Source of the DNA: Roseobacter ponti
GTDB taxonomy: Bacteria > Pseudomonadota > Alphaproteobacteria > Rhodobacterales > Rhodobacteraceae
Length of the DNA: 64,000 bases
Assembly: GCF_012932215.1 (NCBI RefSeq)
Contig: NZ_CP048788.1
Location: 558,001 to 622,000, forward strand
Direction of reading: 5' to 3'
The position numbers and the translations under genes are program-made. Within the stretch, counting starts at the first letter, position 1. The number at the start of each line of letters is the position of its first letter. The notes beneath the pieces were generated by a model. It saw nothing but the letters and a program-made list of their open reading frames with translations. It was not told where the DNA came from and searched no databases. Shown piece by piece: positions 1 to 64,000 of this stretch.

Positions 1-1
1 C

Positions 2-649
2 GATGTCATGGGGATCGAGCTGCAGACACCGCAGCACCAGCTTGACCGGATCCCGCGCGAAGGTCCTGTGATCGTTGTTTCCAACCATCCCCACGGGTTG
101 ATTGACGGGATGATGTTTGCGGATCTGATCGGGCGGGTTCGGCCGGATTACAGAATTCTGACGCGCTCACTTCTGACAATCATCGATGAAGCCGCGAGTT
201 CTTTTATGATCCCGGTGCCGTTCCCCCATGAAGAAGGGGCGCAACGCAAGGGCGTCGAAATGCGCACACGCGCCATGGAACATCTGCAAAGCGGCGGTGT
301 CGTGGCGCTTTTCCCGTCAGGTGGTGTGGCTGCATCAGAGACGTTTTTCGGTCCGGCTGTCGAGGGGGAGTGGAATGTCTTTACCGCAAAGATGATCCGC
401 CGCTCTGGTGCCACAGTTCTGCCGATCAAATTTCCGGGGCAGAACTCGCGCGCGTATCAGATTGCCAACAAACTGTCTCCGATGCTGCGTCAGGGTCTGT
501 TGCTGCATGAGGTGGTGCACGCCTTTGACAAACCCCAGGCGCCGATTGTCGGGGAGCCGCTTGCGCCTGAGACAATTGAGAAATGGGCGGATGATCCGCG
601 CGGGTTCATGGCCTGGTTGCGTGAGCACACACTGGCGCTGAAAGACTGA
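2..649 (+). CDS. Lysophospholipid acyltransferase family protein (5' end outside window)
   Basis: This looks like a PlsC-type acyltransferase, which moves an acyl chain onto a lysophospholipid or related acceptor at the inner membrane. The acceptor motif appears as SNHPHGLIDG (a variant of NHxxxxD) about 25 residues into the visible part, and a later LFPSGGV matches the family's phosphate-binding block. The reading frame is open to the first base of the window. Family members of this kind are usually about 280-300 residues, so roughly 70-80 N-terminal residues probably lie upstream, and the ATG at 8 is unlikely to be the true start. It is convergent with the next gene, with five bases between the stop codons. 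The specific acceptor is unknown. Confidence 0.75.
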   Translation, partial: DVMGIELQTPQHQLDRIPREGPVIVVSNHPHGLIDGMMFADLIGRVRPDYRILTRSLLTIIDEAASSFMIPVPFPHEEGAQRKGVEMRTRAMEHLQSGGVVALFPSGGVAASETFFGPAVEGEWNVFTAKMIRRSGATVLPIKFPGQNSRAYQIANKLSPMLRQGLLLHEVVHAFDKPQAPIVGEPLAPETIEKWADDPRGFMAWLREHTLALKD

Positions 650-654
650 CGCAC

Positions 655-1530
655 TCAGCGGGTCGGCACCGGCGTTTCACCGCGATAATCGTAAAATCCA
701 CGGTCGGTTTTCCGACCCAGCCAACCGGCTTCGACGTATTTGGTCAGAAGCGGGCAGGGGCGGTATTTGGTGTCAGCCAGCCCGTCATGCAGGACGTTCA
801 TGATCGCAAGACAGGTATCGAGACCGATGAAATCGGCCAGTTCAAGCGGCCCCATGGGGTGGTTTGCGCCGAGCTTCAGAGAGCTGTCGATTGACTGTAC
901 GCTGCCGACACCTTCATAGAGCGTATAGACCGCTTCATTGATCATCGGCATCAGGATCCGGTTTACGATAAAGGCCGGGAAATCCTCGGCTGAAGCCGCT
1001 GTTTTATCGAGCTTTTCAACAACTTCTTTGCAGGCGCTGAACGTAGGCTCATCCGTTGCAATTCCCCGGATCAGCTCAACCAGCTGCATCACCGGCACAG
1101 GATTCATGAAGTGGAACCCCATGAATTTCTCTGGCCGGTCTGTCCGGCTGGCCAGTCGGGTGATGGAGATTGAGGAGGTATTGGACGTCAGGATAGTGTG
1201 CGGCTGCAGATGCGGCACAAGGTCCTCAAAAATCGCCTGTTTCACGGTTTCCCGCTCGGTCGCGGCTTCGATAATCAGATCAGTCCGGCCGAGTTCGCTG
1301 AGTGTGGTGGTGCAGTTGATCCGTGAGAGCGCGTCGGAGAGCTGATCTGCGGTGATCTTGCCGCGGCTGACCTGGCGTTCCATGTTGCTTTTCATCAGAT
1401 CCATTGCGTTGCTCAGGGCGTCATCACTGATGTCGTTGAGCATCACGTCATAACCTGCCAGCGACATCACATGGGCAATGCCGTTGCCCATCTGCCCGGC
1501 GCCTACAATGCCGATTTTCCTGATTTCCAT
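655..1530 (-). CDS. hbd: 3-hydroxybutyryl-CoA dehydrogenase
   Basis: The enzyme oxidises or reduces 3-hydroxybutyryl-CoA/acetoacetyl-CoA with NAD(P) in fatty-acid and polyhydroxybutyrate-related metabolism in the cytosol. An N-terminal Rossmann fold is clear (GAGQMG at residues 11-16), followed by the family blocks SNTSS and FMGFHFMNPVPVM, and a C-terminal helical domain with NHPMGPLELADFIGLD. At 291 residues it is the normal single-domain length, without the crotonase fusion of FadB. etfA and etfB lie close by on the same strand but are separated by an unrelated plus-strand gene. PaaH-type enzymes are very similar, so the exact substrate range is not certain. Confidence 0.92.
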   Translation of the reverse strand: MEIRKIGIVGAGQMGNGIAHVMSLAGYDVMLNDISDDALSNAMDLMKSNMERQVSRGKITADQLSDALSRINCTTTLSELGRTDLIIEAATERETVKQAIFEDLVPHLQPHTILTSNTSSISITRLASRTDRPEKFMGFHFMNPVPVMQLVELIRGIATDEPTFSACKEVVEKLDKTAASAEDFPAFIVNRILMPMINEAVYTLYEGVGSVQSIDSSLKLGANHPMGPLELADFIGLDTCLAIMNVLHDGLADTKYRPCPLLTKYVEAGWLGRKTDRGFYDYRGETPVPTR

Positions 1531-1686
1531 GCCGCTGATCCCTTTTCGTGTGATGCCAGTTTACGGTGCCACGCCACGGGGCCGCAAGTACGCGCGGGCG
1601 CAATAATCTGCCTGATGCCGAGAGTTTAAGGGAATCTAAGGATTGCCAGGCAATAAAGGATCCGGGTGAATGAAAAAGGTGGGCTT

Positions 1687-2529
1687 ATGACCTATGATGC
1701 TATGAGCGCGGGTGCGCTCGATTATGCGCCGTGCCGGTACGGAAATTCCCGGCTTCTGTTTCGCGGACCGCGGCGGCGGCTTGACGCGCCCTTTGTGGCG
1801 TTCCTTGGCGGCACTGAGACCTATGGCAGGTTTATCAAGGCACCGTTTCCGGCGCTGGTAGAGAGTGACCTTGGTCTGAACTGCGTCAATTTCGGTATCC
1901 CGAACGCAGGTATTGACGTGTTCATCAATGACCCGACTGTCATGGAGGCGGCACAGAGTGCGCGCGTCGCGGTGCTGCAGGTCATTGGTGCGCAAAACCT
2001 GTCGAACCGGTTTTACACGGTGCATCCGCGGCGCAACGACCGGTTTCTTACGGCGTCTCCGCTCTTACGGGTGATTTATCCGGAAGTTGATTTTGCAGAG
2101 TTCCACTTCAACCGCCATATGCTCAGCCATCTGCATAAGGTTTCATCTGAGCGGTTTTCCATTGTTCGCGCGGAGCTTCAGAAAGCGTGGTCGGCCCGGA
2201 TGGAACTGCTGACGCGTCAGATCGGGAGCCGGGTGCTGCTTGTCTGGTTCGCAGATCACGCGCCCTTGCAGGATGAACCGGTCGGGCCGGACCCGGCGCG
2301 GTCAGGTGATCCGCTTTTTGTCACACGCGAAATGCTCGACAGTCTCGCAGATGAAAAGGTTACTGTGGCGCAGGTCGTGGCGACGCCTGAAGCCATTGAA
2401 GCCGGCACTTCAGGCATGGTTTTCAGTGAGATGGAGGCGATGGCGGCAAAGAAAATGCTCGGTCCCAGGGCACATGGCGAACTCGCCCGCCACATCGGAC
2501 CGTTGCTGCACGAAATGGTCAGCCCGTAG
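1687..2529 (+). CDS. DUF6473-like protein of unknown function
   Basis: No catalytic role can be assigned. The 280-residue protein has no signal peptide and no clear membrane segment. It contains a [11 protein letters not shown] stretch near residue 34, then [10 protein letters not shown], a pattern reminiscent of SGNH/GDSL-like folds where an early Gly-Gly-Thr-Glu replaces the usual GDS block. I recall this as a family common in Rhodobacteraceae (DUF6473), sometimes near capsule or sulfotransferase genes. The ATG at 1687 is preferred over the in-frame GTG at 1666 because AAGGTGGG lies directly upstream of it. The gene is convergent with etfA, and the stop is followed by a GC-rich imperfect hairpin. 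Confidence 0.6.
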
Positions 2530-2586
2530 AAAAAGGGCGCCCCTTTACCGGGGGCGACCTCTGGTCTCGCGTGACGCTGCTCCGGA

Positions 2587-3513
2587 TCAGATCTTTTCGA
2601 TCAGCTCCGGAACCGCGGTGAAGAGATCGGCGACGAGGCCATAGTCGGCAACCTGAAAAATCGGCGCTTCTTCGTCTTTGTTGATCGCGACGATGATTTT
2701 GCTGTCCTTCATGCCGGCGAGGTGTTGAATGGCGCCTGAAATGCCCACCGCGACGTAAAGGTCGGGGGCTACGACCTTGCCGGTCTGTCCGACCTGCCAG
2801 TCGTTGGGAGCATAGCCGGAGTCGACCGCGGCGCGCGAGGCACCGACCGCGGCACCGAGTTTGTCAGCCAGCTTTTCGATCAGCGCAAAGTCCTCCTCGG
2901 AGCCGACACCGCGGCCTCCGGAGACTACCACGCCTGCGGATGTCAGCTCGGGGCGGTCGGATTCCGCGACCTTGTCCTCTACCCATTCCGACAGAGACGG
3001 ATCAGCAGCGGCACCGATGGTTTCGACTGAAGCGGAGCCACCGGCGGCGGCTGCGTCAAACGTTGATCCCCGGAAGGTGATCACTTTTTTCGCATCCACA
3101 GATTTGACTGTCTGCATAGCGTTGCCAGCGTAAATCGGGCGCTCAAAAGTATCTGCGTCCACCACAGCGGTGGCATCGGAGATCACCATGACATCAAGCA
3201 GCGCTGCCACGCGTGGCATGATGTTTTTGGCATCTGTCGTCGCCGGGGCCACGATGTGGCTGTAATCGCCCGACAACGAAACGATCAGATCCGCCACGGG
3301 CTCCGCGAGACGCTTGCCATAAAGCGGGTCTTCGGCGCAGAGCACTTTGGCCACACCCTGAATTGTCGCGGCTTCGGCCGCGGCTGCAGAACAGGTTGCA
3401 CCTGTTGCCAGAACAGTCACATCGCCCAGTGCCTGCGCGGCCGTTACGGCCTTGGCTGTGGCGTCCATCGCCAGTTCGCCGTCGTTGATTTCTGCAAGGA
3501 GAAGAACAGCCAT
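2587..3513 (-). CDS. etfA: Electron transfer flavoprotein alpha subunit
   Basis: EtfA is the FAD-carrying subunit of the soluble ETF heterodimer, which passes electrons from acyl-CoA and other dehydrogenases to ETF:ubiquinone oxidoreductase. The C-terminal FAD domain is typical: [10 protein letters not shown], then [23 protein letters not shown] and [18 protein letters not shown]. At 308 residues it is full length. Its ATG overlaps the etfB stop by one base (TAATG on the minus strand), so the two are translationally coupled in the order etfB-etfA, matching the 1:1 stoichiometry of the dimer. Confidence 0.97.
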
Positions 3514-4271
3514 TACACAGCCCCCGCTTCTTTGAGTTTCGATACCAGCTCATCGACGGAGCCGACCTTGATCCCGGCCGCGCGGGCTTCGGGCTCGGCT
3601 GTTCCGACGACTTCAAGGCGCGGTGATACATCGACGCCGTAATCGGCAGCGGTTTTTTCATCCAGCGGCTTTTTCTTGGCTTTCATGATGTTCGGCAGAG
3701 AGGCATAGCGCGGCTCGTTCAGACGCAGATCTACTGTGATAACGGTTGGCATGCTGACTTTGATCGTCTGCAGACCACCATCTACTTCGCGGGTCACAAC
3801 GGCTTTGTCGCCTTCGATATCAACTTTGGATGCAAAGGTCGCCTGACTCCAGCCCATCAGCGCCGCAAGCATCTGACCGGTTGCGTTCATGTCATTGTCG
3901 ATCGCCTGCTTGCCGCAGAGCACCAGACCGGGCTGCTCTTCATCGATGATCGCTTTGAGGATCTTCGCAACGCTCAGCGGTTCAATGTCCTGATGCACAT
4001 CGTCGGCGGCAATGACCAGTATGGCGCGGTCTGCACCCATCGCCAGTGCTGTCCGCAGCGTTTCCTGGCTTTGTTTTACGCCGACAGAAACGACCACAAC
4101 TTCGTCGGCCTGACCTGCTTCTTTCAGCCGGATCGCCTGTTCGACAGAAATTTCGTCGAACGGGTTCATCGACATTTTCACATTGGCAAGATCGACCCCG
4201 GAACCGTCCGCTTTGACGCGCACTTTCACGTTGTAGTCGATCACGCGTTTGACAGGTACCAGAACCTTCAT
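3513..4271 (-). CDS. etfB: Electron transfer flavoprotein beta subunit
   Basis: EtfB is the AMP-binding partner of EtfA and forms the electron-accepting interface with acyl-CoA dehydrogenases. The protein begins [16 protein letters not shown], the standard opening for this family, and contains the [18 protein letters not shown] block of the nucleotide-binding region. The start at 4271 is chosen because the minus strand carries AAGGAGAG about seven bases upstream. An in-frame extension of 14 residues has no family support. At 252 residues it is full length. It is the first gene of a two-gene operon. Confidence 0.97.
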
Positions 4272-4480
4272 GAGCGCATCTCTCCTTGGTTTGCGACTCA
4301 CACGCCTGTGCAAGCCAGATATCTTCTGCCCGGTGGTTTAACCGGGCTGAAGGGCGCGAAACAGTGTAAAATCGTCGCGTCCCGGCTCAGGAACGCCGCG
4401 TTTTTTCAAAACAGGGCGGTTTAGGGCCATGCGTTGTGCATTTCGGGGTCCGGGATCAGGGCAAAGATGCCGGACGGGCG

Positions 4481-5053
4481 TCAGCGGTTTGCGCCCGGCA
4501 CCCAGAGCACATCATCCCTGCCGCTGTTGTTGGCCATACGCGCCGCAACGAAAAACCAGTCACTCAGCCGGTTGAGGTATTTCACGGCTGCCGGATTGAT
4601 CGCCTCCATGGTGGCAAGCTCCACACATAGCCGTTCGGCGCGGCGCGACACGGTGCGGCAGACATGCAGATGCGCTGCAAGGGCCGCGCCGCCGGGAAGG
4701 ATGAAACTGCGCAGGGCATCGAGTTCTGCGTTCATTGCGTCAATCTCTGTCTCCAGCCGCATCACCTGGGCCTCGATCATGCGCAGCGGCGGGTATTCGG
4801 CCTCTGCGTCCTGATCCATGTCGGGCCTGCACAGATCAGCGCCAAGGTCGAAAAGGTCATTCTGGATCCGGCTCAGGGCGGCATCAGTATCGCCCGTGGC
4901 CTCAAGCCGCGCCACACCGACGAAGGAGTTCAGCTCATCCGAGGTGCCATAGGCTGTGACCCGCACGGCGTGCTTTGCAACCCGGACGCCGTTGCCCAGT
5001 GCGGTTTCACCGGCATCACCGGTCTTGGTGTAGATTTTATTCAGAACGACCAT
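4481..5053 (-). CDS. PduO-type ATP:cob(I)alamin adenosyltransferase
   Basis: The enzyme adenosylates cob(I)alamin to coenzyme B12 (adenosylcobalamin). The N-terminal KIYTKTGDAGETAL is the ATP-binding signature, and YGTSDELNSFVG and the later RRAERL...NRLSDWFF region are typical of this helical-bundle trimer. At 190 residues it has the usual length. The start at 5053 gives MVVLNKIYTKTGD; the longer frame has no family similarity. It is read in the same direction as the small membrane gene just upstream, 14 bases away, so the two are probably cotranscribed. It likely supports methylmalonyl-CoA mutase or similar enzymes elsewhere. Confidence 0.93.
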   Translation of the reverse strand: MVVLNKIYTKTGDAGETALGNGVRVAKHAVRVTAYGTSDELNSFVGVARLEATGDTDAALSRIQNDLFDLGADLCRPDMDQDAEAEYPPLRMIEAQVMRLETEIDAMNAELDALRSFILPGGAALAAHLHVCRTVSRRAERLCVELATMEAINPAAVKYLNRLSDWFFVAARMANNSGRDDVLWVPGANR

Positions 5054-5067
5054 CGCGCAACTGCCCC

Positions 5068-5259
5068 TTATTTGCGGAAATAGACATAGACGAGGATCAG
5101 CAGTACAGCGACAAACTGCGCCGCGATACGCCACCGCATCAGTTTGTTCGAGTTTTCCTTGTTGAATTTGCCACCGCCGGCAAACCCGCCGAGGCCGAAC
5201 ATAAGAATGATGACAACGGCCAGACAGGCGATGACGACGAGTGCGAATAACGGGTCCAC
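5068..5259 (-). CDS. Twin-transmembrane small protein
   Basis: This 63-residue protein consists of two hydrophobic helices (about residues 3-24 and 45-60) joined by a short basic loop with GGKFNKENSNKLMRWR. The layout matches the small twin-transmembrane (HIG1-like) proteins common in Rhodobacterales. HIG1 relatives associate with cytochrome oxidase, but nothing here shows such a role. It precedes the cobalamin adenosyltransferase gene by 14 bases on the same strand and they probably share a transcript. Confidence 0.8.
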   Translation of the reverse strand: MDPLFALVVIACLAVVIILMFGLGGFAGGGKFNKENSNKLMRWRIAAQFVAVLLILVYVYFRK

Positions 5260-5341
5260 GGGGTTAGTCCTTCCATCTGTTGCTCTGCCATATAGGCGGC
5301 CTTTGCCGAAAAACGAGCGACGGGCTGCAAATCTGCGGCGT

Positions 5342-6172
5342 TCAGGTCTGCGACAGCACGCGGTCCAGGGCCCGTGTGCTCAGCAGACGTCGCAACGCGC
5401 CCATCAGATAGGTTGGCGTCGTCACATAATAACGCGGCTTTGGATTATCTGCGGTCAGAGCATGCAGCAGTTTGCGGACCACGGCATCTGCCGGCAGTTC
5501 AAAGCGTTCAGGTCCTGTATCGGCATAGAGACGCTTTTTCAGTTTCGCCTCATAGTCTGCGCGGCGGGGCGAATTCTCTACGTCGATCCAGCGCTCGAAA
5601 TGCGGGATAGAATTCTGACGGATTTTCGAGGTGATCGGTCCCGGCTCGATCAGGATAAAATGCAGAGGCGTGTCCCGCATTTCGATACGCATTGTATCTG
5701 TCAGCCCTTCGAGCGCGAATTTGGTAGCGTTATACGCACCGCGCCAGGGCAGTGTCACAAATCCAAGAACGGAAGAACACTGTACCACCCGACCGTGGCC
5801 CTGCGCGCGCATCACCGGCAACACAGCGCGGGTCAGTTCATGCCAGCCAAAGAAGTTCGCCTCAAAGATCGCACGCAGCGCATCGGTCGGCAGATCCTCA
5901 ACAGCGCCGGGTGTTCCATGCGCCCCGTTGTTGAACAGAGCGTCCAGTGTGCCGCCTGTTTTCTCCAGAACTTCGGCCAGGCCATTCTGAATGCTGGCAG
6001 TGTCGGTGTAGTCGATCAGGGGGCTGTCAAATCCTTCAGATTTTAAACGTTCGCAGTCATCAGCCTGCCGGCATGCCGCGAAAACCTGCCACCCGGCGTC
6101 CCGCAGCCCGTGTGCCGCGGCATAACCGATTCCCGATGAGCAGCCTGTGATAAGAATCGATCCGGCGGACAT
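5342..6172 (-). CDS. Short-chain dehydrogenase/reductase (SDR) family protein
   Basis: This is a classical SDR with the cofactor motif TGCSSGIG at residues 9-16, NNGAHG after the NAD(P) half, the catalytic Ser in QCSSVLG, and the YxxxK motif as YNATK. At 276 residues it carries a C-terminal extension beyond the core 250. A dinucleotide-dependent oxidoreduction of an alcohol or ketone is expected, but the substrate is unknown. The ATG at 6172 was chosen because GGGAG lies about five bases upstream and the next in-frame start adds unrelated residues. The SH3b gene lies 52 bases upstream in the same direction. Confidence 0.88.
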   Translation of the reverse strand: MSAGSILITGCSSGIGYAAAHGLRDAGWQVFAACRQADDCERLKSEGFDSPLIDYTDTASIQNGLAEVLEKTGGTLDALFNNGAHGTPGAVEDLPTDALRAIFEANFFGWHELTRAVLPVMRAQGHGRVVQCSSVLGFVTLPWRGAYNATKFALEGLTDTMRIEMRDTPLHFILIEPGPITSKIRQNSIPHFERWIDVENSPRRADYEAKLKKRLYADTGPERFELPADAVVRKLLHALTADNPKPRYYVTTPTYLMGALRRLLSTRALDRVLSQT

Positions 6173-6224
6173 GACATCTCCCTGTCTGTCCGCCAGATGC
6201 ATTCTCAGGTTCGGAATTGCAAGC

Positions 6225-6914
6225 CTATCCGCCGGTGAGCAGGAAGTCCGCGATCCAGCCGCTCGGACCGCCCTCTGCAGGACGCAGACGCACCCAGCCG
6301 GTGCCGCTGTCTTCGAGCACTTCGACCGCTGTGTTGCGCCCGAACCGGGTGACCACATCATAGCTGGTGCCGGGGCCTGAGCGCATGTTGACAAGATCAC
6401 CGTCGATGAACCGCAGATCGCGGGCATCAGACGTTCCGCCGGATGCCGCAGCCGCCGTTGCTCCGGGGAAAATCAGGCTCGGAATGGGCTTTTCAGACGC
6501 TGCGGCAAGTTCCTCAACCGACTGAAATGCGGCTTTTATCCCGGTGGGGGATGCTTCTTCTACCAGAACCGCCGGCTCTGGCTCTGGCGCAGTTTCGATG
6601 TCGGGTTCGGTGGCTGTCAGCAGGCTCAGGTCGACCGCAGCGCGTGTAACCACTTCCACTTCGGAGGTCTCGGCAGCGAAGACAGTTTCTGTTTCCGTCA
6701 CCGGCGCTTCAGGCACGATGGCAGGTTGAGGCGATGTATCTTTCAGCATCGCAATCATGGTGGCCGGAGCCGCATCGCGACGCGCCGCATCGTCCTCCAT
6801 CCGGGCAAGCACAGCCGCTTCACGTGCCGCCACGGGATCGAAATCCGCACCGCCACTCAGCTGGTAAAACCCTACAAAAAGAAACCCCGAAACAAGCAGC
6901 AGAAACCGTTTCAT
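6225..6914 (-). CDS. Exported SH3b-domain protein
   Basis: The 229-residue protein opens with a signal peptide or membrane anchor (MKRFLLLVSGFLFVGFYQL), followed by a long low-complexity Ala/Glu/Pro linker to about residue 160 and a single bacterial SH3 domain at the C-terminus (DLVNMRSGPGTSYDVVTRF ... WVRLR ... SGWIADFLL). SH3b domains usually bind peptidoglycan or other envelope ligands, so an envelope role is likely. It is divergent from parC. No enzymatic domain is seen. Confidence 0.82.
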   Translation of the reverse strand: MKRFLLLVSGFLFVGFYQLSGGADFDPVAAREAAVLARMEDDAARRDAAPATMIAMLKDTSPQPAIVPEAPVTETETVFAAETSEVEVVTRAAVDLSLLTATEPDIETAPEPEPAVLVEEASPTGIKAAFQSVEELAAASEKPIPSLIFPGATAAAASGGTSDARDLRFIDGDLVNMRSGPGTSYDVVTRFGRNTAVEVLEDSGTGWVRLRPAEGGPSGWIADFLLTGG

Positions 6915-7117
6915 AATACCCTTCCAACATCATTACGCTTGTCAGCTTAACACATGACAGGCCGTTCGGGGTCCCTATCATCCAAGCTTTTTTTCGGTGA
7001 GTGGGAATTTCCTGCAAACCGGATCAGGTTCTGAGCGTGGCAAACCGGCAACGCCGGGCGCTTTCGGGACGCGATATCGCGCTTGTCGCTCCCCGGCGGT
7101 CTCGCTACACAAAGGCA

Positions 7118-9421
7118 ATGGTTGATGACGCTGAAATTCCTGATGCCCCGGTTCCGGACCTGTCCGAACCATTGCGTCGGGCACTGGGCGAAAGGTATCT
7201 GACCTACGCGCTGAGCACGATCATGCACCGGGCGCTGCCGGATGCGCGCGACGGGTTGAAACCGGTGCACCGGCGCATCCTTTATGCCATGCGTGAGCTT
7301 CGCCTGTCGTCGACCGGTGGTTTCCGCAAATCGGCCAAGATTTCGGGCGACGTGATGGGCAATTATCACCCGCACGGCGATGCCGCGATCTATGACGCGA
7401 TGGCGCGCCTCGCGCAGGATTTCAATGTGCGCTACCCGCTGGTGGATGGCCAGGGCAACTTCGGAAATATCGACGGCGATAACCCGGCGGCCTCGCGCTA
7501 TACCGAGGCCCGGATGACAGCTGTGGCCGAAGCGATGCTTGACGGGCTCAATGAAAACGCCGTCGATTTCCGGGGAAACTATGACGGAACGCTGACCGAA
7601 CCGGTGGTGCTGCCCGCGCAGTTTCCGAACCTGCTCGCCAACGGCTCCAGCGGGATCGCTGTCGGCATGGCGACGAATATTCCGCCGCACAATATCGCAG
7701 AGCTCTGCGACGCCTGTATTCATCTGATCAAAACGCCTGATGCGCGCGACGATACGCTGCTGAACTATGTCCCGGGCCCCGATTTTCCCACCGGCGGTGT
7801 GATCGTCGAACCGCCGGAGAATATCGCAACCGCGTACCGCACGGGCCGCGGCTCTTTCCGGCTGCGCTGCCGATGGGAGGTTGAGGATCTGGGCCGTGGG
7901 CAGTGGCAGATCGTCGTGACCGAAATCCCGTATCAGGTGCAGAAATCAAAGCTGATCGAGAAGATCGCCGAAGTCATCCAGACGCGTAAAATTCCGATCC
8001 TCGCAGATGTGCGTGATGAGAGCGCTGATGATATCCGGATGATCCTGGAGCCAAGGTCGAAAAACGTGGATCCCGAGGTGCTGATGGGCATGCTCTATCG
8101 CAACTCGGATCTTGAGGTGCGGTTTTCGCTTAATATGAACGTGCTGATCGACGGGCTGACACCAAAGGTCTGCTCGATGAAAGAAGTGCTGCGCGCTTTT
8201 CTGGATCACCGTCAGGAAGTGCTGGTACGCCGGTCGACCCACCGGATGGAGAAAATCGACCACCGGCTCGAGGTTCTCGAAGGGTTCATCATAGCCTTTC
8301 TCAACCTCGACCGGGTGATCGACATCATCCGTTACGACGATGAGCCCAAGGCCGCGCTGATGCGTGAGGACTGGGGCCGCGAGCACCGCCGTGCCCGCGA
8401 TGAAGCCGATTACGTCACACCGGCGCTGGGCGAGGGTGAGCTGAGCGATGTGCAGGCCGAGGCCATCCTGAACATGCGCCTGCGGTCTCTGAGGCGTCTT
8501 GAAGAGATGGAGCTGCTGCGTGAGCAGGAAGCGCTGATGGCCGAGCGTGCAGGTCTGGAAGATCTTCTCGAGGATCCGGCACTGCAGTGGGAGAGTATCG
8601 CCGCACAGTTGCGCGAGACGAAAAAGCAGTTTGGCAAAGACTGGCGCGGCGGGGCGCGGCGCACGAGCTTTGCCGAAGGAGCGGTAATCGAAGAGGTTCC
8701 GATTGAGGCAATGATCGACCGCGAGCCGATAACCGTTGTCTGTTCGCAGATGGGCTGGGTGCGGGCGATGACCGGTCATATCGATCTGGGCCGCGAGCTG
8801 AAATTCAAGGACGGCGACGGGCCGCGCTTTATCTTTCATGCGGAAACAACTGACCGGCTGCTGGTTTTTGGCTCTAACGGGCGGTTTTATACGGTCTCGG
8901 CTGCAAATCTGCCCGGCGGGCGGGGCATGGGCGAGCCTTTGCGGTTGATGGTCGATCTGCCCAACGAGGCGGATATCGTCACAATTCTTATCCATCAGCC
9001 GGACCGGAGATTGCTGGTGGCCTCGGATGCCGGTGACGGGTTTGTTGTCGCCGAAAACGATGTGGTGGCCCAGACCCGGTCAGGTAAACAGGTGCTGAAT
9101 GTGCGTGGCGGAACCCGTGCACTGGTCTGTAAACCGGTTGATGGTGATCATGTGGCGGTCGTAGGTGAGAACCGCAAAGTGCTGGTCTTTGCGCTGGATG
9201 AGCTGCCTGAAATGGCCCGTGGCAAGGGTGTCCGATTACAGAAATATAAAGACGGGGGGCTCTCCGATGCCACGACCTTCACCCTTGCGGAAGGTCTCAG
9301 CTGGCTGGATCCTGCCGGACGGACACGCACGGAAACGGCGCTGGAAGAATGGACCGGCAAGCGCGCAGGTGCCGGCCGTATGGCACCCCGGGGCTTCCCC
9401 CGCGACAACCGGTTTACCTGA
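7118..9421 (+). CDS. parC: DNA topoisomerase IV subunit A
   Basis: ParC is the DNA-cleaving and religating subunit of topoisomerase IV, which unlinks daughter chromosomes with ParE. The N-terminal breakage-reunion domain begins with [20 protein letters not shown], contains [17 protein letters not shown], and has the catalytic tyrosine at residue 128 in AASRYTEAR. The C-terminal half forms a degenerate beta-pinwheel without the GyrA box QRRGGKG, which separates it from GyrA. At 767 residues it is the usual alphaproteobacterial length. The start at 7118 gives MVDDAEIPD; an AAAGG stretch lies close upstream, while the longer frame has no similarity. Confidence 0.95.
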
Positions 9422-9517
9422 AGAACACGCCCGCGTGGAGGGCTGAACCGGCCTGCATTGCCTGTCTTCCCGGCATCGGCTAGTCAGGGGAGCACAAGAA
9501 GAAGAAAAGGGCAGAGA

Positions 9518-10105
9518 ATGGTGCGCAGGGCAGTATTATTTCTGGGAATGATGGCACTGGCTGCCTGTGTGAACGGGCGAGACCTGAATGAGCCGGCGGT
9601 GCCGCTGGGCGATTTCAGTCTGGGACACAACGTGGTCGTGGCACCGCATGTCGCCCGCGTTCCCACAAGCCGTGAGTTACCGGTCGAAGACCTGATCGCC
9701 TCTGTGCAGGGGGCGGTTGAGCAGCGGTTCGGACGTTACGACGGCCCCAAGGATTACCATTTCGGCCTCAGCATCGAGGGCTATAATCTTGCAGCACCGG
9801 GCGTGCCTGTTCTGCTGTCACCAAAGACGGCAATGATTGTGCGCCTGACGGTCTGGGACGATGCCAAAGGCATCAAACTGAACCCTGAGCCGGCTCAGTT
9901 TACCGTGGTCGAGGAGTTTTCGGGGGGCAATATCGTGGGCTCCGGGCTGACCAAGACAGCCGAACAGCAGCTTGAGGAAATTTCCCGCAACGTGGCCAAG
10001 ACCATCGAAAATTATCTGGTCGGTCAGCAGGAGAAATTTGCCTGGTTCACGGATGCCGCCGAAATCGATACCGGCGAAAGAGAGGAAGTGCCGCTTCCGC
10101 GGTAA
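9518..10105 (+). CDS. Predicted lipoprotein of unknown function
   Basis: The 195-residue protein starts MVRRAVLFLGMMALAACVNG, a lipoprotein signal peptide with the lipobox LAAC and acylated Cys17. The mature part is alpha/beta without a recognised domain, with a conserved-looking GYDGPKDYHFGLSIEGYNLA-like region. No partner gene is obvious: it sits between parC and tuf on the same strand. The start at 9518 is supported by the signal peptide. An upstream in-frame ATG would add 20 charged residues that would spoil it. Confidence 0.7.
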   Translation: MVRRAVLFLGMMALAACVNGRDLNEPAVPLGDFSLGHNVVVAPHVARVPTSRELPVEDLIASVQGAVEQRFGRYDGPKDYHFGLSIEGYNLAAPGVPVLLSPKTAMIVRLTVWDDAKGIKLNPEPAQFTVVEEFSGGNIVGSGLTKTAEQQLEEISRNVAKTIENYLVGQQEKFAWFTDAAEIDTGEREEVPLPR

Positions 10106-10112
10106 CTCCTGC

Positions 10113-10141
10113 TTGATTTTCCCGACGGATGGAAATACATC
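10113..10141 (+). promoter_or_regulatory. Candidate sigma70 promoter of the first tuf gene
   Basis: TTGATT and TACATC are separated by exactly 17 bases and lie 62 bases upstream of the tuf ATG, just after the lipoprotein stop. The same -10 hexamer is seen upstream of secE. This is read by eye only. Confidence 0.5.
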
Positions 10142-10202
10142 GCGCGCCATGTGAAGGATCGGGTCACGGGCGTGACCTCTCAGAAAAAAGGGCGCCACAC
10201 TC

Positions 10203-11378
<1,176 letters not shown>

Positions 11379-11425
11379 GCCCGCGCGTGCTGCGACCCGG
11401 TCGCAGCCACACGGCAGAGACAAAG

Positions 11426-11458
11426 AAAAGGCCGCAGCACACCCGCTGCGGCCTTTTT
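11426..11458 (+). terminator. Intrinsic terminator after tuf copy 1
   Basis: A perfect 13-bp stem (AAAAGGCCGCAGC / GCTGCGGCCTTTT) with a six-base loop is followed by a T run. It lies 47 bases after the tuf stop and is duplicated exactly downstream of the second tuf gene. Confidence 0.92.
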
Positions 11459-11509
11459 GCTGTCGGACAGGTGCCGGTCGTGTGGCAGTTTCCGGGCCGC
11501 AGGCTGCTG

Positions 11510-11659
11510 TCAGTAGCGTGTCAGGTTCGGTGCCGTCATAAACCGCACCTGATCATCTACACCGACAGTGTTTCTGGTCACCGGGTATTGCCCGGTGTCG
11601 GCACAGCCCATAAGCAGAACTGAACCGGCAATGAGGGCGAGGAGGGTTTTCTTTTTCAT
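11510..11659 (-). CDS. Small lipoprotein
   Basis: A 49-residue ORF beginning MKKKTLLALIAGSVLLMGCAD encodes a textbook lipoprotein signal peptide with lipobox LMGC and acylated Cys19, leaving only about 30 mature residues. Small lipoproteins of this size are common in the group and have no known function. It is convergent with tuf copy 1, whose terminator lies between them. The 235-base gap upstream holds only an imperfect GC-rich hairpin at 11862-11889, near the 3' end of the next minus-strand gene. Confidence 0.65.
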   Translation of the reverse strand: MKKKTLLALIAGSVLLMGCADTGQYPVTRNTVGVDDQVRFMTAPNLTRY

Positions 11660-11894
11660 GATGATCTGTCCGTTCTGACTGGTATCTGCGTTTTGCAAAG
11701 GGCAGGGATGCCCGGTTGCGTCTGAAGGTATGCAGAGAGAATGCTGCGCAAATGACGCAACGTCAGTGAACAAGTTCACATAAAAAGATTTTTTGTGGGA
11801 AAAGTGCGGGGCAGCCAGGCATTCGGTGTGAGGGCGACTGCATCGGGGCGTTCAGGTGCGGGCGGGGCGCCGGAGGGCCGGCACCCCGCAAAAG

Positions 11895-12392
11895 TCAGGC
11901 AGCAGCTTTGTTGACGCCGCCTTTGGTCGCGATTTCCGTCATCCGGCGATCACCGTCATAGGTCTCGTCGAGGTGACGCTGCAGCACAGCCGCGTCGCCG
12001 TCTTTTTCCAGACGGTTGGCAAATGCGACAAGGCAGCCGTAGCCGGCAAGCGCGTAATGCACCATGCGCTGATACTGGGTGATGATCATCGCGTCGCGCG
12101 CATCGTCATCACCGAAGTCCTCTTCGAGCGCGTGGGCGCGGGCCTCGTTCACAAGGCCCTCCATGCCTTTGCAGTGTTCACCATCCGGATCGATGTCATG
12201 TTCGGCACAAATGGATTTAAGTGCGTCCATGCCTTCGCTGATGCCTTTCGAGCCGGCGATCAGGGCTTCGGAAAGCTCTTTGTCCGCGGCAGCGCGGCCA
12301 AGCTCGGCTGTTACGTCAAGCGACTGTTTGCAGGCGCTGTAAATGTCCTGCAGCTGGTCGTGATAGATTTCTTTCAAGGAATTGATTGCCAT
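11895..12392 (-). CDS. DUF892 (YciE/YciF) ferritin-like protein
   Basis: The 165-residue protein starts MAINSLKEIYHDQLQDIYSA, the opening of the DUF892 family, a four-helix ferritin-like fold found in stress-inducible proteins. Candidate metal ligands include the Glu/His residues of the EIYHDQLQDIY helix and of the ITQYQRMVHYALAGYG helix. The biochemical role is not settled; a part in oxidative or general stress is the usual inference. The start at 12392 was chosen because GGAGGG lies upstream on the minus strand, and six extra residues in the longer frame have no family support. Confidence 0.85.
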   Translation of the reverse strand: MAINSLKEIYHDQLQDIYSACKQSLDVTAELGRAAADKELSEALIAGSKGISEGMDALKSICAEHDIDPDGEHCKGMEGLVNEARAHALEEDFGDDDARDAMIITQYQRMVHYALAGYGCLVAFANRLEKDGDAAVLQRHLDETYDGDRRMTEIATKGGVNKAAA

Positions 12393-12503
12393 CTTTCGGG
12401 CCCTCCACAATTGTTACTGTTGTCTTGCATCAGAAACGCGGTCTGCGCGAATTCGTTCCGCCAATACCGGTGGGAAATTGCATCCGCCGGGGCAGGTTTA
12501 CTC

Positions 12504-12532
12504 TTGAACACGCCGGCAATTCCGACTACGAC
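12504..12532 (+). promoter_or_regulatory. Candidate promoter of tRNA-Trp
   Basis: TTGAAC and TACGAC are separated by 17 bases, with the -10 element ending 12 bases before the mature tRNA 5' end, the spacing expected for a tRNA transcription start. Read by eye. Confidence 0.5.
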
Positions 12533-12544
12533 CGTCGGCGGTAC

Positions 12545-12620
12545 AGGGGTTTAGCTCAGTTGGTAGAGCATCGGTCTCCAAAACCGAGGGTCGTGGGTTC
12601 GAGTCCCTCAGCCCCTGCCA
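12545..12620 (+). tRNA. trnW: tRNA-Trp (anticodon CCA)
   Basis: A 76-base cloverleaf folds with acceptor AGGGGTT/AGCCCCT (one G-T pair), a D arm with AGCTCAGTTGGTAGAGC, an anticodon stem TCGGT/ACCGA enclosing CTCCAAA, so anticodon CCA, and a T arm with GGTTCGAGTCC. The 3' CCA is encoded. It lies upstream of secE-nusG, the classic neighbourhood for tRNA-Trp in proteobacteria. Confidence 0.97.
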
Positions 12621-12755
12621 GTTTTCCAACATTCAGCACCCGGGGCAGAGCGCCTGAGACCGGGCTGCCTTCGTCGGGGCGTATTCCTGCCATGATTATG
12701 CCGTGAAGGGCGCGCAGAATTGACGTGATTCTGAACAGCGCGGGAAAACGGGGAT

Positions 12756-13367
12756 ATGTCAGATAATCGCAGTGCAGCGCAGGAAGAAAGCAAGGGAGCA
12801 GATGCAGATGTTCTGGCGGTTCGGTCTCTGATCGAAACCACCCGGGCCGACCCCGGCGAGGAAGTTGCAGCCGTGAATGAGGCATCTGCATCCGAGACCC
12901 GGGGGGTGGCAGCCAGACCAGGTGCCGCAGACCGCAGGCCGGGCGGCGATCTTGTCGCTTGGCTTCTCGCCCGTGTACGCGCCTACCGTCCCGAGCGGCG
13001 CGCCGTTCTGGTGACGAGCGCTGTGCTTCTTCTTCTTTTACAACCGGTTTTTGTGATCGGCTGGGGCGTTCTGCTGGGCATCCTTTTTGTGGCTTTCTAT
13101 CTGATTGTCGGGGAAGAACGGTTCTGGAAGGGCGTCATTTCACAGTTCCGCCGATATGCCCGGCGTCGCCCGGATGCCGCACGCCGGCTTAAAGTGCGGG
13201 CATGGGTTCTGTCGCGGCGCTGGGACCGGTACACCGGCATCCTGCCCGACGCCGTGGCCGACATGCTGCGCAGCCCGGACCTGCGTGCCATGATCGTTGC
13301 CGACCAGAAGCATGCAGCAGCACTTAGCGAGCGTCTGAACCGTCTGAGCCATGAGCCGTCGCGCTGA
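12756..13367 (+). CDS. Predicted membrane protein of unknown function
   Basis: The 203-residue product has a polar, acidic N-terminal region of about 80 residues, then a hydrophobic block at roughly residues 86-122 (LVTSAVLLLLLQPVFVIGWGV... followed by LLGILFVAFYLIVG) forming one or two membrane helices, and an Arg-rich C-terminal cytoplasmic tail. No domain is recognised. It lies between tRNA-Trp and secE on the same strand, with its own spacing on both sides. Conserved hypothetical proteins at this position may exist in relatives, but I cannot check that here. Confidence 0.7.
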   Translation: MSDNRSAAQEESKGADADVLAVRSLIETTRADPGEEVAAVNEASASETRGVAARPGAADRRPGGDLVAWLLARVRAYRPERRAVLVTSAVLLLLLQPVFVIGWGVLLGILFVAFYLIVGEERFWKGVISQFRRYARRRPDAARRLKVRAWVLSRRWDRYTGILPDAVADMLRSPDLRAMIVADQKHAAALSERLNRLSHEPSR

Positions 13368-13391
13368 GCCACCGTCGCGCGGTTTGATCTC

Positions 13392-13420
13392 TTGAATTCT
13401 GCGCTGCGGCCCGTTACATC
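13392..13420 (+). promoter_or_regulatory. Candidate promoter of secE
   Basis: TTGAAT and TACATC with a 17-base spacer lie 30 bases upstream of the secE ATG. The -10 sequence equals that in front of tuf copy 1. Read by eye. Confidence 0.45.
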
Positions 13421-13449
13421 GCGGTGAGTTCAGCGCAGAAAGGTGACCC

Positions 13450-13644
13450 ATGGCCACGAACCCGTTTCAGTTCATTCAGCAGACACGTGCTGAGGTGGCG
13501 AAGGTTGTGTGGCCGACGCGGCGCGAGGTCATGCTCACGACTGTGATGGTTTTCATCATGGCGGCGCTCTTTGCGGTCTTCTTTGCCACGGTGGATATCA
13601 TTATCCGTGGTGGGCTTCAGGCCGTGCTGGGCATGTTCGGCTGA
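13450..13644 (+). CDS. secE: Preprotein translocase subunit SecE
   Basis: SecE clamps SecY in the SecYEG protein-conducting channel. The 64-residue form has the conserved amphipathic helix FIQQTRAEVAKVVWPTRREV and a single membrane helix (TTVMVFIMAALFAVFFATVDI), the short one-helix type found in alphaproteobacteria. AAAGGTGA lies seven bases before the ATG. It precedes nusG, the near-universal bacterial pairing, and its partner gene secY lies at 55.6 kb. Confidence 0.96.
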   Translation: MATNPFQFIQQTRAEVAKVVWPTRREVMLTTVMVFIMAALFAVFFATVDIIIRGGLQAVLGMFG

Positions 13645-13748
13645 GGCTGAACGGGGCAGTTCAAAAAACCCCCGGCACCCCTTGAAAGATTGGCCTGTGC
13701 GGAGTATGCCGCAGGCCTGACCAGAGGCAGGGCGTGTGGCGATTCGAG

Positions 13749-13778
13749 TTGCGCGCCGATTTTTTGTTCAGATATATC
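13749..13778 (+). promoter_or_regulatory. Candidate promoter of nusG
   Basis: TTGCGC and TATATC are separated by 18 bases in a relatively AT-rich stretch of the 203-base secE-nusG gap. The gap suggests nusG can be transcribed independently of secE. Read by eye. Confidence 0.4.
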
Positions 13779-13847
13779 GGGCTAAGTGCCTGGAAATACG
13801 AGACTTCAGGCAGCTTGCTGCCGGCAGAGACAGGGACCTGTAAACAG

Positions 13848-14381
13848 ATGGCTAAGCGGTGGTATTCGGTGAGCGTCCTGTCGAACTTCGAAAAGAAGAT
13901 CGCGGAACAGATCCGCACGTCCGTGGCCGAGCAGGCGCTGGAAGACCAGATCGACGAAGTTCTGGTGCCGACCGAAGAGGTGATCGAGGTACGTCGCGGC
14001 AAGAAGGTGACCACTGAGCGGCGTTTTATGCCGGGATATGTGCTGGTGCATATGGAGATGTCGGATCAGGGGTATCACCTGATTAACTCCATCAACCGGG
14101 TTACGGGGTTTCTTGGTCCGCAGGGACGCCCGATGCCGATGCGTGATGCCGAGGTAAATGCGATACTGAACCGTGTGCAGGAAGGCGAAGATGCGCCGCG
14201 CACCCTTATCCACTTTGAAGTGGGCGAGAAGGTTAAGGTTGCCGACGGTCCGTTCGAGGACTTTGACGGCATGATTGAAGAGGTAGATGACGACAACCAG
14301 CGCCTGAAGGTGTCGGTGTCGATCTTTGGCCGGGAGACCCCGGTCGAGCTGGAATTCACCCAGGTCAACAAGCAGACCTGA
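13848..14381 (+). CDS. nusG: Transcription termination/antitermination factor NusG
   Basis: NusG binds RNA polymerase and links it to Rho or the ribosome. The 177-residue protein has the NGN domain beginning [14 protein letters not shown], with MPGYVLVHM and the FLG block, then a KOW domain at the C-terminus ([21 protein letters not shown]). The start at 13848 yields MAKRWYSV, the usual N-terminus. The 38 extra residues available upstream have no similarity. It leads into rplK-rplA. Confidence 0.96.
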
Positions 14382-14486
14382 GTGCATAAACCGTGGGAGG
14401 CGAGGGTGCCGCGGCATCCGGACCGGACCACGACAACATAAGCCCGAACCGGCGCGCCGGGGCGGGGTTGGAAAAGGAGAAGGCCA

Positions 14487-14912
14487 ATGGCCAAGAAACT
14501 CGTTGGCAGCATGAAGCTGCAGGTGCCCGCAGGGCAGGCGAACCCCTCCCCGCCGGTCGGCCCGGCGCTGGGTCAGCGCGGCATCAACATCATGGAATTC
14601 TGCAAAGCGTTCAACGCCAAGACAGCGGATATGGAGCCCGGTGCACCGTGCCCGACCGTGATCACGTATTATCAGGACAAGTCCTTCACCATGGATATCA
14701 AGACGCCCCCTGCGTCTTATTACCTCAAGAAGGCCGCCAAGCTGAAGTCCGGTGCCAAGACACCCTCGCGCGAGGTTGTCGGCCACGTGACCACAAAGCA
14801 GGTCCGTGAAATCGCCGAAGCGAAGATGAAAGATCTCAACGCCAATTCCATCGAAGCGGCCATGCAGATCATCCTGGGCTCTGCCCGCTCTATGGGCATC
14901 GAGGTTAAGTAA
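14487..14912 (+). CDS. rplK: 50S ribosomal protein L11
   Basis: L11 forms the GTPase-associated stalk base with 23S rRNA. The 141-residue protein shows [22 protein letters not shown] at the N-terminal domain and the C-terminal RNA-binding domain, including [25 protein letters not shown] lies before the ATG. Its TAA is one base from the rplA ATG, so the two are coupled, as in the usual L11 operon. Confidence 0.98.
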
Positions 14913-14913
14913 G

Positions 14914-15612
14914 ATGGCAAAGCTCGGAAAAAGAACCCGCGCCGCACGCGAAGCATTCGCTGGCAAAGAGGACGTCACAGTCGAAGAGGCCGTGGCCCTG
15001 ATCAAAGGCAACTCCAAGGTCAAGTTTGACGAGACCGTCGAAATTGCGATGAACCTCGGTGTTGATCCGCGTCACGCAGACCAGATGGTCCGCGGTGTTG
15101 TCGGCCTGCCCAACGGCACAGGCAAAACCGTCCGCGTTGCTGTCTTTGCACGTGGCCCCAAGGCAGAAGAAGCTGAGAAGGCCGGTGCGGATATCGTCGG
15201 TGCGGAAGACCTGATGGAAACAGTGCAGAGCGGCAAAATCGAGTTTGACCGCTGCATTGCGACACCGGACATGATGCCGATCGTCGGTCGTCTGGGCAAA
15301 GTGCTCGGCCCCCGCAACCTGATGCCGAACCCCAAAGTCGGCACCGTGACAATGGACGTCGAAGCCGCTGTGAAAGCAGCTAAGGGTGGCGAAGTTCAGT
15401 TCAAAGCGGAAAAAGGCGGTGTCGTGCACGCAGGTGTCGGCAAAATGTCTTTCGACGAAGGCAAGCTGGTGGAAAACATCCGCGCGTTCGTCAGTGCCGT
15501 ATCCCGGGCCAAGCCGTCGGGATCAAAAGGCACCTATATGAAGAAGATTGCGCTGAGCTCCACAATGGGCCCCGGCGTGACAGTTTCGGTGGATAACGCC
15601 GTTACAGAATAA
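14914..15612 (+). CDS. rplA: 50S ribosomal protein L1
   Basis: L1 forms the mobile L1 stalk at the E site and in many bacteria represses its own operon by binding the mRNA leader. The 232-residue protein has the signature [27 protein letters not shown] around residues 107-133. It follows rplK by one base. Whether autoregulation occurs here cannot be judged; an L1-like target near the rplK start was not identified. Confidence 0.98.
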
Positions 15613-15929
15613 TCATGTCGCATTCTGTCCGGCCGGCTGGGTGTGCGCATCCGATGGCCGGGCAGGCGGCAACCGGGCACTGCCCCGGTAAGGATCCGGC
15701 GGGGCGACCCGCCTGATAGGCAAGGCCAGACGACCGGCCCTGCTTTCTGTCCGAGACGGAGGGTTCAGGTTTCGATCTGAATAATTCCTTCCTGAGATGG
15801 GAAACGAGAAAATTCCGGCCTTCGGGCGGTTTTGGTCTCGGGACCCTCATCTGGACCCGAATGGGATGCAGACCATCGCATCCTGAACTGAGCCGGGAGG
15901 CAGTCGCCTCCCACAAATGGAGTGAAACT
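15613..15929 (+). promoter_or_regulatory. Structured rplJ leader (probable L10 leader)
   Basis: This 317-base gap before rplJ has no ORF worth calling and holds several stems: a mismatched CGGGACC/GGACCCG pair around 15838-15860, GGATGC/GCATCC around 15864-15882, and a perfect 7-bp GGGAGGC/GCCTCCC hairpin with a 4-base loop at 15895-15912, ending 17 bases before the start codon. In bacteria, L10(L12)4 binds such a leader to repress rplJL translation. The position and folding agree with that, but I cannot run the covariance model (Rfam L10_leader) that would settle it. Confidence 0.5.
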
Positions 15930-16445
15930 GTGGATAGAGCACAAAAAGAACAGCTGGTCGATGAACTCGGCCAGATCTTTGAAAGCTCTGGCGTCGTAGT
16001 GGTAAGCCACTACGCCGGTCTGACAGTTGCTGAAATGCAGGACCTGCGCGCGAAAGCACGCGACGCGGGCGGGTCTGTGCGTGTTGCCAAAAACAGGCTC
16101 GCCAAGATCGCCCTTGAGGGCAAGCCATGCGAAAGCATTGCCGACCTTCTGACGGGTATGACCGTTCTGACCTATTCTGAGGATCCCGTGGCTGCGGCCA
16201 AGGTTGCTCAGGAATTCGCCAAAGGGAATGACAAATTCGTCATTCTCGGTGGCGCAATGGGTGAGAACGCACTGGACGTCGCCGGTGTTGAAGCCGTGTC
16301 CAAAATGCCTTCGCGCGAGGAGCTTATCTCCACAATCGCGGGCATGCTGGGCGCACCTGCTTCGAACATCGCCGGGGCCATTGGCGCACCTGCAAGCAAT
16401 ATCGCATCCATCCTGTCCACGATCGAGGACAAGGCGGCCGCATAA
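15930..16445 (+). CDS. rplJ: 50S ribosomal protein L10
   Basis: L10 anchors L7/L12 dimers to the ribosome and, in complex with them, can repress its own mRNA. The start is a GTG: the family N-terminus [13 protein letters not shown] follows it directly and GGAG lies nine bases upstream, whereas the upstream ATG at 15861 would add 23 unrelated residues. The protein is 171 residues long. Near the C-terminus the octapeptide GAPASNIA occurs twice, ten residues apart, in the L7/L12-binding helix region, an extension pattern I associate with Rhodobacterales. Confidence 0.97.
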
Positions 16446-16519
16446 AGCATCGTCAAACCGGTGTCGGGTTGAAAACGCGACGTTGGAACACACATATCGT
16501 TAACGGAAAGAGCTAAAAC

Positions 16520-16894
16520 ATGGCTGATCTGAAAAAACTGGCAGAAGAGATCGTTGGTCTTACCCTGCTTGAAGCACAAGAACTGAAGACAATCCTCAAA
16601 GACGAGTACGGCATCGAGCCCGCCGCTGGTGGCGCAGTGATGATGGCTGGTCCTGCGGATGGCGGCGGTGCTGCTGAAGAAGAGAAAACAGAATTTGACG
16701 TCGTTCTCAAGAACGCAGGCGCGTCGAAAATCAACGTGATCAAAGAAGTTCGCGGCATCACCGGTCTGGGCCTCAAAGAAGCCAAAGACCTCGTGGAAGC
16801 GGGCGGCAAGATCAAAGAAGGCTGCGACAAAGCCGAAGCCGAAGAGATCAAAGGCAAGCTGGAAGCAGCTGGCGCCGAGGTCGAACTGGCCTGA
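16520..16894 (+). CDS. rplL: 50S ribosomal protein L7/L12
   Basis: L7/L12 is the multicopy stalk protein that recruits translational GTPases. The 124-residue product has the N-terminal dimerisation helix ([23 protein letters not shown]), an Ala/Gly-rich hinge around residues 36-55, and the C-terminal domain with [21 protein letters not shown]. It lies 74 bases after rplJ, as usual. Confidence 0.98.
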
Positions 16895-16950
16895 GCCGGC
16901 AGCACAGGGACGGGGCGCTGATGCGCTGCATCCCTGTCTGATGAAAAAGA

Positions 16951-17023
16951 GCTGGATCCGGAGCTTTCCGGGTCCGGCTTAACCTGTCCTGATAAGGGCC
17001 TTTTGCGAAAGACCTTTATCAGG
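16951..17023 (+). promoter_or_regulatory. Tandem hairpins between rplL and rpoB
   Basis: Two stable stem-loops fill the middle of the 267-base rplL-rpoB gap: a 10-bp stem at 16951-16978 and an 11-bp stem (CCTGATAAGGG / CCTTTATCAGG, one G-T pair) at 16988-17023. The inner loop of the second forms a further CTTT/AAAG helix. Neither has a T run. In enterobacteria this gap holds an attenuator and an RNase III site that set the ratio of L7/L12 to RNA polymerase, so an analogous role is a reasonable inference. Confidence 0.5.
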
Positions 17024-17161
17024 ATGCGGTTTCAATGGTCGGGAAGGCGCCGGTGGGACGGTGCCCGTGAATAGACCGAAAACGTATCGTCTCGTATGGG
17101 CGTGGTGCCGTGGCCCGACGGCAACCGCGACCGGTGAGAACTCTGAAAGGTGACACCTATT

Positions 17162-20100
17162 ATGGCTCAATCGTTCCTTGGCCAGAAACGTCTACGTAAA
17201 TATTATGGCAAAATCCGTGAAGTTCTGGAGATGCCAAACCTGATCGAGGTTCAGAAATCCTCGTATGATCTCTTCCTGAATTCCGGCGATGCCGACGTCC
17301 CCACGGACGGCGAGGGCATTACCGGTGTTTTCCAGTCGGTTTTCCCGATCAAGGATTTCAATGAAACATCCGTGCTTGAGTACGTCAAGTACGAGCTTGA
17401 AAAGCCGAAGTACGACGTTGAGGAATGTCAGCAGCGCGACATGACCTATTCCGCGCCGCTCAAAGTGACGCTGCGCCTCATCGTGTTTGATATTGACGAA
17501 GATACCGGAGCGAAATCGGTCAAAGACATCAAGGAACAGGATGTCTTTATGGGGGATATGCCCCTGATGACGCCGAACGGCACCTTTGTTGTGAACGGCA
17601 CGGAGCGCGTGATCGTGTCTCAGATGCATCGCTCGCCCGGTGTGTTCTTTGACCACGACAAGGGCAAAACACACTCCTCCGGTAAGCTGCTTTTTGCCTG
17701 CCGCATCATCCCCTACCGCGGCTCCTGGCTGGACTTCGAGTTCGACGCCAAAGACATTGTTTTTGCGCGCATCGACCGCCGCCGCAAACTGCCTGTCACG
17801 ACGCTCCTGTATTCGCTTGGTCTCGACCAGGAAGCGATCATGGACGCCTATTACAACACCGTCACCTACAAGCTGAAAAAGAACAAAGGCTGGGTCGCCC
17901 CGTTCTTCCCTGATCGTGTGCGCGGGACCCGCCCGACGTATGATCTGGTCGATGCGAAAACCGGTGAGGTCCTGTTCGAGAAAGGCAAAAAAGTAACACC
18001 GCGCGCGGTGAAACAACTTGTCGATGAAGGCAAAGTAACCGAGCTGCTGCTGCCGTTCGAGCACATCGCCGGTAAGTTCGCCGCCAAGGATATCATCAAC
18101 GAAGAAAACGGCGCGATCTATGTCGAAGCCGGTGATGAGATGACGCTGGAGTACGACAAGGACGGAACGCTCATCGGCGGGACGGCCAAAGAGCTCGTTG
18201 ATGCCGGGGTGACCGAGATCCCGCTTCTCGACATCGACAACGTCAATGTCGGCCCCTACATGCGCAACACCATGGCGCAGGACAAGAACATGAACCGCGA
18301 CACCGCGCTCATGGATATCTACCGCGTCATGCGCCCGGGCGAGCCGCCCACCGTTGAAGCGGCATCTGCGCTTTTCGACACGCTCTTTTTCGACAGCGAG
18401 CGTTATGACCTTTCCGCGGTCGGTCGTGTGAAGATGAACATGCGTCTCGCACTCGACGCTGAAGACACACAGCGTACGCTGCGTCGCGAAGATATCGTGG
18501 CCTGTATCAAGGCGCTGGTGGATCTGCGCGACGGTCGTGGCGACATTGACGACATTGACCACCTCGGCAACCGCCGCGTGCGGTCAGTTGGTGAGCTGAT
18601 GGAGAACCAGTATCGCGTTGGTCTCTTGCGCATGGAGCGCGCGATCAAAGAGCGTATGTCGTCCGTCGAGATCGACACGGTGATGCCGCAGGATCTGATC
18701 AACGCCAAGCCGGCAGCCGCCGCAGTGCGTGAATTCTTTGGCTCCTCGCAGCTGTCGCAGTTCATGGACCAGACGAACCCGCTCTCTGAGGTGACGCACA
18801 AGCGTCGTCTTTCAGCGCTCGGGCCGGGTGGTCTGACGCGGGAACGCGCGGGCTTTGAGGTGCGCGACGTACATCCGACGCACTATGGCCGGATGTGCCC
18901 GATTGAGACGCCTGAAGGGCCGAACATTGGTCTGATCAACAGCCTCGCGACATTCGCTCGGGTGAATAAATACGGCTTCATCGAGACACCGTACCGCAAG
19001 GTCGAGAACCGCAAGGTGACCGATGAAGTGCAGTACATGTCCGCGACCGAGGAAATGCGTCACACCGTGGCGCAGGCGAACGCCAACCTCGACGAGAACA
19101 TGGTGTTTGTGAACGATCTGGTGTCGACCCGTAAATCCGGCGACTACACCCTGTCGCCGTCTGAAAGCGTTGATCTGATCGACGTATCTCCGAAACAGCT
19201 GGTCTCTGTTGCGGCTTCGCTTATTCCGTTTCTGGAAAATGACGACGCCAACCGCGCTCTGATGGGCTCGAACATGCAACGGCAGGCTGTGCCGCTTCTG
19301 CAGGCCGAGGCGCCTCTTGTGGGCACTGGCATCGAAGAAGTTGTGGCGCGCGATTCCGGCGCGGCGATCATGGCGAAACGCGCAGGCGTGATCGACCAGG
19401 TTGACGCCAGCCGGATTGTGATCCGGGCAACGGAAGATCTTGAGCTGGGTGATGCGGGTGTGGACATCTACCGCATGCGCAAATTCCAGCGCTCCAACCA
19501 GAACACCTGTATCAACCAGCGTCCGCTGGTGAAGGTGGGTGACCGGGTTTCCAAAGGCCAGGTGGTTGCCGATGGCCCGTCAACGGACATGGGGGAGCTG
19601 GCGCTCGGCAAGAACGTCGTCGTCGCGTTCATGCCCTGGAACGGCTACAACTACGAAGACTCCATCCTGATCTCCGAGCGGATTGCCCGTGACGACGTCT
19701 TCACCTCGATCCACATCGAGGAATTTGAAGTCGCCGCGCGTGACACCAAGCTGGGGCCGGAAGAGATCACCCGCGATATCCCGAACGTCGGCGAGGAAGC
19801 CCTGCGCAATCTCGACGAGGCGGGTATCGTTTATATCGGCGCGGACGTAGAGCCCGGCGATATTCTGGTGGGCAAAATCACTCCGAAAGGCGAGAGCCCG
19901 ATGACGCCGGAAGAGAAACTCCTGCGCGCCATCTTCGGGGAGAAAGCCTCTGACGTGCGCGACACTTCGCTGCGCGTTAAACCGGGTGATTTCGGAACGG
20001 TCGTCGAAGTGCGCGTCTTTAACCGCCATGGTGTGGAAAAAGACGAACGTGCGCTGCAGATCGAGCGCGAAGAGGTGGAACGCCTGGCCCGTGACCGCGA

Positions 20101-21298
20101 TGACGAACTCGCGATCCTGGACCGGAACATCTATGCCCGTCTCAAGGACCTGATCCTCGGCAAAACCGCTGTGAAGGGCCCCAAAGGCTTCAAGTCCAAT
20201 TCCGAGATCACCGAAGACGCCCTGGAGATGCTGACCCGTGGTCAGTGGTGGCAGCTGGCTCTGAAAGACGAGGCAGACGCACAGATCGTCGAGGCTCTGA
20301 ACGAGCAGTACGAGATCCAGAAACGGGCTCTTGATGCGCGCTTTGAGGATAAGGTCGAAAAAGTCCGTCGTGGCGATGATCTGCCCCCGGGCGTGATGAA
20401 GATGGTCAAGGTGTTCGTTGCGGTGAAGCGCAAGCTGCAGCCGGGCGACAAGATGGCCGGACGTCACGGCAACAAAGGCGTGATTTCCAAAGTGGTCCCC
20501 ATGGAGGACATGCCGTTCCTTGCGGACGGGACACCGGTGGATTTCTGTCTGAACCCGCTGGGCGTGCCGTCGCGTATGAACGTCGGTCAGATCCTCGAGA
20601 CGCATATGGGCTGGGCCGCACGTGGTCTGGGTGTCAATGTGGACGAGGCGCTGCAGGACTATCGCCGCTCCGGTGATCTGACACCTGTGCGTGAAGCTCT
20701 GAGCCTTGCCTATGGCGAAGACGTCTATGAAGAGGGCATCGCCGGCATGGACGAAGAAACCCTCGTTGAGGCTGCGGGCAATGTCACGCGCGGTGTGCCG
20801 ATTGCGACGCCGGTTTTCGATGGCGCCAAAGAGGCAGACGTGAACGATGCGCTGAAGCGGGCCGGGTTTGATACCTCGGGCCAGTCGGTGCTTTTTGACG
20901 GCCGTACAGGCGAGCAGTTTGCCCGCCCGGTCACCGTCGGCGTCAAATACCTGCTGAAACTGCACCACCTTGTGGATGACAAGATCCACGCGCGCTCGAC
21001 CGGGCCTTACAGCCTCGTCACCCAGCAGCCGCTGGGCGGTAAAGCGCAGTTTGGTGGTCAGCGCTTCGGTGAGATGGAGGTCTGGGCTCTGGAAGCTTAC
21101 GGCGCTGCATACACCCTGCAGGAAATGCTGACCGTGAAGTCGGACGACGTGGCCGGACGGACGAAAGTCTATGAAAGCATCGTCAAAGGCGAGGACAACT
21201 TTGAAGCGGGCGTGCCCGAGAGCTTCAACGTTCTGGTCAAAGAAGTCCGTGGCCTCGGCCTCAACATGGAACTCCTGGACGCTGAGGAAGACGAATAA
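17162..21298 (+). CDS. rpoB: DNA-directed RNA polymerase subunit beta
   Basis: RpoB forms half of the RNA polymerase active cleft. The 1378-residue protein is full length. The rifampicin region around residues 527-560 ([26 protein letters not shown]) carries the wild-type Asp, His and Ser residues, so no resistance substitution is seen there. [14 protein letters not shown] and the C-terminal [15 protein letters not shown]-like block (here [17 protein letters not shown]) are intact. The start at 17162 is set by AAGGTGA upstream and the family N-terminus [17 protein letters not shown]. It precedes rpoC by 77 bases. Confidence 0.99.
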
Positions 21299-21375
21299 CG
21301 GGATCAACGCAGGGCGGCTTTTAAAAGCTCCCTGCGCCCTCGCTCTTCCACTGCCTCCCTTTCAAGGATTTGAAA

Positions 21376-24300
21376 ATGAACCAGGAACTGACAAACAACC
21401 CGTTCAACCCTCTCACGCCGCCCAAGGTATTCGACGAGATCAAAGTCTCGCTCGCATCGCCTGAGCGCATTCTGAGCTGGTCTTTCGGGGAGATCAAAAA
21501 GCCCGAGACCATCAACTACCGGACGTTCAAGCCTGAGCGGGACGGTCTTTTCTGTGCGCGTATCTTTGGCCCGATCAAAGACTACGAATGTCTCTGCGGC
21601 AAATACAAGCGCATGAAGTATCGCGGCGTCGTCTGCGAGAAATGCGGTGTGGAAGTCACGCTGCAGAAGGTACGCCGCGAGCGCATGGGCCACATTGAGC
21701 TGGCCTCGCCCGTTGCCCACATCTGGTTCCTGAAATCGCTGCCGTCGCGCATCGGTCTGATGCTGGACATGACGCTGCGTGATCTGGAGCGGGTTCTCTA
21801 TTTCGAAAACTATGTGGTGATCGAGCCGGGCCTCACAGACCTCACCTACGGTCAGATGATGACCGAAGAAGAGTATATGGATGCTCAGGATGCCTTCGGC
21901 ATGGACGCTTTCACTGCCAACATCGGTGCTGAAGCGATCCGCGAAATGCTGGCCGCAATTGATCTTGAGGCCGAAGCAGAGCAACTGCGTGCGGACCTCA
22001 AAGAGGCCACAGGTGAGCTCAAGCCCAAGAAGATCATCAAACGCCTGAAGGTGGTTGAGTCCTTCCTGGAATCCGGAAACCGTCCGGAGTGGATGGTGCT
22101 GACGGTGATCCCCGTGATCCCGCCGGAACTGCGCCCGCTGGTGCCGCTGGATGGCGGTCGCTTTGCGACGTCTGACCTCAACGATCTCTACCGTCGCGTG
22201 ATCAACCGCAACAACCGTCTGAAGCGTCTGATTGAGCTGCGCGCGCCCGATATCATCGTGCGTAACGAAAAGCGGATGCTGCAGGAATCTGTGGATGCGC
22301 TCTTTGACAACGGCCGTCGTGGCCGCGTGATCACCGGTGCCAACAAGCGTCCGCTGAAATCGCTCTCCGACATGCTGAAAGGCAAACAGGGTCGTTTCCG
22401 TCAGAACCTTCTGGGAAAACGCGTCGACTTCTCGGGCCGTTCGGTTATCGTGACCGGTCCGGAACTGAAACTACATCAGTGTGGTCTGCCCAAAAAGATG
22501 GCGCTCGAACTCTTCAAGCCGTTCATCTATTCTCGCCTCGAGGCCAAAGGTCTCTCCAGCACCGTGAAACAGGCCAAGAAACTGGTTGAAAAAGAACGGC
22601 CCGAGGTCTGGGATATTCTGGATGAAGTGATCCGTGAACATCCGGTGATGCTGAACCGTGCACCTACATTGCACCGTCTTGGCATTCAGGCGTTCGAACC
22701 CGTGCTGATCGAAGGCAAGGCGATCCAGCTGCACCCGCTCGTCTGTTCGGCATTTAACGCCGACTTCGACGGTGACCAGATGGCCGTGCACGTGCCGCTG
22801 TCGCTTGAAGCTCAGCTTGAAGCGCGCGTTCTGATGATGTCCACGAACAACGTTCTGTCGCCTGCAAACGGCGCACCGATCATCGTGCCGTCGCAGGATA
22901 TGATCCTTGGTCTCTACTATACCACACTGGAGCGTGAGGGCATGCCGGGTGAAGGCATGGTATTCGGCTCCGTCGAGGAAGTTCAGCACGCGCTGGATGC
23001 CGGCATGGTGCACCTGCACTCAAAGATCACGGCCCGGATCCCGCAGATCGACGAAAACGGTCTTGAGGTCATGAAGCGGTTTGAAACGACGCCCGGGCGG
23101 ATCCGTCTTGGCGCGCTGCTGCCGCTGAATGCCAAGGCACCGTTCGAGCTGGTCAACCGCCTGCTGCGTAAGAAAGAAGTGCAGCAGGTTATCGATACCG
23201 TTTACCGGTACTGCGGTCAGAAAGAGTCTGTCATTTTCTGTGATCAGATCATGACAATGGGCTTCCGTGAAGCGTTCAAGGCCGGGATTTCCTTCGGCAA
23301 GGACGACATGCTGATCCCCGATACCAAATGGCCGATCGTCGAAGAGACGCGCGAGCTGGTAAAGGATTTCGAGCAGCAGTACATGGACGGTCTGATCACT
23401 CAGGGCGAGAAGTACAACAAAGTGGTCGATGCCTGGTCGAAGTGTAACGACAAGGTCACCGACGCGATGATGGGCTCAATCTCTGCCAGCCAGCGCAACG
23501 AGGCCGGTGCTGAAATGGAACCGAACTCGGTCTACATGATGGCGCACTCCGGTGCGCGGGGCTCGGTGACGCAGATGAAACAGCTCGGCGGGATGCGCGG
23601 CCTGATGGCCAAGCCGAACGGCGACATCATCGAAACACCGATCATCTCGAACTTCAAAGAAGGTCTGACCGTTCTGGAGTACTTCAACTCCACCCACGGT
23701 GCCCGTAAGGGTCTGTCGGATACCGCTCTTAAAACGGCGAACTCAGGTTACCTGACACGTCGTCTGGTGGACGTCGCACAGGACTGCATCGTGCGCATGA
23801 ACGACTGTGGCACAGAGACGTCGATCACGGCCGTGGCCGCGGTCAATGATGGTGAGGTTGTTTCTTCGCTGTCCGAGCGCATTCTGGGTCGTGTGGTCGC
23901 GGAAGACATCATGCGTCCGGGCACGGATGAGGTGCTGCTCGCTGCCGGCACTCTCATCGATGAGCGGATGGCGGATGCTGTGGAAGAGGCCGGTGTGGCC
24001 TCCGCGCGGATCCGCAGCCCGCTGACCTGTGAGGCCGAAGAGGGCGTCTGCGCCATGTGCTACGGTCGTGACCTTGCACGCGGTACAATGGTCAACACCG
24101 GTGAAGCTGTCGGCATTATTGCCGCGCAGTCGATCGGTGAGCCCGGTACACAGCTGACGATGCGGACATTCCACATCGGCGGCGTGGCCCAGGGTGGTCA
24201 GCAGTCGTTCCTGGAGGCCAGCCATTCCGGCAAGGTCGTCTTTGACAACGCCTCGACCCTTGAGAACGCCTCCGGCGAGATCATGGTGATGGGCCGGAAC

Positions 24301-25623
24301 ATGAAGCTGATCATTCAGGACGAGAACGGCGAGGAACGTGCCAGCCACAAGGTCGGTTACGGCACCAAGCTCTTTGTGACCGATGGCCAGGACGTGAAAC
24401 GCGGCGACAAGCTCTTTGAGTGGGATCCCTATACGCTGCCGATCATCGCGGAGAAATCCGGTACGGCTAAGTTTGTTGACCTTGTCAGCGGCATCGCGGT
24501 GCGGGACGAGACCGACGATGCAACCGGTATGACACAGAAGATCGTCATCGACTGGCGTGCAGCCCCCAAAGGCAACGAGCTCAAGCCGGAGATCATTCTG
24601 GTGGATGGCGATGGTGAGCCTGTGCGCAACGATGCGGGCAACCCTGTGACCTATCCGATGTCTGTGGATGCGGTTCTCTCCATTGAGGATGGCGCCGAGA
24701 TCCAGGCCGGTGACGTTGTTGCGCGGATCCCGCGTGAAGGCGCCAAGACCAAGGACATCACCGGTGGTCTGCCGCGTGTGGCCGAACTCTTTGAGGCACG
24801 TCGTCCCAAAGATCACGCCATTATCGCCGAAATCGACGGCTATGTGCGTTACGGTAAGGATTACAAAAACAAGCGCCGTATCGCGATTGAGTCCGCCGAA
24901 GATCCGGACACAAAGGTCGAATACATGGTGCCCAAGGGCAAACACATTCCCGTCGCGGAAGGTGATTTTGTCCAGAAGGGCGATTACATCATGGACGGCA
25001 ATCCGGCACCGCATGACATTCTGGCCATTATGGGTGTCGAAGCGCTGGCGGATTACATGATCGACGAGGTGCAGGACGTCTACCGCCTGCAGGGTGTTAA
25101 GATCAACGACAAGCACATCGAGGTCATCGTGCGTCAGATGCTGCAGAAGTGGGAGATCCAGGACTCCGGTGACACGACGCTGCTGAAAGGTGAACACGTC
25201 GATAAGCAGGAGTTTGATCAGGCCAATGAAAAGGCACTGGCCAAAGGCGGACGTCCTGCACAGGGCGAGCCTATTCTCCTGGGCATCACCAAGGCGTCGC
25301 TTCAGACCCGCAGCTTTATCTCGGCGGCCTCCTTCCAGGAGACCACCCGGGTTCTTACCGAAGCCTCGGTGCAGGGTAAGAAAGACAAGCTTGTCGGTCT
25401 GAAAGAGAACGTCATCGTGGGCCGTCTGATCCCGGCCGGCACCGGTGGTGCGACCATGAAGGTCCGCCGCGTGGCGCAGGATCGCGACAATGTCGTGATC
25501 GAAGCGCGCCGCGAGGAGGCCGAAGCGGCCGCCGCTCTGGCAGCTCCCTCAGCGGATGATGACATGGTCGGTGGCGATGTCTTCGACCAGGTGATCCCGG
25601 CAGACGAAGACAGCCGCGACTGA
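21376..25623 (+). CDS. rpoC: DNA-directed RNA polymerase subunit beta'
   Basis: RpoC contains the catalytic Mg2+ site. The 1415-residue protein shows the N-terminal zinc ribbon ([20 protein letters not shown], near residue 72), the active-site [12 protein letters not shown] at about residue 461, a second zinc site ([13 protein letters not shown] with an upstream Cys), and the trigger-loop region TMRTFHIGG. The ATG at 21376 is preferred over an in-frame TTG two codons earlier because AAGGA is well spaced from it. A strong terminator follows, ending the rpoBC transcript. Confidence 0.99.
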
Positions 25624-25647
25624 TCACATCAGGCTGGACTGAAAAAG

Positions 25648-25680
25648 AAACCCCCGCCGGTCACCCGGCGGGGGTTTTTC
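25648..25680 (+). terminator. Intrinsic terminator after rpoC
   Basis: A perfect 13-bp stem (AAACCCCCGCCGG / CCGGCGGGGGTTT) with loop TCAC ends in a T run, 25 bases after the rpoC stop. Confidence 0.95.
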
Positions 25681-25820
25681 GTTTCGGGCATTGGGTTCGC
25701 AGATCCCGGAAGCCTCTGCTGCCGCAGGACACAGGGTCTTTGCATCGCCCGTGACATTACAGGGTTGGACCTTGTCCGGAATGCGTCATAGGGATGGTGC
25801 GGGATCAAAAGGGACACAGC

Positions 25821-26687
25821 ATGTCGCCAAATCTGACCGGAGCCATTCTGATGATGGTTTCGATGGCCTGTTTCACCATAAATGACGCGTTTCTGAAGGC
25901 GGCGGGCGGAGCACTGCCGCTCTTTCAGCTGCTGTTTCTGCGGGGGATTTTTTCCAGTCTTCTGATCGGCGGACTGGCCTGGCAGCGCGGGTCCCTGCGG
26001 ATCGCCGTTTCAACTCAGGACCGGCGACTGATCGCGCTGCGCTCGGTGGCAGAGGTTGCTGCGGCCTATTTCTTTGTGACTGCTCTGCTGGAAATGCCGC
26101 TGGCGAATGTCACGGCGATCCTTCAGGTGCTGCCGCTGACGGTGACGCTCGGATCGGCGGTGTTTTTTCAGGAACCGGTTGGCTGGCGGCGGTTTCTGGC
26201 GATCGGGATCGGGTTTGCCGGGATGCTGCTGATCGTACGCCCGGGCACAGATGGCTTTAACGTCTGGTCCTTATATGCGCTCATTGCAGTCATCTGCGTG
26301 ACGGTTCGGGACCTTTCGACCCGACGGTTGTCGCCCGGTGTGCCGTCTTTGCTAGTCACGCTGAGTGCGTCGGTCACGGTTCTGGTGGCTGCCGGCCTTG
26401 CGTCGCTGACCATCACCTGGGCACCGGTGACGCCCTGGCTGGGCGGGCTTGTCCTTGCCTCATCCGTATTCATCGTGGGAGGCTACTTCTTTTCGGTGCA
26501 GGTGATGCGGGCAGGAGACGTGAGTTTCATCGCACCCTTCCGCTATACCGGTCTGATCTGGGCGCTGGCGCTGGGATGGTTTGTTTTCGGCGACTGGCCG
26601 GCGCCGCTGACCCTGGCCGGGGCGGCGATCATCGTGGCGACCGGGCTTTTTACCCTATACCGTGAACGCAGCCTGATGCGCCGGTGA
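25821..26687 (+). CDS. EamA/DMT-family transporter
   Basis: This is a 288-residue inner-membrane protein with ten predicted helices arranged as two EamA repeats; the first begins GAILMMVSMACFTINDAFLKA and the second includes SLYALIAVICVTVRDLSTRRLSPG. DMT transporters of this type export or import small metabolites, and the substrate cannot be told from sequence. The ATG at 25821 is chosen because AAAGGGAC lies nine bases upstream and hydrophobic sequence starts soon after. Its 3' end overlaps the opposing rhamnosyltransferase-like gene by 33 bases. Confidence 0.85.
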   Translation: MSPNLTGAILMMVSMACFTINDAFLKAAGGALPLFQLLFLRGIFSSLLIGGLAWQRGSLRIAVSTQDRRLIALRSVAEVAAAYFFVTALLEMPLANVTAILQVLPLTVTLGSAVFFQEPVGWRRFLAIGIGFAGMLLIVRPGTDGFNVWSLYALIAVICVTVRDLSTRRLSPGVPSLLVTLSASVTVLVAAGLASLTITWAPVTPWLGGLVLASSVFIVGGYFFSVQVMRAGDVSFIAPFRYTGLIWALALGWFVFGDWPAPLTLAGAAIIVATGLFTLYRERSLMRR

Positions 26688-27485
26688 GAAAAGCCGGCGA
26701 ACCTCGTCTGCATCCACATTGAAGGCCATGCGAAAGTAGTCCTCGTGGTCCTTGTCGAGCAGGGTGGTTTTTACGGGGCGCGCGGCCGACTTCTGGCGCG
26801 AGTCGTTATACTCAGTGTGTCCGCGTATCATCATATCCTCGCCGGGAAAGGACAGCACGGGCATCCGTTCCCAGATGCGCGAATGGTTGAAGTTCATCAC
26901 AGTAAGGCGGGTGCGGGGCTGCAGCATGACCGCAAGTCCGGGCGTCCAGCAGCGTTCGCGCACGGGTGCTGCGCTGATGCCATCCGGTCCGGAATGCACG
27001 ACGAAACCCTGGTTGAAATCGATCGCAAGGCTGCGGTGATCAGAAAGCACCGGCAGGGCCTGACCCGCGCGGCGGCGCAGTTCGGCTACAAAATGCAGCG
27101 CCACCGCGTCGTCATCATCCAGCCGGAACTGAAGGCAGGGCGATTTGCTGCGCGCGCGCTCAGCATTTATTACACCGCTCATAACGCGCCGGTGCTTGCC
27201 GGGGGCATGCTCGCGGATCACAATCTGTGGCACATCGGCGACCAGCTCCTGCAAGCGGGATTTATAGGTCCGCGGCATGGTGTCACCGATTACAATGATG
27301 AAGGTAAAATCGCCATCTGTCTGGGCGCGGATGCAGGGCAAGGTATATGCTTCGAAGGTTGCAAACCGCGATGCCATCCGCTCCGGGGCCCAGAGGCTTT
27401 TCATGCGGTCTTCGGGACTTGGATGCGTGACCTGAAACCCGCCGATGGCGGGATAGGAAAACCGGCAAAGGCCAATGACCTGCAT
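26655..27485 (-). CDS. Putative rhamnosyltransferase-like glycosyltransferase
   Basis: The 276-residue protein resembles the Rhamno_transf family (PF11316) of small glycosyltransferase-like proteins. It opens MQVIGLCRFSYPAIGGFQV, has FTFIIVIGDTMP, and the acidic cluster QFRLDDDDAVA near residue 115, which fits a metal/nucleotide-sugar DxD site of a GT-A fold. Rhamnose specificity is only a family label. The start at 27485 is set by this conserved N-terminus. The longer frame adds 31 residues without similarity. It converges on the EamA gene with a 33-base overlap of coding ends. Confidence 0.7.
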   Translation of the reverse strand: MQVIGLCRFSYPAIGGFQVTHPSPEDRMKSLWAPERMASRFATFEAYTLPCIRAQTDGDFTFIIVIGDTMPRTYKSRLQELVADVPQIVIREHAPGKHRRVMSGVINAERARSKSPCLQFRLDDDDAVALHFVAELRRRAGQALPVLSDHRSLAIDFNQGFVVHSGPDGISAAPVRERCWTPGLAVMLQPRTRLTVMNFNHSRIWERMPVLSFPGEDMMIRGHTEYNDSRQKSAARPVKTTLLDKDHEDYFRMAFNVDADEVRRLFSPAHQAAFTV

Positions 27486-27568
27486 CTCGCTGCGTCCCTT
27501 CGTTTCCGTGATCGGGCTGCAGCCACCATTGCAGCGCTGATGCACGGAGACAAGATCGGAGGGGGCTG

Positions 27569-27597
27569 TTGACACCACGGGCGACTCCTTTTATACG
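27569..27597 (+). promoter_or_regulatory. Strong candidate promoter of the str operon
   Basis: TTGACA and TATACG with an exact 17-base spacer form the best sigma70 promoter match in the window. Transcription would start near 27604 and yield an rpsL leader of about 275 bases. It lies just upstream of the rhamnosyltransferase-like gene, which is on the other strand. Confidence 0.65.
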
Positions 27598-27692
27598 CGC
27601 GACATCTCGAAGGCAGGAGCACTCTGTCCTTTGAAATCAAAATGAAGTGGTCACGATCCGGCCCCCTATCGGCCCGATCCTCTGTAAACCCA

Positions 27693-27733
27693 CCGCGTCG
27701 TTTCCCCGGTACGGAAACGGAGGCGGTTTTTTT
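27693..27733 (+). terminator. Terminator-like hairpin inside the rpsL leader
   Basis: CCGC..CGTTTCC pairs with GGAAACG..GCGG around a 7-base loop, and a run of seven T follows. It lies about 90 bases into the predicted leader and 146 bases before rpsL, with no plus-strand gene before it that needs ending. A second perfect 8-bp hairpin (GCACAAAG/CTTTGTGC, 27824-27844) lies closer to rpsL, and a weaker GATC..GGCC-type stem precedes the terminator at 27655-27679. The rest of the 393-base gap holds the promoter and nothing else recognised. Confidence 0.55.
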
Positions 27734-27878
27734 GTTGTCGCGGGTACATGCGCGGCAAGAGACAAACGCGCATCCGCGCACCGGACGGCCCTGTGGACGC
27801 ATGTGGCTGTGACAACTGAAACCGCACAAAGGGCGTCTTTGTGCACACATATGTGAGCTAAACGGGGAACCAACCGGA

Positions 27879-28250
27879 ATGCCAACGATCCAGCAGCTGA
27901 TCCGCAAACCGCGGCAGCCAAAAATTAAACGTTCAAAGTCCATGCACCTGCAGGAATGCCCGCAGAAGCGTGGCGTTTGTACGCGTGTTTACACAACCAC
28001 ACCGAAAAAGCCGAACTCGGCGATGCGGAAAGTGGCGAAGGTCCGTCTGACCAATGGCTTTGAAGTCATCAGCTACATCCCGGGCGAGAGCCACAACCTT
28101 CAGGAGCACTCCGTGGTTCTGATCCGTGGCGGTCGTGTGAAAGACCTTCCCGGTGTGCGTTACCACATCCTGCGCGGTGTCCTGGATACTCAGGGCGTGA
28201 AAGACCGTAAGCAGCGTCGTTCGAAATACGGCGCCAAGCGTCCGAAGTAA
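27879..28250 (+). CDS. rpsL: 30S ribosomal protein S12
   Basis: S12 sits at the decoding centre. The 123-residue protein starts [13 protein letters not shown] and carries [22 protein letters not shown] with the wild-type lysine at the classical streptomycin position and a normal PGVRYH region, so no streptomycin-resistance change is visible. It is the first gene of the str operon, followed by rpsG after 12 bases. Confidence 0.99.
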
Positions 28251-28733
<483 letters not shown>

Positions 28734-28796
28734 TTATTTCGCGCCCTCGCTGAAGGGCGCGATCAACCGTTTCAGATATTCTGAGGAAGCAGCTCC

Positions 28797-30923
<2,127 letters not shown>

Positions 30924-30930
30924 CGACGTC

Positions 30931-30971
30931 GCCCCGGCGGGGCGGCCAAAAGGCGCGCCCCGGGGCGCGCC
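30931..30971 (+). other. GC-rich inverted repeats between fusA and tuf
   Basis: GCCCC/GGGGC with a 3-base loop (30931-30943) is followed by a perfect 20-base palindrome, GGCGCGCCCC GGGGCGCGCC, at 30952-30971. No T run follows, so termination is unlikely. It may act in mRNA processing or as a transcription pause. The palindrome is absent upstream of the other tuf copy. Confidence 0.7.
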
Positions 30972-31025
30972 GATATCAGACACCGGCGGCCGGACCGCCA
31001 CAAAGAACACCCCAAGGAGGCCATC

Positions 31026-32201
<1,176 letters not shown>

Positions 32202-32248
32202 GCCCGCGCGTGCTGCGACCCGGTCGCAGCCACACGGCAGAGACAAAG

Positions 32249-32281
32249 AAAAGGCCGCAGCACACCCGCTGCGGCCTTTTT
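32249..32281 (+). terminator. Intrinsic terminator after tuf copy 2
   Basis: The same 13-bp stem and T run as after copy 1, at the end of the str operon. It separates str from the minus-strand aldehyde dehydrogenase gene that ends 64 bases later. Confidence 0.92.
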
Positions 32282-32344
32282 GCTGTCGGACAGGTGCCGG
32301 TCGTGTGGCAACCCTGCATGAGACCCGGCGGGGCAGACGGACGA

Positions 32345-33823
32345 TCAGCGCATAACAAACGGATTGGCCATCGGTGCGTCTGACGTGCTGATCCACGTCG
32401 TCTTGGTGCGCGTGTAATCACAGATCGCTTCCATGCCGGCCTCCCGACCGTATCCGGACTGGTCGTAGCCACCGAACGGCGCAATCGGGGATACTGCGCG
32501 GTAAGTGTTGACCCAGCATATCCCTGCCTTCAGCCGCGCCGATACCCGGTGCGCACGGGCCACGTTTTGAGTAAATACACCGGAGCCGAGGCCAAAGGGC
32601 GTGTTGTTGGCTATCGCAATCGCTTCTTCCTCGGAGTCAAAGGCCAGGAGCGACATGACAGGCCCGAACATCTCAACTTTCAGCGTTTCGGTGTCTGCAT
32701 CGGCACATTCCACAAGTGTCGGCGCCATGTAATTGCCGGGCCGCTGCAGCCGCGCGCCGCCAAACCGTATCGTCGCGCCACCGGCGACGGCAGCGGCAAG
32801 CGTTTCCTCAATTTTCGTGATCTGACCGGCCGTGCACAGCGGACCGATCTGAGTGTCGGGCTCAAGAGGATCACCAATTATCACCGCCGCCATCTTTTCT
32901 TCGATTTTCTCGGCGACGGCTTTGAGCACGGAGCGATGCACGAGGCCCCGTGTACCGGCAACACAGCTTTGCCCCGACGCGCCGAAATTGCCCGCGATCA
33001 GACCGTTGGCCGCCCCGTCAAGATCTGCATCCTCAAAGACGATAACGGGCGACTTGCCACCCAGTTCCAGTGTGGTGACCGCGAAGTTCTCCGCTGAATT
33101 GCGCACCACATGCCGCGCAGCTTCCGGACCGCCGGTAAAGGCGATACGATCGACATCGGGATGGCGTGTCAGCGGGATAGCACAGTTTTCAGCGTCACCT
33201 GTAATCACAGAGACAACGCCCGGCGGGAAGCCTGCCTGTTCAATCAGCCGCGCGAATTCGAACAGCGGCGCGGGAGCAGTTTCGGAGGCTTTCAACACCA
33301 CCGCGCAGCCCGCCGCAAGCGCCGGTCCGAGCTTTGTCGCTGTCAGGAACATCTGGGCATTCCAGGGCACAATCGCGGCCACCACACCGATCGGCTCGCG
33401 TCGCGTAAAAACGTGCATGTCCGGTTTATCGATGGGCAGCACGGCACCCTCGATCTTGTCAGCCAGACCGGCGTAATAGCGATAGTAATCGCCGACATAG
33501 GCCGACTGGCTGGCCGTCTCCGCCAGCAGTTTACCGCTGTCGGTCGTCTCGATCCGGCCGATTTCCTGCGCATTCTCTTCGATCAGCCCGGCGAGGCGAT
33601 AGAGGAGTTTTCCTCTTTGCGTCTGGGTCATGTCACGCCAGACAGGGTCATTCAGCACACGCCGAGCCGCACCTATGGCACGGTCCACGTCTGCCTTTGA
33701 GGCGCAGGCGAATGTGGCCCAGTCCCGCCCTGTTGCGGGGTTCTGCGATGTCATGACCTGGCCTTCCGAGCCCTCGCTCCGGCTGCCGTCTATGAAAAGC
33801 TGATAATGCGGTTTTTTATCCAT
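32345..33823 (-). CDS. NAD(P)-dependent aldehyde dehydrogenase
   Basis: A 492-residue ALDH-superfamily enzyme that oxidises an aldehyde to the acid. The nucleophile is Cys287 in GASGQSCVAG, the general base Glu253 in LELGGKSP, and the FTGG cofactor motif precedes them at residues 229-232. It resembles betaine-aldehyde or semialdehyde dehydrogenases, but specificity is not readable. I use the ATG at 33823 because GAGGG lies five bases upstream. An ATG at 33835 would overlap the preceding stop as ATGA and is a real alternative. It is the last gene of the five-gene minus-strand operon and probably handles the aldehyde formed upstream in the pathway. Confidence 0.88.
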   Translation of the reverse strand: MDKKPHYQLFIDGSRSEGSEGQVMTSQNPATGRDWATFACASKADVDRAIGAARRVLNDPVWRDMTQTQRGKLLYRLAGLIEENAQEIGRIETTDSGKLLAETASQSAYVGDYYRYYAGLADKIEGAVLPIDKPDMHVFTRREPIGVVAAIVPWNAQMFLTATKLGPALAAGCAVVLKASETAPAPLFEFARLIEQAGFPPGVVSVITGDAENCAIPLTRHPDVDRIAFTGGPEAARHVVRNSAENFAVTTLELGGKSPVIVFEDADLDGAANGLIAGNFGASGQSCVAGTRGLVHRSVLKAVAEKIEEKMAAVIIGDPLEPDTQIGPLCTAGQITKIEETLAAAVAGGATIRFGGARLQRPGNYMAPTLVECADADTETLKVEMFGPVMSLLAFDSEEEAIAIANNTPFGLGSGVFTQNVARAHRVSARLKAGICWVNTYRAVSPIAPFGGYDQSGYGREAGMEAICDYTRTKTTWISTSDAPMANPFVMR

Positions 33824-33831
33824 CGGATCCC

Positions 33832-34866
33832 TCATCTGAAAGCCGGCATGACGTCGTTGATAAACCGCCCGAGCGATGCGCGTTTGCGCTCAAAGCTCAT
33901 GCCGCTGTCAATCCAGAACGCATATTCATCATACCCGAGATCTTCATATTTTCTGATCTTTTCGATGATTTCATCCGCCGTGCCAATGGTCAGGTCGCGC
34001 GCCATATTTTCCGGTGCCATCATCGTGTTGGACGCCATCTCTTCATCAGACAGCGGTGCGATCAGACCTTTTTCGACTGGGCGCTTGTTCTGAAACCATG
34101 CTCCGAAATGACAGTAAAAGCGTGATAACTCACGCGCGGCCTGTGCGACATCCTCGGCGTCGGAGCCGACATAGCTATGATGCAACAGCATGATCTTCGG
34201 GCGCGGCCCGTCATATCCGGCGCATGCTTGATTGAAACGGCCCATCAGCGTTTCAATTTCCTGCAGGCCCTGCCAAAGGGGCGTCACCTGAATATTGAAG
34301 CCGTTCCTGACGCCGAATTCGTGACTGTTCGGGTCCCTCGCTGCAATCCAGATCGGCGGGCCACCGTCCTGCACGGGTCCGGGCACCGCCGTCGTGGCGG
34401 GAAAGCTGTAAAACTCCCCTTCATGTGCACAGTCTCCGGCCCAGAGTTTCGGCAGCAAAGACGCGGTTTCCCGCATTCTCTGACCGGCCTCCCAGGCATC
34501 CATACCCGGCATCAGTCGCTCGTATTCGTAAGAATATGCTCCCCTTGCAATGCCAAGCTCAATCCGTCCGCCGGTCATAAGATCGGCTGCTGCGGCTTCA
34601 CCTGCCAGTTTGATCGGATGCCAGAACGGCGCGATGACCGTCCCCGTTCCCAGTCTGACGTTCTTTGTGTGGGCGGCGATATTAACCAGCGACATCAGGG
34701 GATTGGGCGCGATCGTGAATTCCATCCCGTGGTGCTCACCTGTCCAGACCGCGCGCATCCCTCCTTCATCGGCCATTCTGCACAGGGCAAGCAGTTCTTC
34801 GTTGAGTTGAGCGTGCGGCTGGTCCGGTGTCAGGAGTTCCATATGCGCAAAGAGTGAAAACTCCAT
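33832..34866 (-). CDS. Luciferase-like (LLM) flavin-dependent monooxygenase
   Basis: The 344-residue protein is a TIM-barrel flavin-dependent monooxygenase of the bacterial luciferase family. It begins MEFSLFAHMELLTPDQPHAQ and has AVWTGEHHGMEFTIAPNP (residues 39-56), VRLGTGTVIAPFWHP and GRIELGIARGAY, the regular family blocks. Such enzymes use FMNH2 and oxygen to attack carbonyls, rings or C-N/C-S bonds, and need a separate reductase. A flavin reductase gene ends two bases upstream, so the pair probably forms a two-component system. The substrate is unknown. Confidence 0.88.
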   Translation of the reverse strand: MEFSLFAHMELLTPDQPHAQLNEELLALCRMADEGGMRAVWTGEHHGMEFTIAPNPLMSLVNIAAHTKNVRLGTGTVIAPFWHPIKLAGEAAAADLMTGGRIELGIARGAYSYEYERLMPGMDAWEAGQRMRETASLLPKLWAGDCAHEGEFYSFPATTAVPGPVQDGGPPIWIAARDPNSHEFGVRNGFNIQVTPLWQGLQEIETLMGRFNQACAGYDGPRPKIMLLHHSYVGSDAEDVAQAARELSRFYCHFGAWFQNKRPVEKGLIAPLSDEEMASNTMMAPENMARDLTIGTADEIIEKIRKYEDLGYDEYAFWIDSGMSFERKRASLGRFINDVMPAFR

Positions 34867-34868
34867 GT

Positions 34869-35783
34869 TCAGGTCCTTTCTGGTAAATGATGAATGTCGC
34901 CGCGGTCAGCACCGCCAAGGTAAAACCCGAAGCTGCGGGTCTGCGATTCTACAGCGAAACGGTTCATCATGTCGTGAACGGGTTTTGAGGCGAAAGGCAG
35001 GTTCGGTATGTCCGGGACCGGATGCACTTCAAGGCTGCCGGTGTAAGGCTTTGATGCCGACGCGATGAAGTATGACGACCAGGTTTTACCGTCGTCGAAC
35101 ACCGAATAGGCGGGCCCGAGGTCGATGTGCAGGCCGCGTTCTGAAAGGCTGTCGACCAGGTCTCTTCGCAGGCGACTGCTGTCCGGGACAGGTATCTGAG
35201 GGGGGCGATATCCGGCATCGGTCTTTTCGAGCAATACGCCGTCGCCACAGGTTACGATAGCACCGGAGACTGTTGTGCTGCCTGCATGCCCGAGCGCGGA
35301 TCGTTCCAGACCGAGGCTGAAAAACCGCCCTCCGGCATAGCCAAGCCCCCGGCCTTCAAAGTGCTCAAAGCTGCGGATCCTGCCGATGAGAATCTGGTGA
35401 TCTCCCGCGTCGAGGGACTGGTGCGTACTGCAGGAAAACTGCGCAAGGGCACCGTGGATCAAAGGGCTGCCCATCTCATCGGGGACGCACTGCACCCGGG
35501 CAAAACGATCGCCTTTGTAACCGGCGAAGGTGTTCGCCACCTCTTCCTGGCCCTCGGAAAGGATATTCACCGCAAAATGCGAGCAGGTCGAAAAGCTGTC
35601 GAAGCTCGACAGAAACCGGCCGGGGCAGACAAGCAGCAGGGGCGGATCAAGCGAGACGGATGTGAATGAATTCGCCGTAAAGCCAACCGGTGTTCCGTCG
35701 GTAGTCCTGGTCGTCACGACGGTGACACCGGTCATGTAGCTGCCAAAGGCATTGCGCAGGGCGCGTTTATCAGGCCCGGTCAT
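34869..35783 (-). CDS. Flavin reductase with an extra C-terminal domain
   Basis: Residues 1-160 form a flavin-reductase-like (DIM6/NtaB type) split barrel: FGSYMTGVTVVTTRT, GFTANSFTSVSLDPPLLLVCP and FAVNIL are typical. It would supply FMNH2 to the neighbouring monooxygenase. The remaining 140 residues (IVTCGDGVLLEKTDAGYRPP through the end) make the protein nearly twice the usual length of about 165; I do not recognise this part. It overlaps the upstream hydrolase stop by four bases (ATGA), so translation is probably coupled. Confidence 0.85.
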   Translation of the reverse strand: MTGPDKRALRNAFGSYMTGVTVVTTRTTDGTPVGFTANSFTSVSLDPPLLLVCPGRFLSSFDSFSTCSHFAVNILSEGQEEVANTFAGYKGDRFARVQCVPDEMGSPLIHGALAQFSCSTHQSLDAGDHQILIGRIRSFEHFEGRGLGYAGGRFFSLGLERSALGHAGSTTVSGAIVTCGDGVLLEKTDAGYRPPQIPVPDSSRLRRDLVDSLSERGLHIDLGPAYSVFDDGKTWSSYFIASASKPYTGSLEVHPVPDIPNLPFASKPVHDMMNRFAVESQTRSFGFYLGGADRGDIHHLPERT

Positions 35784-36568
35784 GCCGGTGCCTCCTGTGC
35801 AAGCGCGCGCAGTGCCGCATTCACAGCCTCCGGATGGGTCAGCGGCATCATATGCGCCGCGCCCTTGATAATGATGGCCCGTCCGCCAGGCGTCAGGTCG
35901 GCCATCGCACGGGACATCTCCGGCGTGGAATTCGGCTCAAGCGAACCGGTGATAAACCGCGCGGGGCATTTTATCGCGGTCAGTGACGCGCGGGTCGGCG
36001 CGTCTGCACGGGCAAAGGCCGTATAGGCCTGTTTATATCCCGCCGGGTCCACTTCCTGCAGCCATGTCCTGCAGGCTGACCGCTCAGGTGACAGGTCATC
36101 TCCGAACCAGCGCTGAAGGGTGGCCGCAGGATCGGGCACTGTTTTTCCGTCAAGGTCCGCGGCGCGCGCCTGGACTGCTTTTGCGGCCGCGGGGCTGCGC
36201 TCGAAAACGGCATTCAGCGCAGCGACCCCACAGACTTTTTCCGGGGCAGCACTGGCCAGAGACAGCGCGATCATCGCCCCCATGGAATGACCGATAACCA
36301 GCGCGCGCCCGGGCAGCTCTTCAAGGACGCCGCGCATCGCAGCGGTGTAATCCGCGAGCGCCATCTCACCGGTCGGGCAGGGGCTGAGACCGTGGCCGGG
36401 CATATCGGGTGCAATCACCTGACCGCAGCCTGCGAGGGCGTCAAACTGCTTTTGCCATGCTTCGGCCCGCAGGCCCACGCCATGCAGAAGCAGGACCGGC
36501 CGCCCTGTGCCGGTCCGGGTCGTGGCAAGGCCTGCGATCTCAGACCGACGCAGGGTTGTCGAGGTCAT
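35780..36568 (-). CDS. Alpha/beta hydrolase
   Basis: A 262-residue alpha/beta-hydrolase-fold protein with oxyanion region LLHGVG (28-33), PGHG, nucleophile Ser95 in GHSMGA, and His239 in GAAHMM. At the usual acid position the sequence reads GSLEPN, so Glu211 stands where most relatives have Asp. Hydrolysis of an ester, amide, lactone or C-C bond of the pathway intermediate is likely. It overlaps the PF06684 gene by 29 bases and the reductase gene by four, so the operon is very compact. Confidence 0.85.
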   Translation of the reverse strand: MTSTTLRRSEIAGLATTRTGTGRPVLLLHGVGLRAEAWQKQFDALAGCGQVIAPDMPGHGLSPCPTGEMALADYTAAMRGVLEELPGRALVIGHSMGAMIALSLASAAPEKVCGVAALNAVFERSPAAAKAVQARAADLDGKTVPDPAATLQRWFGDDLSPERSACRTWLQEVDPAGYKQAYTAFARADAPTRASLTAIKCPARFITGSLEPNSTPEMSRAMADLTPGGRAIIIKGAAHMMPLTHPEAVNAALRALAQEAPA

Positions 36569-37139
36569 GGCCCAGATCCTTCAGGTCCTGATAGCGGTCT
36601 CCGATACGGTGATGCGGTCTGCCGGACAGCGCCGCGCCGAGGACAACGACCACCTCGTCATCGCGCGGCGCATCAGGGACGGCGAACTGGATCGTCAGAT
36701 AATGCGAGCGCCGGCCAGCGTCGTTCTTGTCCATCAACGGAACCAGGATCGGCGCGTTGGCCGGGCCGCGGGTGTTGGTAAAAGCAAGATAGGATTTCGC
36801 CGCGACGGCTTCCCGATAAAAATTGCCGAACCGCAGAGTGTGGATCAGCCCGGACGCATGCTCTATCTCGCCGTCCAGTCCGACCACGGCGGCCTTTCCG
36901 TACGCTTCGATCTGCGCGCCGCTGCCCGCAAGAGCGATCATCCTGTCCGCCATCATACTGCCGAGAACCGGACCATAGGCGCGGATCTCAGGCGTCAGGT
37001 CTTCGACATAACGGCCTGCCCAGGGGTTTCGCAGCACGGCCGCCACGGCAAACATGCGCCATGGCGTTTTCGCAGCGCGGAACCCTTCGATGAAGACCTC
37101 TTCGTCATAGGTCACGATTTTCCGGATGTCGGGCGTCAT
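36540..37139 (-). CDS. Amino acid synthesis (PF06684, DUF1185) family protein
   Basis: The 199-residue protein matches the amino-acid-synthesis family: it begins MTPDIRKIVTYDEEVFIEG and contains AAVLRNPWAGRYVEDLTPEI and GSMMADRM. From memory, a structural-genomics member has a chorismate-mutase-like fold, but the reaction is unknown. The ATG at 37139 is preceded by GAGGAG four bases away and is preferred over the GTG at 37145. It is the first gene of the operon, transcribed divergently from the LysR gene. Confidence 0.82.
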   Translation of the reverse strand: MTPDIRKIVTYDEEVFIEGFRAAKTPWRMFAVAAVLRNPWAGRYVEDLTPEIRAYGPVLGSMMADRMIALAGSGAQIEAYGKAAVVGLDGEIEHASGLIHTLRFGNFYREAVAAKSYLAFTNTRGPANAPILVPLMDKNDAGRRSHYLTIQFAVPDAPRDDEVVVVLGAALSGRPHHRIGDRYQDLKDLGHDLDNPASV

Positions 37140-37244
37140 GGTCACTCCTCATTGCTGACCAGAACAGTAGAAAGCACCCGGAATTTTGACAAACGAATGA
37201 AAGTCACGCTTAGGTATTACAAACACTAATGGCAGATTTGACCA
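37140..37244. promoter_or_regulatory. Divergent promoter/operator region of the LysR-controlled operon
   Basis: The 105 bases hold TTGACA (37185-37190) on the plus strand about 17-18 bases before TTAGGT/TAGGTA, and an interrupted inverted repeat TTAG-N12-CTAA (37210-37229), within which CTAAT equals the core recognised by GcvA-type LysR proteins. It is the natural site for the regulator to control itself and the operon. Read by eye. Confidence 0.45.
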
Positions 37245-38087
37245 GTGAGAAAAAACCTTCCCCCGCTGACCTGGCTGCGCTCATTCGAAGCTGCGGCGCG
37301 GAACCTGAGTTTTACCGCTGCCGCCGAAGAGATCGGACTGACACAGTCCGCCGTCAGCCAGCAGGTGAAATCGCTTGAAACACGGCTCAGAGTGCCGCTT
37401 TTTGTGCGCCATGCCCGGGGGCTCGCACTGACCGATGCGGGACGCCGCCTGTTGCCGGAAGTGGGCGTGCCGCTGCAGGCGCTGGCCGTGGCGATGGACG
37501 GGGCTGATGCAGGGCCGGATAAGGGGCTGCTGACCATCGCGGCTTCTGTAAGCGTGGTGCAATGGGTCATCGCGCCCCTGCTGCCGGATTTCACGCGGCA
37601 TCACCTGTCGCTCAGGCTCAGGTTTCTCAGTGCGATCTGGCCTGATGATTTTCAGTCGGCCCGTGCTGATCTGGAAATCCGCTTCGGGTCACTCAGGCAG
37701 GCCGGAGAAAACGCCGAACTTCTGCTGCCCAACCGGCTTGTTGCGCTGAAATCACCCGCGCTAAGCGGTGCGCTGGAAGATCTTCCCCTGATTGAGGCGG
37801 TTGGCACGTCGGGCGGCTGGCAAACCTGGGCAAAAGAAGTCGGAGACACCAGGCCTCCGTCTTTTTACACCGATACATACGGCATGGCTTTGCAGCTGGC
37901 GGTGCACGGCAGCGGTGTGGCGCTGGTGAGCGAACTGCTGGCGGGTCATGCTCTGAAGTCGGGACTTCTTGAGCCAGCGCATCCCGCGTCTGTTGCCGCC
38001 GACGAGGGCTATTACCTGTCGGTTACCCCAGATAAGCCGGAAGCCGGTCGGTTTCGTGACTGGTTGCTCGAAAAGCTGACCACCTGA
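37245..38087 (+). CDS. LysR-family transcriptional regulator (GcvA-like)
   Basis: A 280-residue LysR-type regulator: residues 1-60 contain the winged helix-turn-helix with LPPLTWLRSFEAAARNLSFTAAAEEIGLTQSAVSQQVKSLE, and the rest is the periplasmic-binding-protein-like effector domain ending in the GcvA-like GVALVSELLAGHAL region. The start is a GTG because the family N-terminus follows immediately. It is divergent from the five-gene operon and likely activates it in the presence of the pathway substrate. A hairpin over its stop codon ends its transcript. Confidence 0.9.
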   Translation: MRKNLPPLTWLRSFEAAARNLSFTAAAEEIGLTQSAVSQQVKSLETRLRVPLFVRHARGLALTDAGRRLLPEVGVPLQALAVAMDGADAGPDKGLLTIAASVSVVQWVIAPLLPDFTRHHLSLRLRFLSAIWPDDFQSARADLEIRFGSLRQAGENAELLLPNRLVALKSPALSGALEDLPLIEAVGTSGGWQTWAKEVGDTRPPSFYTDTYGMALQLAVHGSGVALVSELLAGHALKSGLLEPAHPASVAADEGYYLSVTPDKPEAGRFRDWLLEKLTT

Positions 38088-38095
38088 GCTTTTTT
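38071..38095 (+). terminator. Terminator overlapping the LysR stop codon
   Basis: AAAAGCT pairs with AGCTTTT around a 9-base loop that includes the TGA stop and is followed by T. The stem is only seven pairs, so strength is moderate. Confidence 0.6.
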
Positions 38096-38403
38096 GACGT
38101 TGCGATGGTCTTTGGTGTCAGTGGCCGCTGATCCAGGCACGTCGCCGGTTAAAGTCCCTTTTATCGCGCGGCGGGTCATCCGGCCGGACCGGGCTTTTGA
38201 CGCGCGATCAGAAAACCTGAAAAGTCGGATGATTTTCCGAAGAATCTCATTGCGTTTTGTAGCGCGACCCCCTAAACGACCCAAATCCAATCAGGGTGCG
38301 GTCAGCCGCGCCCTTTTCCGTTGGACCACAAGTCGCGATGAGGGTGTGCGATGAGCGCCCGTCCTCCTCTCCGGTCTGAACCCTGATATAAAGGGTGATG
38401 CAT
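38096..38403 (+). promoter_or_regulatory. S10-operon upstream region with candidate promoter
   Basis: This gap of about 308 bases holds a TTGCGT-N17-TAAACG promoter candidate at 38250-38278, which would give an rpsJ leader near 120 bases. No convincing S10-type L4-binding leader hairpin was recognised and no gene is seen in the rest. Confidence 0.4.
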
Positions 38404-38724
38404 ATGGCCGCACAAAGCCAAAACATCCGCATCCGCCTCAAGGCGTTTGACTACCGTGTGCTGGATGCTTCCACACAAGAAATCGTCAACACAGCAAAGC
38501 GCACAGGTGCTTCCGTTCGCGGCCCGATCCCGCTGCCGAACAAAATCGAGAAGTTCACCGTTCTGCGTGGCCCCCACGTTGACAAGAAATCCCGTGACCA
38601 GTTCGAGATCCGCACGCACAAGCGTCTGCTGGATATCGTTGATCCGACCCCCCAGACCGTGGACGCGCTTATGAAGCTCGACCTCGCCGCTGGTGTGGAC
38701 GTCGAGATCAAACTGCAATCATAA
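38404..38724 (+). CDS. rpsJ: 30S ribosomal protein S10
   Basis: S10 is a 30S head protein that also partners NusB (as NusE) in antitermination. The 106-residue protein has [28 protein letters not shown] and [16 protein letters not shown]. Several in-frame starts lie close together (38395 GTG, 38398 and 38404 ATG); the last fits AAAGGG eight bases upstream and the family N-terminus [10 protein letters not shown]. It opens the S10 unit rpsJ-rplC-rplD-rplW. Confidence 0.98.
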
Positions 38725-38742
38725 TCGTCGGAGGGTAATATT

Positions 38743-39618
38743 ATGTTGCGCTCAGGCGTTATTGCAAAAAAAGTCGGTATGACCCGGCTCTTCATGGAAG
38801 ACGGCAAGCAGATCCCTGTGACCGTTCTTCAGCTCGACAAGCTGCAGGTTGTGGCCCAGCGGACGTCCGACAAAGACGGCTATTCGGCTGTTCAGCTCGG
38901 CGCCGGTTCGGCCAAAGCCAAACGGACATCTCAGGCCATGCGCGGTCACTTTGCAGCGGCAAAGGTAGAACCCAAGCGCAAGGTTGCGGAGTTCCGTGTG
39001 GATGAGGCAAACCTCATCGGCGTGGGTGAGGAAATCACCGCGAACCATTACTTTGAAGGTCAGTTCGTCGATGTGGCCGGCACCTCCATCGGTAAAGGTT
39101 TTGCCGGTGCGATGAAGCGGCACAACTTCGGTGGTCTGCGCGCGACACACGGTGTGTCCATCTCGCACCGTTCGCACGGCTCCACCGGCCAGTGTCAGGA
39201 TCCGGGCAAGGTTTTCAAAGGCAAAAAGATGGCCGGTCACATGGGTGCTGCCCGTGTCACCACGCAGAACCTGCAGGTTATCCGCACAGATGCCGACCGT
39301 GGTCTGATCATGGTCAAGGGCGCTGTTCCGGGCTCCAAAGGCGGCTGGGTCACAGTCAAGGATGCGGTGAAAAAGCCGTTCCCCGAGAATGCGATCCTGC
39401 CGGCGGCGCTGAAATCCGATGCCGAGGCCGCGGCGAAGGCCGCTGAAGAAGCCGCTGCAGCAGCAGCCGCAGAGGCCGAAGCAGAAGCCAAGCGTCTGGC
39501 AGAAGAGCAGGCGGCTCAGGAAGCCGAACAGCTTAAAGCTGCAGAAGCCGAGATCGAAGCTGAAAAGTCCGATGACGCACCAGCTGCGGACGAAGACAAG
39601 AAAGAAGGTGACGCATGA
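38743..39618 (+). CDS. rplC: 50S ribosomal protein L3 with Ala/Glu-rich tail
   Basis: L3 binds 23S rRNA near the peptidyl-transferase centre. The core ([16 protein letters not shown] through [13 protein letters not shown]) is normal. At 291 residues the protein is about 70-80 longer than usual: the tail from about residue 220 is a highly charged Ala/Glu/Lys segment likely to be a long helix. Such tails are a feature of alphaproteobacterial L3. Its stop overlaps the rplD start as ATGA. Confidence 0.98.
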
Positions 39619-40232
39619 AACTCGATGTCATCAAACTCGACGGCGGCAAAGCCGGATCGGTAGACCTGGACGAGGCGCTCTTTGGCCTCGAGCCGCGCGC
39701 CGACATCCTGCACCGTGTCGTGCGTTGGCAGCGTAACAACGCACAGGCCGGCACACACAAGGTCAAGACGCGGAAAGAAGTGAGCTACTCCACCAAAAAG
39801 ATCTATCGCCAGAAGGGCACCGGTGGCGCACGCCACGGCGCGCGCTCTGCACCGATCTTCCGCGGTGGTGGTGTTTACAAAGGCCCGGTTGTGCGCAGCC
39901 ACGGCCATGAGCTGACCAAGAAGTTCCGCAAGCTGGGTCTGTGCCACGCGCTTTCCGCCAAGCTGAAAGCAGGCGAGCTCGTGATCATTGACGACGCAAC
40001 ATCCGACGGCAAAACCGCAGCCCTGGCCAAACAGGTTAAAAACCTCGGCTGGAAACGCGCGCTGGTCATTGATGGTGCCTCTGTGAATGAGAACTTTGCT
40101 CAGGCAGCCCGCAACATCGACGGGCTGGATATCCTGCCGACGATGGGCGCAAACGTATATGATATCCTCAAGCGTGACACTCTTGTGATCACAAAAGCGG
40201 GTGTCGAAGCACTGGAGGCCCGGTTGAAATGA
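39615..40232 (+). CDS. rplD: 50S ribosomal protein L4
   Basis: L4 lines the exit tunnel and in gamma-proteobacteria represses the S10 operon. The 205-residue protein has the extended loop [28 protein letters not shown]. It overlaps rplC and rplW by four bases each, so the three are coupled. Repression through a leader cannot be inferred here, since no L4 target was recognised before rpsJ. Confidence 0.98.
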
Positions 40233-40525
40233 ATGCCAAGGCAGAACATTACGACGTGATCCGCAAGCCGATCATCACAGAGAAAGCAACCATGTCGTCC
40301 GAGAACGGCGCGGTGGTTTTCGAAGTGGCGATGGACAGCAACAAACCCCAGATCAAGGAGGCTATCGAGGCGCTCTTTGGTGTGAAGGTCAAAGCGGTCA
40401 ACACCACAATCACCAAAGGTAAAGTGAAGCGTTTCCGCGGCCAGCTCGGCAAGCGGAAAGACGTGAAGAAAGCCTATGTGACGCTGGAAGCCGGCAACAC
40501 GATCGACGTGTCCACCGGGCTCTGA
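40229..40525 (+). CDS. rplW: 50S ribosomal protein L23
   Basis: L23 sits at the tunnel exit and docks trigger factor and SRP. The 98-residue protein has [15 protein letters not shown] and [25 protein letters not shown]. It ends this S10 subunit: a strong terminator follows, where rplB would continue in most bacteria. Confidence 0.98.
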
Positions 40526-40550
40526 GCCGCCGTCATTGTACGACAATCTG

Positions 40551-40582
40551 AACCCCGGCTTCGCAGGAAGCCGGGGTTTTTT
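40551..40582 (+). terminator. Intrinsic terminator after rplW
   Basis: A perfect 12-bp stem (AACCCCGGCTTC / GAAGCCGGGGTT), loop GCAG, then six T. It cuts the S10 operon between rplW and rplB. Confidence 0.95.
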
Positions 40583-40617
40583 CATGGGCAGGCCGTATTT
40601 TGCCCGGGCGTTGCGGT

Positions 40618-41331
40618 TCAGGCGCTCAGCGGCGGCACACCCATGCGTGCATGGATCGCATCGCGCTGAGCGTCACTCAGCCCGAGACCACTCGCAAGCT
40701 GTCTGAGGTACGCGGTTTCGGCGGTATTATCTACGCGGATCGCCGCAACGGAGGTGGCATAGATCTGCTCGCGCCCGGTGGTGCCCGCGTCCTGCACCAG
40801 CCCGTGCAGGTCAGAGGGTTTGCTGAGCTCGGCCTGAACAAAGGCGCGCTCCTCATCGCTGATGTCTCCGAGCCTGTCAAGGATCGCGGCCTGTTCGGCC
40901 TGGTCGATCTCTCCGTCGGCTTTCGCGGCCTGGATCATCGCCCGGATCATCAGCTTTGCCTGTTCTTCCATGGCATCCGCTGCCGGTGTTCCGGCGAACA
41001 TCGTCTGCATCAGATCGGCGCTGTGTTTGCTGCCAGCCTCCGCAGCACCCTGCATGCTGGCCATCAGCCCGGCGAGGCCGGCTGCCCCTGCTTCGCTGGC
41101 ATCAGCGGTGGTTTTTCCCATCTGGCTCAGCAGTGACTTCACCTGGTCTGAGCCACCCGGAATGCCGAATCTGTCTGCCAGTTGTCCAAGCTGACTGGCC
41201 ATGTCGCTGTTGCCGGCACCCTTGAGCGCATCCTGCATCCCGGCCATGCCGCCCATCTCTTTATACTTGTCCATTCCCTTGGCTGCGGCGAACCCCATCG
41301 CAACGGCTGCAAGTGCTTTTACAAAGCTCAT
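40618..41331 (-). CDS. DUF533/TerB-like protein
   Basis: The 237-residue protein has a glycine/alanine-rich N-terminal half (MSFVKALAAVAMGFAAAKGMDKYKEMGG) and a C-terminal helical part resembling DUF533/TerB-like modules: AKLMIRAMIQAAKADGEIDQAEQAAILDRLGDISDEE carries an acidic EF-hand-like loop ADGEIDQAE. Metal binding is possible but not shown. AGGAG precedes the ATG at 41331, so the 19 extra upstream residues are left out. The gene stands on the opposite strand between rplW and rplB and has no evident link to ribosomes. Confidence 0.8.
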   Translation of the reverse strand: MSFVKALAAVAMGFAAAKGMDKYKEMGGMAGMQDALKGAGNSDMASQLGQLADRFGIPGGSDQVKSLLSQMGKTTADASEAGAAGLAGLMASMQGAAEAGSKHSADLMQTMFAGTPAADAMEEQAKLMIRAMIQAAKADGEIDQAEQAAILDRLGDISDEERAFVQAELSKPSDLHGLVQDAGTTGREQIYATSVAAIRVDNTAETAYLRQLASGLGLSDAQRDAIHARMGVPPLSA

Positions 41332-41496
41332 ATCATCTCTCCTCCACATTAAACCCGCCGGCAGCCTAGCACTCCGGCGTCCCAACACAAAGAACGCGGC
41401 TGAAGCTTTCTGTCCCCTTACCGTATTGTCTCAGAGAGACCGATTGTGCGAACCGTCAGACTGTGCGGAATATACCCGTTTTCCGGCGCTGTGCGC

Positions 41497-41525
41497 TTGA
41501 CCCTGCCGGCCACGTCTCTTAAAGG
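41497..41525 (+). promoter_or_regulatory. Candidate promoter of the rplB unit
   Basis: TTGACC and TAAAGG are separated by 17 bases in the 329-base gap between the DUF533 gene and rplB. Transcription would start near 41532. Confidence 0.55.
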
Positions 41526-41538
41526 AACCCATCGGCAC

Positions 41539-41567
41539 AGCCCCGGATTCGTCCGGGGCTCTGTTTT
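41539..41567 (+). terminator. TTCG-capped hairpin with T run in the rplB leader
   Basis: A perfect 9-bp stem (AGCCCCGGA / TCCGGGGCT) is closed by a TTCG tetraloop and followed by CTGTTTTT. It begins only about seven bases after the predicted transcription start. It could be a 5' stabilising cap on the rplB mRNA or end read-through from upstream. The rest of the gap shows nothing recognised. Confidence 0.55.
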
Positions 41568-41660
41568 TGTTCGCAGGAACATCTCAATCGGGCACCTACG
41601 GGGGCCTTTATACCATAGTCGTCATCGCGACGACGCACAGCAAAACGGAAGACAGACAAC

Positions 41661-42503
41661 ATGGCACTCAAGTCGTACAAACCGACGACGCCGGGCCAGC
41701 GTGGGCTGGTACTGATCGACCGTTCGGAGCTCTGGAAAGGACGCCCGGTCAAAGCCCTCACAGAAGGCCTGACCAAAAATGGCGGACGGAACAACACCGG
41801 ACGGATCACGATGCGCCGCAAAGGCGGCGGGGCCAAGCGCCTCTACCGGATCGTTGACTTCAAACGGAACAAGCGCGACGTGACCGCAGCGGTCCTGCGC
41901 ATTGAATATGACCCCAACCGGACAGCCTTTATTGCGCTGCTGAAATACACCGACGGCGAGCAGGCCTATATCCTGGCCCCGCAGCGTATTGCGATCGGTG
42001 ACACGGTTGTGGCGTCGGAAAAAGCTGACATCAAACCCGGTAACGCGATGCCCTTTTCCGGCATGCCCATCGGTACCATCGTGCACAACATCGAGATGAA
42101 GCCCGGAAAGGGCGGTCAGATCGCACGTGCCGCCGGCACCTATGCCCAGTTCGTAGGCCGTGATGGCGGTTATGCTCAGATCCGTTTGAGCTCGGGCGAA
42201 CTGCGTCTGGTGCGTCAGGAATGCATGGCCACCGTTGGTGCGGTCAGCAACCCCGACAATTCCAACCAGAACTATGGTAAAGCCGGCCGCATGCGCCACA
42301 AGGGCATCCGCCCGTCTGTGCGTGGTGTCGTGATGAACCCGATCGATCACCCGCACGGTGGTGGTGAAGGCCGTACATCCGGTGGTCGCCACCCGGTGAC
42401 CCCATGGGGCAAACCGACAAAGGGTGCCAAGACCCGCAACAAGAACAAAGCGTCCGGCAAGCTCATTCTGCGCTCGCGTCACGCCAAGAAGAAGGGGCGT
42501 TAA
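41661..42503 (+). CDS. rplB: 50S ribosomal protein L2
   Basis: L2 is required for subunit association and peptidyl transfer. The 280-residue protein has [31 protein letters not shown] and the C-terminal histidine-containing [23 protein letters not shown]. It is the first gene of rplB-rpsS-rplV-rpsC-rplP, four bases before rpsS. Confidence 0.99.
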
Positions 42504-42506
42504 TTT

Positions 42507-42785
42507 ATGTCTCGTTCAGTATGGAAAGGTCCTTTTGTCGACAGCTACGTGTTGAAAAAGGCTGAAGCGTCCCGCGAGAGCGGTCGCAACGAAGTGATCA
42601 AGATCTGGTCGCGCCGCTCGACAATTCTGCCCCAGTTCGTGGGTCTGACGTTCGGCGTGTACAACGGTCACAAGCACATCCCTGTCAACGTCAGCGAAGA
42701 CATGATCGGTCAGAAGTTCGGTGAGTATTCGCCGACACGGACCTACTACGGTCATGCCGCAGACAAAAAAGCGAAGCGGAAATAA
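42507..42785 (+). CDS. rpsS: 30S ribosomal protein S19
   Basis: S19 binds the 30S head with S13. The 92-residue protein starts [20 protein letters not shown] and has [30 protein letters not shown]. It lies three bases after rplB and four before rplV in a tight operon. Confidence 0.99.
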
Positions 42786-42788
42786 GCC

Positions 42789-43169
42789 ATGAGCAAGGAT
42801 AAAAATCCCCGCCGCGTGGCCGACAACGAAGCAATGGCAAAACTGCGCATGCTGCGTACGTCCCCGCAGAAACTGAACCTTGTCGCCGGTCTGATCCGTG
42901 GCAAGAAAGTGGAGCAGGCCCTGACGGACCTGACGTTCTCCAAAAAGCGCATCGCACAGGACGTGAAGAAATGTCTTCAGTCTGCGATTGCGAACGCGGA
43001 AAACAACCACAACCTCGACGTCGACGAACTGGTTGTCGCCGAAGCCTATGTCGGCAAGAACCTGACAATGAAGCGTGGTCGTCCGCGTGCCCGTGGCCGG
43101 TTCGGCAAAATCATCAAGCCGTTCTCGGAAATAACGATCAAAGTGCGTCAAGTTGAGGAGCAAGCCTGA
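42789..43169 (+). CDS. rplV: 50S ribosomal protein L22
   Basis: L22 lines the exit tunnel beside L4; its hairpin is a macrolide-resistance site. The 126-residue protein has [23 protein letters not shown] and the hairpin tip [21 protein letters not shown], with no evident deletion. Its final base overlaps the rpsC ATG. Confidence 0.99.
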
Positions 43170-43876
43170 TGGGTAACAAAGTCAATCCGATCGGCATGCG
43201 CCTGCAGGTGAACCGCACCTGGGACAGCCGCTGGTACGCCGATACGAAGGATTACGGTGATCTTCTGCTGGAAGATCTCGCGATCCGTGAGTTCATCAAA
43301 GAAGAATGCAAGCAGGCCGGTGTGGCCCGTGTGATCATCGAGCGTCCGCACAAAAAGTGCCGCGTCACGATCCACACAGCACGCCCCGGCGTCATCATCG
43401 GCAAGAAAGGTGCAGACATCGAAGGTCTGCGCCAGAAAATCGCCAAGATGACCGACTCTGAGCTGCACCTCAACATCGTTGAAGTGCGCAAGCCTGAGCT
43501 GGACGCAGCCCTCGTTGGTGAAAGCATTGCACAGCAGCTGGAGCGCCGGGTGTCTTTCCGTCGCGCCATGAAGCGTGCGGTTCAGAACGCGATGCGCATG
43601 GGGGCCCTCGGCATCCGTGTGAACGTTGCCGGCCGTCTGGGCGGTGCAGAGATCGCTCGGACTGAATGGTACCGTGAAGGTCGTGTGCCGCTGCACACGC
43701 TGCGCGCCGACATCGATTACGCACACGTGGAAGCGGTGACTGCCTATGGCATCATCGGGATCAAGACATGGATCTTCAAAGGTGAGATCATGGAGCACGA
43801 TCCGGCCGCGCGTGACCGTAAAGCACAGGAACTCCAGGATGGCCCTGCACCGCGTGGTGCCGGTGGTCGCCGCTAA
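43169..43876 (+). CDS. rpsC: 30S ribosomal protein S3
   Basis: S3 lies at the mRNA entry channel. The 235-residue protein has the KH domain with [18 protein letters not shown] near residue 71 and the C-terminal domain with [22 protein letters not shown]. It overlaps rplV by one base and precedes rplP by 13. Confidence 0.99.
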
Positions 43877-43889
43877 GGAGGAATGAGAA

Positions 43890-44303
43890 ATGCTTCAGCC
43901 AAAGCGCACTAAATTCCGCAAGCAGTTCAAAGGCTCTATCAAAGGCCTGGCGAAGGGTGGGTCCGACCTGAACTTCGGCACCTATGGTCTTAAAGCCGTT
44001 GAACCCGAGCGGGTTACAGCACGTCAGATCGAAGCGGCACGCCGCGCGATGACGCGTCACATGAAACGCCAGGGCCGTGTCTGGATCCGGATTTTCCCGG
44101 ACGTTCCGGTCACAGCCAAGCCCATCGAAGTACGTATGGGTAAAGGTAAAGGCTCGGTTGACCGCTGGGCGGCTAAGGTAAAGCCCGGTCGTGTGATGTT
44201 CGAGATCGACGGTGTCGGCGATGATGTGGCGCGCGAAGCGCTGCGTCTGGCGGCGATGAAACTGCCGATCAAGACACGCGTTGTTGTCCGCGAAGACTGG
44301 TAA
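43890..44303 (+). CDS. rplP: 50S ribosomal protein L16
   Basis: L16 organises the A-site region of the large subunit. The 137-residue protein starts [15 protein letters not shown] and has [17 protein letters not shown] and [13 protein letters not shown]. In most bacteria rpmC follows directly; here a terminator and about 4.7 kb of other genes intervene. Confidence 0.99.
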
Positions 44304-44372
44304 GTCTGACCGGGCAGGGCGTATTCGCGCCTGGCCGGGCGATAAGATTTGCTTTTCGGATCAGAGATCAAG

Positions 44373-44406
44373 CCTCCGTCGGGAAACCGGCGGGGGTTTT
44401 GTTTTT
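44373..44406 (+). terminator. Intrinsic terminator after rplP
   Basis: CCTCCGTCGG pairs with CCGGCGGGGG (two G-T pairs) around a GAAA loop, followed by TTTTG and a further T run. Confidence 0.85.
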
Positions 44407-44441
44407 GCGGGTCCGTGCAGCGCAGATTTTGCCTGAATAGT

Positions 44442-44488
44442 CCTGACCCGTGGTGCGTTCTGCGGGTCAGGCGCACACCGCAGAACGC
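44442..44488. other. Two overlapping, mutually exclusive inverted repeats
   Basis: A perfect 9-bp repeat (CCTGACCCG at 44442-44450 with CGGGTCAGG at 44463-44471) overlaps a perfect 11-bp repeat (GCGTTCTGCGG at 44455-44465 with CCGCAGAACGC at 44478-44488). Both cannot form at once. They lie in the 315-base gap between rplP and the following minus-strand gene; the rest of the gap has the rplP terminator and no gene. Confidence 0.75.
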
Positions 44489-44618
44489 TGATACCGGCAC
44501 CTGGCGGGGGCTCTCACGTGCTCAATCCCGCAGGATCGTCTTGCCAGATACCAGGATGGATAACATGCGGTGAAAGACGGCTCTGCTCAGCCACCGGCTA
44601 AGTGAAGGCGCAACCCTC

Positions 44619-45089
44619 TCAGGCCTCAGGCCGGAGCGGTTTGTCGTTGCCCGCCGCTTTGCCGATCAGCGCACGCGAATACTCAGGTGCATCAGCGATC
44701 GCCACCACGCAGCCGGAGACCTGCCAGCCGTCACTGCTGAAGCGCAGCACCGAGAACCCTGGAAACGGGCGCTGTATGAGTTCGGTTCCGCGCAGCATTC
44801 GTGTTTCATAAGTGGTGACAATCGTCGCCGGGCCTTTGTAACTGGCCTCGACACAGTGCCGGATCAGATCAGTCACACCGGTGGTGCGCATATAGGTCAC
44901 GATGTCGCGAAAGACCTCTTCGAGAACCTCCGGGCTGTCAATCCAGCGCTGGCCGTCAAAGGTCTCGAGTTTCTGAGGTACAGCAAAATGCGGGCGGAAC
45001 GCGTCAAAGTCTGCGGCCATAATCGCCGCGCCGCTCTTCTCGAGCAGATCATCCGAGATTTTCACAGGGTCTTCGCGTTGTTCCGACAT
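44619..45089 (-). CDS. NTF2/SnoaL-like protein of unknown function
   Basis: The 156-residue protein begins MSEQREDPVKISDDLLEKSGAAIMAADFDAF, which resembles the first helix of the NTF2/SnoaL alpha+beta barrel, with a later FSVLRFSSDGWQVSGCVVA strand typical of the fold. No catalytic residues can be assigned. GGAGG precedes the ATG. It stands alone on the minus strand in the island between rplP and rpmC. Confidence 0.6.
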   Translation of the reverse strand: MSEQREDPVKISDDLLEKSGAAIMAADFDAFRPHFAVPQKLETFDGQRWIDSPEVLEEVFRDIVTYMRTTGVTDLIRHCVEASYKGPATIVTTYETRMLRGTELIQRPFPGFSVLRFSSDGWQVSGCVVAIADAPEYSRALIGKAAGNDKPLRPEA

Positions 45090-45262
45090 GTGCCTCCGCT
45101 GTCACGCAGAAAATTATCCGTTTGATAAAGGATTGCCGAAATCTCCTGATAACTCAAGCATTTAAGATGAGATGGGTAAATATCCGCCCACTTTCTACCC
45201 GTGCTTGAAACGGCGTTCTGCGCTCGCCTTTTTGGGGCGCATCAACGCAACTCTGCCGCGAC

Positions 45263-45883
45263 TCAGTCCCAGCTGTAGTTGAAACTGATGCTGATGCGCT
45301 CTTCGTCGGCCATGTTGATCGGCACCTCGTGGCGCAGCCAGCTTTCCCAGAGCAGAACGTCACCCGCGGCGGGGGAGACATAGCTGAAGGTGCTCAGCTC
45401 AGCCCGCGCGTCCTTTTTGCGGGCCGGTGCCGCCATCATCATCGCCAGACGCGGGTCTTCGAATTTGATGGAGCCGGCGCCGGAGGGCACGGCCACATAT
45501 GTTGTACCGCTGATCACCGAATGTGGGTGCAGGTGGCCGGTGTGGATGCCGCCCGGAGGCAGGATGTTGATCCAGATGTCTTCGAGTTTCAGTTTGCGGT
45601 CGCCAAGATCAAACTCGAGATCTTTTGCGAAGGCTTTTACGTGTTTGTCGAGCACAGGCACCAGATCTTTGAAAATCGGAAAGCGGTAGGGCAGGTCAGT
45701 GAGTGAGGCGTAGCTTGTGTACCCCGGATAGCCGTTCTCATCGCACCAGGCCTGGCCCGCTTCGTCATCTTCTGCGATGGACCAGCAGGAGGCCTCCAGC
45801 TCGACCGGGTCGACGGGTTTGCCCCGTTCACTGAGAGCGGCCTGATAAAGGCGGGTGACAAAGAGCGACGTGATATCTGACAT
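45263..45883 (-). CDS. Putative 2OG-Fe(II) oxygenase (TIGR02466-like)
   Basis: The 206-residue protein fits the TIGR02466 group of predicted 2-oxoglutarate/Fe(II) oxygenases. Metal-ligand candidates are His114/His118/His120 in HTGHLHPHS and His185 in LRHEVP, with Arg197 in EERISISFN as the 2-oxoglutarate-binding residue. The substrate is unknown. The start at 45883 gives MSDITSLFVTRLYQ, and an upstream in-frame extension has no family match. Confidence 0.8.
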   Translation of the reverse strand: MSDITSLFVTRLYQAALSERGKPVDPVELEASCWSIAEDDEAGQAWCDENGYPGYTSYASLTDLPYRFPIFKDLVPVLDKHVKAFAKDLEFDLGDRKLKLEDIWINILPPGGIHTGHLHPHSVISGTTYVAVPSGAGSIKFEDPRLAMMMAAPARKKDARAELSTFSYVSPAAGDVLLWESWLRHEVPINMADEERISISFNYSWD

Positions 45884-46021
45884 AGCGCCTCTTACCCTGA
45901 AACGACAGGCGACGACAATCCGGTCACGCATTGTTCGTGGTATTCTGTCCGTGGCGCATTAGGCCAGTGAGCCCGGATGTGCTATCACCGGTACATCCGG
46001 TATTTCGGAAGGCGACAGGAC

Positions 46022-46837
46022 ATGGCAGTCAGCGACACGGTTTTTGCGGGGTCCATCCCGGATGTTTATGACGAGTATCTTGTTCCTCTGATCTTTGAGC
46101 ATTACGCGCAGGATATGGCGCAACGCGTGCTGGCGGGCGGTCCCGCGCAGATCCTCGAAACAGCGGCAGGCAGTGGTGTTGTCACCCGGTTGCTTGCTGA
46201 TGGGATGCCCGAAGACGCTCACCTTCTAACGACAGACCTGAACCAGCCGATGCTTGATCGCAATGCCGCGAGGCTGCCGGCGCGCCCGGGCCTGCGGTTT
46301 CAGCAGGCGGATGCGCTGGCGCTGCCCTGCGACAATGCCTCGTTCGATGTCGTATGCTGCCAGTTCGGAGTGATGTTTTTCCCCGACCGTGTGAAGGGAT
46401 ACCGTGAGGCCCTGCGGGTGCTGAAGCCGGGCGGAACGTTTGTCTTCAACGCCTGGGATGCAATCGCGGAAAACCTGTTTGCTCAGGCCGTTACTGAAAA
46501 GGTATCCGCGCTTTTCCCGGAGGACCCGCCGGTCTTCATGGCACGCACGCCGCATGGCTATCACGACGCAGCGGCGATTGCAGCCGATGTCAGGTCCGCG
46601 GGTTTCGAACGCTGCCAGCTGAAGACCGTTGCAGCAGAAAGCACCGCCTCTTCGGCGCGCGCGGTGGCGGTCGCATTCTGTCAGGGCACGCCGTTGCGAA
46701 ACGAACTTGAGGCCCGAGACGGAATGAGCCTTGCTGAGATCACGGATGCGGTGGAAGCAGAGCTTATCACCCGCTTTGGCATCGGCGTGGTGCGCGCGCC
46801 CATGCAGGCACATGTGGTGGTGGCGCAGAAAGCCTGA
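46022..46837 (+). CDS. Class I SAM-dependent methyltransferase
   Basis: The 271-residue protein has motif I ILETAAGSGVVT (residues 41-52), the acidic TTDLNQPML block, QQADALALPCDNASFDVVCCQFG and FFPDRVKGYREALRVLKPGG, the standard methyltransferase-11 layout. The substrate is unknown. The ATG at 46022 was chosen because GGAAGG and the family N-terminus (VFAGSIPDVYDEYLVPLIF) fit it. The upstream 45977 start lacks a good ribosome-binding site. Confidence 0.88.
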   Translation: MAVSDTVFAGSIPDVYDEYLVPLIFEHYAQDMAQRVLAGGPAQILETAAGSGVVTRLLADGMPEDAHLLTTDLNQPMLDRNAARLPARPGLRFQQADALALPCDNASFDVVCCQFGVMFFPDRVKGYREALRVLKPGGTFVFNAWDAIAENLFAQAVTEKVSALFPEDPPVFMARTPHGYHDAAAIAADVRSAGFERCQLKTVAAESTASSARAVAVAFCQGTPLRNELEARDGMSLAEITDAVEAELITRFGIGVVRAPMQAHVVVAQKA

Positions 46838-46855
46838 CACCAGCGGGCGTCTGCC

Positions 46856-47053
46856 TCAGGACGAGGGGTCTGCTGCCTGAATGGCGGATATGTCGATGCC
46901 GTCGAGCCGCGTAAGGACGCCCCGGCGATAGCGCACCGACCGCATGACCTGTCGTAAGCCGGCGCGTTCCGGCATTCCGGCCGGGGCAGTGGAAGCAACC
47001 AAAACTCCGACCGGTGCGGAAACCGGTAGTGCTGTCACCGGCGGTCTGGTCAC
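46856..47053 (-). CDS. Short ORF, possible degraded paralogue of the lipoprotein at 47972
   Basis: A 65-codon frame starting with GTG ends in RLDGIDISAIQAADPSS, nearly the same as the MLDGIDTSAIQAAGW end of the lipoprotein gene 1 kb away on the same strand. The DNA of the two tails is also similar over about 30 bases. No signal peptide or lipobox is seen in this frame, so it may be a remnant or a frameshifted copy. The rest of the 409-base gap to the next gene is AT-rich (46.9-47.2 kb), probably the promoter region of the VPLPA-CTERM-like gene. Confidence 0.3.
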   Translation of the reverse strand: MTRPPVTALPVSAPVGVLVASTAPAGMPERAGLRQVMRSVRYRRGVLTRLDGIDISAIQAADPSS

Positions 47054-47246
47054 GGGCGTGCCGGACAGGAAAGGTCTCCGTTGTCATCCGGATTACTGAA
47101 ATTTTGAATTAACTAATATTAATCCACCATATTATTTCCTGCGTAGCCTTAAATCACCGGGTGAGGAAAACTGCATTTCTGCGGGGTGCGGCGGGGAAGC
47201 GGCGAGCGTTTTCTGCCTGTTATTACTTAGCTATGGGATGCTTTTT

Positions 47247-47855
47247 ATGTTTGAGAAAAAATCACTGTATGTTGCTGCTGTACTTGCGGCTATCGGGTGG
47301 GGCGCTCCCGCCATGGCGGCACCGATCGCCGCCACCGGAACAACCGACGTCACGGTCAGCGGCTTCTTCCTGAGTGTGCTGACCGACAACGGTATCTCGG
47401 CAAGCCCGATTGAGCCGGCAACAGCTTCCGGTGCCGTTTTCTCGTTCGATATCACGGGCGGCGAAACTGATCCGCTGTCGATTGAACACTCCGGCGGTGT
47501 TCTGTTTGAAAAGGGGTCGGAAAACCTCTCGGCCACAAACTTTATTATTGACGGCGTTCTCGGGACAGTCAGCGCAAACGTTAACGGCGGTGATGACTTT
47601 CTGGCCATATTCGATCTGAATAACATAGACGCGTCCGGGCCGCTCACCGCAGATCTGCTCATCAACGCAACTCTCGCCGGTGCGATCAGCGCTACGTTTT
47701 TCGATGACGACATTTCCGGCACGCTTGTCGGCCAGACCTTTGGTTCGGCGTCCACAGCACCCTCCCCGGTCCCGATCCCCGCGTCCGGCCTGTTGCTGCT
47801 TGCAGGAATGGGCGGCCTTGCAGCCATGCGCCGTCGTAAAGCCGCCTCTGCCTGA
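47247..47855 (+). CDS. Exported protein with VPLPA-CTERM-like sorting signal
   Basis: The 202-residue protein has an N-terminal signal peptide (LYVAAVLAAIGWGAPAMAA), a beta-rich, Gly/Asp/Thr-rich middle, and the end SPVPIPASGLLLLAGMGGLAAMRRRKAA: a short Pro motif, a hydrophobic helix and a basic cluster, as in VPLPA-CTERM/PEP-CTERM proteins handled by exosortases. Surface or extracellular matrix localisation follows. The start at 47247 is preferred over 47238 as GGGA lies eight bases upstream; the choice is uncertain. Confidence 0.75.
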   Translation: MFEKKSLYVAAVLAAIGWGAPAMAAPIAATGTTDVTVSGFFLSVLTDNGISASPIEPATASGAVFSFDITGGETDPLSIEHSGGVLFEKGSENLSATNFIIDGVLGTVSANVNGGDDFLAIFDLNNIDASGPLTADLLINATLAGAISATFFDDDISGTLVGQTFGSASTAPSPVPIPASGLLLLAGMGGLAAMRRRKAASA

Positions 47856-47879
47856 TAAGCTTTGCAAAAAAACCATGAC

Positions 47880-47913
47880 AAAGGCCGGTTGCATTGCACA
47901 ACCGGCCTTTTTT
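47880..47913 (+). terminator. Bidirectional terminator
   Basis: A perfect 12-bp stem (AAAGGCCGGTTG / CAACCGGCCTTT) with a 7-base loop; both strands give T-rich ends, serving the CTERM gene and the convergent lipoprotein gene. Confidence 0.93.
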
Positions 47914-47971
47914 GTAGGTGTTTCACTCAGTGGTACACGCTGCCTGACGCGGCTACGCAGACCGCCTGGAA

Positions 47972-48367
47972 TTACCAGCCGGCGGCCTGTATGGCGGATG
48001 TGTCGATCCCGTCGAGCATTTTCTGCGCGTCGATCCCGTCTGATCCGCTGGTTGACGATGCGGCGATGCCTGCACCAACCGCGCGGGCAATGGCAAGCTC
48101 GCGCGCTTCGGCATCGCGGCAGGTGACAAAGCCATAGTCCCAGCCGGTGCGATAATCAGAAACGCCGCCATATGCAGCCTCGTCCCGGGCCCGTTGCGAG
48201 AAGGTGTCTCCACCCGCTCGGTTCCCGCTCTGACAGCCGTCATGATAGCCCGTCACGTAGGTTTCGGAGTACCCGTGCTTGCGCAGAGCGTCTTCGCTGC
48301 TGATCGTTTCGCTGCAACCCGCAACGAGTGCGACAGATAAAACACAGATGCTGACACGCAGAACCAT
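47972..48367 (-). CDS. Predicted lipoprotein of unknown function
   Basis: The 131-residue protein opens MVLRVSICVLSVALVAGCSE, a lipoprotein signal with lipobox VAGC and acylated Cys18. The mature part has GYSETYVTGYHDGCQSGNRAGG, with a Tyr/Gly/Asp pattern and two further cysteines (CQSG and FVTCRDAEA), and ends GIDTSAIQAAGW, a tail repeated in the short ORF at 46856. No role is known. The start at 48367 is fixed by the signal peptide. Confidence 0.75.
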   Translation of the reverse strand: MVLRVSICVLSVALVAGCSETISSEDALRKHGYSETYVTGYHDGCQSGNRAGGDTFSQRARDEAAYGGVSDYRTGWDYGFVTCRDAEARELAIARAVGAGIAASSTSGSDGIDAQKMLDGIDTSAIQAAGW

Positions 48368-48399
48368 TACAGTACCTTTCAGATTATTGGTTGAGTTGC

Positions 48400-48792
48400 T
48401 CAGTAGAGCGGATTCGGCGGCCCCCACTGGTTCGTCTCCTCGCCGGGGCGGGTGTAAAACCACAACAGGATCAGTGAGCCGATCAGGGGAACGAGGTTGA
48501 GCAGAAACCACCAGCCGCTTTTGCCGATGTCGTGCAGGCGTCGCACTGCAACGGCCAGCGCCGGCAGCAGGATGGCAAGTGAAAAGAGCATGCTCAGCGG
48601 TTCACCGGCATTTTCGCCGCCGACATTAAAGCCGAGTGCAGGCCCGATGAGGAAGGCGTCGATCAACTGTGTGACAAGCGTCATCAGAAAAACCGCAAGC
48701 ACCCACCACCAGAACTCTGCCCGTGATGCGCGCCCGGAAAAAGTGGCGTATTTCGACAGGACCGTCTTTACGGCCAGTGACATTTTATCCAT
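48400..48792 (-). CDS. DUF805 membrane protein
   Basis: The 130-residue inner-membrane protein belongs to the DUF805 family: it has FSGRASRAEFWWWVL at residues 18-32, RRLHDIGKSGWWFLLNLVPLIGSLILLW and the C-terminal GPNPxY-like ending (GPPNPLY). Four membrane helices are likely. The family has no known function, though it is often near envelope or phage-related genes. It is the last member of the island between rplP and rpmC. Confidence 0.9.
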   Translation of the reverse strand: MDKMSLAVKTVLSKYATFSGRASRAEFWWWVLAVFLMTLVTQLIDAFLIGPALGFNVGGENAGEPLSMLFSLAILLPALAVAVRRLHDIGKSGWWFLLNLVPLIGSLILLWFYTRPGEETNQWGPPNPLY

Positions 48793-48885
48793 GGAGCCCC
48801 CGAGACCAGTTCACGCTACTATACACAAATATTTGCAGCGTCGCGCAAGGGGCAATCCCGGTCCGGGACAGGCGGGGAAAAGGGG

Positions 48886-48914
48886 TTGCCATAGCATAGC
48901 TTCCCGCCTATACG
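48886..48914 (+). promoter_or_regulatory. Candidate promoter of the rpmC (spc) unit
   Basis: TTGCCA and TATACG are separated by 17 bases. The leader of about 76 bases contains CACGGGA (48934-48940) pairing with TCCCGTG (48970-48976) and a nested GCTT/AAGC hairpin. The promoter replaces the S10 promoter lost by the break after rplP. Confidence 0.6.
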
Positions 48915-48996
48915 GCGCATTCATCATGAACTCCACGGGAATCATCGGTGACGCTTTCTTAAGCGGCCGTCCCGTGATGTTGAAAGGAAAAGGGCG

Positions 48997-49203
48997 ATGA
49001 ACGCCAAGGAATTGCACGACAAAACACCTGACCAGCTGCGTGAAGAGCTGGCCACCCTGAAAAAAGAGCAGTTCAACCTGCGCTTTCAGCAGGCCACAGG
49101 CCAGCTGGAGAATCCCGCACAGCTGCGCATCGCGCGCCGCAACGCGGCACGCGTCAAAACTGTACTGAACCAGAAAGCAGCTTCCGCTGCTGCGTCTGAA
49201 TAA
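48997..49203 (+). CDS. rpmC: 50S ribosomal protein L29
   Basis: L29 lies at the tunnel exit near L23. The 68-residue protein has the two-helix pattern [45 protein letters not shown]. In the ancestral order it belongs directly after rplP; here it begins the unit rpmC-rpmD. Confidence 0.98.
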
Positions 49204-49214
49204 GGAGAGCACCT

Positions 49215-49454
49215 ATGCCAAAGCGTATTCTGTCCGGCGTCGTGACCTCCGATGCAAACGCACAAACCGTAACCGTCAGCGTCGAGCGCCGCTTTACGCA
49301 CCCGGTTCTGAAGAAGACCATCCGTAAGTCCAAGAAATACCGGGCGCACGATGAGAACAACACATTCAAAACGGGCGACACCGTCCGCATCATCGAATGT
49401 GCACCGAAGTCGAAAACCAAACGCTGGGAAGTGCTTGAAGCCGCTGAGGCCTGA
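49215..49454 (+). CDS. rpsQ: 30S ribosomal protein S17
   Basis: S17 is an early-assembly, OB-fold 30S protein. The 79-residue protein has [40 protein letters not shown]. It follows rpmC by 11 bases. Confidence 0.98.
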
Positions 49455-49526
49455 ACGCACGACCTTTAATTCGAAACCCTGGGGACATGGCCACGCATCG
49501 GCCCCCCAAAGGTCGGGAGAAACCAA

Positions 49527-49895
49527 ATGATCCAGATGCAGACCAACCTGGATGTTGCTGACAACAGCGGCGCGCGCCGTGTTCAGTGCATCAAGGTACT
49601 GGGCGGTTCCAAGCGTAAGTACGCATCCGTCGGCGACATTATTGTCGTCTCGGTTAAGGAAGCCATCCCACGCGGTCGTGTGAAAAAAGGGGACGTGCGT
49701 AAAGCCGTCGTCGTTCGCACCGCCAAAGAAGTCCGCCGCGACGATGGCACAGCGATCCGTTTCGATCGCAATGCTGCTGTCATCCTCAACAACAACAACG
49801 AGCCGATCGGTACACGTATCTTTGGCCCGGTTGTGCGTGAGCTGCGCGCGAAGAACTTCATGAAAATCATCTCGCTTGCTCCGGAGGTGCTGTAA
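49527..49895 (+). CDS. rplN: 50S ribosomal protein L14
   Basis: L14 sits at the subunit interface. The 122-residue protein has [33 protein letters not shown]. It lies 72 bases after rpsQ, a slightly larger gap than usual, and two bases before rplX. Confidence 0.99.
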
Positions 49896-49897
49896 TC

Positions 49898-50209
49898 ATG
49901 GCTGCTAAGCTGAAAAAAGGTGACAAGGTCATCGTGCTGGCCGGCAAGGACAAAGGCAAAACGGGCTCTATCACATCCGTTGACCCGAAATCCGGCAAGG
50001 CCATTGTTGACGGTGTCAACATCGCCATCCGCGCGACACGCCAGTCCCAGACAAGCCAGGGTGGCCGCATCCCCAAAGCGATGCCCATCGACCTGAGCAA
50101 CCTCGCATTTGTGGACAAGAACGGCAAAGCAAGCCGCGTCGGGTTCAAAATGGACGGTGACAAGAAAGTGCGCTTTGCCAAGACCACAGGGGACGTGATC
50201 GATGCTTGA
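49898..50209 (+). CDS. rplX: 50S ribosomal protein L24
   Basis: L24 is an assembly-initiator protein with a KOW fold; [21 protein letters not shown] shows the motif at the N-terminus. It is 103 residues long and overlaps rplE by eight bases. Confidence 0.98.
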
Positions 50210-50765
50210 TTCTGCAACCTACACACCCCGCCTCAAGGCCGTATACGCAGACACCATCCGTGCTGCGATGAAAGAAGAGTTCGGCTATAAGAACGACATG
50301 CAGATCCCGCGTCTGGACAAGATCGTTCTGAACATCGGCTGTGGTGCCGAAGCCGTGCGCGACAGCAAGAAAGCCAAATCTGCTCAGGAAGATCTGACGC
50401 TGATCGCAGGCCAGAAGGCCATGACGACCATCGCCAAGAAATCCATCGCGGGTTTCCGTGTACGCGAGGAAATGCCGCTGGGTGCGAAAGTGACCCTGCG
50501 CGGTGACCGCATGTATGAATTCCTTGATCGTCTGATCACGATTGCAATGCCCCGCGTACGCGACTTCCGCGGCGTGTCCGGCAAATCTTTCGATGGCCGC
50601 GGCAACTATGCCATGGGCCTCAAAGAGCACCTCGTGTTCCCGGAAATCAACTTCGACAAGATCGATGAGAACTGGGGAATGGACATCGTAATCGCCACAA
50701 CGGCGGCAACCGACGCTGAAGCGAAGGCACTGTTGAAAGCGTTCAACATGCCCTTCAACAGCTGA
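50202..50765 (+). CDS. rplE: 50S ribosomal protein L5
   Basis: L5 binds 5S rRNA and the A-site finger region. The 187-residue protein has [17 protein letters not shown] and [21 protein letters not shown]. Its start lies within the end of rplX, so translation is coupled. Confidence 0.99.
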
Positions 50766-50784
50766 GCGCGGGAAGGATACTGAT

Positions 50785-51090
50785 ATGGCTAAAAAATCTA
50801 TGATCGAACGCGAGAAGAAGCGCGAACGTCTGGTGGCGAAATACGCAGCCAAACGTGCGGCTCTCAAAGAGATCGTGAACGACGAAAGCAAGCCGATGGA
50901 AGAGCGTTTCCGCGCCTCCCTGAAGCTGGCGAAACTGCCCCGCAACTCTTCGGCTGTGCGTCTGCACAACCGCTGCCAGCTGACGGGTCGTCCGCACGCG
51001 TACTATCGCAAACTGAAAATCTCACGTATCGCGCTGCGCGATCTCGGCTCTCAGGGCCAGATCCCCGGCATGGTCAAATCAAGCTGGTAA
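50785..51090 (+). CDS. rpsN: 30S ribosomal protein S14 (zinc-free type)
   Basis: S14 is in the 30S head. At 101 residues, with [33 protein letters not shown] and without the CxxC pairs of the short type, it is the zinc-independent form. It lies between rplE and rpsH in the usual spc order. Confidence 0.98.
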
Positions 51091-51102
51091 GGAGGGCATA
51101 AA

Positions 51103-51495
51103 ATGAACGATCCTATCGCAGATATGCTCACCCGTATCCGTAACTCTTCGATGCGCGGCAAATCCACCGTTTCCACACCGGCCTCCAAGCTGCGTGCATG
51201 GGTTCTGGATGTGCTGGCCGATGAAGGCTACATCCGCGGCTATGAGAAAACCACCGGTTCCGACGGTCACCCGGCCATCGAGATCAGCCTCAAGTATTAT
51301 GAGGGCGAACCTGTTATTCGCGAGCTGAAGCGGGTCTCCAAGCCCGGTCGTCGCGTTTACATGGGCGTCAATGACATTCCCGTCGTCCGTCAGGGCCTCG
51401 GTGTGTCGATTGTCTCCACCCCGAAGGGTGTGATGTCGGACCAGGCTGCACGCAGCGCCAATGTTGGCGGCGAAGTGCTCTGCACCGTATTCTGA
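51103..51495 (+). CDS. rpsH: 30S ribosomal protein S8
   Basis: S8 binds the central domain of 16S rRNA and in gamma-proteobacteria represses the spc operon. The 130-residue protein starts [19 protein letters not shown] and ends in the conserved [27 protein letters not shown] lies upstream. Confidence 0.98.
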
Positions 51496-51506
51496 GGAGA
51501 TAGACT

Positions 51507-52040
51507 ATGTCTCGTATTGGTAAGAAACCGGTCGATCTGCCCTCTGGTGTTTCGGCATCGGTCAGCGGTCAGACCATTGAGGTCAAAGGCCCCAAAGGCA
51601 CACGTTCGTTCAATGCAACGGATGATGTGACGCTGAAGGTTGAAGACAACGTGATCACCATTGAGCCGCGCGGCAAATCCAAGCGTGCGCGTCAGCAGTG
51701 GGGCATGTCGCGTACACAGATCCAGAACTGTGTAACCGGCGTGACCGAAGGCTTCAAAAAAGAGCTGGAGATCCAGGGTGTGGGTTACCGGGCGCAGATG
51801 CAGGGCAATACCCTGAAGCTGAACCTCGGCCTGTCCCACGACGTGGATTACACAGCACCTGATGGCGTGACTGTAACCGCCCCCAAGCAGACCGAAATCA
51901 TTGTGGAAGGCATCGACGAACAGCTTGTTGGTCAGGTTGCCGCGAACATCCGCCAGTGGCGCAAGCCGGAGCCCTACAAGGGTAAGGGCATCCGCTATAA
52001 GGGTGAGTTCGTCTTCCGCAAAGAAGGCAAGAAGAAGTAA
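51507..52040 (+). CDS. rplF: 50S ribosomal protein L6
   Basis: L6 stabilises the sarcin-ricin region. The 177-residue protein starts [15 protein letters not shown] and has the C-terminal signature [15 protein letters not shown]. It sits between rpsH and rplR with short gaps of 11 and 12 bases. Confidence 0.99.
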
Positions 52041-52052
52041 GGAACGCAAAAG

Positions 52053-52412
52053 ATGGCAAACAGCAAAAGACAACTGTTCATCAAACGCCGCCTGCGCGTT
52101 CGGAACAAACTTCGCCGCACAAATGCGGGCCGTATGCGCCTGTCTGTGCACCGCTCCAATAAGAACATCTCGGTTCAGCTGATCGATGATGTGGCCGGCA
52201 CAACAGTTGCCTCCGCATCCAGCCTCGAGAAGGATCTTGGTGTGGTTGGCAAAAACAACGTCGAAGCAGCCACGAAGGTGGGTGCGGCGATTGCAGAACG
52301 CGCGAAAAAGGCAGGCGTCTCCGAGGCCTATTTTGATCGTGGCGGTTTCCTCTTTCACGGTCGCGTCAAGGCTGTTGCCGACGCCGCGCGTGAAGGTGGT
52401 CTGAAGATCTGA
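52053..52412 (+). CDS. rplR: 50S ribosomal protein L18
   Basis: L18 binds 5S rRNA with L5. The 119-residue protein has [31 protein letters not shown] and the C-terminal [25 protein letters not shown]. Confidence 0.98.
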
Positions 52413-52419
52413 GACCTGA

Positions 52420-52444
52420 AAGGCGCCCTTTTGCGGGGCGCCTT
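52420..52444 (+). other. Hairpin between rplR and rpsE without a T run
   Basis: A perfect 9-bp stem (AAGGCGCCC / GGGCGCCTT) with a 7-base loop lies eight bases after the rplR stop in an otherwise long gap of 119 bases. With no T run it is more likely an mRNA-processing or stability element than a terminator. Confidence 0.75.
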
Positions 52445-52531
52445 CGATGATCCGGGGGCGTACTGCCCACCAGGATTGAGTTTATTGGGCGCCACCTTTC
52501 GATACGGGCCCGTCAGTTAAAGGAAGTTCTC

Positions 52532-53110
52532 ATGGCAGAACGTGATAATCGTCGGGGCAACCGCCGCGACCGTGATGAAACACCGGAATTCTCCGACCGC
52601 CTGGTCGCGATCAACCGTGTGTCCAAAACAGTTAAAGGTGGTAAGCGCTTTGGTTTCGCCGCCCTCGTCGTTGTCGGCGATCAGAAGGGCCGTGTCGGCT
52701 TTGGCAAAGGTAAAGCGAAAGAGGTCCCCGAGGCCATCCGCAAAGCCACAGAGCAGGCCAAGCGCCAGATGATCCGTGTTCAGCTGCGCGAAGGCCGGAC
52801 GCTGCACCACGATATGGAAGGCCGTCACGGCGCCGGTAAAGTTGTGATGCGTACGGCTCCGGAAGGTACCGGGATCATCGCCGGTGGTCCGATGCGTGCT
52901 GTGTTCGAGATGCTCGGCGTCAAAGACGTTGTGTCGAAATCGATCGGCTCGCAGAACCCATATAACATGATCCGCGCCACCATGGACGGCCTGCGCAAGG
53001 AATCGAGCCCGCGCTCGGTTGCACAACGTCGCGGCAAAAAGGTGGCTGACATTCTGCCCAAGCGTGAAGACAATGTAGAGTCTTCGGCGCAGGTTGCTGA
53101 GGAGGCGTAA
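52532..53110 (+). CDS. rpsE: 30S ribosomal protein S5
   Basis: S5 works in translational accuracy at the decoding region. The 192-residue protein has the double-stranded RNA-binding part [50 protein letters not shown] with the spectinomycin-site segment in normal form. A short C-terminal extension of about 25 residues is present. Confidence 0.99.
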
Positions 53111-53113
53111 ACC

Positions 53114-53302
53114 ATGGCCAAAACTATTGTTGTCAAACAGATCGGCTCGCCGATCCGCCGCCCCGGTAAACAGCGTCAGACGCTGATTGGCCTCGGGCTG
53201 AACAAAATGCACAAAACGCGCGAACTGGAAGACACACCTTCCGTGCGCGGCATGATCAATTCGATCCCGCATATGGTCGAGATCGTCGAAGAAAAAGGCT
53301 GA
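53114..53302 (+). CDS. rpmD: 50S ribosomal protein L30
   Basis: L30 is a small large-subunit protein. The 62-residue product has [42 protein letters not shown]. rplO would follow in most bacteria; here a terminator and two other genes lie in between. A small CTGAACG/CGTTCAG hairpin covers its stop codon. Confidence 0.98.
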
Positions 53303-53325
53303 ACGTCACGTTCAGACCTGACCTG

Positions 53326-53360
53326 AATGCCCTGCAGGAAACTGCGGGGCATTTTGTTTT
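53326..53360 (+). terminator. Intrinsic terminator after rpmD
   Basis: A 12-bp stem (AATGCCCTGCAG / CTGCGGGGCATT, one G-T pair) with GAAA loop and T-rich tail ends the rpmC-rpmD unit. Confidence 0.92.
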
Positions 53361-53442
53361 CCGGTGGCTGTTTTCGCCGCGCGCGATACAGCGTGAAATA
53401 TGATAGGCTGAAGATCTGATGGTATCACAGGGATTCTCAGCT

Positions 53443-53718
53443 ATGACACACCTCGCCCGAACACTTTGCCTTTCGTTTTCATTCTGCCTCGCACTCACTC
53501 TGGTCACGGGACCTGCTGCGGCTGCAACCTGTGCAGAAGAACTGCCCGAGATAAAGACACAGATCGACGCGATGCCGGAAGATGCGGATAAACACGTGGC
53601 CGAGACGCAGTATGCCAAAGCCGAAAAGCGTCTTGAGGAGGGCAAGGAACGCGCCTGCCTGCTTTATCTGGAATCAGCCAGGTCCGCGATTCAGGCTGAG
53701 CATATGAGCAACCGCTGA
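53443..53718 (+). CDS. Exported protein of unknown function
   Basis: The 91-residue product starts with a signal peptide (MTHLARTLCLSFSFCLALTLVTGPAAAA), then CAEELPEIKTQIDAMPEDADKHVAETQYAKAEKRLEEGKERACLLYLESAR, an acidic helical region with a pair of cysteines that could form a disulfide. No domain is recognised. The start at 53443 is set by the signal peptide; an in-frame ATG at 53419 is possible. It lies between rpmD and rplO. Confidence 0.6.
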   Translation: MTHLARTLCLSFSFCLALTLVTGPAAAATCAEELPEIKTQIDAMPEDADKHVAETQYAKAEKRLEEGKERACLLYLESARSAIQAEHMSNR

Positions 53719-53737
53719 ATCGGGCCGCCTGCGCAGT

Positions 53738-53763
53738 AAAAAATGCCGCAACCGGCATTTTTT
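53738..53763 (+). terminator. Intrinsic terminator, T-rich on both strands
   Basis: AAAAAATGCCG pairs perfectly with CGGCATTTTTT (11 bp) around a CAAC loop, ending the exported-protein gene before the acyltransferase. Confidence 0.92.
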
Positions 53764-53850
53764 CATCCTTAGTTAACCGTTGTGACCGATAAAATTTGTA
53801 TCAAATCGGATTAGCCGTATTCGGGGACAGGGTGGGCTGAAGGACGATAC

Positions 53851-54897
53851 ATGGTTGCTTATGCAGGCGCTGTTCCCGAAGCGGTTTCAACCCGGGTTCC
53901 TGTCGAAACGATGCGCTCTATGGCGGTGGTGCTGCTGGTCAGCTATCATGTCATCGGCGCGGGCGATGGCGGCGGTCTCGATATCGCCTATCCGCACATG
54001 CTGCGGCTCTATGCAGATTTTTTTATCGATCTCAGGATGCCGTTCTTTGCGTTCATCGCAGGCTACGTTTACGCACTGCGACCTGTCGCTGTGGGGCATT
54101 ACTCGGATTTTCTGGGCAACAAGCTGCGCCGTCTGCTGATCCCGGGAATTCTGGCAATTACCGCCTTTGCCATCGTAGCGAATGTGGTCGGCACCCGCTT
54201 TGCCCAGCCGCTCAGTGACCTTTGGTATCTGCTGGTGACACCCTATGCGCACTTCTGGTTTTTACAGTCGGCGCTGGTCATCTTCGTGGTCTTCGGGCTG
54301 ATTGATATGGTGCTCAGCCATCGCTTTACGGTGGTGCTTCTGGTGGCGTCGGGGGCGCTTTATCTTTCGGGTTTCCGGTTTGAAACCAGTGTGATGTCGG
54401 TGAACGGAGCGCTTTATCTGCTGCCCTTCTTTCTGACCGGCGTGGTCTTTCTGCGGCACGGCACCGAGATCGCCGAGGAGGCTGAGAAGCTGACACTGGT
54501 ACTTCTTGTGCTGGCCGTGGCCTGCGCTTTCCAGAACATCCGAGTCCTTTATGAAACCGGCGTTTTCTCGATGGACCGCCATGATGTGCAGAGCCTTGGC
54601 TTTGGTGTTTCCGTCTGCCTGCTTGCCGCGCTGTGGTGTCCCAGGCTCCCGCTCCTGGAGCGCCTGTCGCCCTATGCCTTCACGATTTATCTCTATCATA
54701 TTTTCGGGACGGTGCCGGCGCGCCTGTTCTGTGACGCGCTCGACATCGGACAGACAAATCTGCAGTTTGTTCTTGGTCTTGCGGGCGGGCTGCTCATCCC
54801 GGTTCTGATTCATGAAACCGTGCAGCGGATGCCTGGTCTCAGCGCGGTTGTCACCGGACGGCAGCGCAGGCTGCGTGGTGGTCTCGGCGTGCCTTGA
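53851..54897 (+). CDS. Acyltransferase-3 family membrane protein
   Basis: A 348-residue integral membrane protein with about ten helices. RSMAVVLLVSYHVIGAGDGGG near residue 22 contains the His of the acyltransferase-3 (OafA/NodX-type) family, followed by the RMPFFAFIAGYVYALR block and a second Arg/Lys-rich loop (NKLRRLLIPG). Such proteins O-acetylate surface sugars or exopolysaccharides. The substrate cannot be read. AAGGACG precedes the ATG. It sits in the gap between rpmD and rplO. Confidence 0.82.
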   Translation: MVAYAGAVPEAVSTRVPVETMRSMAVVLLVSYHVIGAGDGGGLDIAYPHMLRLYADFFIDLRMPFFAFIAGYVYALRPVAVGHYSDFLGNKLRRLLIPGILAITAFAIVANVVGTRFAQPLSDLWYLLVTPYAHFWFLQSALVIFVVFGLIDMVLSHRFTVVLLVASGALYLSGFRFETSVMSVNGALYLLPFFLTGVVFLRHGTEIAEEAEKLTLVLLVLAVACAFQNIRVLYETGVFSMDRHDVQSLGFGVSVCLLAALWCPRLPLLERLSPYAFTIYLYHIFGTVPARLFCDALDIGQTNLQFVLGLAGGLLIPVLIHETVQRMPGLSAVVTGRQRRLRGGLGVP

Positions 54898-54922
54898 CGC
54901 AGACCGCAACGCCGGATAGAGA
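54894..54922 (+). promoter_or_regulatory. Candidate promoter of the rplO unit
   Basis: TTGACG and TAGAGA with a 17-base spacer overlap the stop codon of the acyltransferase gene and lie 96 bases before rplO. The -10 match is weaker than that of the str or rpmC promoters. Confidence 0.45.
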
Positions 54923-55017
54923 GCGCTGTCTGCAGGGCTCGCCTGCTGATCAGATGTAAACGCCGTGGTCGGCCACTCCCGTCGCTGGGGGTCGCATCCG
55001 GCAAAAGGAGAAGCGAC

Positions 55018-55500
55018 ATGAAACTGAACGAACTGAGTGATAACGAAGGCGCCACCAAGAAACGCAAGCGCGTTGGCCGTGGTCCGGGTTCCGGCACCGG
55101 CAAAATGGGTGGCCGTGGTATCAAAGGTCAGAAATCCCGCTCCGGTGTGGCAATCAACGGCTATGAAGGCGGCCAGATGCCGCTTTATCAGCGTCTGCCT
55201 AAGCGCGGCTTTAACAAACCGAACCGCAAATCATTCGCTGTGGTGAACCTTGGCCTGATCCAGAAATTCGTCGATGCCAAGAAAATCGATGCCAAAAAAG
55301 CGATCACCGAGGATGTGCTGATCGAAAGCGGTCTCGTGCGTCGTAAACTCGACGGAATCCGGGTGCTGGCAAAGGGTGATGTGACAGGCAAACTGAACAT
55401 TGAAGTGACGGGTGCCTCGAAATCGGCCGTTGCTGCGGTGGAAAAAGCCGGCGGATCGCTCAGCGTGGCGGCACCGGTCGCGGAAACGTCAGAGGCCTGA
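55018..55500 (+). CDS. rplO: 50S ribosomal protein L15
   Basis: L15 is a late-assembly large-subunit protein. The 160-residue protein has [43 protein letters not shown] and [19 protein letters not shown] lies upstream. It starts the unit rplO-secY-adk. Confidence 0.99.
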
Positions 55501-55622
55501 GGCCCGAGTTCAGGCTTGTGGGCGGCGCAAACGCCGCTTACATAAGCACTCAAGTTTTCCATTGACGCCGCCCCGCCGGAGAACGGCCCGGGCGGCGTGT
55601 CCGTATCGAAAGAGAGCCCTTC

Positions 55623-56987
55623 ATGGTATCTGCCGTTGAAAGTATGGCCGCAAACACCAGCTGGTCCGCGCTGGGAAAAGCGACCGACCTTCGTAACCGT
55701 ATCTTTTTTACGCTTGGTCTTCTGATCGTCTACCGCCTTGGCACTTTTATTCCTGTGCCGGGCATCGACGGCGTTGCCCTGCGGGAATTTATGGAGCAGG
55801 CAGGCCAGGGCATCGGCGGCATGGTGTCCATGTTTACCGGTGGCGCGCTCGGGCGGATGGGCATCTTTGCTCTGGGCATCATGCCCTATATTTCCGCCTC
55901 GATTATTGTGCAGCTCATGACGGCCATGGTGCCCCAGCTTGAGCAGCTCAAGAAAGAAGGCGAACAGGGCCGCAAAAAGATCAACCAGTACACGCGCTAT
56001 GGTACTGTTTTCCTTGCGACATTGCAGGCATACGGGCTTGCGGTGAGCCTTGAAGCGGGCGATATCGTTACCGATCCAGGCCTCTTTTTCCGCATGTCCT
56101 GCGTGATTACGCTGGTCGGCGGTACGATGTTCCTGATGTGGCTGGGTGAACAGATCACCGCGCGCGGCATCGGTAACGGCATCTCGCTCATTATTTTCGT
56201 TGGTATTATTGCTGAAATCCCGGCGGCGATCGCGCAGTTCTTTGCCTCCGGGCGGTCCGGTGCAATCAGCCCGGCTGTGATTATCGGTGTGCTCGTGATG
56301 GTCGTTGGTACCATCATGTTCGTGGTGTTCATGGAACGCGCATTGCGCAAGATCCATATCCAGTACCCGCGCCGTCAGGTCGGGATGAAGGTCTATGACG
56401 GCGGCTCCAGCCACCTGCCGGTCAAGGTGAACCCGGCAGGCGTTATTCCTGCGATCTTTGCGTCCTCGCTGCTGCTGCTGCCGGTGACGATCAGCACGTT
56501 TTCAGGCAATTCCACCAATCCGGTCATGTCCTGGCTGCTGGCCAACTTCGGTCCGGGTCAGCCGCTGTACTTGATCTTCTTTGTCGCGATGATCGTCTTC
56601 TTTGCTTATTTCTATACCTTCAACGTGTCGTTCAAACCTGACGATGTGGCCGACAATCTCAAGAACCAGAACGGGTTTATTCCGGGGATCCGCCCGGGCA
56701 AGAAAACCTCTGAGTATCTTGAGTATGTGGTCAACCGCGTGCTGGTGCTGGGTTCGGGCTATCTCGCAGCGGTCTGTCTGTTGCCGGAAATTCTGCGCGG
56801 ACAGTTTGCGATCCCGTTTTATTTTGGCGGTACCTCGGTGCTGATTGTGGTTTCGGTCACAATGGATACGATCCAGCAGGTGCAGAGCCATCTGCTCGCG
56901 CATCAGTATGAAGGCCTGCTGGAGAAATCCCAGTTGCGTGGAAAGAGCGGCAAAGGCCGTAAAAAACGGAGCCCGGTACGCCGATGA
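55623..56987 (+). CDS. secY: Preprotein translocase subunit SecY
   Basis: SecY is the channel of the SecYEG translocase. The 454-residue protein has ten membrane helices, [24 protein letters not shown] near the N-terminus, the plug and TM2 region with [22 protein letters not shown], and the cytosolic loop with [27 protein letters not shown]. Its stop overlaps the adk start by four bases. secE lies in this window at 13.4 kb. Confidence 0.98.
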
Positions 56988-57628
56988 ATATTATCCTCCT
57001 CGGACCGCCGGGCGCCGGCAAGGGCACACAGGCCCGCACGCTGGTTGAAGAGCGCGATATGGTGCAGCTGAGTACCGGTGATATGTTGCGTGAGGCCAAA
57101 GACAGCGGCACCGAGATGGGTAAGATCGTGGCGGATGTGATGGCGCGGGGCGCGCTGGTTACTGATGAGATCGTCATCGGCCTGATCCGCGAAAAGCTCG
57201 CAACGGTCAAAGCCAGTGGCTTTATTTTCGACGGTTTTCCGCGCACCCTGGCCCAGGCCGATGCTCTGGGCGAGCTGCTCGAAGCAGAAGGTCAGACGCT
57301 GGACGCTGTGATTGAGATGCGGGTGGATGATGCCGCACTGGTCGCGCGGATCGTTGCACGTTCCACATGCGGCTCCTGTGGTGAGGTTTATAACGATAAC
57401 ACGCGGCCGATCCCGGCGGATGGCAAATGCTCCAACTGCGGTGGTACGGAATTCAAGCGCCGCGCTGACGACAATGAGGAGAGCCTCAGGACCCGTCTCA
57501 TGGAGTATTACAAACAGACCTCCCCGCTGATCGGGTATTACTACGCCAAGGAGATGCTCAGCCGGGTCGACGGGCTGGCTGAGATTGAGGCAGTACAGAG
57601 CGAAATCCGCACAGTTCTCGACACCTGA
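56984..57628 (+). CDS. adk: Adenylate kinase with zinc-type LID
   Basis: Adk converts ATP + AMP to 2 ADP. The 214-residue protein has [10 protein letters not shown] (residues 6-15), [14 protein letters not shown], and a LID with the four cysteines [10 protein letters not shown]...GKCSNCGG, which should bind zinc, unlike the zinc-free LID of E. coli. The start overlaps secY as ATGA, so expression is coupled. A terminator follows. Confidence 0.98.
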
Positions 57629-57652
57629 TCACATGTATGTTTCCAGGAAAGC

Positions 57653-57679
57653 GGGCGGTGCTGTGGCGCCGCCCTTTTT
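57653..57679 (+). terminator. Intrinsic terminator after adk
   Basis: GGGCGG..GC pairs with GC..CCGCCC around a TGTG loop (one T/G mismatch), then five T. It lies between adk and the convergent DUF1194 gene. Confidence 0.85.
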
Positions 57680-57687
57680 ATGTCGCG

Positions 57688-58653
57688 TCAGTGCTCGGTG
57701 CGGAACGGATTGTGAGCGACGTTTTCTGTCTCGCCGCAATTGCTGCGCCGCCGGGGTTCTTCGGCAGGCGGTGACAGCTGCAGAACCGTGGCCGGGAGTA
57801 CCCGTGCGTCATTGCCGATCAACCCGCCGTTCCAGGCCGCTGCGATCCCTCGTTTCCGGTCCGGCTCCATATGCGCCATTTCGAGCATGAGTTTCATGAT
57901 CAGCGTTTCGCGCACATCACCGAAGCCGCGCGCGACGAGGTGAAAGGCACCCGGTCCGCCGATCACGCAATCCATGTAGAACCGGGTGACCTGCTCAAAG
58001 GAGGTGCTGCCGTTCTGCGCCTGGCCGGACAGAACTTCGATCGGCAGACCGTTCACGGTAAGGCCCATCGACAGGACGTGATCGCGGGCCGCAGAGATGG
58101 CTAAGCCGTCGTTGAGCACGCCGTCACCGGAGATGTCGATGATGTAATCCCGCGCGGGCACCTGAAGGGCTGACATAGCCGTTTCAGCAGCCAGCAGGGC
58201 GTCGCCCACCGCGGTCGGCTGCACATACATCGGATCATTGGGCCGGTCGGATATCGCCAGAATCTCCGCACCGAACTGTGCGAGCTCTTCGGGTGTGGAC
58301 ATGATCCGGATCGGCAGATGCACACGTTGAAACCGGGTGCCGCTCCATTCCATATAAGCGATGGCCACACGCCCCGAGCCACCCCCAAGCGCCATGCGCG
58401 CCACGCGCGGATCGCTCAAAGCTTCTGCATAGGCCTCACGCTGAAAACGCCGTTCACCGGATTCGATTGAGGAGGACACATCCACCGCAAGAACGAGGGC
58501 GATATCCACCCGTTCGGGATTGTTATGATCGTCCGCACCGGCAGCGTAGCGGGCGGCGGGCGGCGCCGGAGCCGCAACAGCCACTGACATAAATGCCAGC
58601 ATGAAAAGTGTCAGGTATCCGACCCGCCGGTGGTAAATTCCTTGCCTGTTCAT
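57688..58653 (-). CDS. DUF1194 von Willebrand factor A-like exported protein
   Basis: The 321-residue protein has an N-terminal signal peptide (LTLFMLAFMSVAVAAPAPPAA) and a vWA-like domain with VDIALVLAVDVSSSIESGE, matching the MIDAS motif DxSxS, and DYIIDISGDGVLNDG as a further acidic loop. It fits the DUF1194 family, which has no known function. Metal-dependent protein binding in the periplasm is a reasonable inference. It lies between adk and rpsM on the opposite strand, adding to the operon breaks. Confidence 0.82.
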   Translation of the reverse strand: MNRQGIYHRRVGYLTLFMLAFMSVAVAAPAPPAARYAAGADDHNNPERVDIALVLAVDVSSSIESGERRFQREAYAEALSDPRVARMALGGGSGRVAIAYMEWSGTRFQRVHLPIRIMSTPEELAQFGAEILAISDRPNDPMYVQPTAVGDALLAAETAMSALQVPARDYIIDISGDGVLNDGLAISAARDHVLSMGLTVNGLPIEVLSGQAQNGSTSFEQVTRFYMDCVIGGPGAFHLVARGFGDVRETLIMKLMLEMAHMEPDRKRGIAAAWNGGLIGNDARVLPATVLQLSPPAEEPRRRSNCGETENVAHNPFRTEH

Positions 58654-59079
58654 CTGCCGTCTCCTTCAGGTACGGCCAGCTCCCACGTCTTTCTGATCGG
58701 AAGGAGATAAAGCATAAGGTTTAACAACTGCTTTTTACGCCGTACCGCGGCTCACATCCGTGGCCTTTCAGGGCCTTTGAAAGAGCTTTATTGTGCATAA
58801 GACGCCAGAGCGCCGAGGCCTTTAGTTTAAAGGCGGATGCGCAGGCCGCGCGGCCCTTTTGAGGCATGGGTTGACGCCCGTTCGAAAAGCCCATAACCAG
58901 CACCATCTCTGAGTAGAATCAATTTGTCTTACGGGTCGCGCCCGGACGGCAGGATTACCTGATCAGCTGACGCCCGAAGGCCAGGTTCTTCGGGATTTCT
59001 TATGCAAGACGCACCCCTGGTGCGATGTTGTGAAAAAAGGGTCTGGTATGACGGACCCGCAACGAAAAGGACATGACAC
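58654..59079 (+). promoter_or_regulatory. Upstream region of the alpha (rpsM) unit
   Basis: A TTGACG-N17-TAACCA promoter candidate lies at 58871-58899, giving an rpsM leader of about 175 bases with a 7-bp CCCGAAG/CTTCGGG hairpin at 58973-58994. Upstream of it are three small repeats: CTTTCA/TGAAAG, GCCTTTA/TAAAGGC (58818-58834) and the palindrome GGCCGCGCGGCC (58844-58855). No convincing gene is seen. Confidence 0.45.
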
Positions 59080-59448
59080 GTGGCACGTATCGCCGGCGTA
59101 AACATCCCGACTGCAAAGCGGGTCCCCATCGCCCTCACATATATCACCGGTATCGGCAACACTTCCGCAAAAGCGATCTGCGAAGCTGTCGGCATCGACA
59201 TGGCCCGCCGGGTCAATGAACTTTCCGACGCAGAAGTGCTGGCCGTGCGCGAGCACATCGACGCCAACTACACCGTAGAAGGTGATCTGCGGCGTGAAAC
59301 ACAGATGAACGTCAAGCGCCTGATGGACCTTGGCTGCTACCGTGGCCTGCGCCACCGTCGCAACCTGCCGGTCCGCGGTCAGCGCACCCACACCAACGCT
59401 CGCACCCGCAAAGGCCCCGCAAAGGCCATTGCCGGCAAGAAGAAATAA
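59080..59448 (+). CDS. rpsM: 30S ribosomal protein S13
   Basis: S13 contacts P-site tRNA and L5. The 122-residue protein starts with GTG and reads [26 protein letters not shown], ending with [24 protein letters not shown]. No upstream ATG fits. It opens the alpha unit rpsM-rpsK-rpoA-rplQ. Confidence 0.99.
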
Positions 59449-59463
59449 GGGAGGGTCTGATCA

Positions 59464-59853
59464 ATGGCACGTGAAAAAGTACGCGTAAAAAAGAAGGTCT
59501 CCAAGAACATCGCGGCGGGTGTCGCGCATGTGAACTCGTCCTTCAACAACACCAAGATCCTGATCTCCGACGTGCAGGGCAACGCCATTTCGTGGTCGTC
59601 CGCCGGCACCATGGGCTTCAAAGGCTCGCGGAAATCCACACCCTATGCGGCCCAGATGGCGGCAGAGGATGCGGGCCGCAAGGCGCAGGAACATGGTGTT
59701 AAGACGCTGGAAGTTGAAGTGCAGGGACCGGGCTCGGGCCGTGAAAGCGCGCTGCGTGCGCTGGCCGCTGCCGGCTTCAACATCACGTCAATCCGTGACG
59801 TGACGCCGATGGCACACAACGGCTGCCGTCCGCCCAAGCGCCGCCGCGTTTAA
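59464..59853 (+). CDS. rpsK: 30S ribosomal protein S11
   Basis: S11 lines the mRNA exit of the platform. The 129-residue protein has [29 protein letters not shown] and the C-terminal [21 protein letters not shown]. rpsD, which lies here in E. coli, is absent, as usual in alphaproteobacteria. Confidence 0.99.
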
Positions 59854-59966
59854 GCGCAACTGGTATTTCGGGGCTGCGTGGTTTTCGCGCGGCCCCAATC
59901 CGCTTTTTGAAACCTCGAGAGTCTTCGCCTTTAGGACATGGGGCTTGGACGGGAATGGAGGGACGC

Positions 59967-60983
59967 ATGATCCACAAGAACTGGGCTGAACTTATCAAGC
60001 CGCAACAGCTTGACGTTAAACCGGGCAATGATCCGGCACGCCAGGCAACCGTTACCGCGGAACCGCTCGAGCGCGGCTTTGGCCTGACAATGGGCAACGC
60101 GCTGCGCCGTGTGCTGATGTCGTCGCTGCAGGGTGCGGCGATCACATCCGTTCAGATCGATAACGTGCTGCACGAGTTTTCATCGGTGGCCGGTGTGCGT
60201 GAAGACGTGACCGACATCATTCTGAATCTCAAAGGCGTGTCGATCCGCATGGAAGTCGAGGGACCCAAGCGTCTGTCGATCTCTGCCAAGGGGCCGGGCG
60301 TTGTGACCGCGGGTGACATTTCGGAATCCGCAGGAATCGAAGTGCTGAACCGCGATCACGTGGTCTGCCACCTTGACGATGGTGCCGATCTTTACATGGA
60401 ACTGACCGTCAACCAGGGCAAAGGCTATGTTTCTGCAGAGAAAAATAAGCCTGAAGATGCGCCCATCGGTCTTATTCCGATCGATGCAATCTATTCGCCG
60501 GTCAAGAAGGTCAGCTATGACGTGCAGCCCACCCGTGAGGGCCAGGTGCTGGATTATGACAAGCTGACGATGAAGGTTGAAACCGACGGATCGCTTACAC
60601 CTGATGATGCTGTGGCTTTTGCTGCGCGCATTCTGCAGGATCAGCTGGGCATCTTCGTGAACTTTGATGAGCCTGAATCTGCATCCCGCGCGGATGAGGA
60701 CGATGGTCTGGAGTTCAACCCGCTGCTTCTCAAGAAAGTCGACGAGCTGGAGCTTTCCGTCCGTTCGGCCAACTGTCTGAAGAACGACAATATCGTTTAT
60801 ATCGGCGATCTCATTCAGAAGACCGAAGCAGAAATGCTGCGTACGCCGAACTTTGGCCGTAAGTCTCTGAACGAGATCAAGGAAGTGCTTTCGGGCATGG
60901 GTCTGCATCTTGGCATGGACGTTGAAGACTGGCCGCCGGACAACATCGAAGATCTGGCCAAGAAATTCGAAGACTCCTTCTGA
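59967..60983 (+). CDS. rpoA: DNA-directed RNA polymerase subunit alpha
   Basis: RpoA dimerises to start RNA polymerase assembly, and its C-terminal domain contacts UP elements and activators. The 338-residue protein has the N-terminal domain ([39 protein letters not shown]) and the CTD with [47 protein letters not shown]. The start at 59967 is fixed by GGAGGGACGC directly upstream, although the frame stays open 20 codons earlier. Confidence 0.99.
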
Positions 60984-60995
60984 GGAGTTTTCGCA

Positions 60996-61089
60996 GGGCC
61001 TGCTTCGTGCAGGTCCGCAATGCCCGCCGGATGCGGGGACAAAACGGGCAGAAAGCCCCAAGGAGAGCCGGGTGACACGCATCACCCGG
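60996..61089 (+). other. Two hairpins between rpoA and rplQ
   Basis: In the 155-base gap, GGGCCTGC/GCAGGTCC (60996-61016) and CCGGGTGA/TCACCCGG (61068-61089) form 8-bp stems without T runs. They may mark mRNA processing that lets rpoA and rplQ levels differ. Confidence 0.7.
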
Positions 61090-61138
61090 TCAGACAAAGC
61101 AAAACAGCCCGTAGAGGGCACGATTAGGAGAACAGAAA

Positions 61139-61561
61139 ATGCGTCACGCACGTGGATACCGCCGCCTGAACCGCACACATGAGCACCGCAAGGCGCTCTG
61201 GGCAAATATGGCAGGTTCGCTCATCGAACATGAGCAGATCAAGACAACTCTGCCCAAGGCAAAAGAACTGCGCCCGATCATCGAAAAGATGATCACGCTG
61301 GCGAAACGCGGCGATCTGCACGCGCGCCGTCAGGCCGCGTCAAAGCTGAAGCAGGACCAGTATGTCACCAAGCTTTTCGACGTACTCGGACCACGCTACA
61401 AAGACCGCCAGGGTGGTTATGTACGCGTTCTCAAAGCAGGTTTTCGCTATGGCGACATGGCGCCGATGGCGATCATCGAGTTTGTGGACCGGGACCGCGA
61501 TGCCAAAGGCGCTGCTGACAAGGCGCGTCATGAAGCAGAAGAAGTAACTGCTGACGAATAA
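61139..61561 (+). CDS. rplQ: 50S ribosomal protein L17
   Basis: L17 lies near the tunnel exit. The 140-residue protein has [45 protein letters not shown] and a short acidic C-terminal tail. It ends the alpha unit. Confidence 0.98.
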
Positions 61562-61586
61562 AGCCGCGGCACTTTGCGCCAAGCTT

Positions 61587-61617
61587 AAACCCCTGTCCGC
61601 CGGACAGGGGTTTTTTT
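61587..61617 (+). terminator. Intrinsic terminator after rplQ
   Basis: A perfect 12-bp stem (AAACCCCTGTCC / GGACAGGGGTTT) with a 3-base loop ends in a T run, closing the ribosomal block. Confidence 0.95.
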
Positions 61618-61694
61618 ATGCCCCGGGCAGGCGTATTTAAGGCGTAAAGCGACCGGGGGAATGCCCCCCGGATGACGGGGTGTGGTGTGACGCG

Positions 61695-63071
61695 ATGAGA
61701 TATCTGACAGCTTTGTTGATTGTGATCCTCGCGCTGCCTGCGGGCGCGCAGCAGGTGCCGCATTCGGCCGCGCAGATGCAGCTGAGCTTTGTGCCGCTGG
61801 TTAAAGAGGCGGCACCTGCTGTTGTGAACATCTATGCAAAGATCGTGCGCCCGGGACGCAGCAGCCCCTTTGCCGGGGATCCATTCTTTGAGCGATTTTT
61901 CCGGGACAGCCGGCGTGGGCAGCCGCAGGTGCAGAACTCACTGGGCTCAGGCGTGATCCTTTCCGCCGACGGCATCGTGGTGTCGAATTACCATGTGGTT
62001 GGCGAAGCAACCGACATCCGTGTGGTGCTGGCAGACCGGCGGGAGTTCAGTGCCCGTGTGTTGCTGGGGGACGCCGAAAGTGACCTTGCTATCCTGCAGA
62101 TTGATGAAGCGATGGATCTGCCGTTTCTGCCGCTGCGCGACGCTGAGACCGTTGAGGTCGGAGAGCTGGCTCTGGCGATCGGGAACCCTTTTGGCGTTGG
62201 CCAGACTGTCAGCAGCGGGATCGTATCCGGGCTTGCGCGCTCGGGGGCGGCAACCGGCAGTGGTCGGGGATATTTCATCCAGACCGATGCGCCGATTAAT
62301 CCGGGAAATTCGGGCGGCGCGCTTGTCGATACGGCTGGGCGTCTGATTGGCATCAATACCTCCATTCTGACACGGTCGGGCGGCTCAAACGGGATCGGTT
62401 TTGCAATTCCGGCCGATCTCGTGGCCGCCTTCGTGCGCCAGGCAAAAGCCGGGCGGACAGAATTTGAACGCCCATGGGCGGGGATAAACGGGCAGGCTGT
62501 GGATGCTGATATCGCCCGTGCACTGGGCTTCGACCGGCCTGGCGGGATCGTCGTTTCGGGGCTGCACCCGGCGAGTCCCTTTGGTGATGTGGATGTGGCG
62601 GTCGGTGACGTGATCACGGCCGTAAACGGTCAGCCGGTGAATACACCCTCTGAGATGGTGTACAGGATGAGCGTGACCGGCCCGGGTCGGGCGGCGCAGA
62701 TCAGCCGGGTGCGCGATGGCGCGGAGGAGACGGTAGAGGTGGCCCTTGTGGCAGCGCCGGAGGTGCCGCCGCGCGAAGAACGGCGTCTCAATGCGCGCGA
62801 GCTTCTGGAAGGAATGGAGCTGTCCCGAGTGAACCCGGCGGTGATTGCAGAATTTAACCTCCCGCTCGAGGCTGACGGCGTCCTTGTATCCGACCCCGGG
62901 CCGCTTGGCCGCCGGGTGGGCCTGCGCCGTGGCGATGTGATTATGGCGATGGGTGATGTCGTGGTCACGCGTCCGGGCGAGGTTGCAACGCTCTTTTCAC
63001 AGCGCGCAGGACGCTATGATCTGATGGTCCTGCGGGACGGACGGCGCATCAACGTGCGGTTCAGGACCTGA
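61695..63071 (+). CDS. Do/HtrA-family periplasmic serine protease
   Basis: A 458-residue DegP/DegQ-type protease that degrades or refolds misfolded periplasmic proteins. After a signal peptide (MRYLTALLIVILALPAGAQQ), the trypsin-like domain shows the triad His100 (SNYHVV), Asp130 (SDLAIL) and Ser206 (GNSGGAL), followed by two PDZ domains: one beginning near residue 260 (WAGINGQAV...GGIVVSGLHPASPFG) and one near 385. The start at 61695 is set by the signal peptide. Its stop touches the rarA ATG (TGAATG), so the two are cotranscribed. Confidence 0.94.
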   Translation: MRYLTALLIVILALPAGAQQVPHSAAQMQLSFVPLVKEAAPAVVNIYAKIVRPGRSSPFAGDPFFERFFRDSRRGQPQVQNSLGSGVILSADGIVVSNYHVVGEATDIRVVLADRREFSARVLLGDAESDLAILQIDEAMDLPFLPLRDAETVEVGELALAIGNPFGVGQTVSSGIVSGLARSGAATGSGRGYFIQTDAPINPGNSGGALVDTAGRLIGINTSILTRSGGSNGIGFAIPADLVAAFVRQAKAGRTEFERPWAGINGQAVDADIARALGFDRPGGIVVSGLHPASPFGDVDVAVGDVITAVNGQPVNTPSEMVYRMSVTGPGRAAQISRVRDGAEETVEVALVAAPEVPPREERRLNARELLEGMELSRVNPAVIAEFNLPLEADGVLVSDPGPLGRRVGLRRGDVIMAMGDVVVTRPGEVATLFSQRAGRYDLMVLRDGRRINVRFRT

Positions 63072-64000
63072 ATGGTGGGTGATCTTTTTGATACCGGGTC
63101 AGACACCGAAGTGCCCGCCGGCTACCGCCCGCTGGCGGACCGGCTGCGACCGCGTACGCTCGCAGAGGTCATCGGCCAGCGCCAGGTTCTGGGGCCTGAG
63201 GCGCCGCTGACGGTGATGCTGGCGTCCGGGGCGCTGAGTTCGCTGGTCCTCTGGGGACCGCCCGGCGTGGGCAAAACCACCATCGCAAGGCTGCTGGCGC
63301 ATGAGACCGATCTGCATTTCGTCCAGATCAGCGCGATTTTTACCGGAGTGCCCGATCTGCGCAAAGTCTTCGAAGCAGCAAAGATCCGGCGGCAGAACGG
63401 GCAGGGCACACTACTGTTCGTGGATGAGATTCACCGGTTCAACAAGGCCCAGCAGGACGGGTTTCTGCCGCATATGGAGGACGGTACGATCCTCCTCGTT
63501 GGGGCGACGACAGAAAACCCGTCGTTTGAGCTTAATGCAGCGGTTCTGAGCCGGGCGCAGGTACTGGTGCTGGAGCGGCTGGGCACAGAGGATCTGGAAC
63601 GACTGGCCCTACGGGCGGAGGCGGAACTGGACCGGGCGCTGCCGCTTGATACAGATGCCCGGACGGCGCTGTTGCAGATGGCTGACGGGGACGGACGCGC
63701 GCTCCTGAACCTTATTGAACAGGTCGCGGCCTGGAAAACTGACGCCACACTCGATACCGCTGCGTTGACGAAACGGCTGATGAAGCGGGCCGCGCAGTAC
63801 GACAAGGGCGGCGACAGTCACTATAACCTCATTTCTGCGCTGCATAAATCGGTGCGCGGGTCGGATCCGGATGCCGCTCTCTACTGGTTTGCGCGCATGC
63901 TCGAAGGGGGCGAGGATCCGCGCTATCTCGCGCGGCGCATCACCCGGATGGCGGTCGAGGATATCGGGCTGGCGGACCCGCAGGCCCAGGCCGTCTGTCT
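63072..64000 (+). CDS. rarA: Replication-associated recombination protein RarA (3' end outside window)
   Basis: RarA (MgsA) is an AAA+ ATPase of the clamp-loader/RuvB-like group acting at stalled replication forks. Walker A is GPPGVGKT at residues 62-69 and Walker B LLFVDEIHRFN near residue 117; sensor motif ATTENPSFE follows. About 310 residues are present, of a usual 430-440, so the C-terminal tetramerisation part lies beyond the window. It starts directly after the protease stop. Confidence 0.93.
   Translation, partial: MVGDLFDTGSDTEVPAGYRPLADRLRPRTLAEVIGQRQVLGPEAPLTVMLASGALSSLVLWGPPGVGKTTIARLLAHETDLHFVQISAIFTGVPDLRKVFEAAKIRRQNGQGTLLFVDEIHRFNKAQQDGFLPHMEDGTILLVGATTENPSFELNAAVLSRAQVLVLERLGTEDLERLALRAEAELDRALPLDTDARTALLQMADGDGRALLNLIEQVAAWKTDATLDTAALTKRLMKRAAQYDKGGDSHYNLISALHKSVRGSDPDAALYWFARMLEGGEDPRYLARRITRMAVEDIGLADPQAQAVC

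What the first reader, a model, noticed from the sequence alone, without database searches (positions are those of the whole stretch)
32345..38087. Uncharacterised LysR-controlled two-component flavin monooxygenase operon
Five minus-strand genes with 2-29 base overlaps or touching ends (PF06684 protein, alpha/beta hydrolase, flavin reductase, luciferase-like monooxygenase, aldehyde dehydrogenase), facing a LysR gene, read as one pathway: monooxygenation, hydrolysis, then aldehyde oxidation. Published pyridine-type pathways use a similar enzyme set (two-component monooxygenase, hydrolase, semialdehyde dehydrogenase), but the PF06684 protein and the long reductase are not part of what I know. 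A substrate with a ring or C-N bond is plausible; none can be named. It is wedged between the str and S10 units, suggesting lateral arrival or local duplication.
Basis: partly seen in the sequence, partly recalled or inferred. Interest (0 to 1): 0.72.

Follow-up and report, generated by a model that had tools for sequence, protein, structure and literature searches.

The report
LysR-controlled trigonelline-degradation operon variant
These six genes look like a mainly marine version of a known bacterial pathway that opens the ring of trigonelline, a plant and algal betaine, so the operon is less mysterious than it seemed; the surprise is that it has a different switch gene and that none of the genomes sampled carried both it and the usual version.

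Summary
In detail: five tightly packed minus-strand genes (32345-37145) face a LysR gene, between tuf and rpsJ. It is not an unplaced operon. In the same order it matches a cluster annotated in an Acinetobacter plasmid as trigonelline monooxygenase tgnA/tgnB and dehydrogenase tgnC: oxygenase 60%, PF06684 protein 67%, dehydrogenase 55%, hydrolase 42%, long reductase 37% over 299 residues. A paper passage treats TgnF of A. baylyi as a homologue of a PF06684-type protein. New here: the window belongs to a separate clade. Of 60 clade II loci 58 have a divergent LysR gene and none the GntR; of 45 clade I loci all have GntR and none that LysR. Of 58 clade II intergenic regions 40 carry ATTA-N7-TAAT exactly. 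No sampled genome holds both clades: 65 with I, 73 with II, which argues for one job. The reductase's extra domain has a Nudix fold without a Nudix box. Lateral arrival is likely. Best reading: trigonelline ring opening to succinate semialdehyde, methylamine and formate; a related N-methylpyridinium such as homarine is not excluded.

The parts
36540..37145 (-). tgnF-like gene, PF06684 (AA_synth/DUF1185) protein, 201 aa; first gene of the operon
   Evidence: PF06684 239 bits; 67% identical to the PF06684 protein of the Acinetobacter tgn cluster; relatives with structures 2qtp and 3byq
35780..36568 (-). tgnD-like alpha/beta hydrolase, 262 aa, Ser in GHSMG
   Evidence: Pfam; 42% over 242 aa to the hydrolase of the Acinetobacter cluster; GHSMG found
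34869..35783 (-). tgnA-like flavin reductase, 304 aa: reductase domain (about 14-157) plus a C-terminal Nudix-fold domain (about 165-304) without Nudix box
   Evidence: Flavin_Reduct 14-157; 37% over 299 aa to annotated TgnA; PDB 3rh7 over residues 5-301; Nudix fold; no Nudix box in 34 of 34 rows examined
33832..34866 (-). tgnB-like luciferase-family oxygenase, 344 aa
   Evidence: Bac_luciferase; 60% over 344 aa to annotated TgnB; the only Bac_luciferase match in the genome
32345..33835 (-). tgnC-like aldehyde dehydrogenase, 496 aa
   Evidence: Aldedh 505 bits; 55% to annotated TgnC, 33% to the SSADH linked to that cluster
37245..38087 (+). LysR-family regulator (best NCBIfam match GcvA, under its cut-off), 280 aa, divergent from the operon
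   Evidence: Pfam and NCBIfam; a LysR match of over 41% in the same divergent position in 58 of 60 clade II loci and in 0 of 45 clade I loci
37216..37230 (+). conserved LysR-type box ATTA-N7-TAAT in the divergent intergenic region; its only exact occurrence in the 64-kb window
   Evidence: exact in 40 of 58 clade II intergenic regions, at most 1 mismatch in 56 of 58; shuffles give means of 0.18 and 4.0 of 58 (maxima 1 and 10 in 100 rounds); clade I: 0 of 45 with at most 1 mismatch
37185..37196 (-). second conserved block (minus strand TCGTTTGTCAAA), perhaps the promoter -35 area or a second regulator contact (inference)
   Evidence: columns conserved in at least 70% or 90% of the 58 rows; sequence read
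32249..32280 (.). 14-pair stem with a T-rich tail between the convergent ends of tuf and the operon (likely terminator)
   Evidence: pattern scan: 6 terminator-like sites found against 5.6 expected in shuffles, so the count means nothing; this is the longest stem listed

Best explanation
The operon encodes a trigonelline (N-methylnicotinate) catabolic module of the tgn kind, in a LysR-controlled version. Proposed working: LysR bound at ATTA-N7-TAAT senses the substrate and turns on the five genes. The reductase uses NADH to make reduced flavin; its Nudix-fold domain lacks the catalytic box and so probably binds a nucleotide or ligand, or docks. The luciferase-type oxygenase uses reduced flavin and O2 to open the pyridinium ring. 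The dehydrogenase oxidises the ring-opened hydroxybutyrolactone/aldehyde to the N-formyl-N-methyl-enamine diacid. The alpha/beta hydrolase breaks this into succinate semialdehyde, methylamine, formate and CO2. The PF06684 protein assists, as reported for TgnF, rather than catalysing an unknown main step. An unlinked succinate-semialdehyde dehydrogenase and the genome's methylamine-type genes take up the products. Shown here: gene identity, order, conserved regulator and box, clade distribution. Inferred by homology: every chemical step and the substrate. The hydroxybutyrolactone name is from the annotation; the other intermediates and products are recalled from Perchat et al. 2018, which I could not read.
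For: Gene-for-gene match in the same order to a cluster annotated tgnA/tgnB/tgnC with an SSADH downstream. HcdD, a DUF1185/PF06684-type protein, is called homologous to TgnF, which stimulates TgnE in A. baylyi (passage). TgnA/TgnB open the aromatic ring of trigonelline, and R. pomeroyi DSS-3 did not grow on homarine as effectively as on trigonelline (passages). S. meliloti pSymA carries the same five genes plus an ABC transporter and an SSADH; genes for trigonelline use in R. [quoted passage not shown] Clade II is one starred clade (100/99) with the two rhizobial plasmid rows as weakly supported sister (91/66). Clades I and II share no sampled genome: 0 of 390 against 5.6 expected, P 0.0017; 0 of 395 in a partly overlapping sample, 2.4 expected, P 0.07; union of four surveys 65 and 73 genomes, 0 both. 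By contrast the more distant luciferase group occurs with clade II at the chance rate, 3 against 3.5. At 147 oxygenase positions at least 93% conserved in each clade, 142 have the same residue and 5 differ. An unlinked dehydrogenase is 66% identical to the SSADH beside the S. meliloti cluster. A type III glutamine-synthetase-like (gmaS-like) gene is over its cut-off, with glutamate-synthase-like and amidotransferase-like genes beside it.
Against: I found no biochemical or growth evidence for a clade II member. Clade II has its own regulator family and, in the window, no linked transporter or SSADH; its hydrolase (42%) and reductase (37%) are further from Acinetobacter than those of the clade I loci are (48-60% and 41-52%). 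The reductase gene is missing from 16 of 60 clade II operons and 0 of 45 clade I, so clade II may be drifting. Five clade-specific residues (window-clade residue first: R38H, L137A, C146Y, F190C, N280H) could mark a changed pocket. Some clade II oxygenase relatives break the LysR pattern (L041; and L272, L289, L290, L291 of the named set have upstream sequence without a LysR match, three of them with a shortened or diverged PF06684 gene). The exclusion test ignores shared ancestry, except that several genera hold both clades; clades in the surveys were assigned by identity band; and some genomes had only 5 candidates scored. The third group also misses clade I in the 390 sample (0 against 2.8, P 0.047), so an absence of overlap alone is weak proof. 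The tgn names are annotation, not a test. The A. baylyi ADP1 sequences themselves were not compared.
Confidence: 0.74

Rival explanations
1. Same chemistry, different ring: clade II opens another N-methylpyridinium or pyridine carboxylate, for example homarine (N-methylpicolinate), the isomer of trigonelline that is more abundant in seawater particles. Ring opening, oxidation and hydrolysis would then give a five-carbon oxo-acid or amino acid instead of succinate semialdehyde.
For: The named clade II loci come mostly from genera that I know as marine (names, best 80 of 584 relatives; habitat recalled); separate regulator and box; no linked SSADH or transporter in the window; five fixed residue differences in the oxygenase; homarine exceeded trigonelline in marine particles (passage; a correction, PMC10134881, seen as an abstract start, says homarine was overstated). 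A 2026 paper reports a homarine pathway in environmental bacteria (reference seen; paper not held).
Against: Clades I and II share no sampled genome, as alternatives for one job would and complementary pathways would not; 142 of 147 doubly conserved positions are identical; the authors of PMC8269262 consider the TgnA/TgnB machinery unlikely to act on homarine for steric reasons (passage).
Confidence: 0.16
2. A generic or unrelated oxidation pathway: the genes are linked by history but act on an unrelated substrate without such a ring.
For: A third luciferase group (33-41% identical) sits in operons with some of the same families next to other catabolic genes (Agrobacterium fabrum pAt, Parasedimentitalea marina).
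Against: The window is 59-69% identical to clade I, 60% to annotated TgnB, and the two third-group rows are clearly separate in the tree.
Confidence: 0.08
3. Local duplication placed the operon between tuf and rpsJ.
For: None found.
Against: Single luciferase and PF06684 matches in the genome. The window and one close relative (95%) branch away from the other clade II loci of their own genus; holding them together is rejected (p-AU 4e-65, 3e-4, 2e-4 for three groupings). tuf and rpsJ are 156-199 nt apart in 7 of 17 other genus members.
Confidence: 0.02

Closest known systems
Trigonelline degradation (tgn) genes of Acinetobacter (A. baylyi ADP1, Perchat et al. 2018, recalled and seen only as a reference; compared here: the annotated cluster of Acinetobacter sp. 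PK01 plasmid NZ_CP094644)
   Same: Same five families in the same order, tight spacing, long matches in all five
   Different: LysR instead of GntR/DUF1330; none of the cluster's permease, SSADH or carboxymuconolactone-decarboxylase-like genes beside the window operon; oxygenase 60% to PK01 TgnB, against a mean of 72% between PK01 TgnB and clade I
Sinorhizobium meliloti pSymA cluster (its reductase is SMa0793 = PDB 3rh7, or nearly so)
   Same: Same five genes and order; reductase architecture solved as 3rh7
   Different: GntR gene on the same strand, linked ABC transporter and SSADH
C1 reductase of p-hydroxyphenylacetate hydroxylase (5zc2/5zyr)
   Same: N-terminal flavin reductase domain and similar total length
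   Different: Only residues 5-154 match; the extra domain here is Nudix-fold, whereas that of C1 is MarR-like (recalled)
Pyridine-degradation pyr clusters of actinobacteria (recalled)
   Same: Two-component luciferase-type monooxygenase plus semialdehyde dehydrogenase and a hydrolase
   Different: Not compared here; hydrolase families differ as I recall them

Membership tests
tgn (trigonelline) operon | Luciferase-family oxygenase orthologous to TgnB | tested here: met
   60% over 344 aa to annotated TgnB; clades I and II group together, apart from two third-group rows
tgn (trigonelline) operon | Two-domain flavin reductase of TgnA type | tested here: met
   299 aa aligned at 37%; 3rh7 over 5-301
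tgn (trigonelline) operon | TgnC dehydrogenase and TgnD-like hydrolase in the same operon | tested here: met
   55% and 42%, same order; the name TgnD for the hydrolase is recalled, the PK01 record calls it alpha/beta hydrolase
tgn (trigonelline) operon | PF06684 protein (TgnF) | tested here: met
   67% to the PF06684-type protein of the annotated cluster; TgnF described as homologous to such a protein
tgn (trigonelline) operon | GntR regulator and linked SSADH/transporter as in the Acinetobacter cluster | tested here: not met
   LysR instead; no such neighbours beside the operon; an SSADH 66% identical to the S. meliloti one lies elsewhere. I do not count this as defining, since neighbours vary within clade I too
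tgn (trigonelline) operon | Oxygen-dependent ring opening of trigonelline | not testable with these tools
   needs an enzyme or growth assay
Catalytic Nudix hydrolases (C-terminal domain of the reductase) | Nudix box GX5EX7REUXEEXGU (motif recalled) | tested here: not met
   0 of 34 rows, REXXEE core 0 of 34; the fold is met
LysR-type regulation | Divergent LysR gene with a T-N11-A type box between the genes | tested here: met
   58 of 60 loci with divergent LysR; box exact in 40 of 58 and with at most one mismatch in 56 of 58
Homarine catabolic operon (2026 paper) | Homology to its genes | not testable with these tools
   paper not held, no sequences at hand

The most novel reading that the evidence does not exclude
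Clade II is a mainly marine pyridinium ring-opening pathway with a changed substrate (homarine or another N-methylpyridinium), which evolved from the trigonelline operon by swapping GntR for LysR and often dropping its own reductase, and whose reductase, where kept, is gated by a dead Nudix domain.
Probability: 0.15. Interest if true: 0.58.

Novelty: new variant of a known kind. Interest (0 to 1): 0.36.

Why it matters
It gives a testable function to an operon whose oxygenase occurs in 52 of 390 sampled genomes of the order and that would otherwise read as 'unknown monooxygenase operon', and it links PDB entry 3rh7, a putative oxidoreductase without an assigned role, to the trigonelline reductase. 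Two versions under different regulators that were not found together are a natural experiment in how a betaine-degradation module is swapped and rewired among marine bacteria. Trigonelline and homarine are nitrogen-bearing solutes found in phytoplankton and marine particles (passages), so knowing who can use which matters for marine nitrogen and carbon budgets.

Tried and rejected
Considered and rejected: part of a ribosomal unit (opposite strand, stem between the convergent ends); local duplication; foreign base composition (GC 0.57-0.65 per kb across the operon against 0.56-0.62 around it, no clear signal).

Led nowhere: deciding which clade Ruegeria pomeroyi DSS-3 carries, which would have tied a growth phenotype to a clade. 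Its megaplasmid has no match and no near-identical genome turned up among the 54 genomes searched (best full-length match 77% identity). Perchat 2018 and Ferrer-Gonzalez 2026 are not held. Literature searches (listings of at most 20 papers each) showed no paper that, by title and abstract start, describes a LysR-controlled tgn operon; I saw passages of PMC7913881, PMC2954203, PMC8269262, PMC13390433, PMC9151330, PMC6297676, PMC13327496 and PMC11354265 and read none in full. A promoter scan found no convincing sigma-70 site (1 found, 1.9 expected). The first structure model covers both domains but with poor relative placement (pTM 0.56), so the second domain was folded alone (pTM 0.83).

Rows and choices to tell: L191 (G483, 49%, GntR) and G644 (partial, one stop) are in neither clade. 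L042 (contig ends) and L041 (no match to AldDH or LysR even at E 1e-3) count as clade II without LysR. The 60 and 45 fetched loci are not all: of the order sample's clade I places a dozen or so were not fetched. The reductase alignment used 34 rows: the window, 20 of 40 long-enough clade II and 13 of 45 clade I reductases. In the named set the tool kept the best 80 of 584 relatives; 72 of these 80 have the LysR. Of the 8 without, four are short upstream (L254, L271, L275, L286) and four (L272, L289, L290, L291) have upstream sequence but no match. Clade counts for searches were read by eye from the tables by identity band and entered.
Full report
What is there. Window 32345-37145 (minus strand) holds five genes, in transcription order PF06684 protein, alpha/beta hydrolase, long flavin reductase, luciferase-like oxygenase, aldehyde dehydrogenase. 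Junctions are a 29-base overlap, a 4-base overlap, a 2-base gap and a 4-base overlap. A LysR-family gene (37245-38087, plus strand) diverges from it. tuf converges on the operon's distal end, with a 14-pair stem at 32249-32280 between them; rpsJ follows LysR.

What it is. In the plasmid collection 252 records hold a relative of the oxygenase at 60% identity or more, the best at 68%, and the five such loci opened, from Leisingera, Ruegeria, Rhizobium, Sinorhizobium meliloti pSymA and Pantoea, show the same five genes in the same order. In Acinetobacter sp. PK01 the record names the reductase tgnA, the oxygenase tgnB (flavin-dependent trigonelline monooxygenase components) and the dehydrogenase tgnC ((Z)-2-((N-methylformamido)methylene)-5-hydroxybutyrolactone dehydrogenase), with a succinate-semialdehyde dehydrogenase (SSADH) downstream and sarcosine-oxidase-like genes and folD upstream. 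The window's proteins match these at 60% (oxygenase), 55% (dehydrogenase), 67% (PF06684), 42% (hydrolase) and 37% over 299 residues (reductase). [quoted passage not shown] baylyi ADP1 (passage, PMC7913881). The original trigonelline paper (PNAS 2018) was not held; the chemistry I give beyond the names above is recalled.

Two versions. Oxygenase identities fall in separate bands. In a sample of 390 genomes of the order, 52 have a copy at 72-100% to the window (clade II, the window included), 42 at 59-69% (clade I), one at 49%, and 26 genomes have a distant group at 33-41% (read from the table by eye and entered). I fetched loci around the oxygenase and classed 60 as clade II and 45 as clade I (six clade I loci are plasmid records). 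A LysR match of at least 41% lies divergently in 58 of 60 clade II loci and in none of 45 clade I loci; a GntR gene lies beside the operon in 45 of 45 clade I loci (divergent in 43) and in none of 60 clade II loci. In a maximum-likelihood tree clade II is one clade (100/99), with the two rhizobial GntR-type rows as sister at weak support (91/66). The regulator change therefore probably happened once, inside the trigonelline family. Exceptions exist: L041 shows no LysR or dehydrogenase match, and four of the 80 best named relatives (L272, L289, L290, L291) have upstream sequence without a LysR match; three of these (two Silicimonas and one Boseongicola MAG by title) also have a short or diverged PF06684 gene.

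Regulatory site. The 99-bp divergent region holds ATTA-N7-TAAT at 37216-37230, its only exact occurrence in the window. Of 58 clade II intergenic regions (window included) 40 have it exactly, 16 with one mismatch and 2 with two. Dinucleotide-preserving shuffles average 0.19 exact (200 rounds, maximum 2; 0.18, maximum 1 in 100 rounds) and 4.0 with at most one mismatch (maximum 10 of 58). Of 45 clade I upstream regions none has it with fewer than two mismatches. A second block, TTTGTCAAA on the minus strand, is also conserved.

Same substrate or not. No sampled genome has both clades: 0 of 390 (expected 5.6, hypergeometric P 0.0017) and 0 of 395 in a second sample that partly overlaps the first (expected 2.4, P 0.07). 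Over the four surveys the union is 65 genomes with clade I and 73 with clade II, none with both. Several genera hold both clades in different species, for example the window's own genus, with 10 clade II, 2 clade I and 7 of 19 with neither, so this is not merely two separate lineages; but the test takes no account of ancestry, and for some genomes only five candidates were scored. The distant third group is a contrast: it occurs with clade II 3 times against 3.5 expected; with clade I it occurs 0 times against 2.8 (P 0.047) in the same sample, though it does occur with clade I in the second sample (G583, G637). Of 147 oxygenase positions at least 93% conserved in each clade, 142 agree and 5 differ. 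I read this as two alternative versions of one function, hence trigonelline, at 0.74. The main rival is a sister substrate such as homarine (0.16): named clade II loci are mostly from genera I know as marine, the regulator differs, and the paper on homarine genes could not be read.

Parts that vary. The reductase gene is missing from 16 of 60 clade II operons and 0 of 45 clade I operons; in these 16 only 2-99 nt separate the hydrolase and oxygenase genes. In the named set it is missing from 15 of 80. A host flavin reductase presumably substitutes. Where present, residues 14-157 in the window are the usual reductase domain. Residues about 165-304 have no Pfam match, but a profile of 34 rows finds only 3rh7 (1.8e-27) and four Nudix-type proteins (E 0.0045 to 0.42) in the PDB, and an AlphaFold2 model of the domain (pLDDT 88, pTM 0.83) matches the Nudix hydrolase 3cng and 3rh7 best. 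None of the 34 rows has a Nudix box. 3rh7 is SMa0793 of S. meliloti, almost identical to the pSymA reductase of the five-gene cluster; [quoted passage not shown]

Fit with the genome. The genome has one luciferase-family match and one PF06684 match. An unlinked aldehyde dehydrogenase is 66% identical to the SSADH beside the S. meliloti cluster, a candidate TgnE. A type III glutamine synthetase over its NCBIfam cut-off sits beside glutamate-synthase-like and amidotransferase-like genes, the arrangement that I recall for methylamine assimilation (mgsABC-gmaS) in roseobacters; methylamine is the predicted nitrogen product.

How it got there. Of the 11 other genus members with either clade, only one (G499, oxygenase 95% identical) has the operon between tuf and rpsJ; among the 80 best named loci only L221, apparently the same contig, does. 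In 7 of 17 other genus members tuf ends 156-199 nt before rpsJ, in 6 the distance is about 1.2-1.4 kb, and in 4 tuf was outside the fetched flank. The window pair branches away from the other clade II rows of its genus; three groupings that would hold them together are rejected (p-AU 4e-65, 3e-4, 2e-4; the last two groups were named after seeing the tree). Lateral arrival from another member of the family is likely; the donor is unknown.

Verdict. A real, widespread and largely explainable operon: a LysR-controlled variant of the known trigonelline module, with a testable substrate, a defined candidate regulatory box, and an overlooked Nudix-fold domain in its reductase.

Noticed in passing
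window 34869-35783, residues about 165-304: The reductase carries a Nudix-fold domain without a Nudix box, shared with PDB 3rh7 (SMa0793); no Pfam model matches it.
   Followed up: yes
L112, L123, L129, L132, L151, L162 and ten other clade II loci: The flavin reductase gene is absent and the hydrolase gene lies 2-99 nt from the oxygenase gene (16 of 60 clade II loci).
   Followed up: partly
L289, L290, L291: Clade II-like operons (two Silicimonas MAGs, one Boseongicola MAG by title) without a LysR match upstream and with a short or diverged PF06684 gene; L290 has ABC-transporter-like genes downstream: a possible third arrangement.
   Followed up: partly
L037 (Agrobacterium fabrum pAt), L038 (Parasedimentitalea marina pW43B): A third luciferase group (38-41% to the window) sits in operons with PF06684, aldehyde dehydrogenase, alpha/beta hydrolase and other catabolic genes; in L038 the 'CoA transferase' frame matches the flavin reductase over 306 residues.
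   Followed up: no
L191 (G483): An oxygenase only 49% identical to the window, with GntR and all five genes: an early branch or a different substrate.
   Followed up: no
L059 1-5407: folD and sarcosine-oxidase-like subunits next to the Acinetobacter tgn cluster, consistent with use of released methylamine or one-carbon units.
   Followed up: no
tuf-rpsJ interval in the window's genus (L192-L210): The interval varies: about 160-200 nt in 7 of 17 other members, about 1.2-1.4 kb in 6, unknown in 4; it may be a site that takes up genes.
   Followed up: partly
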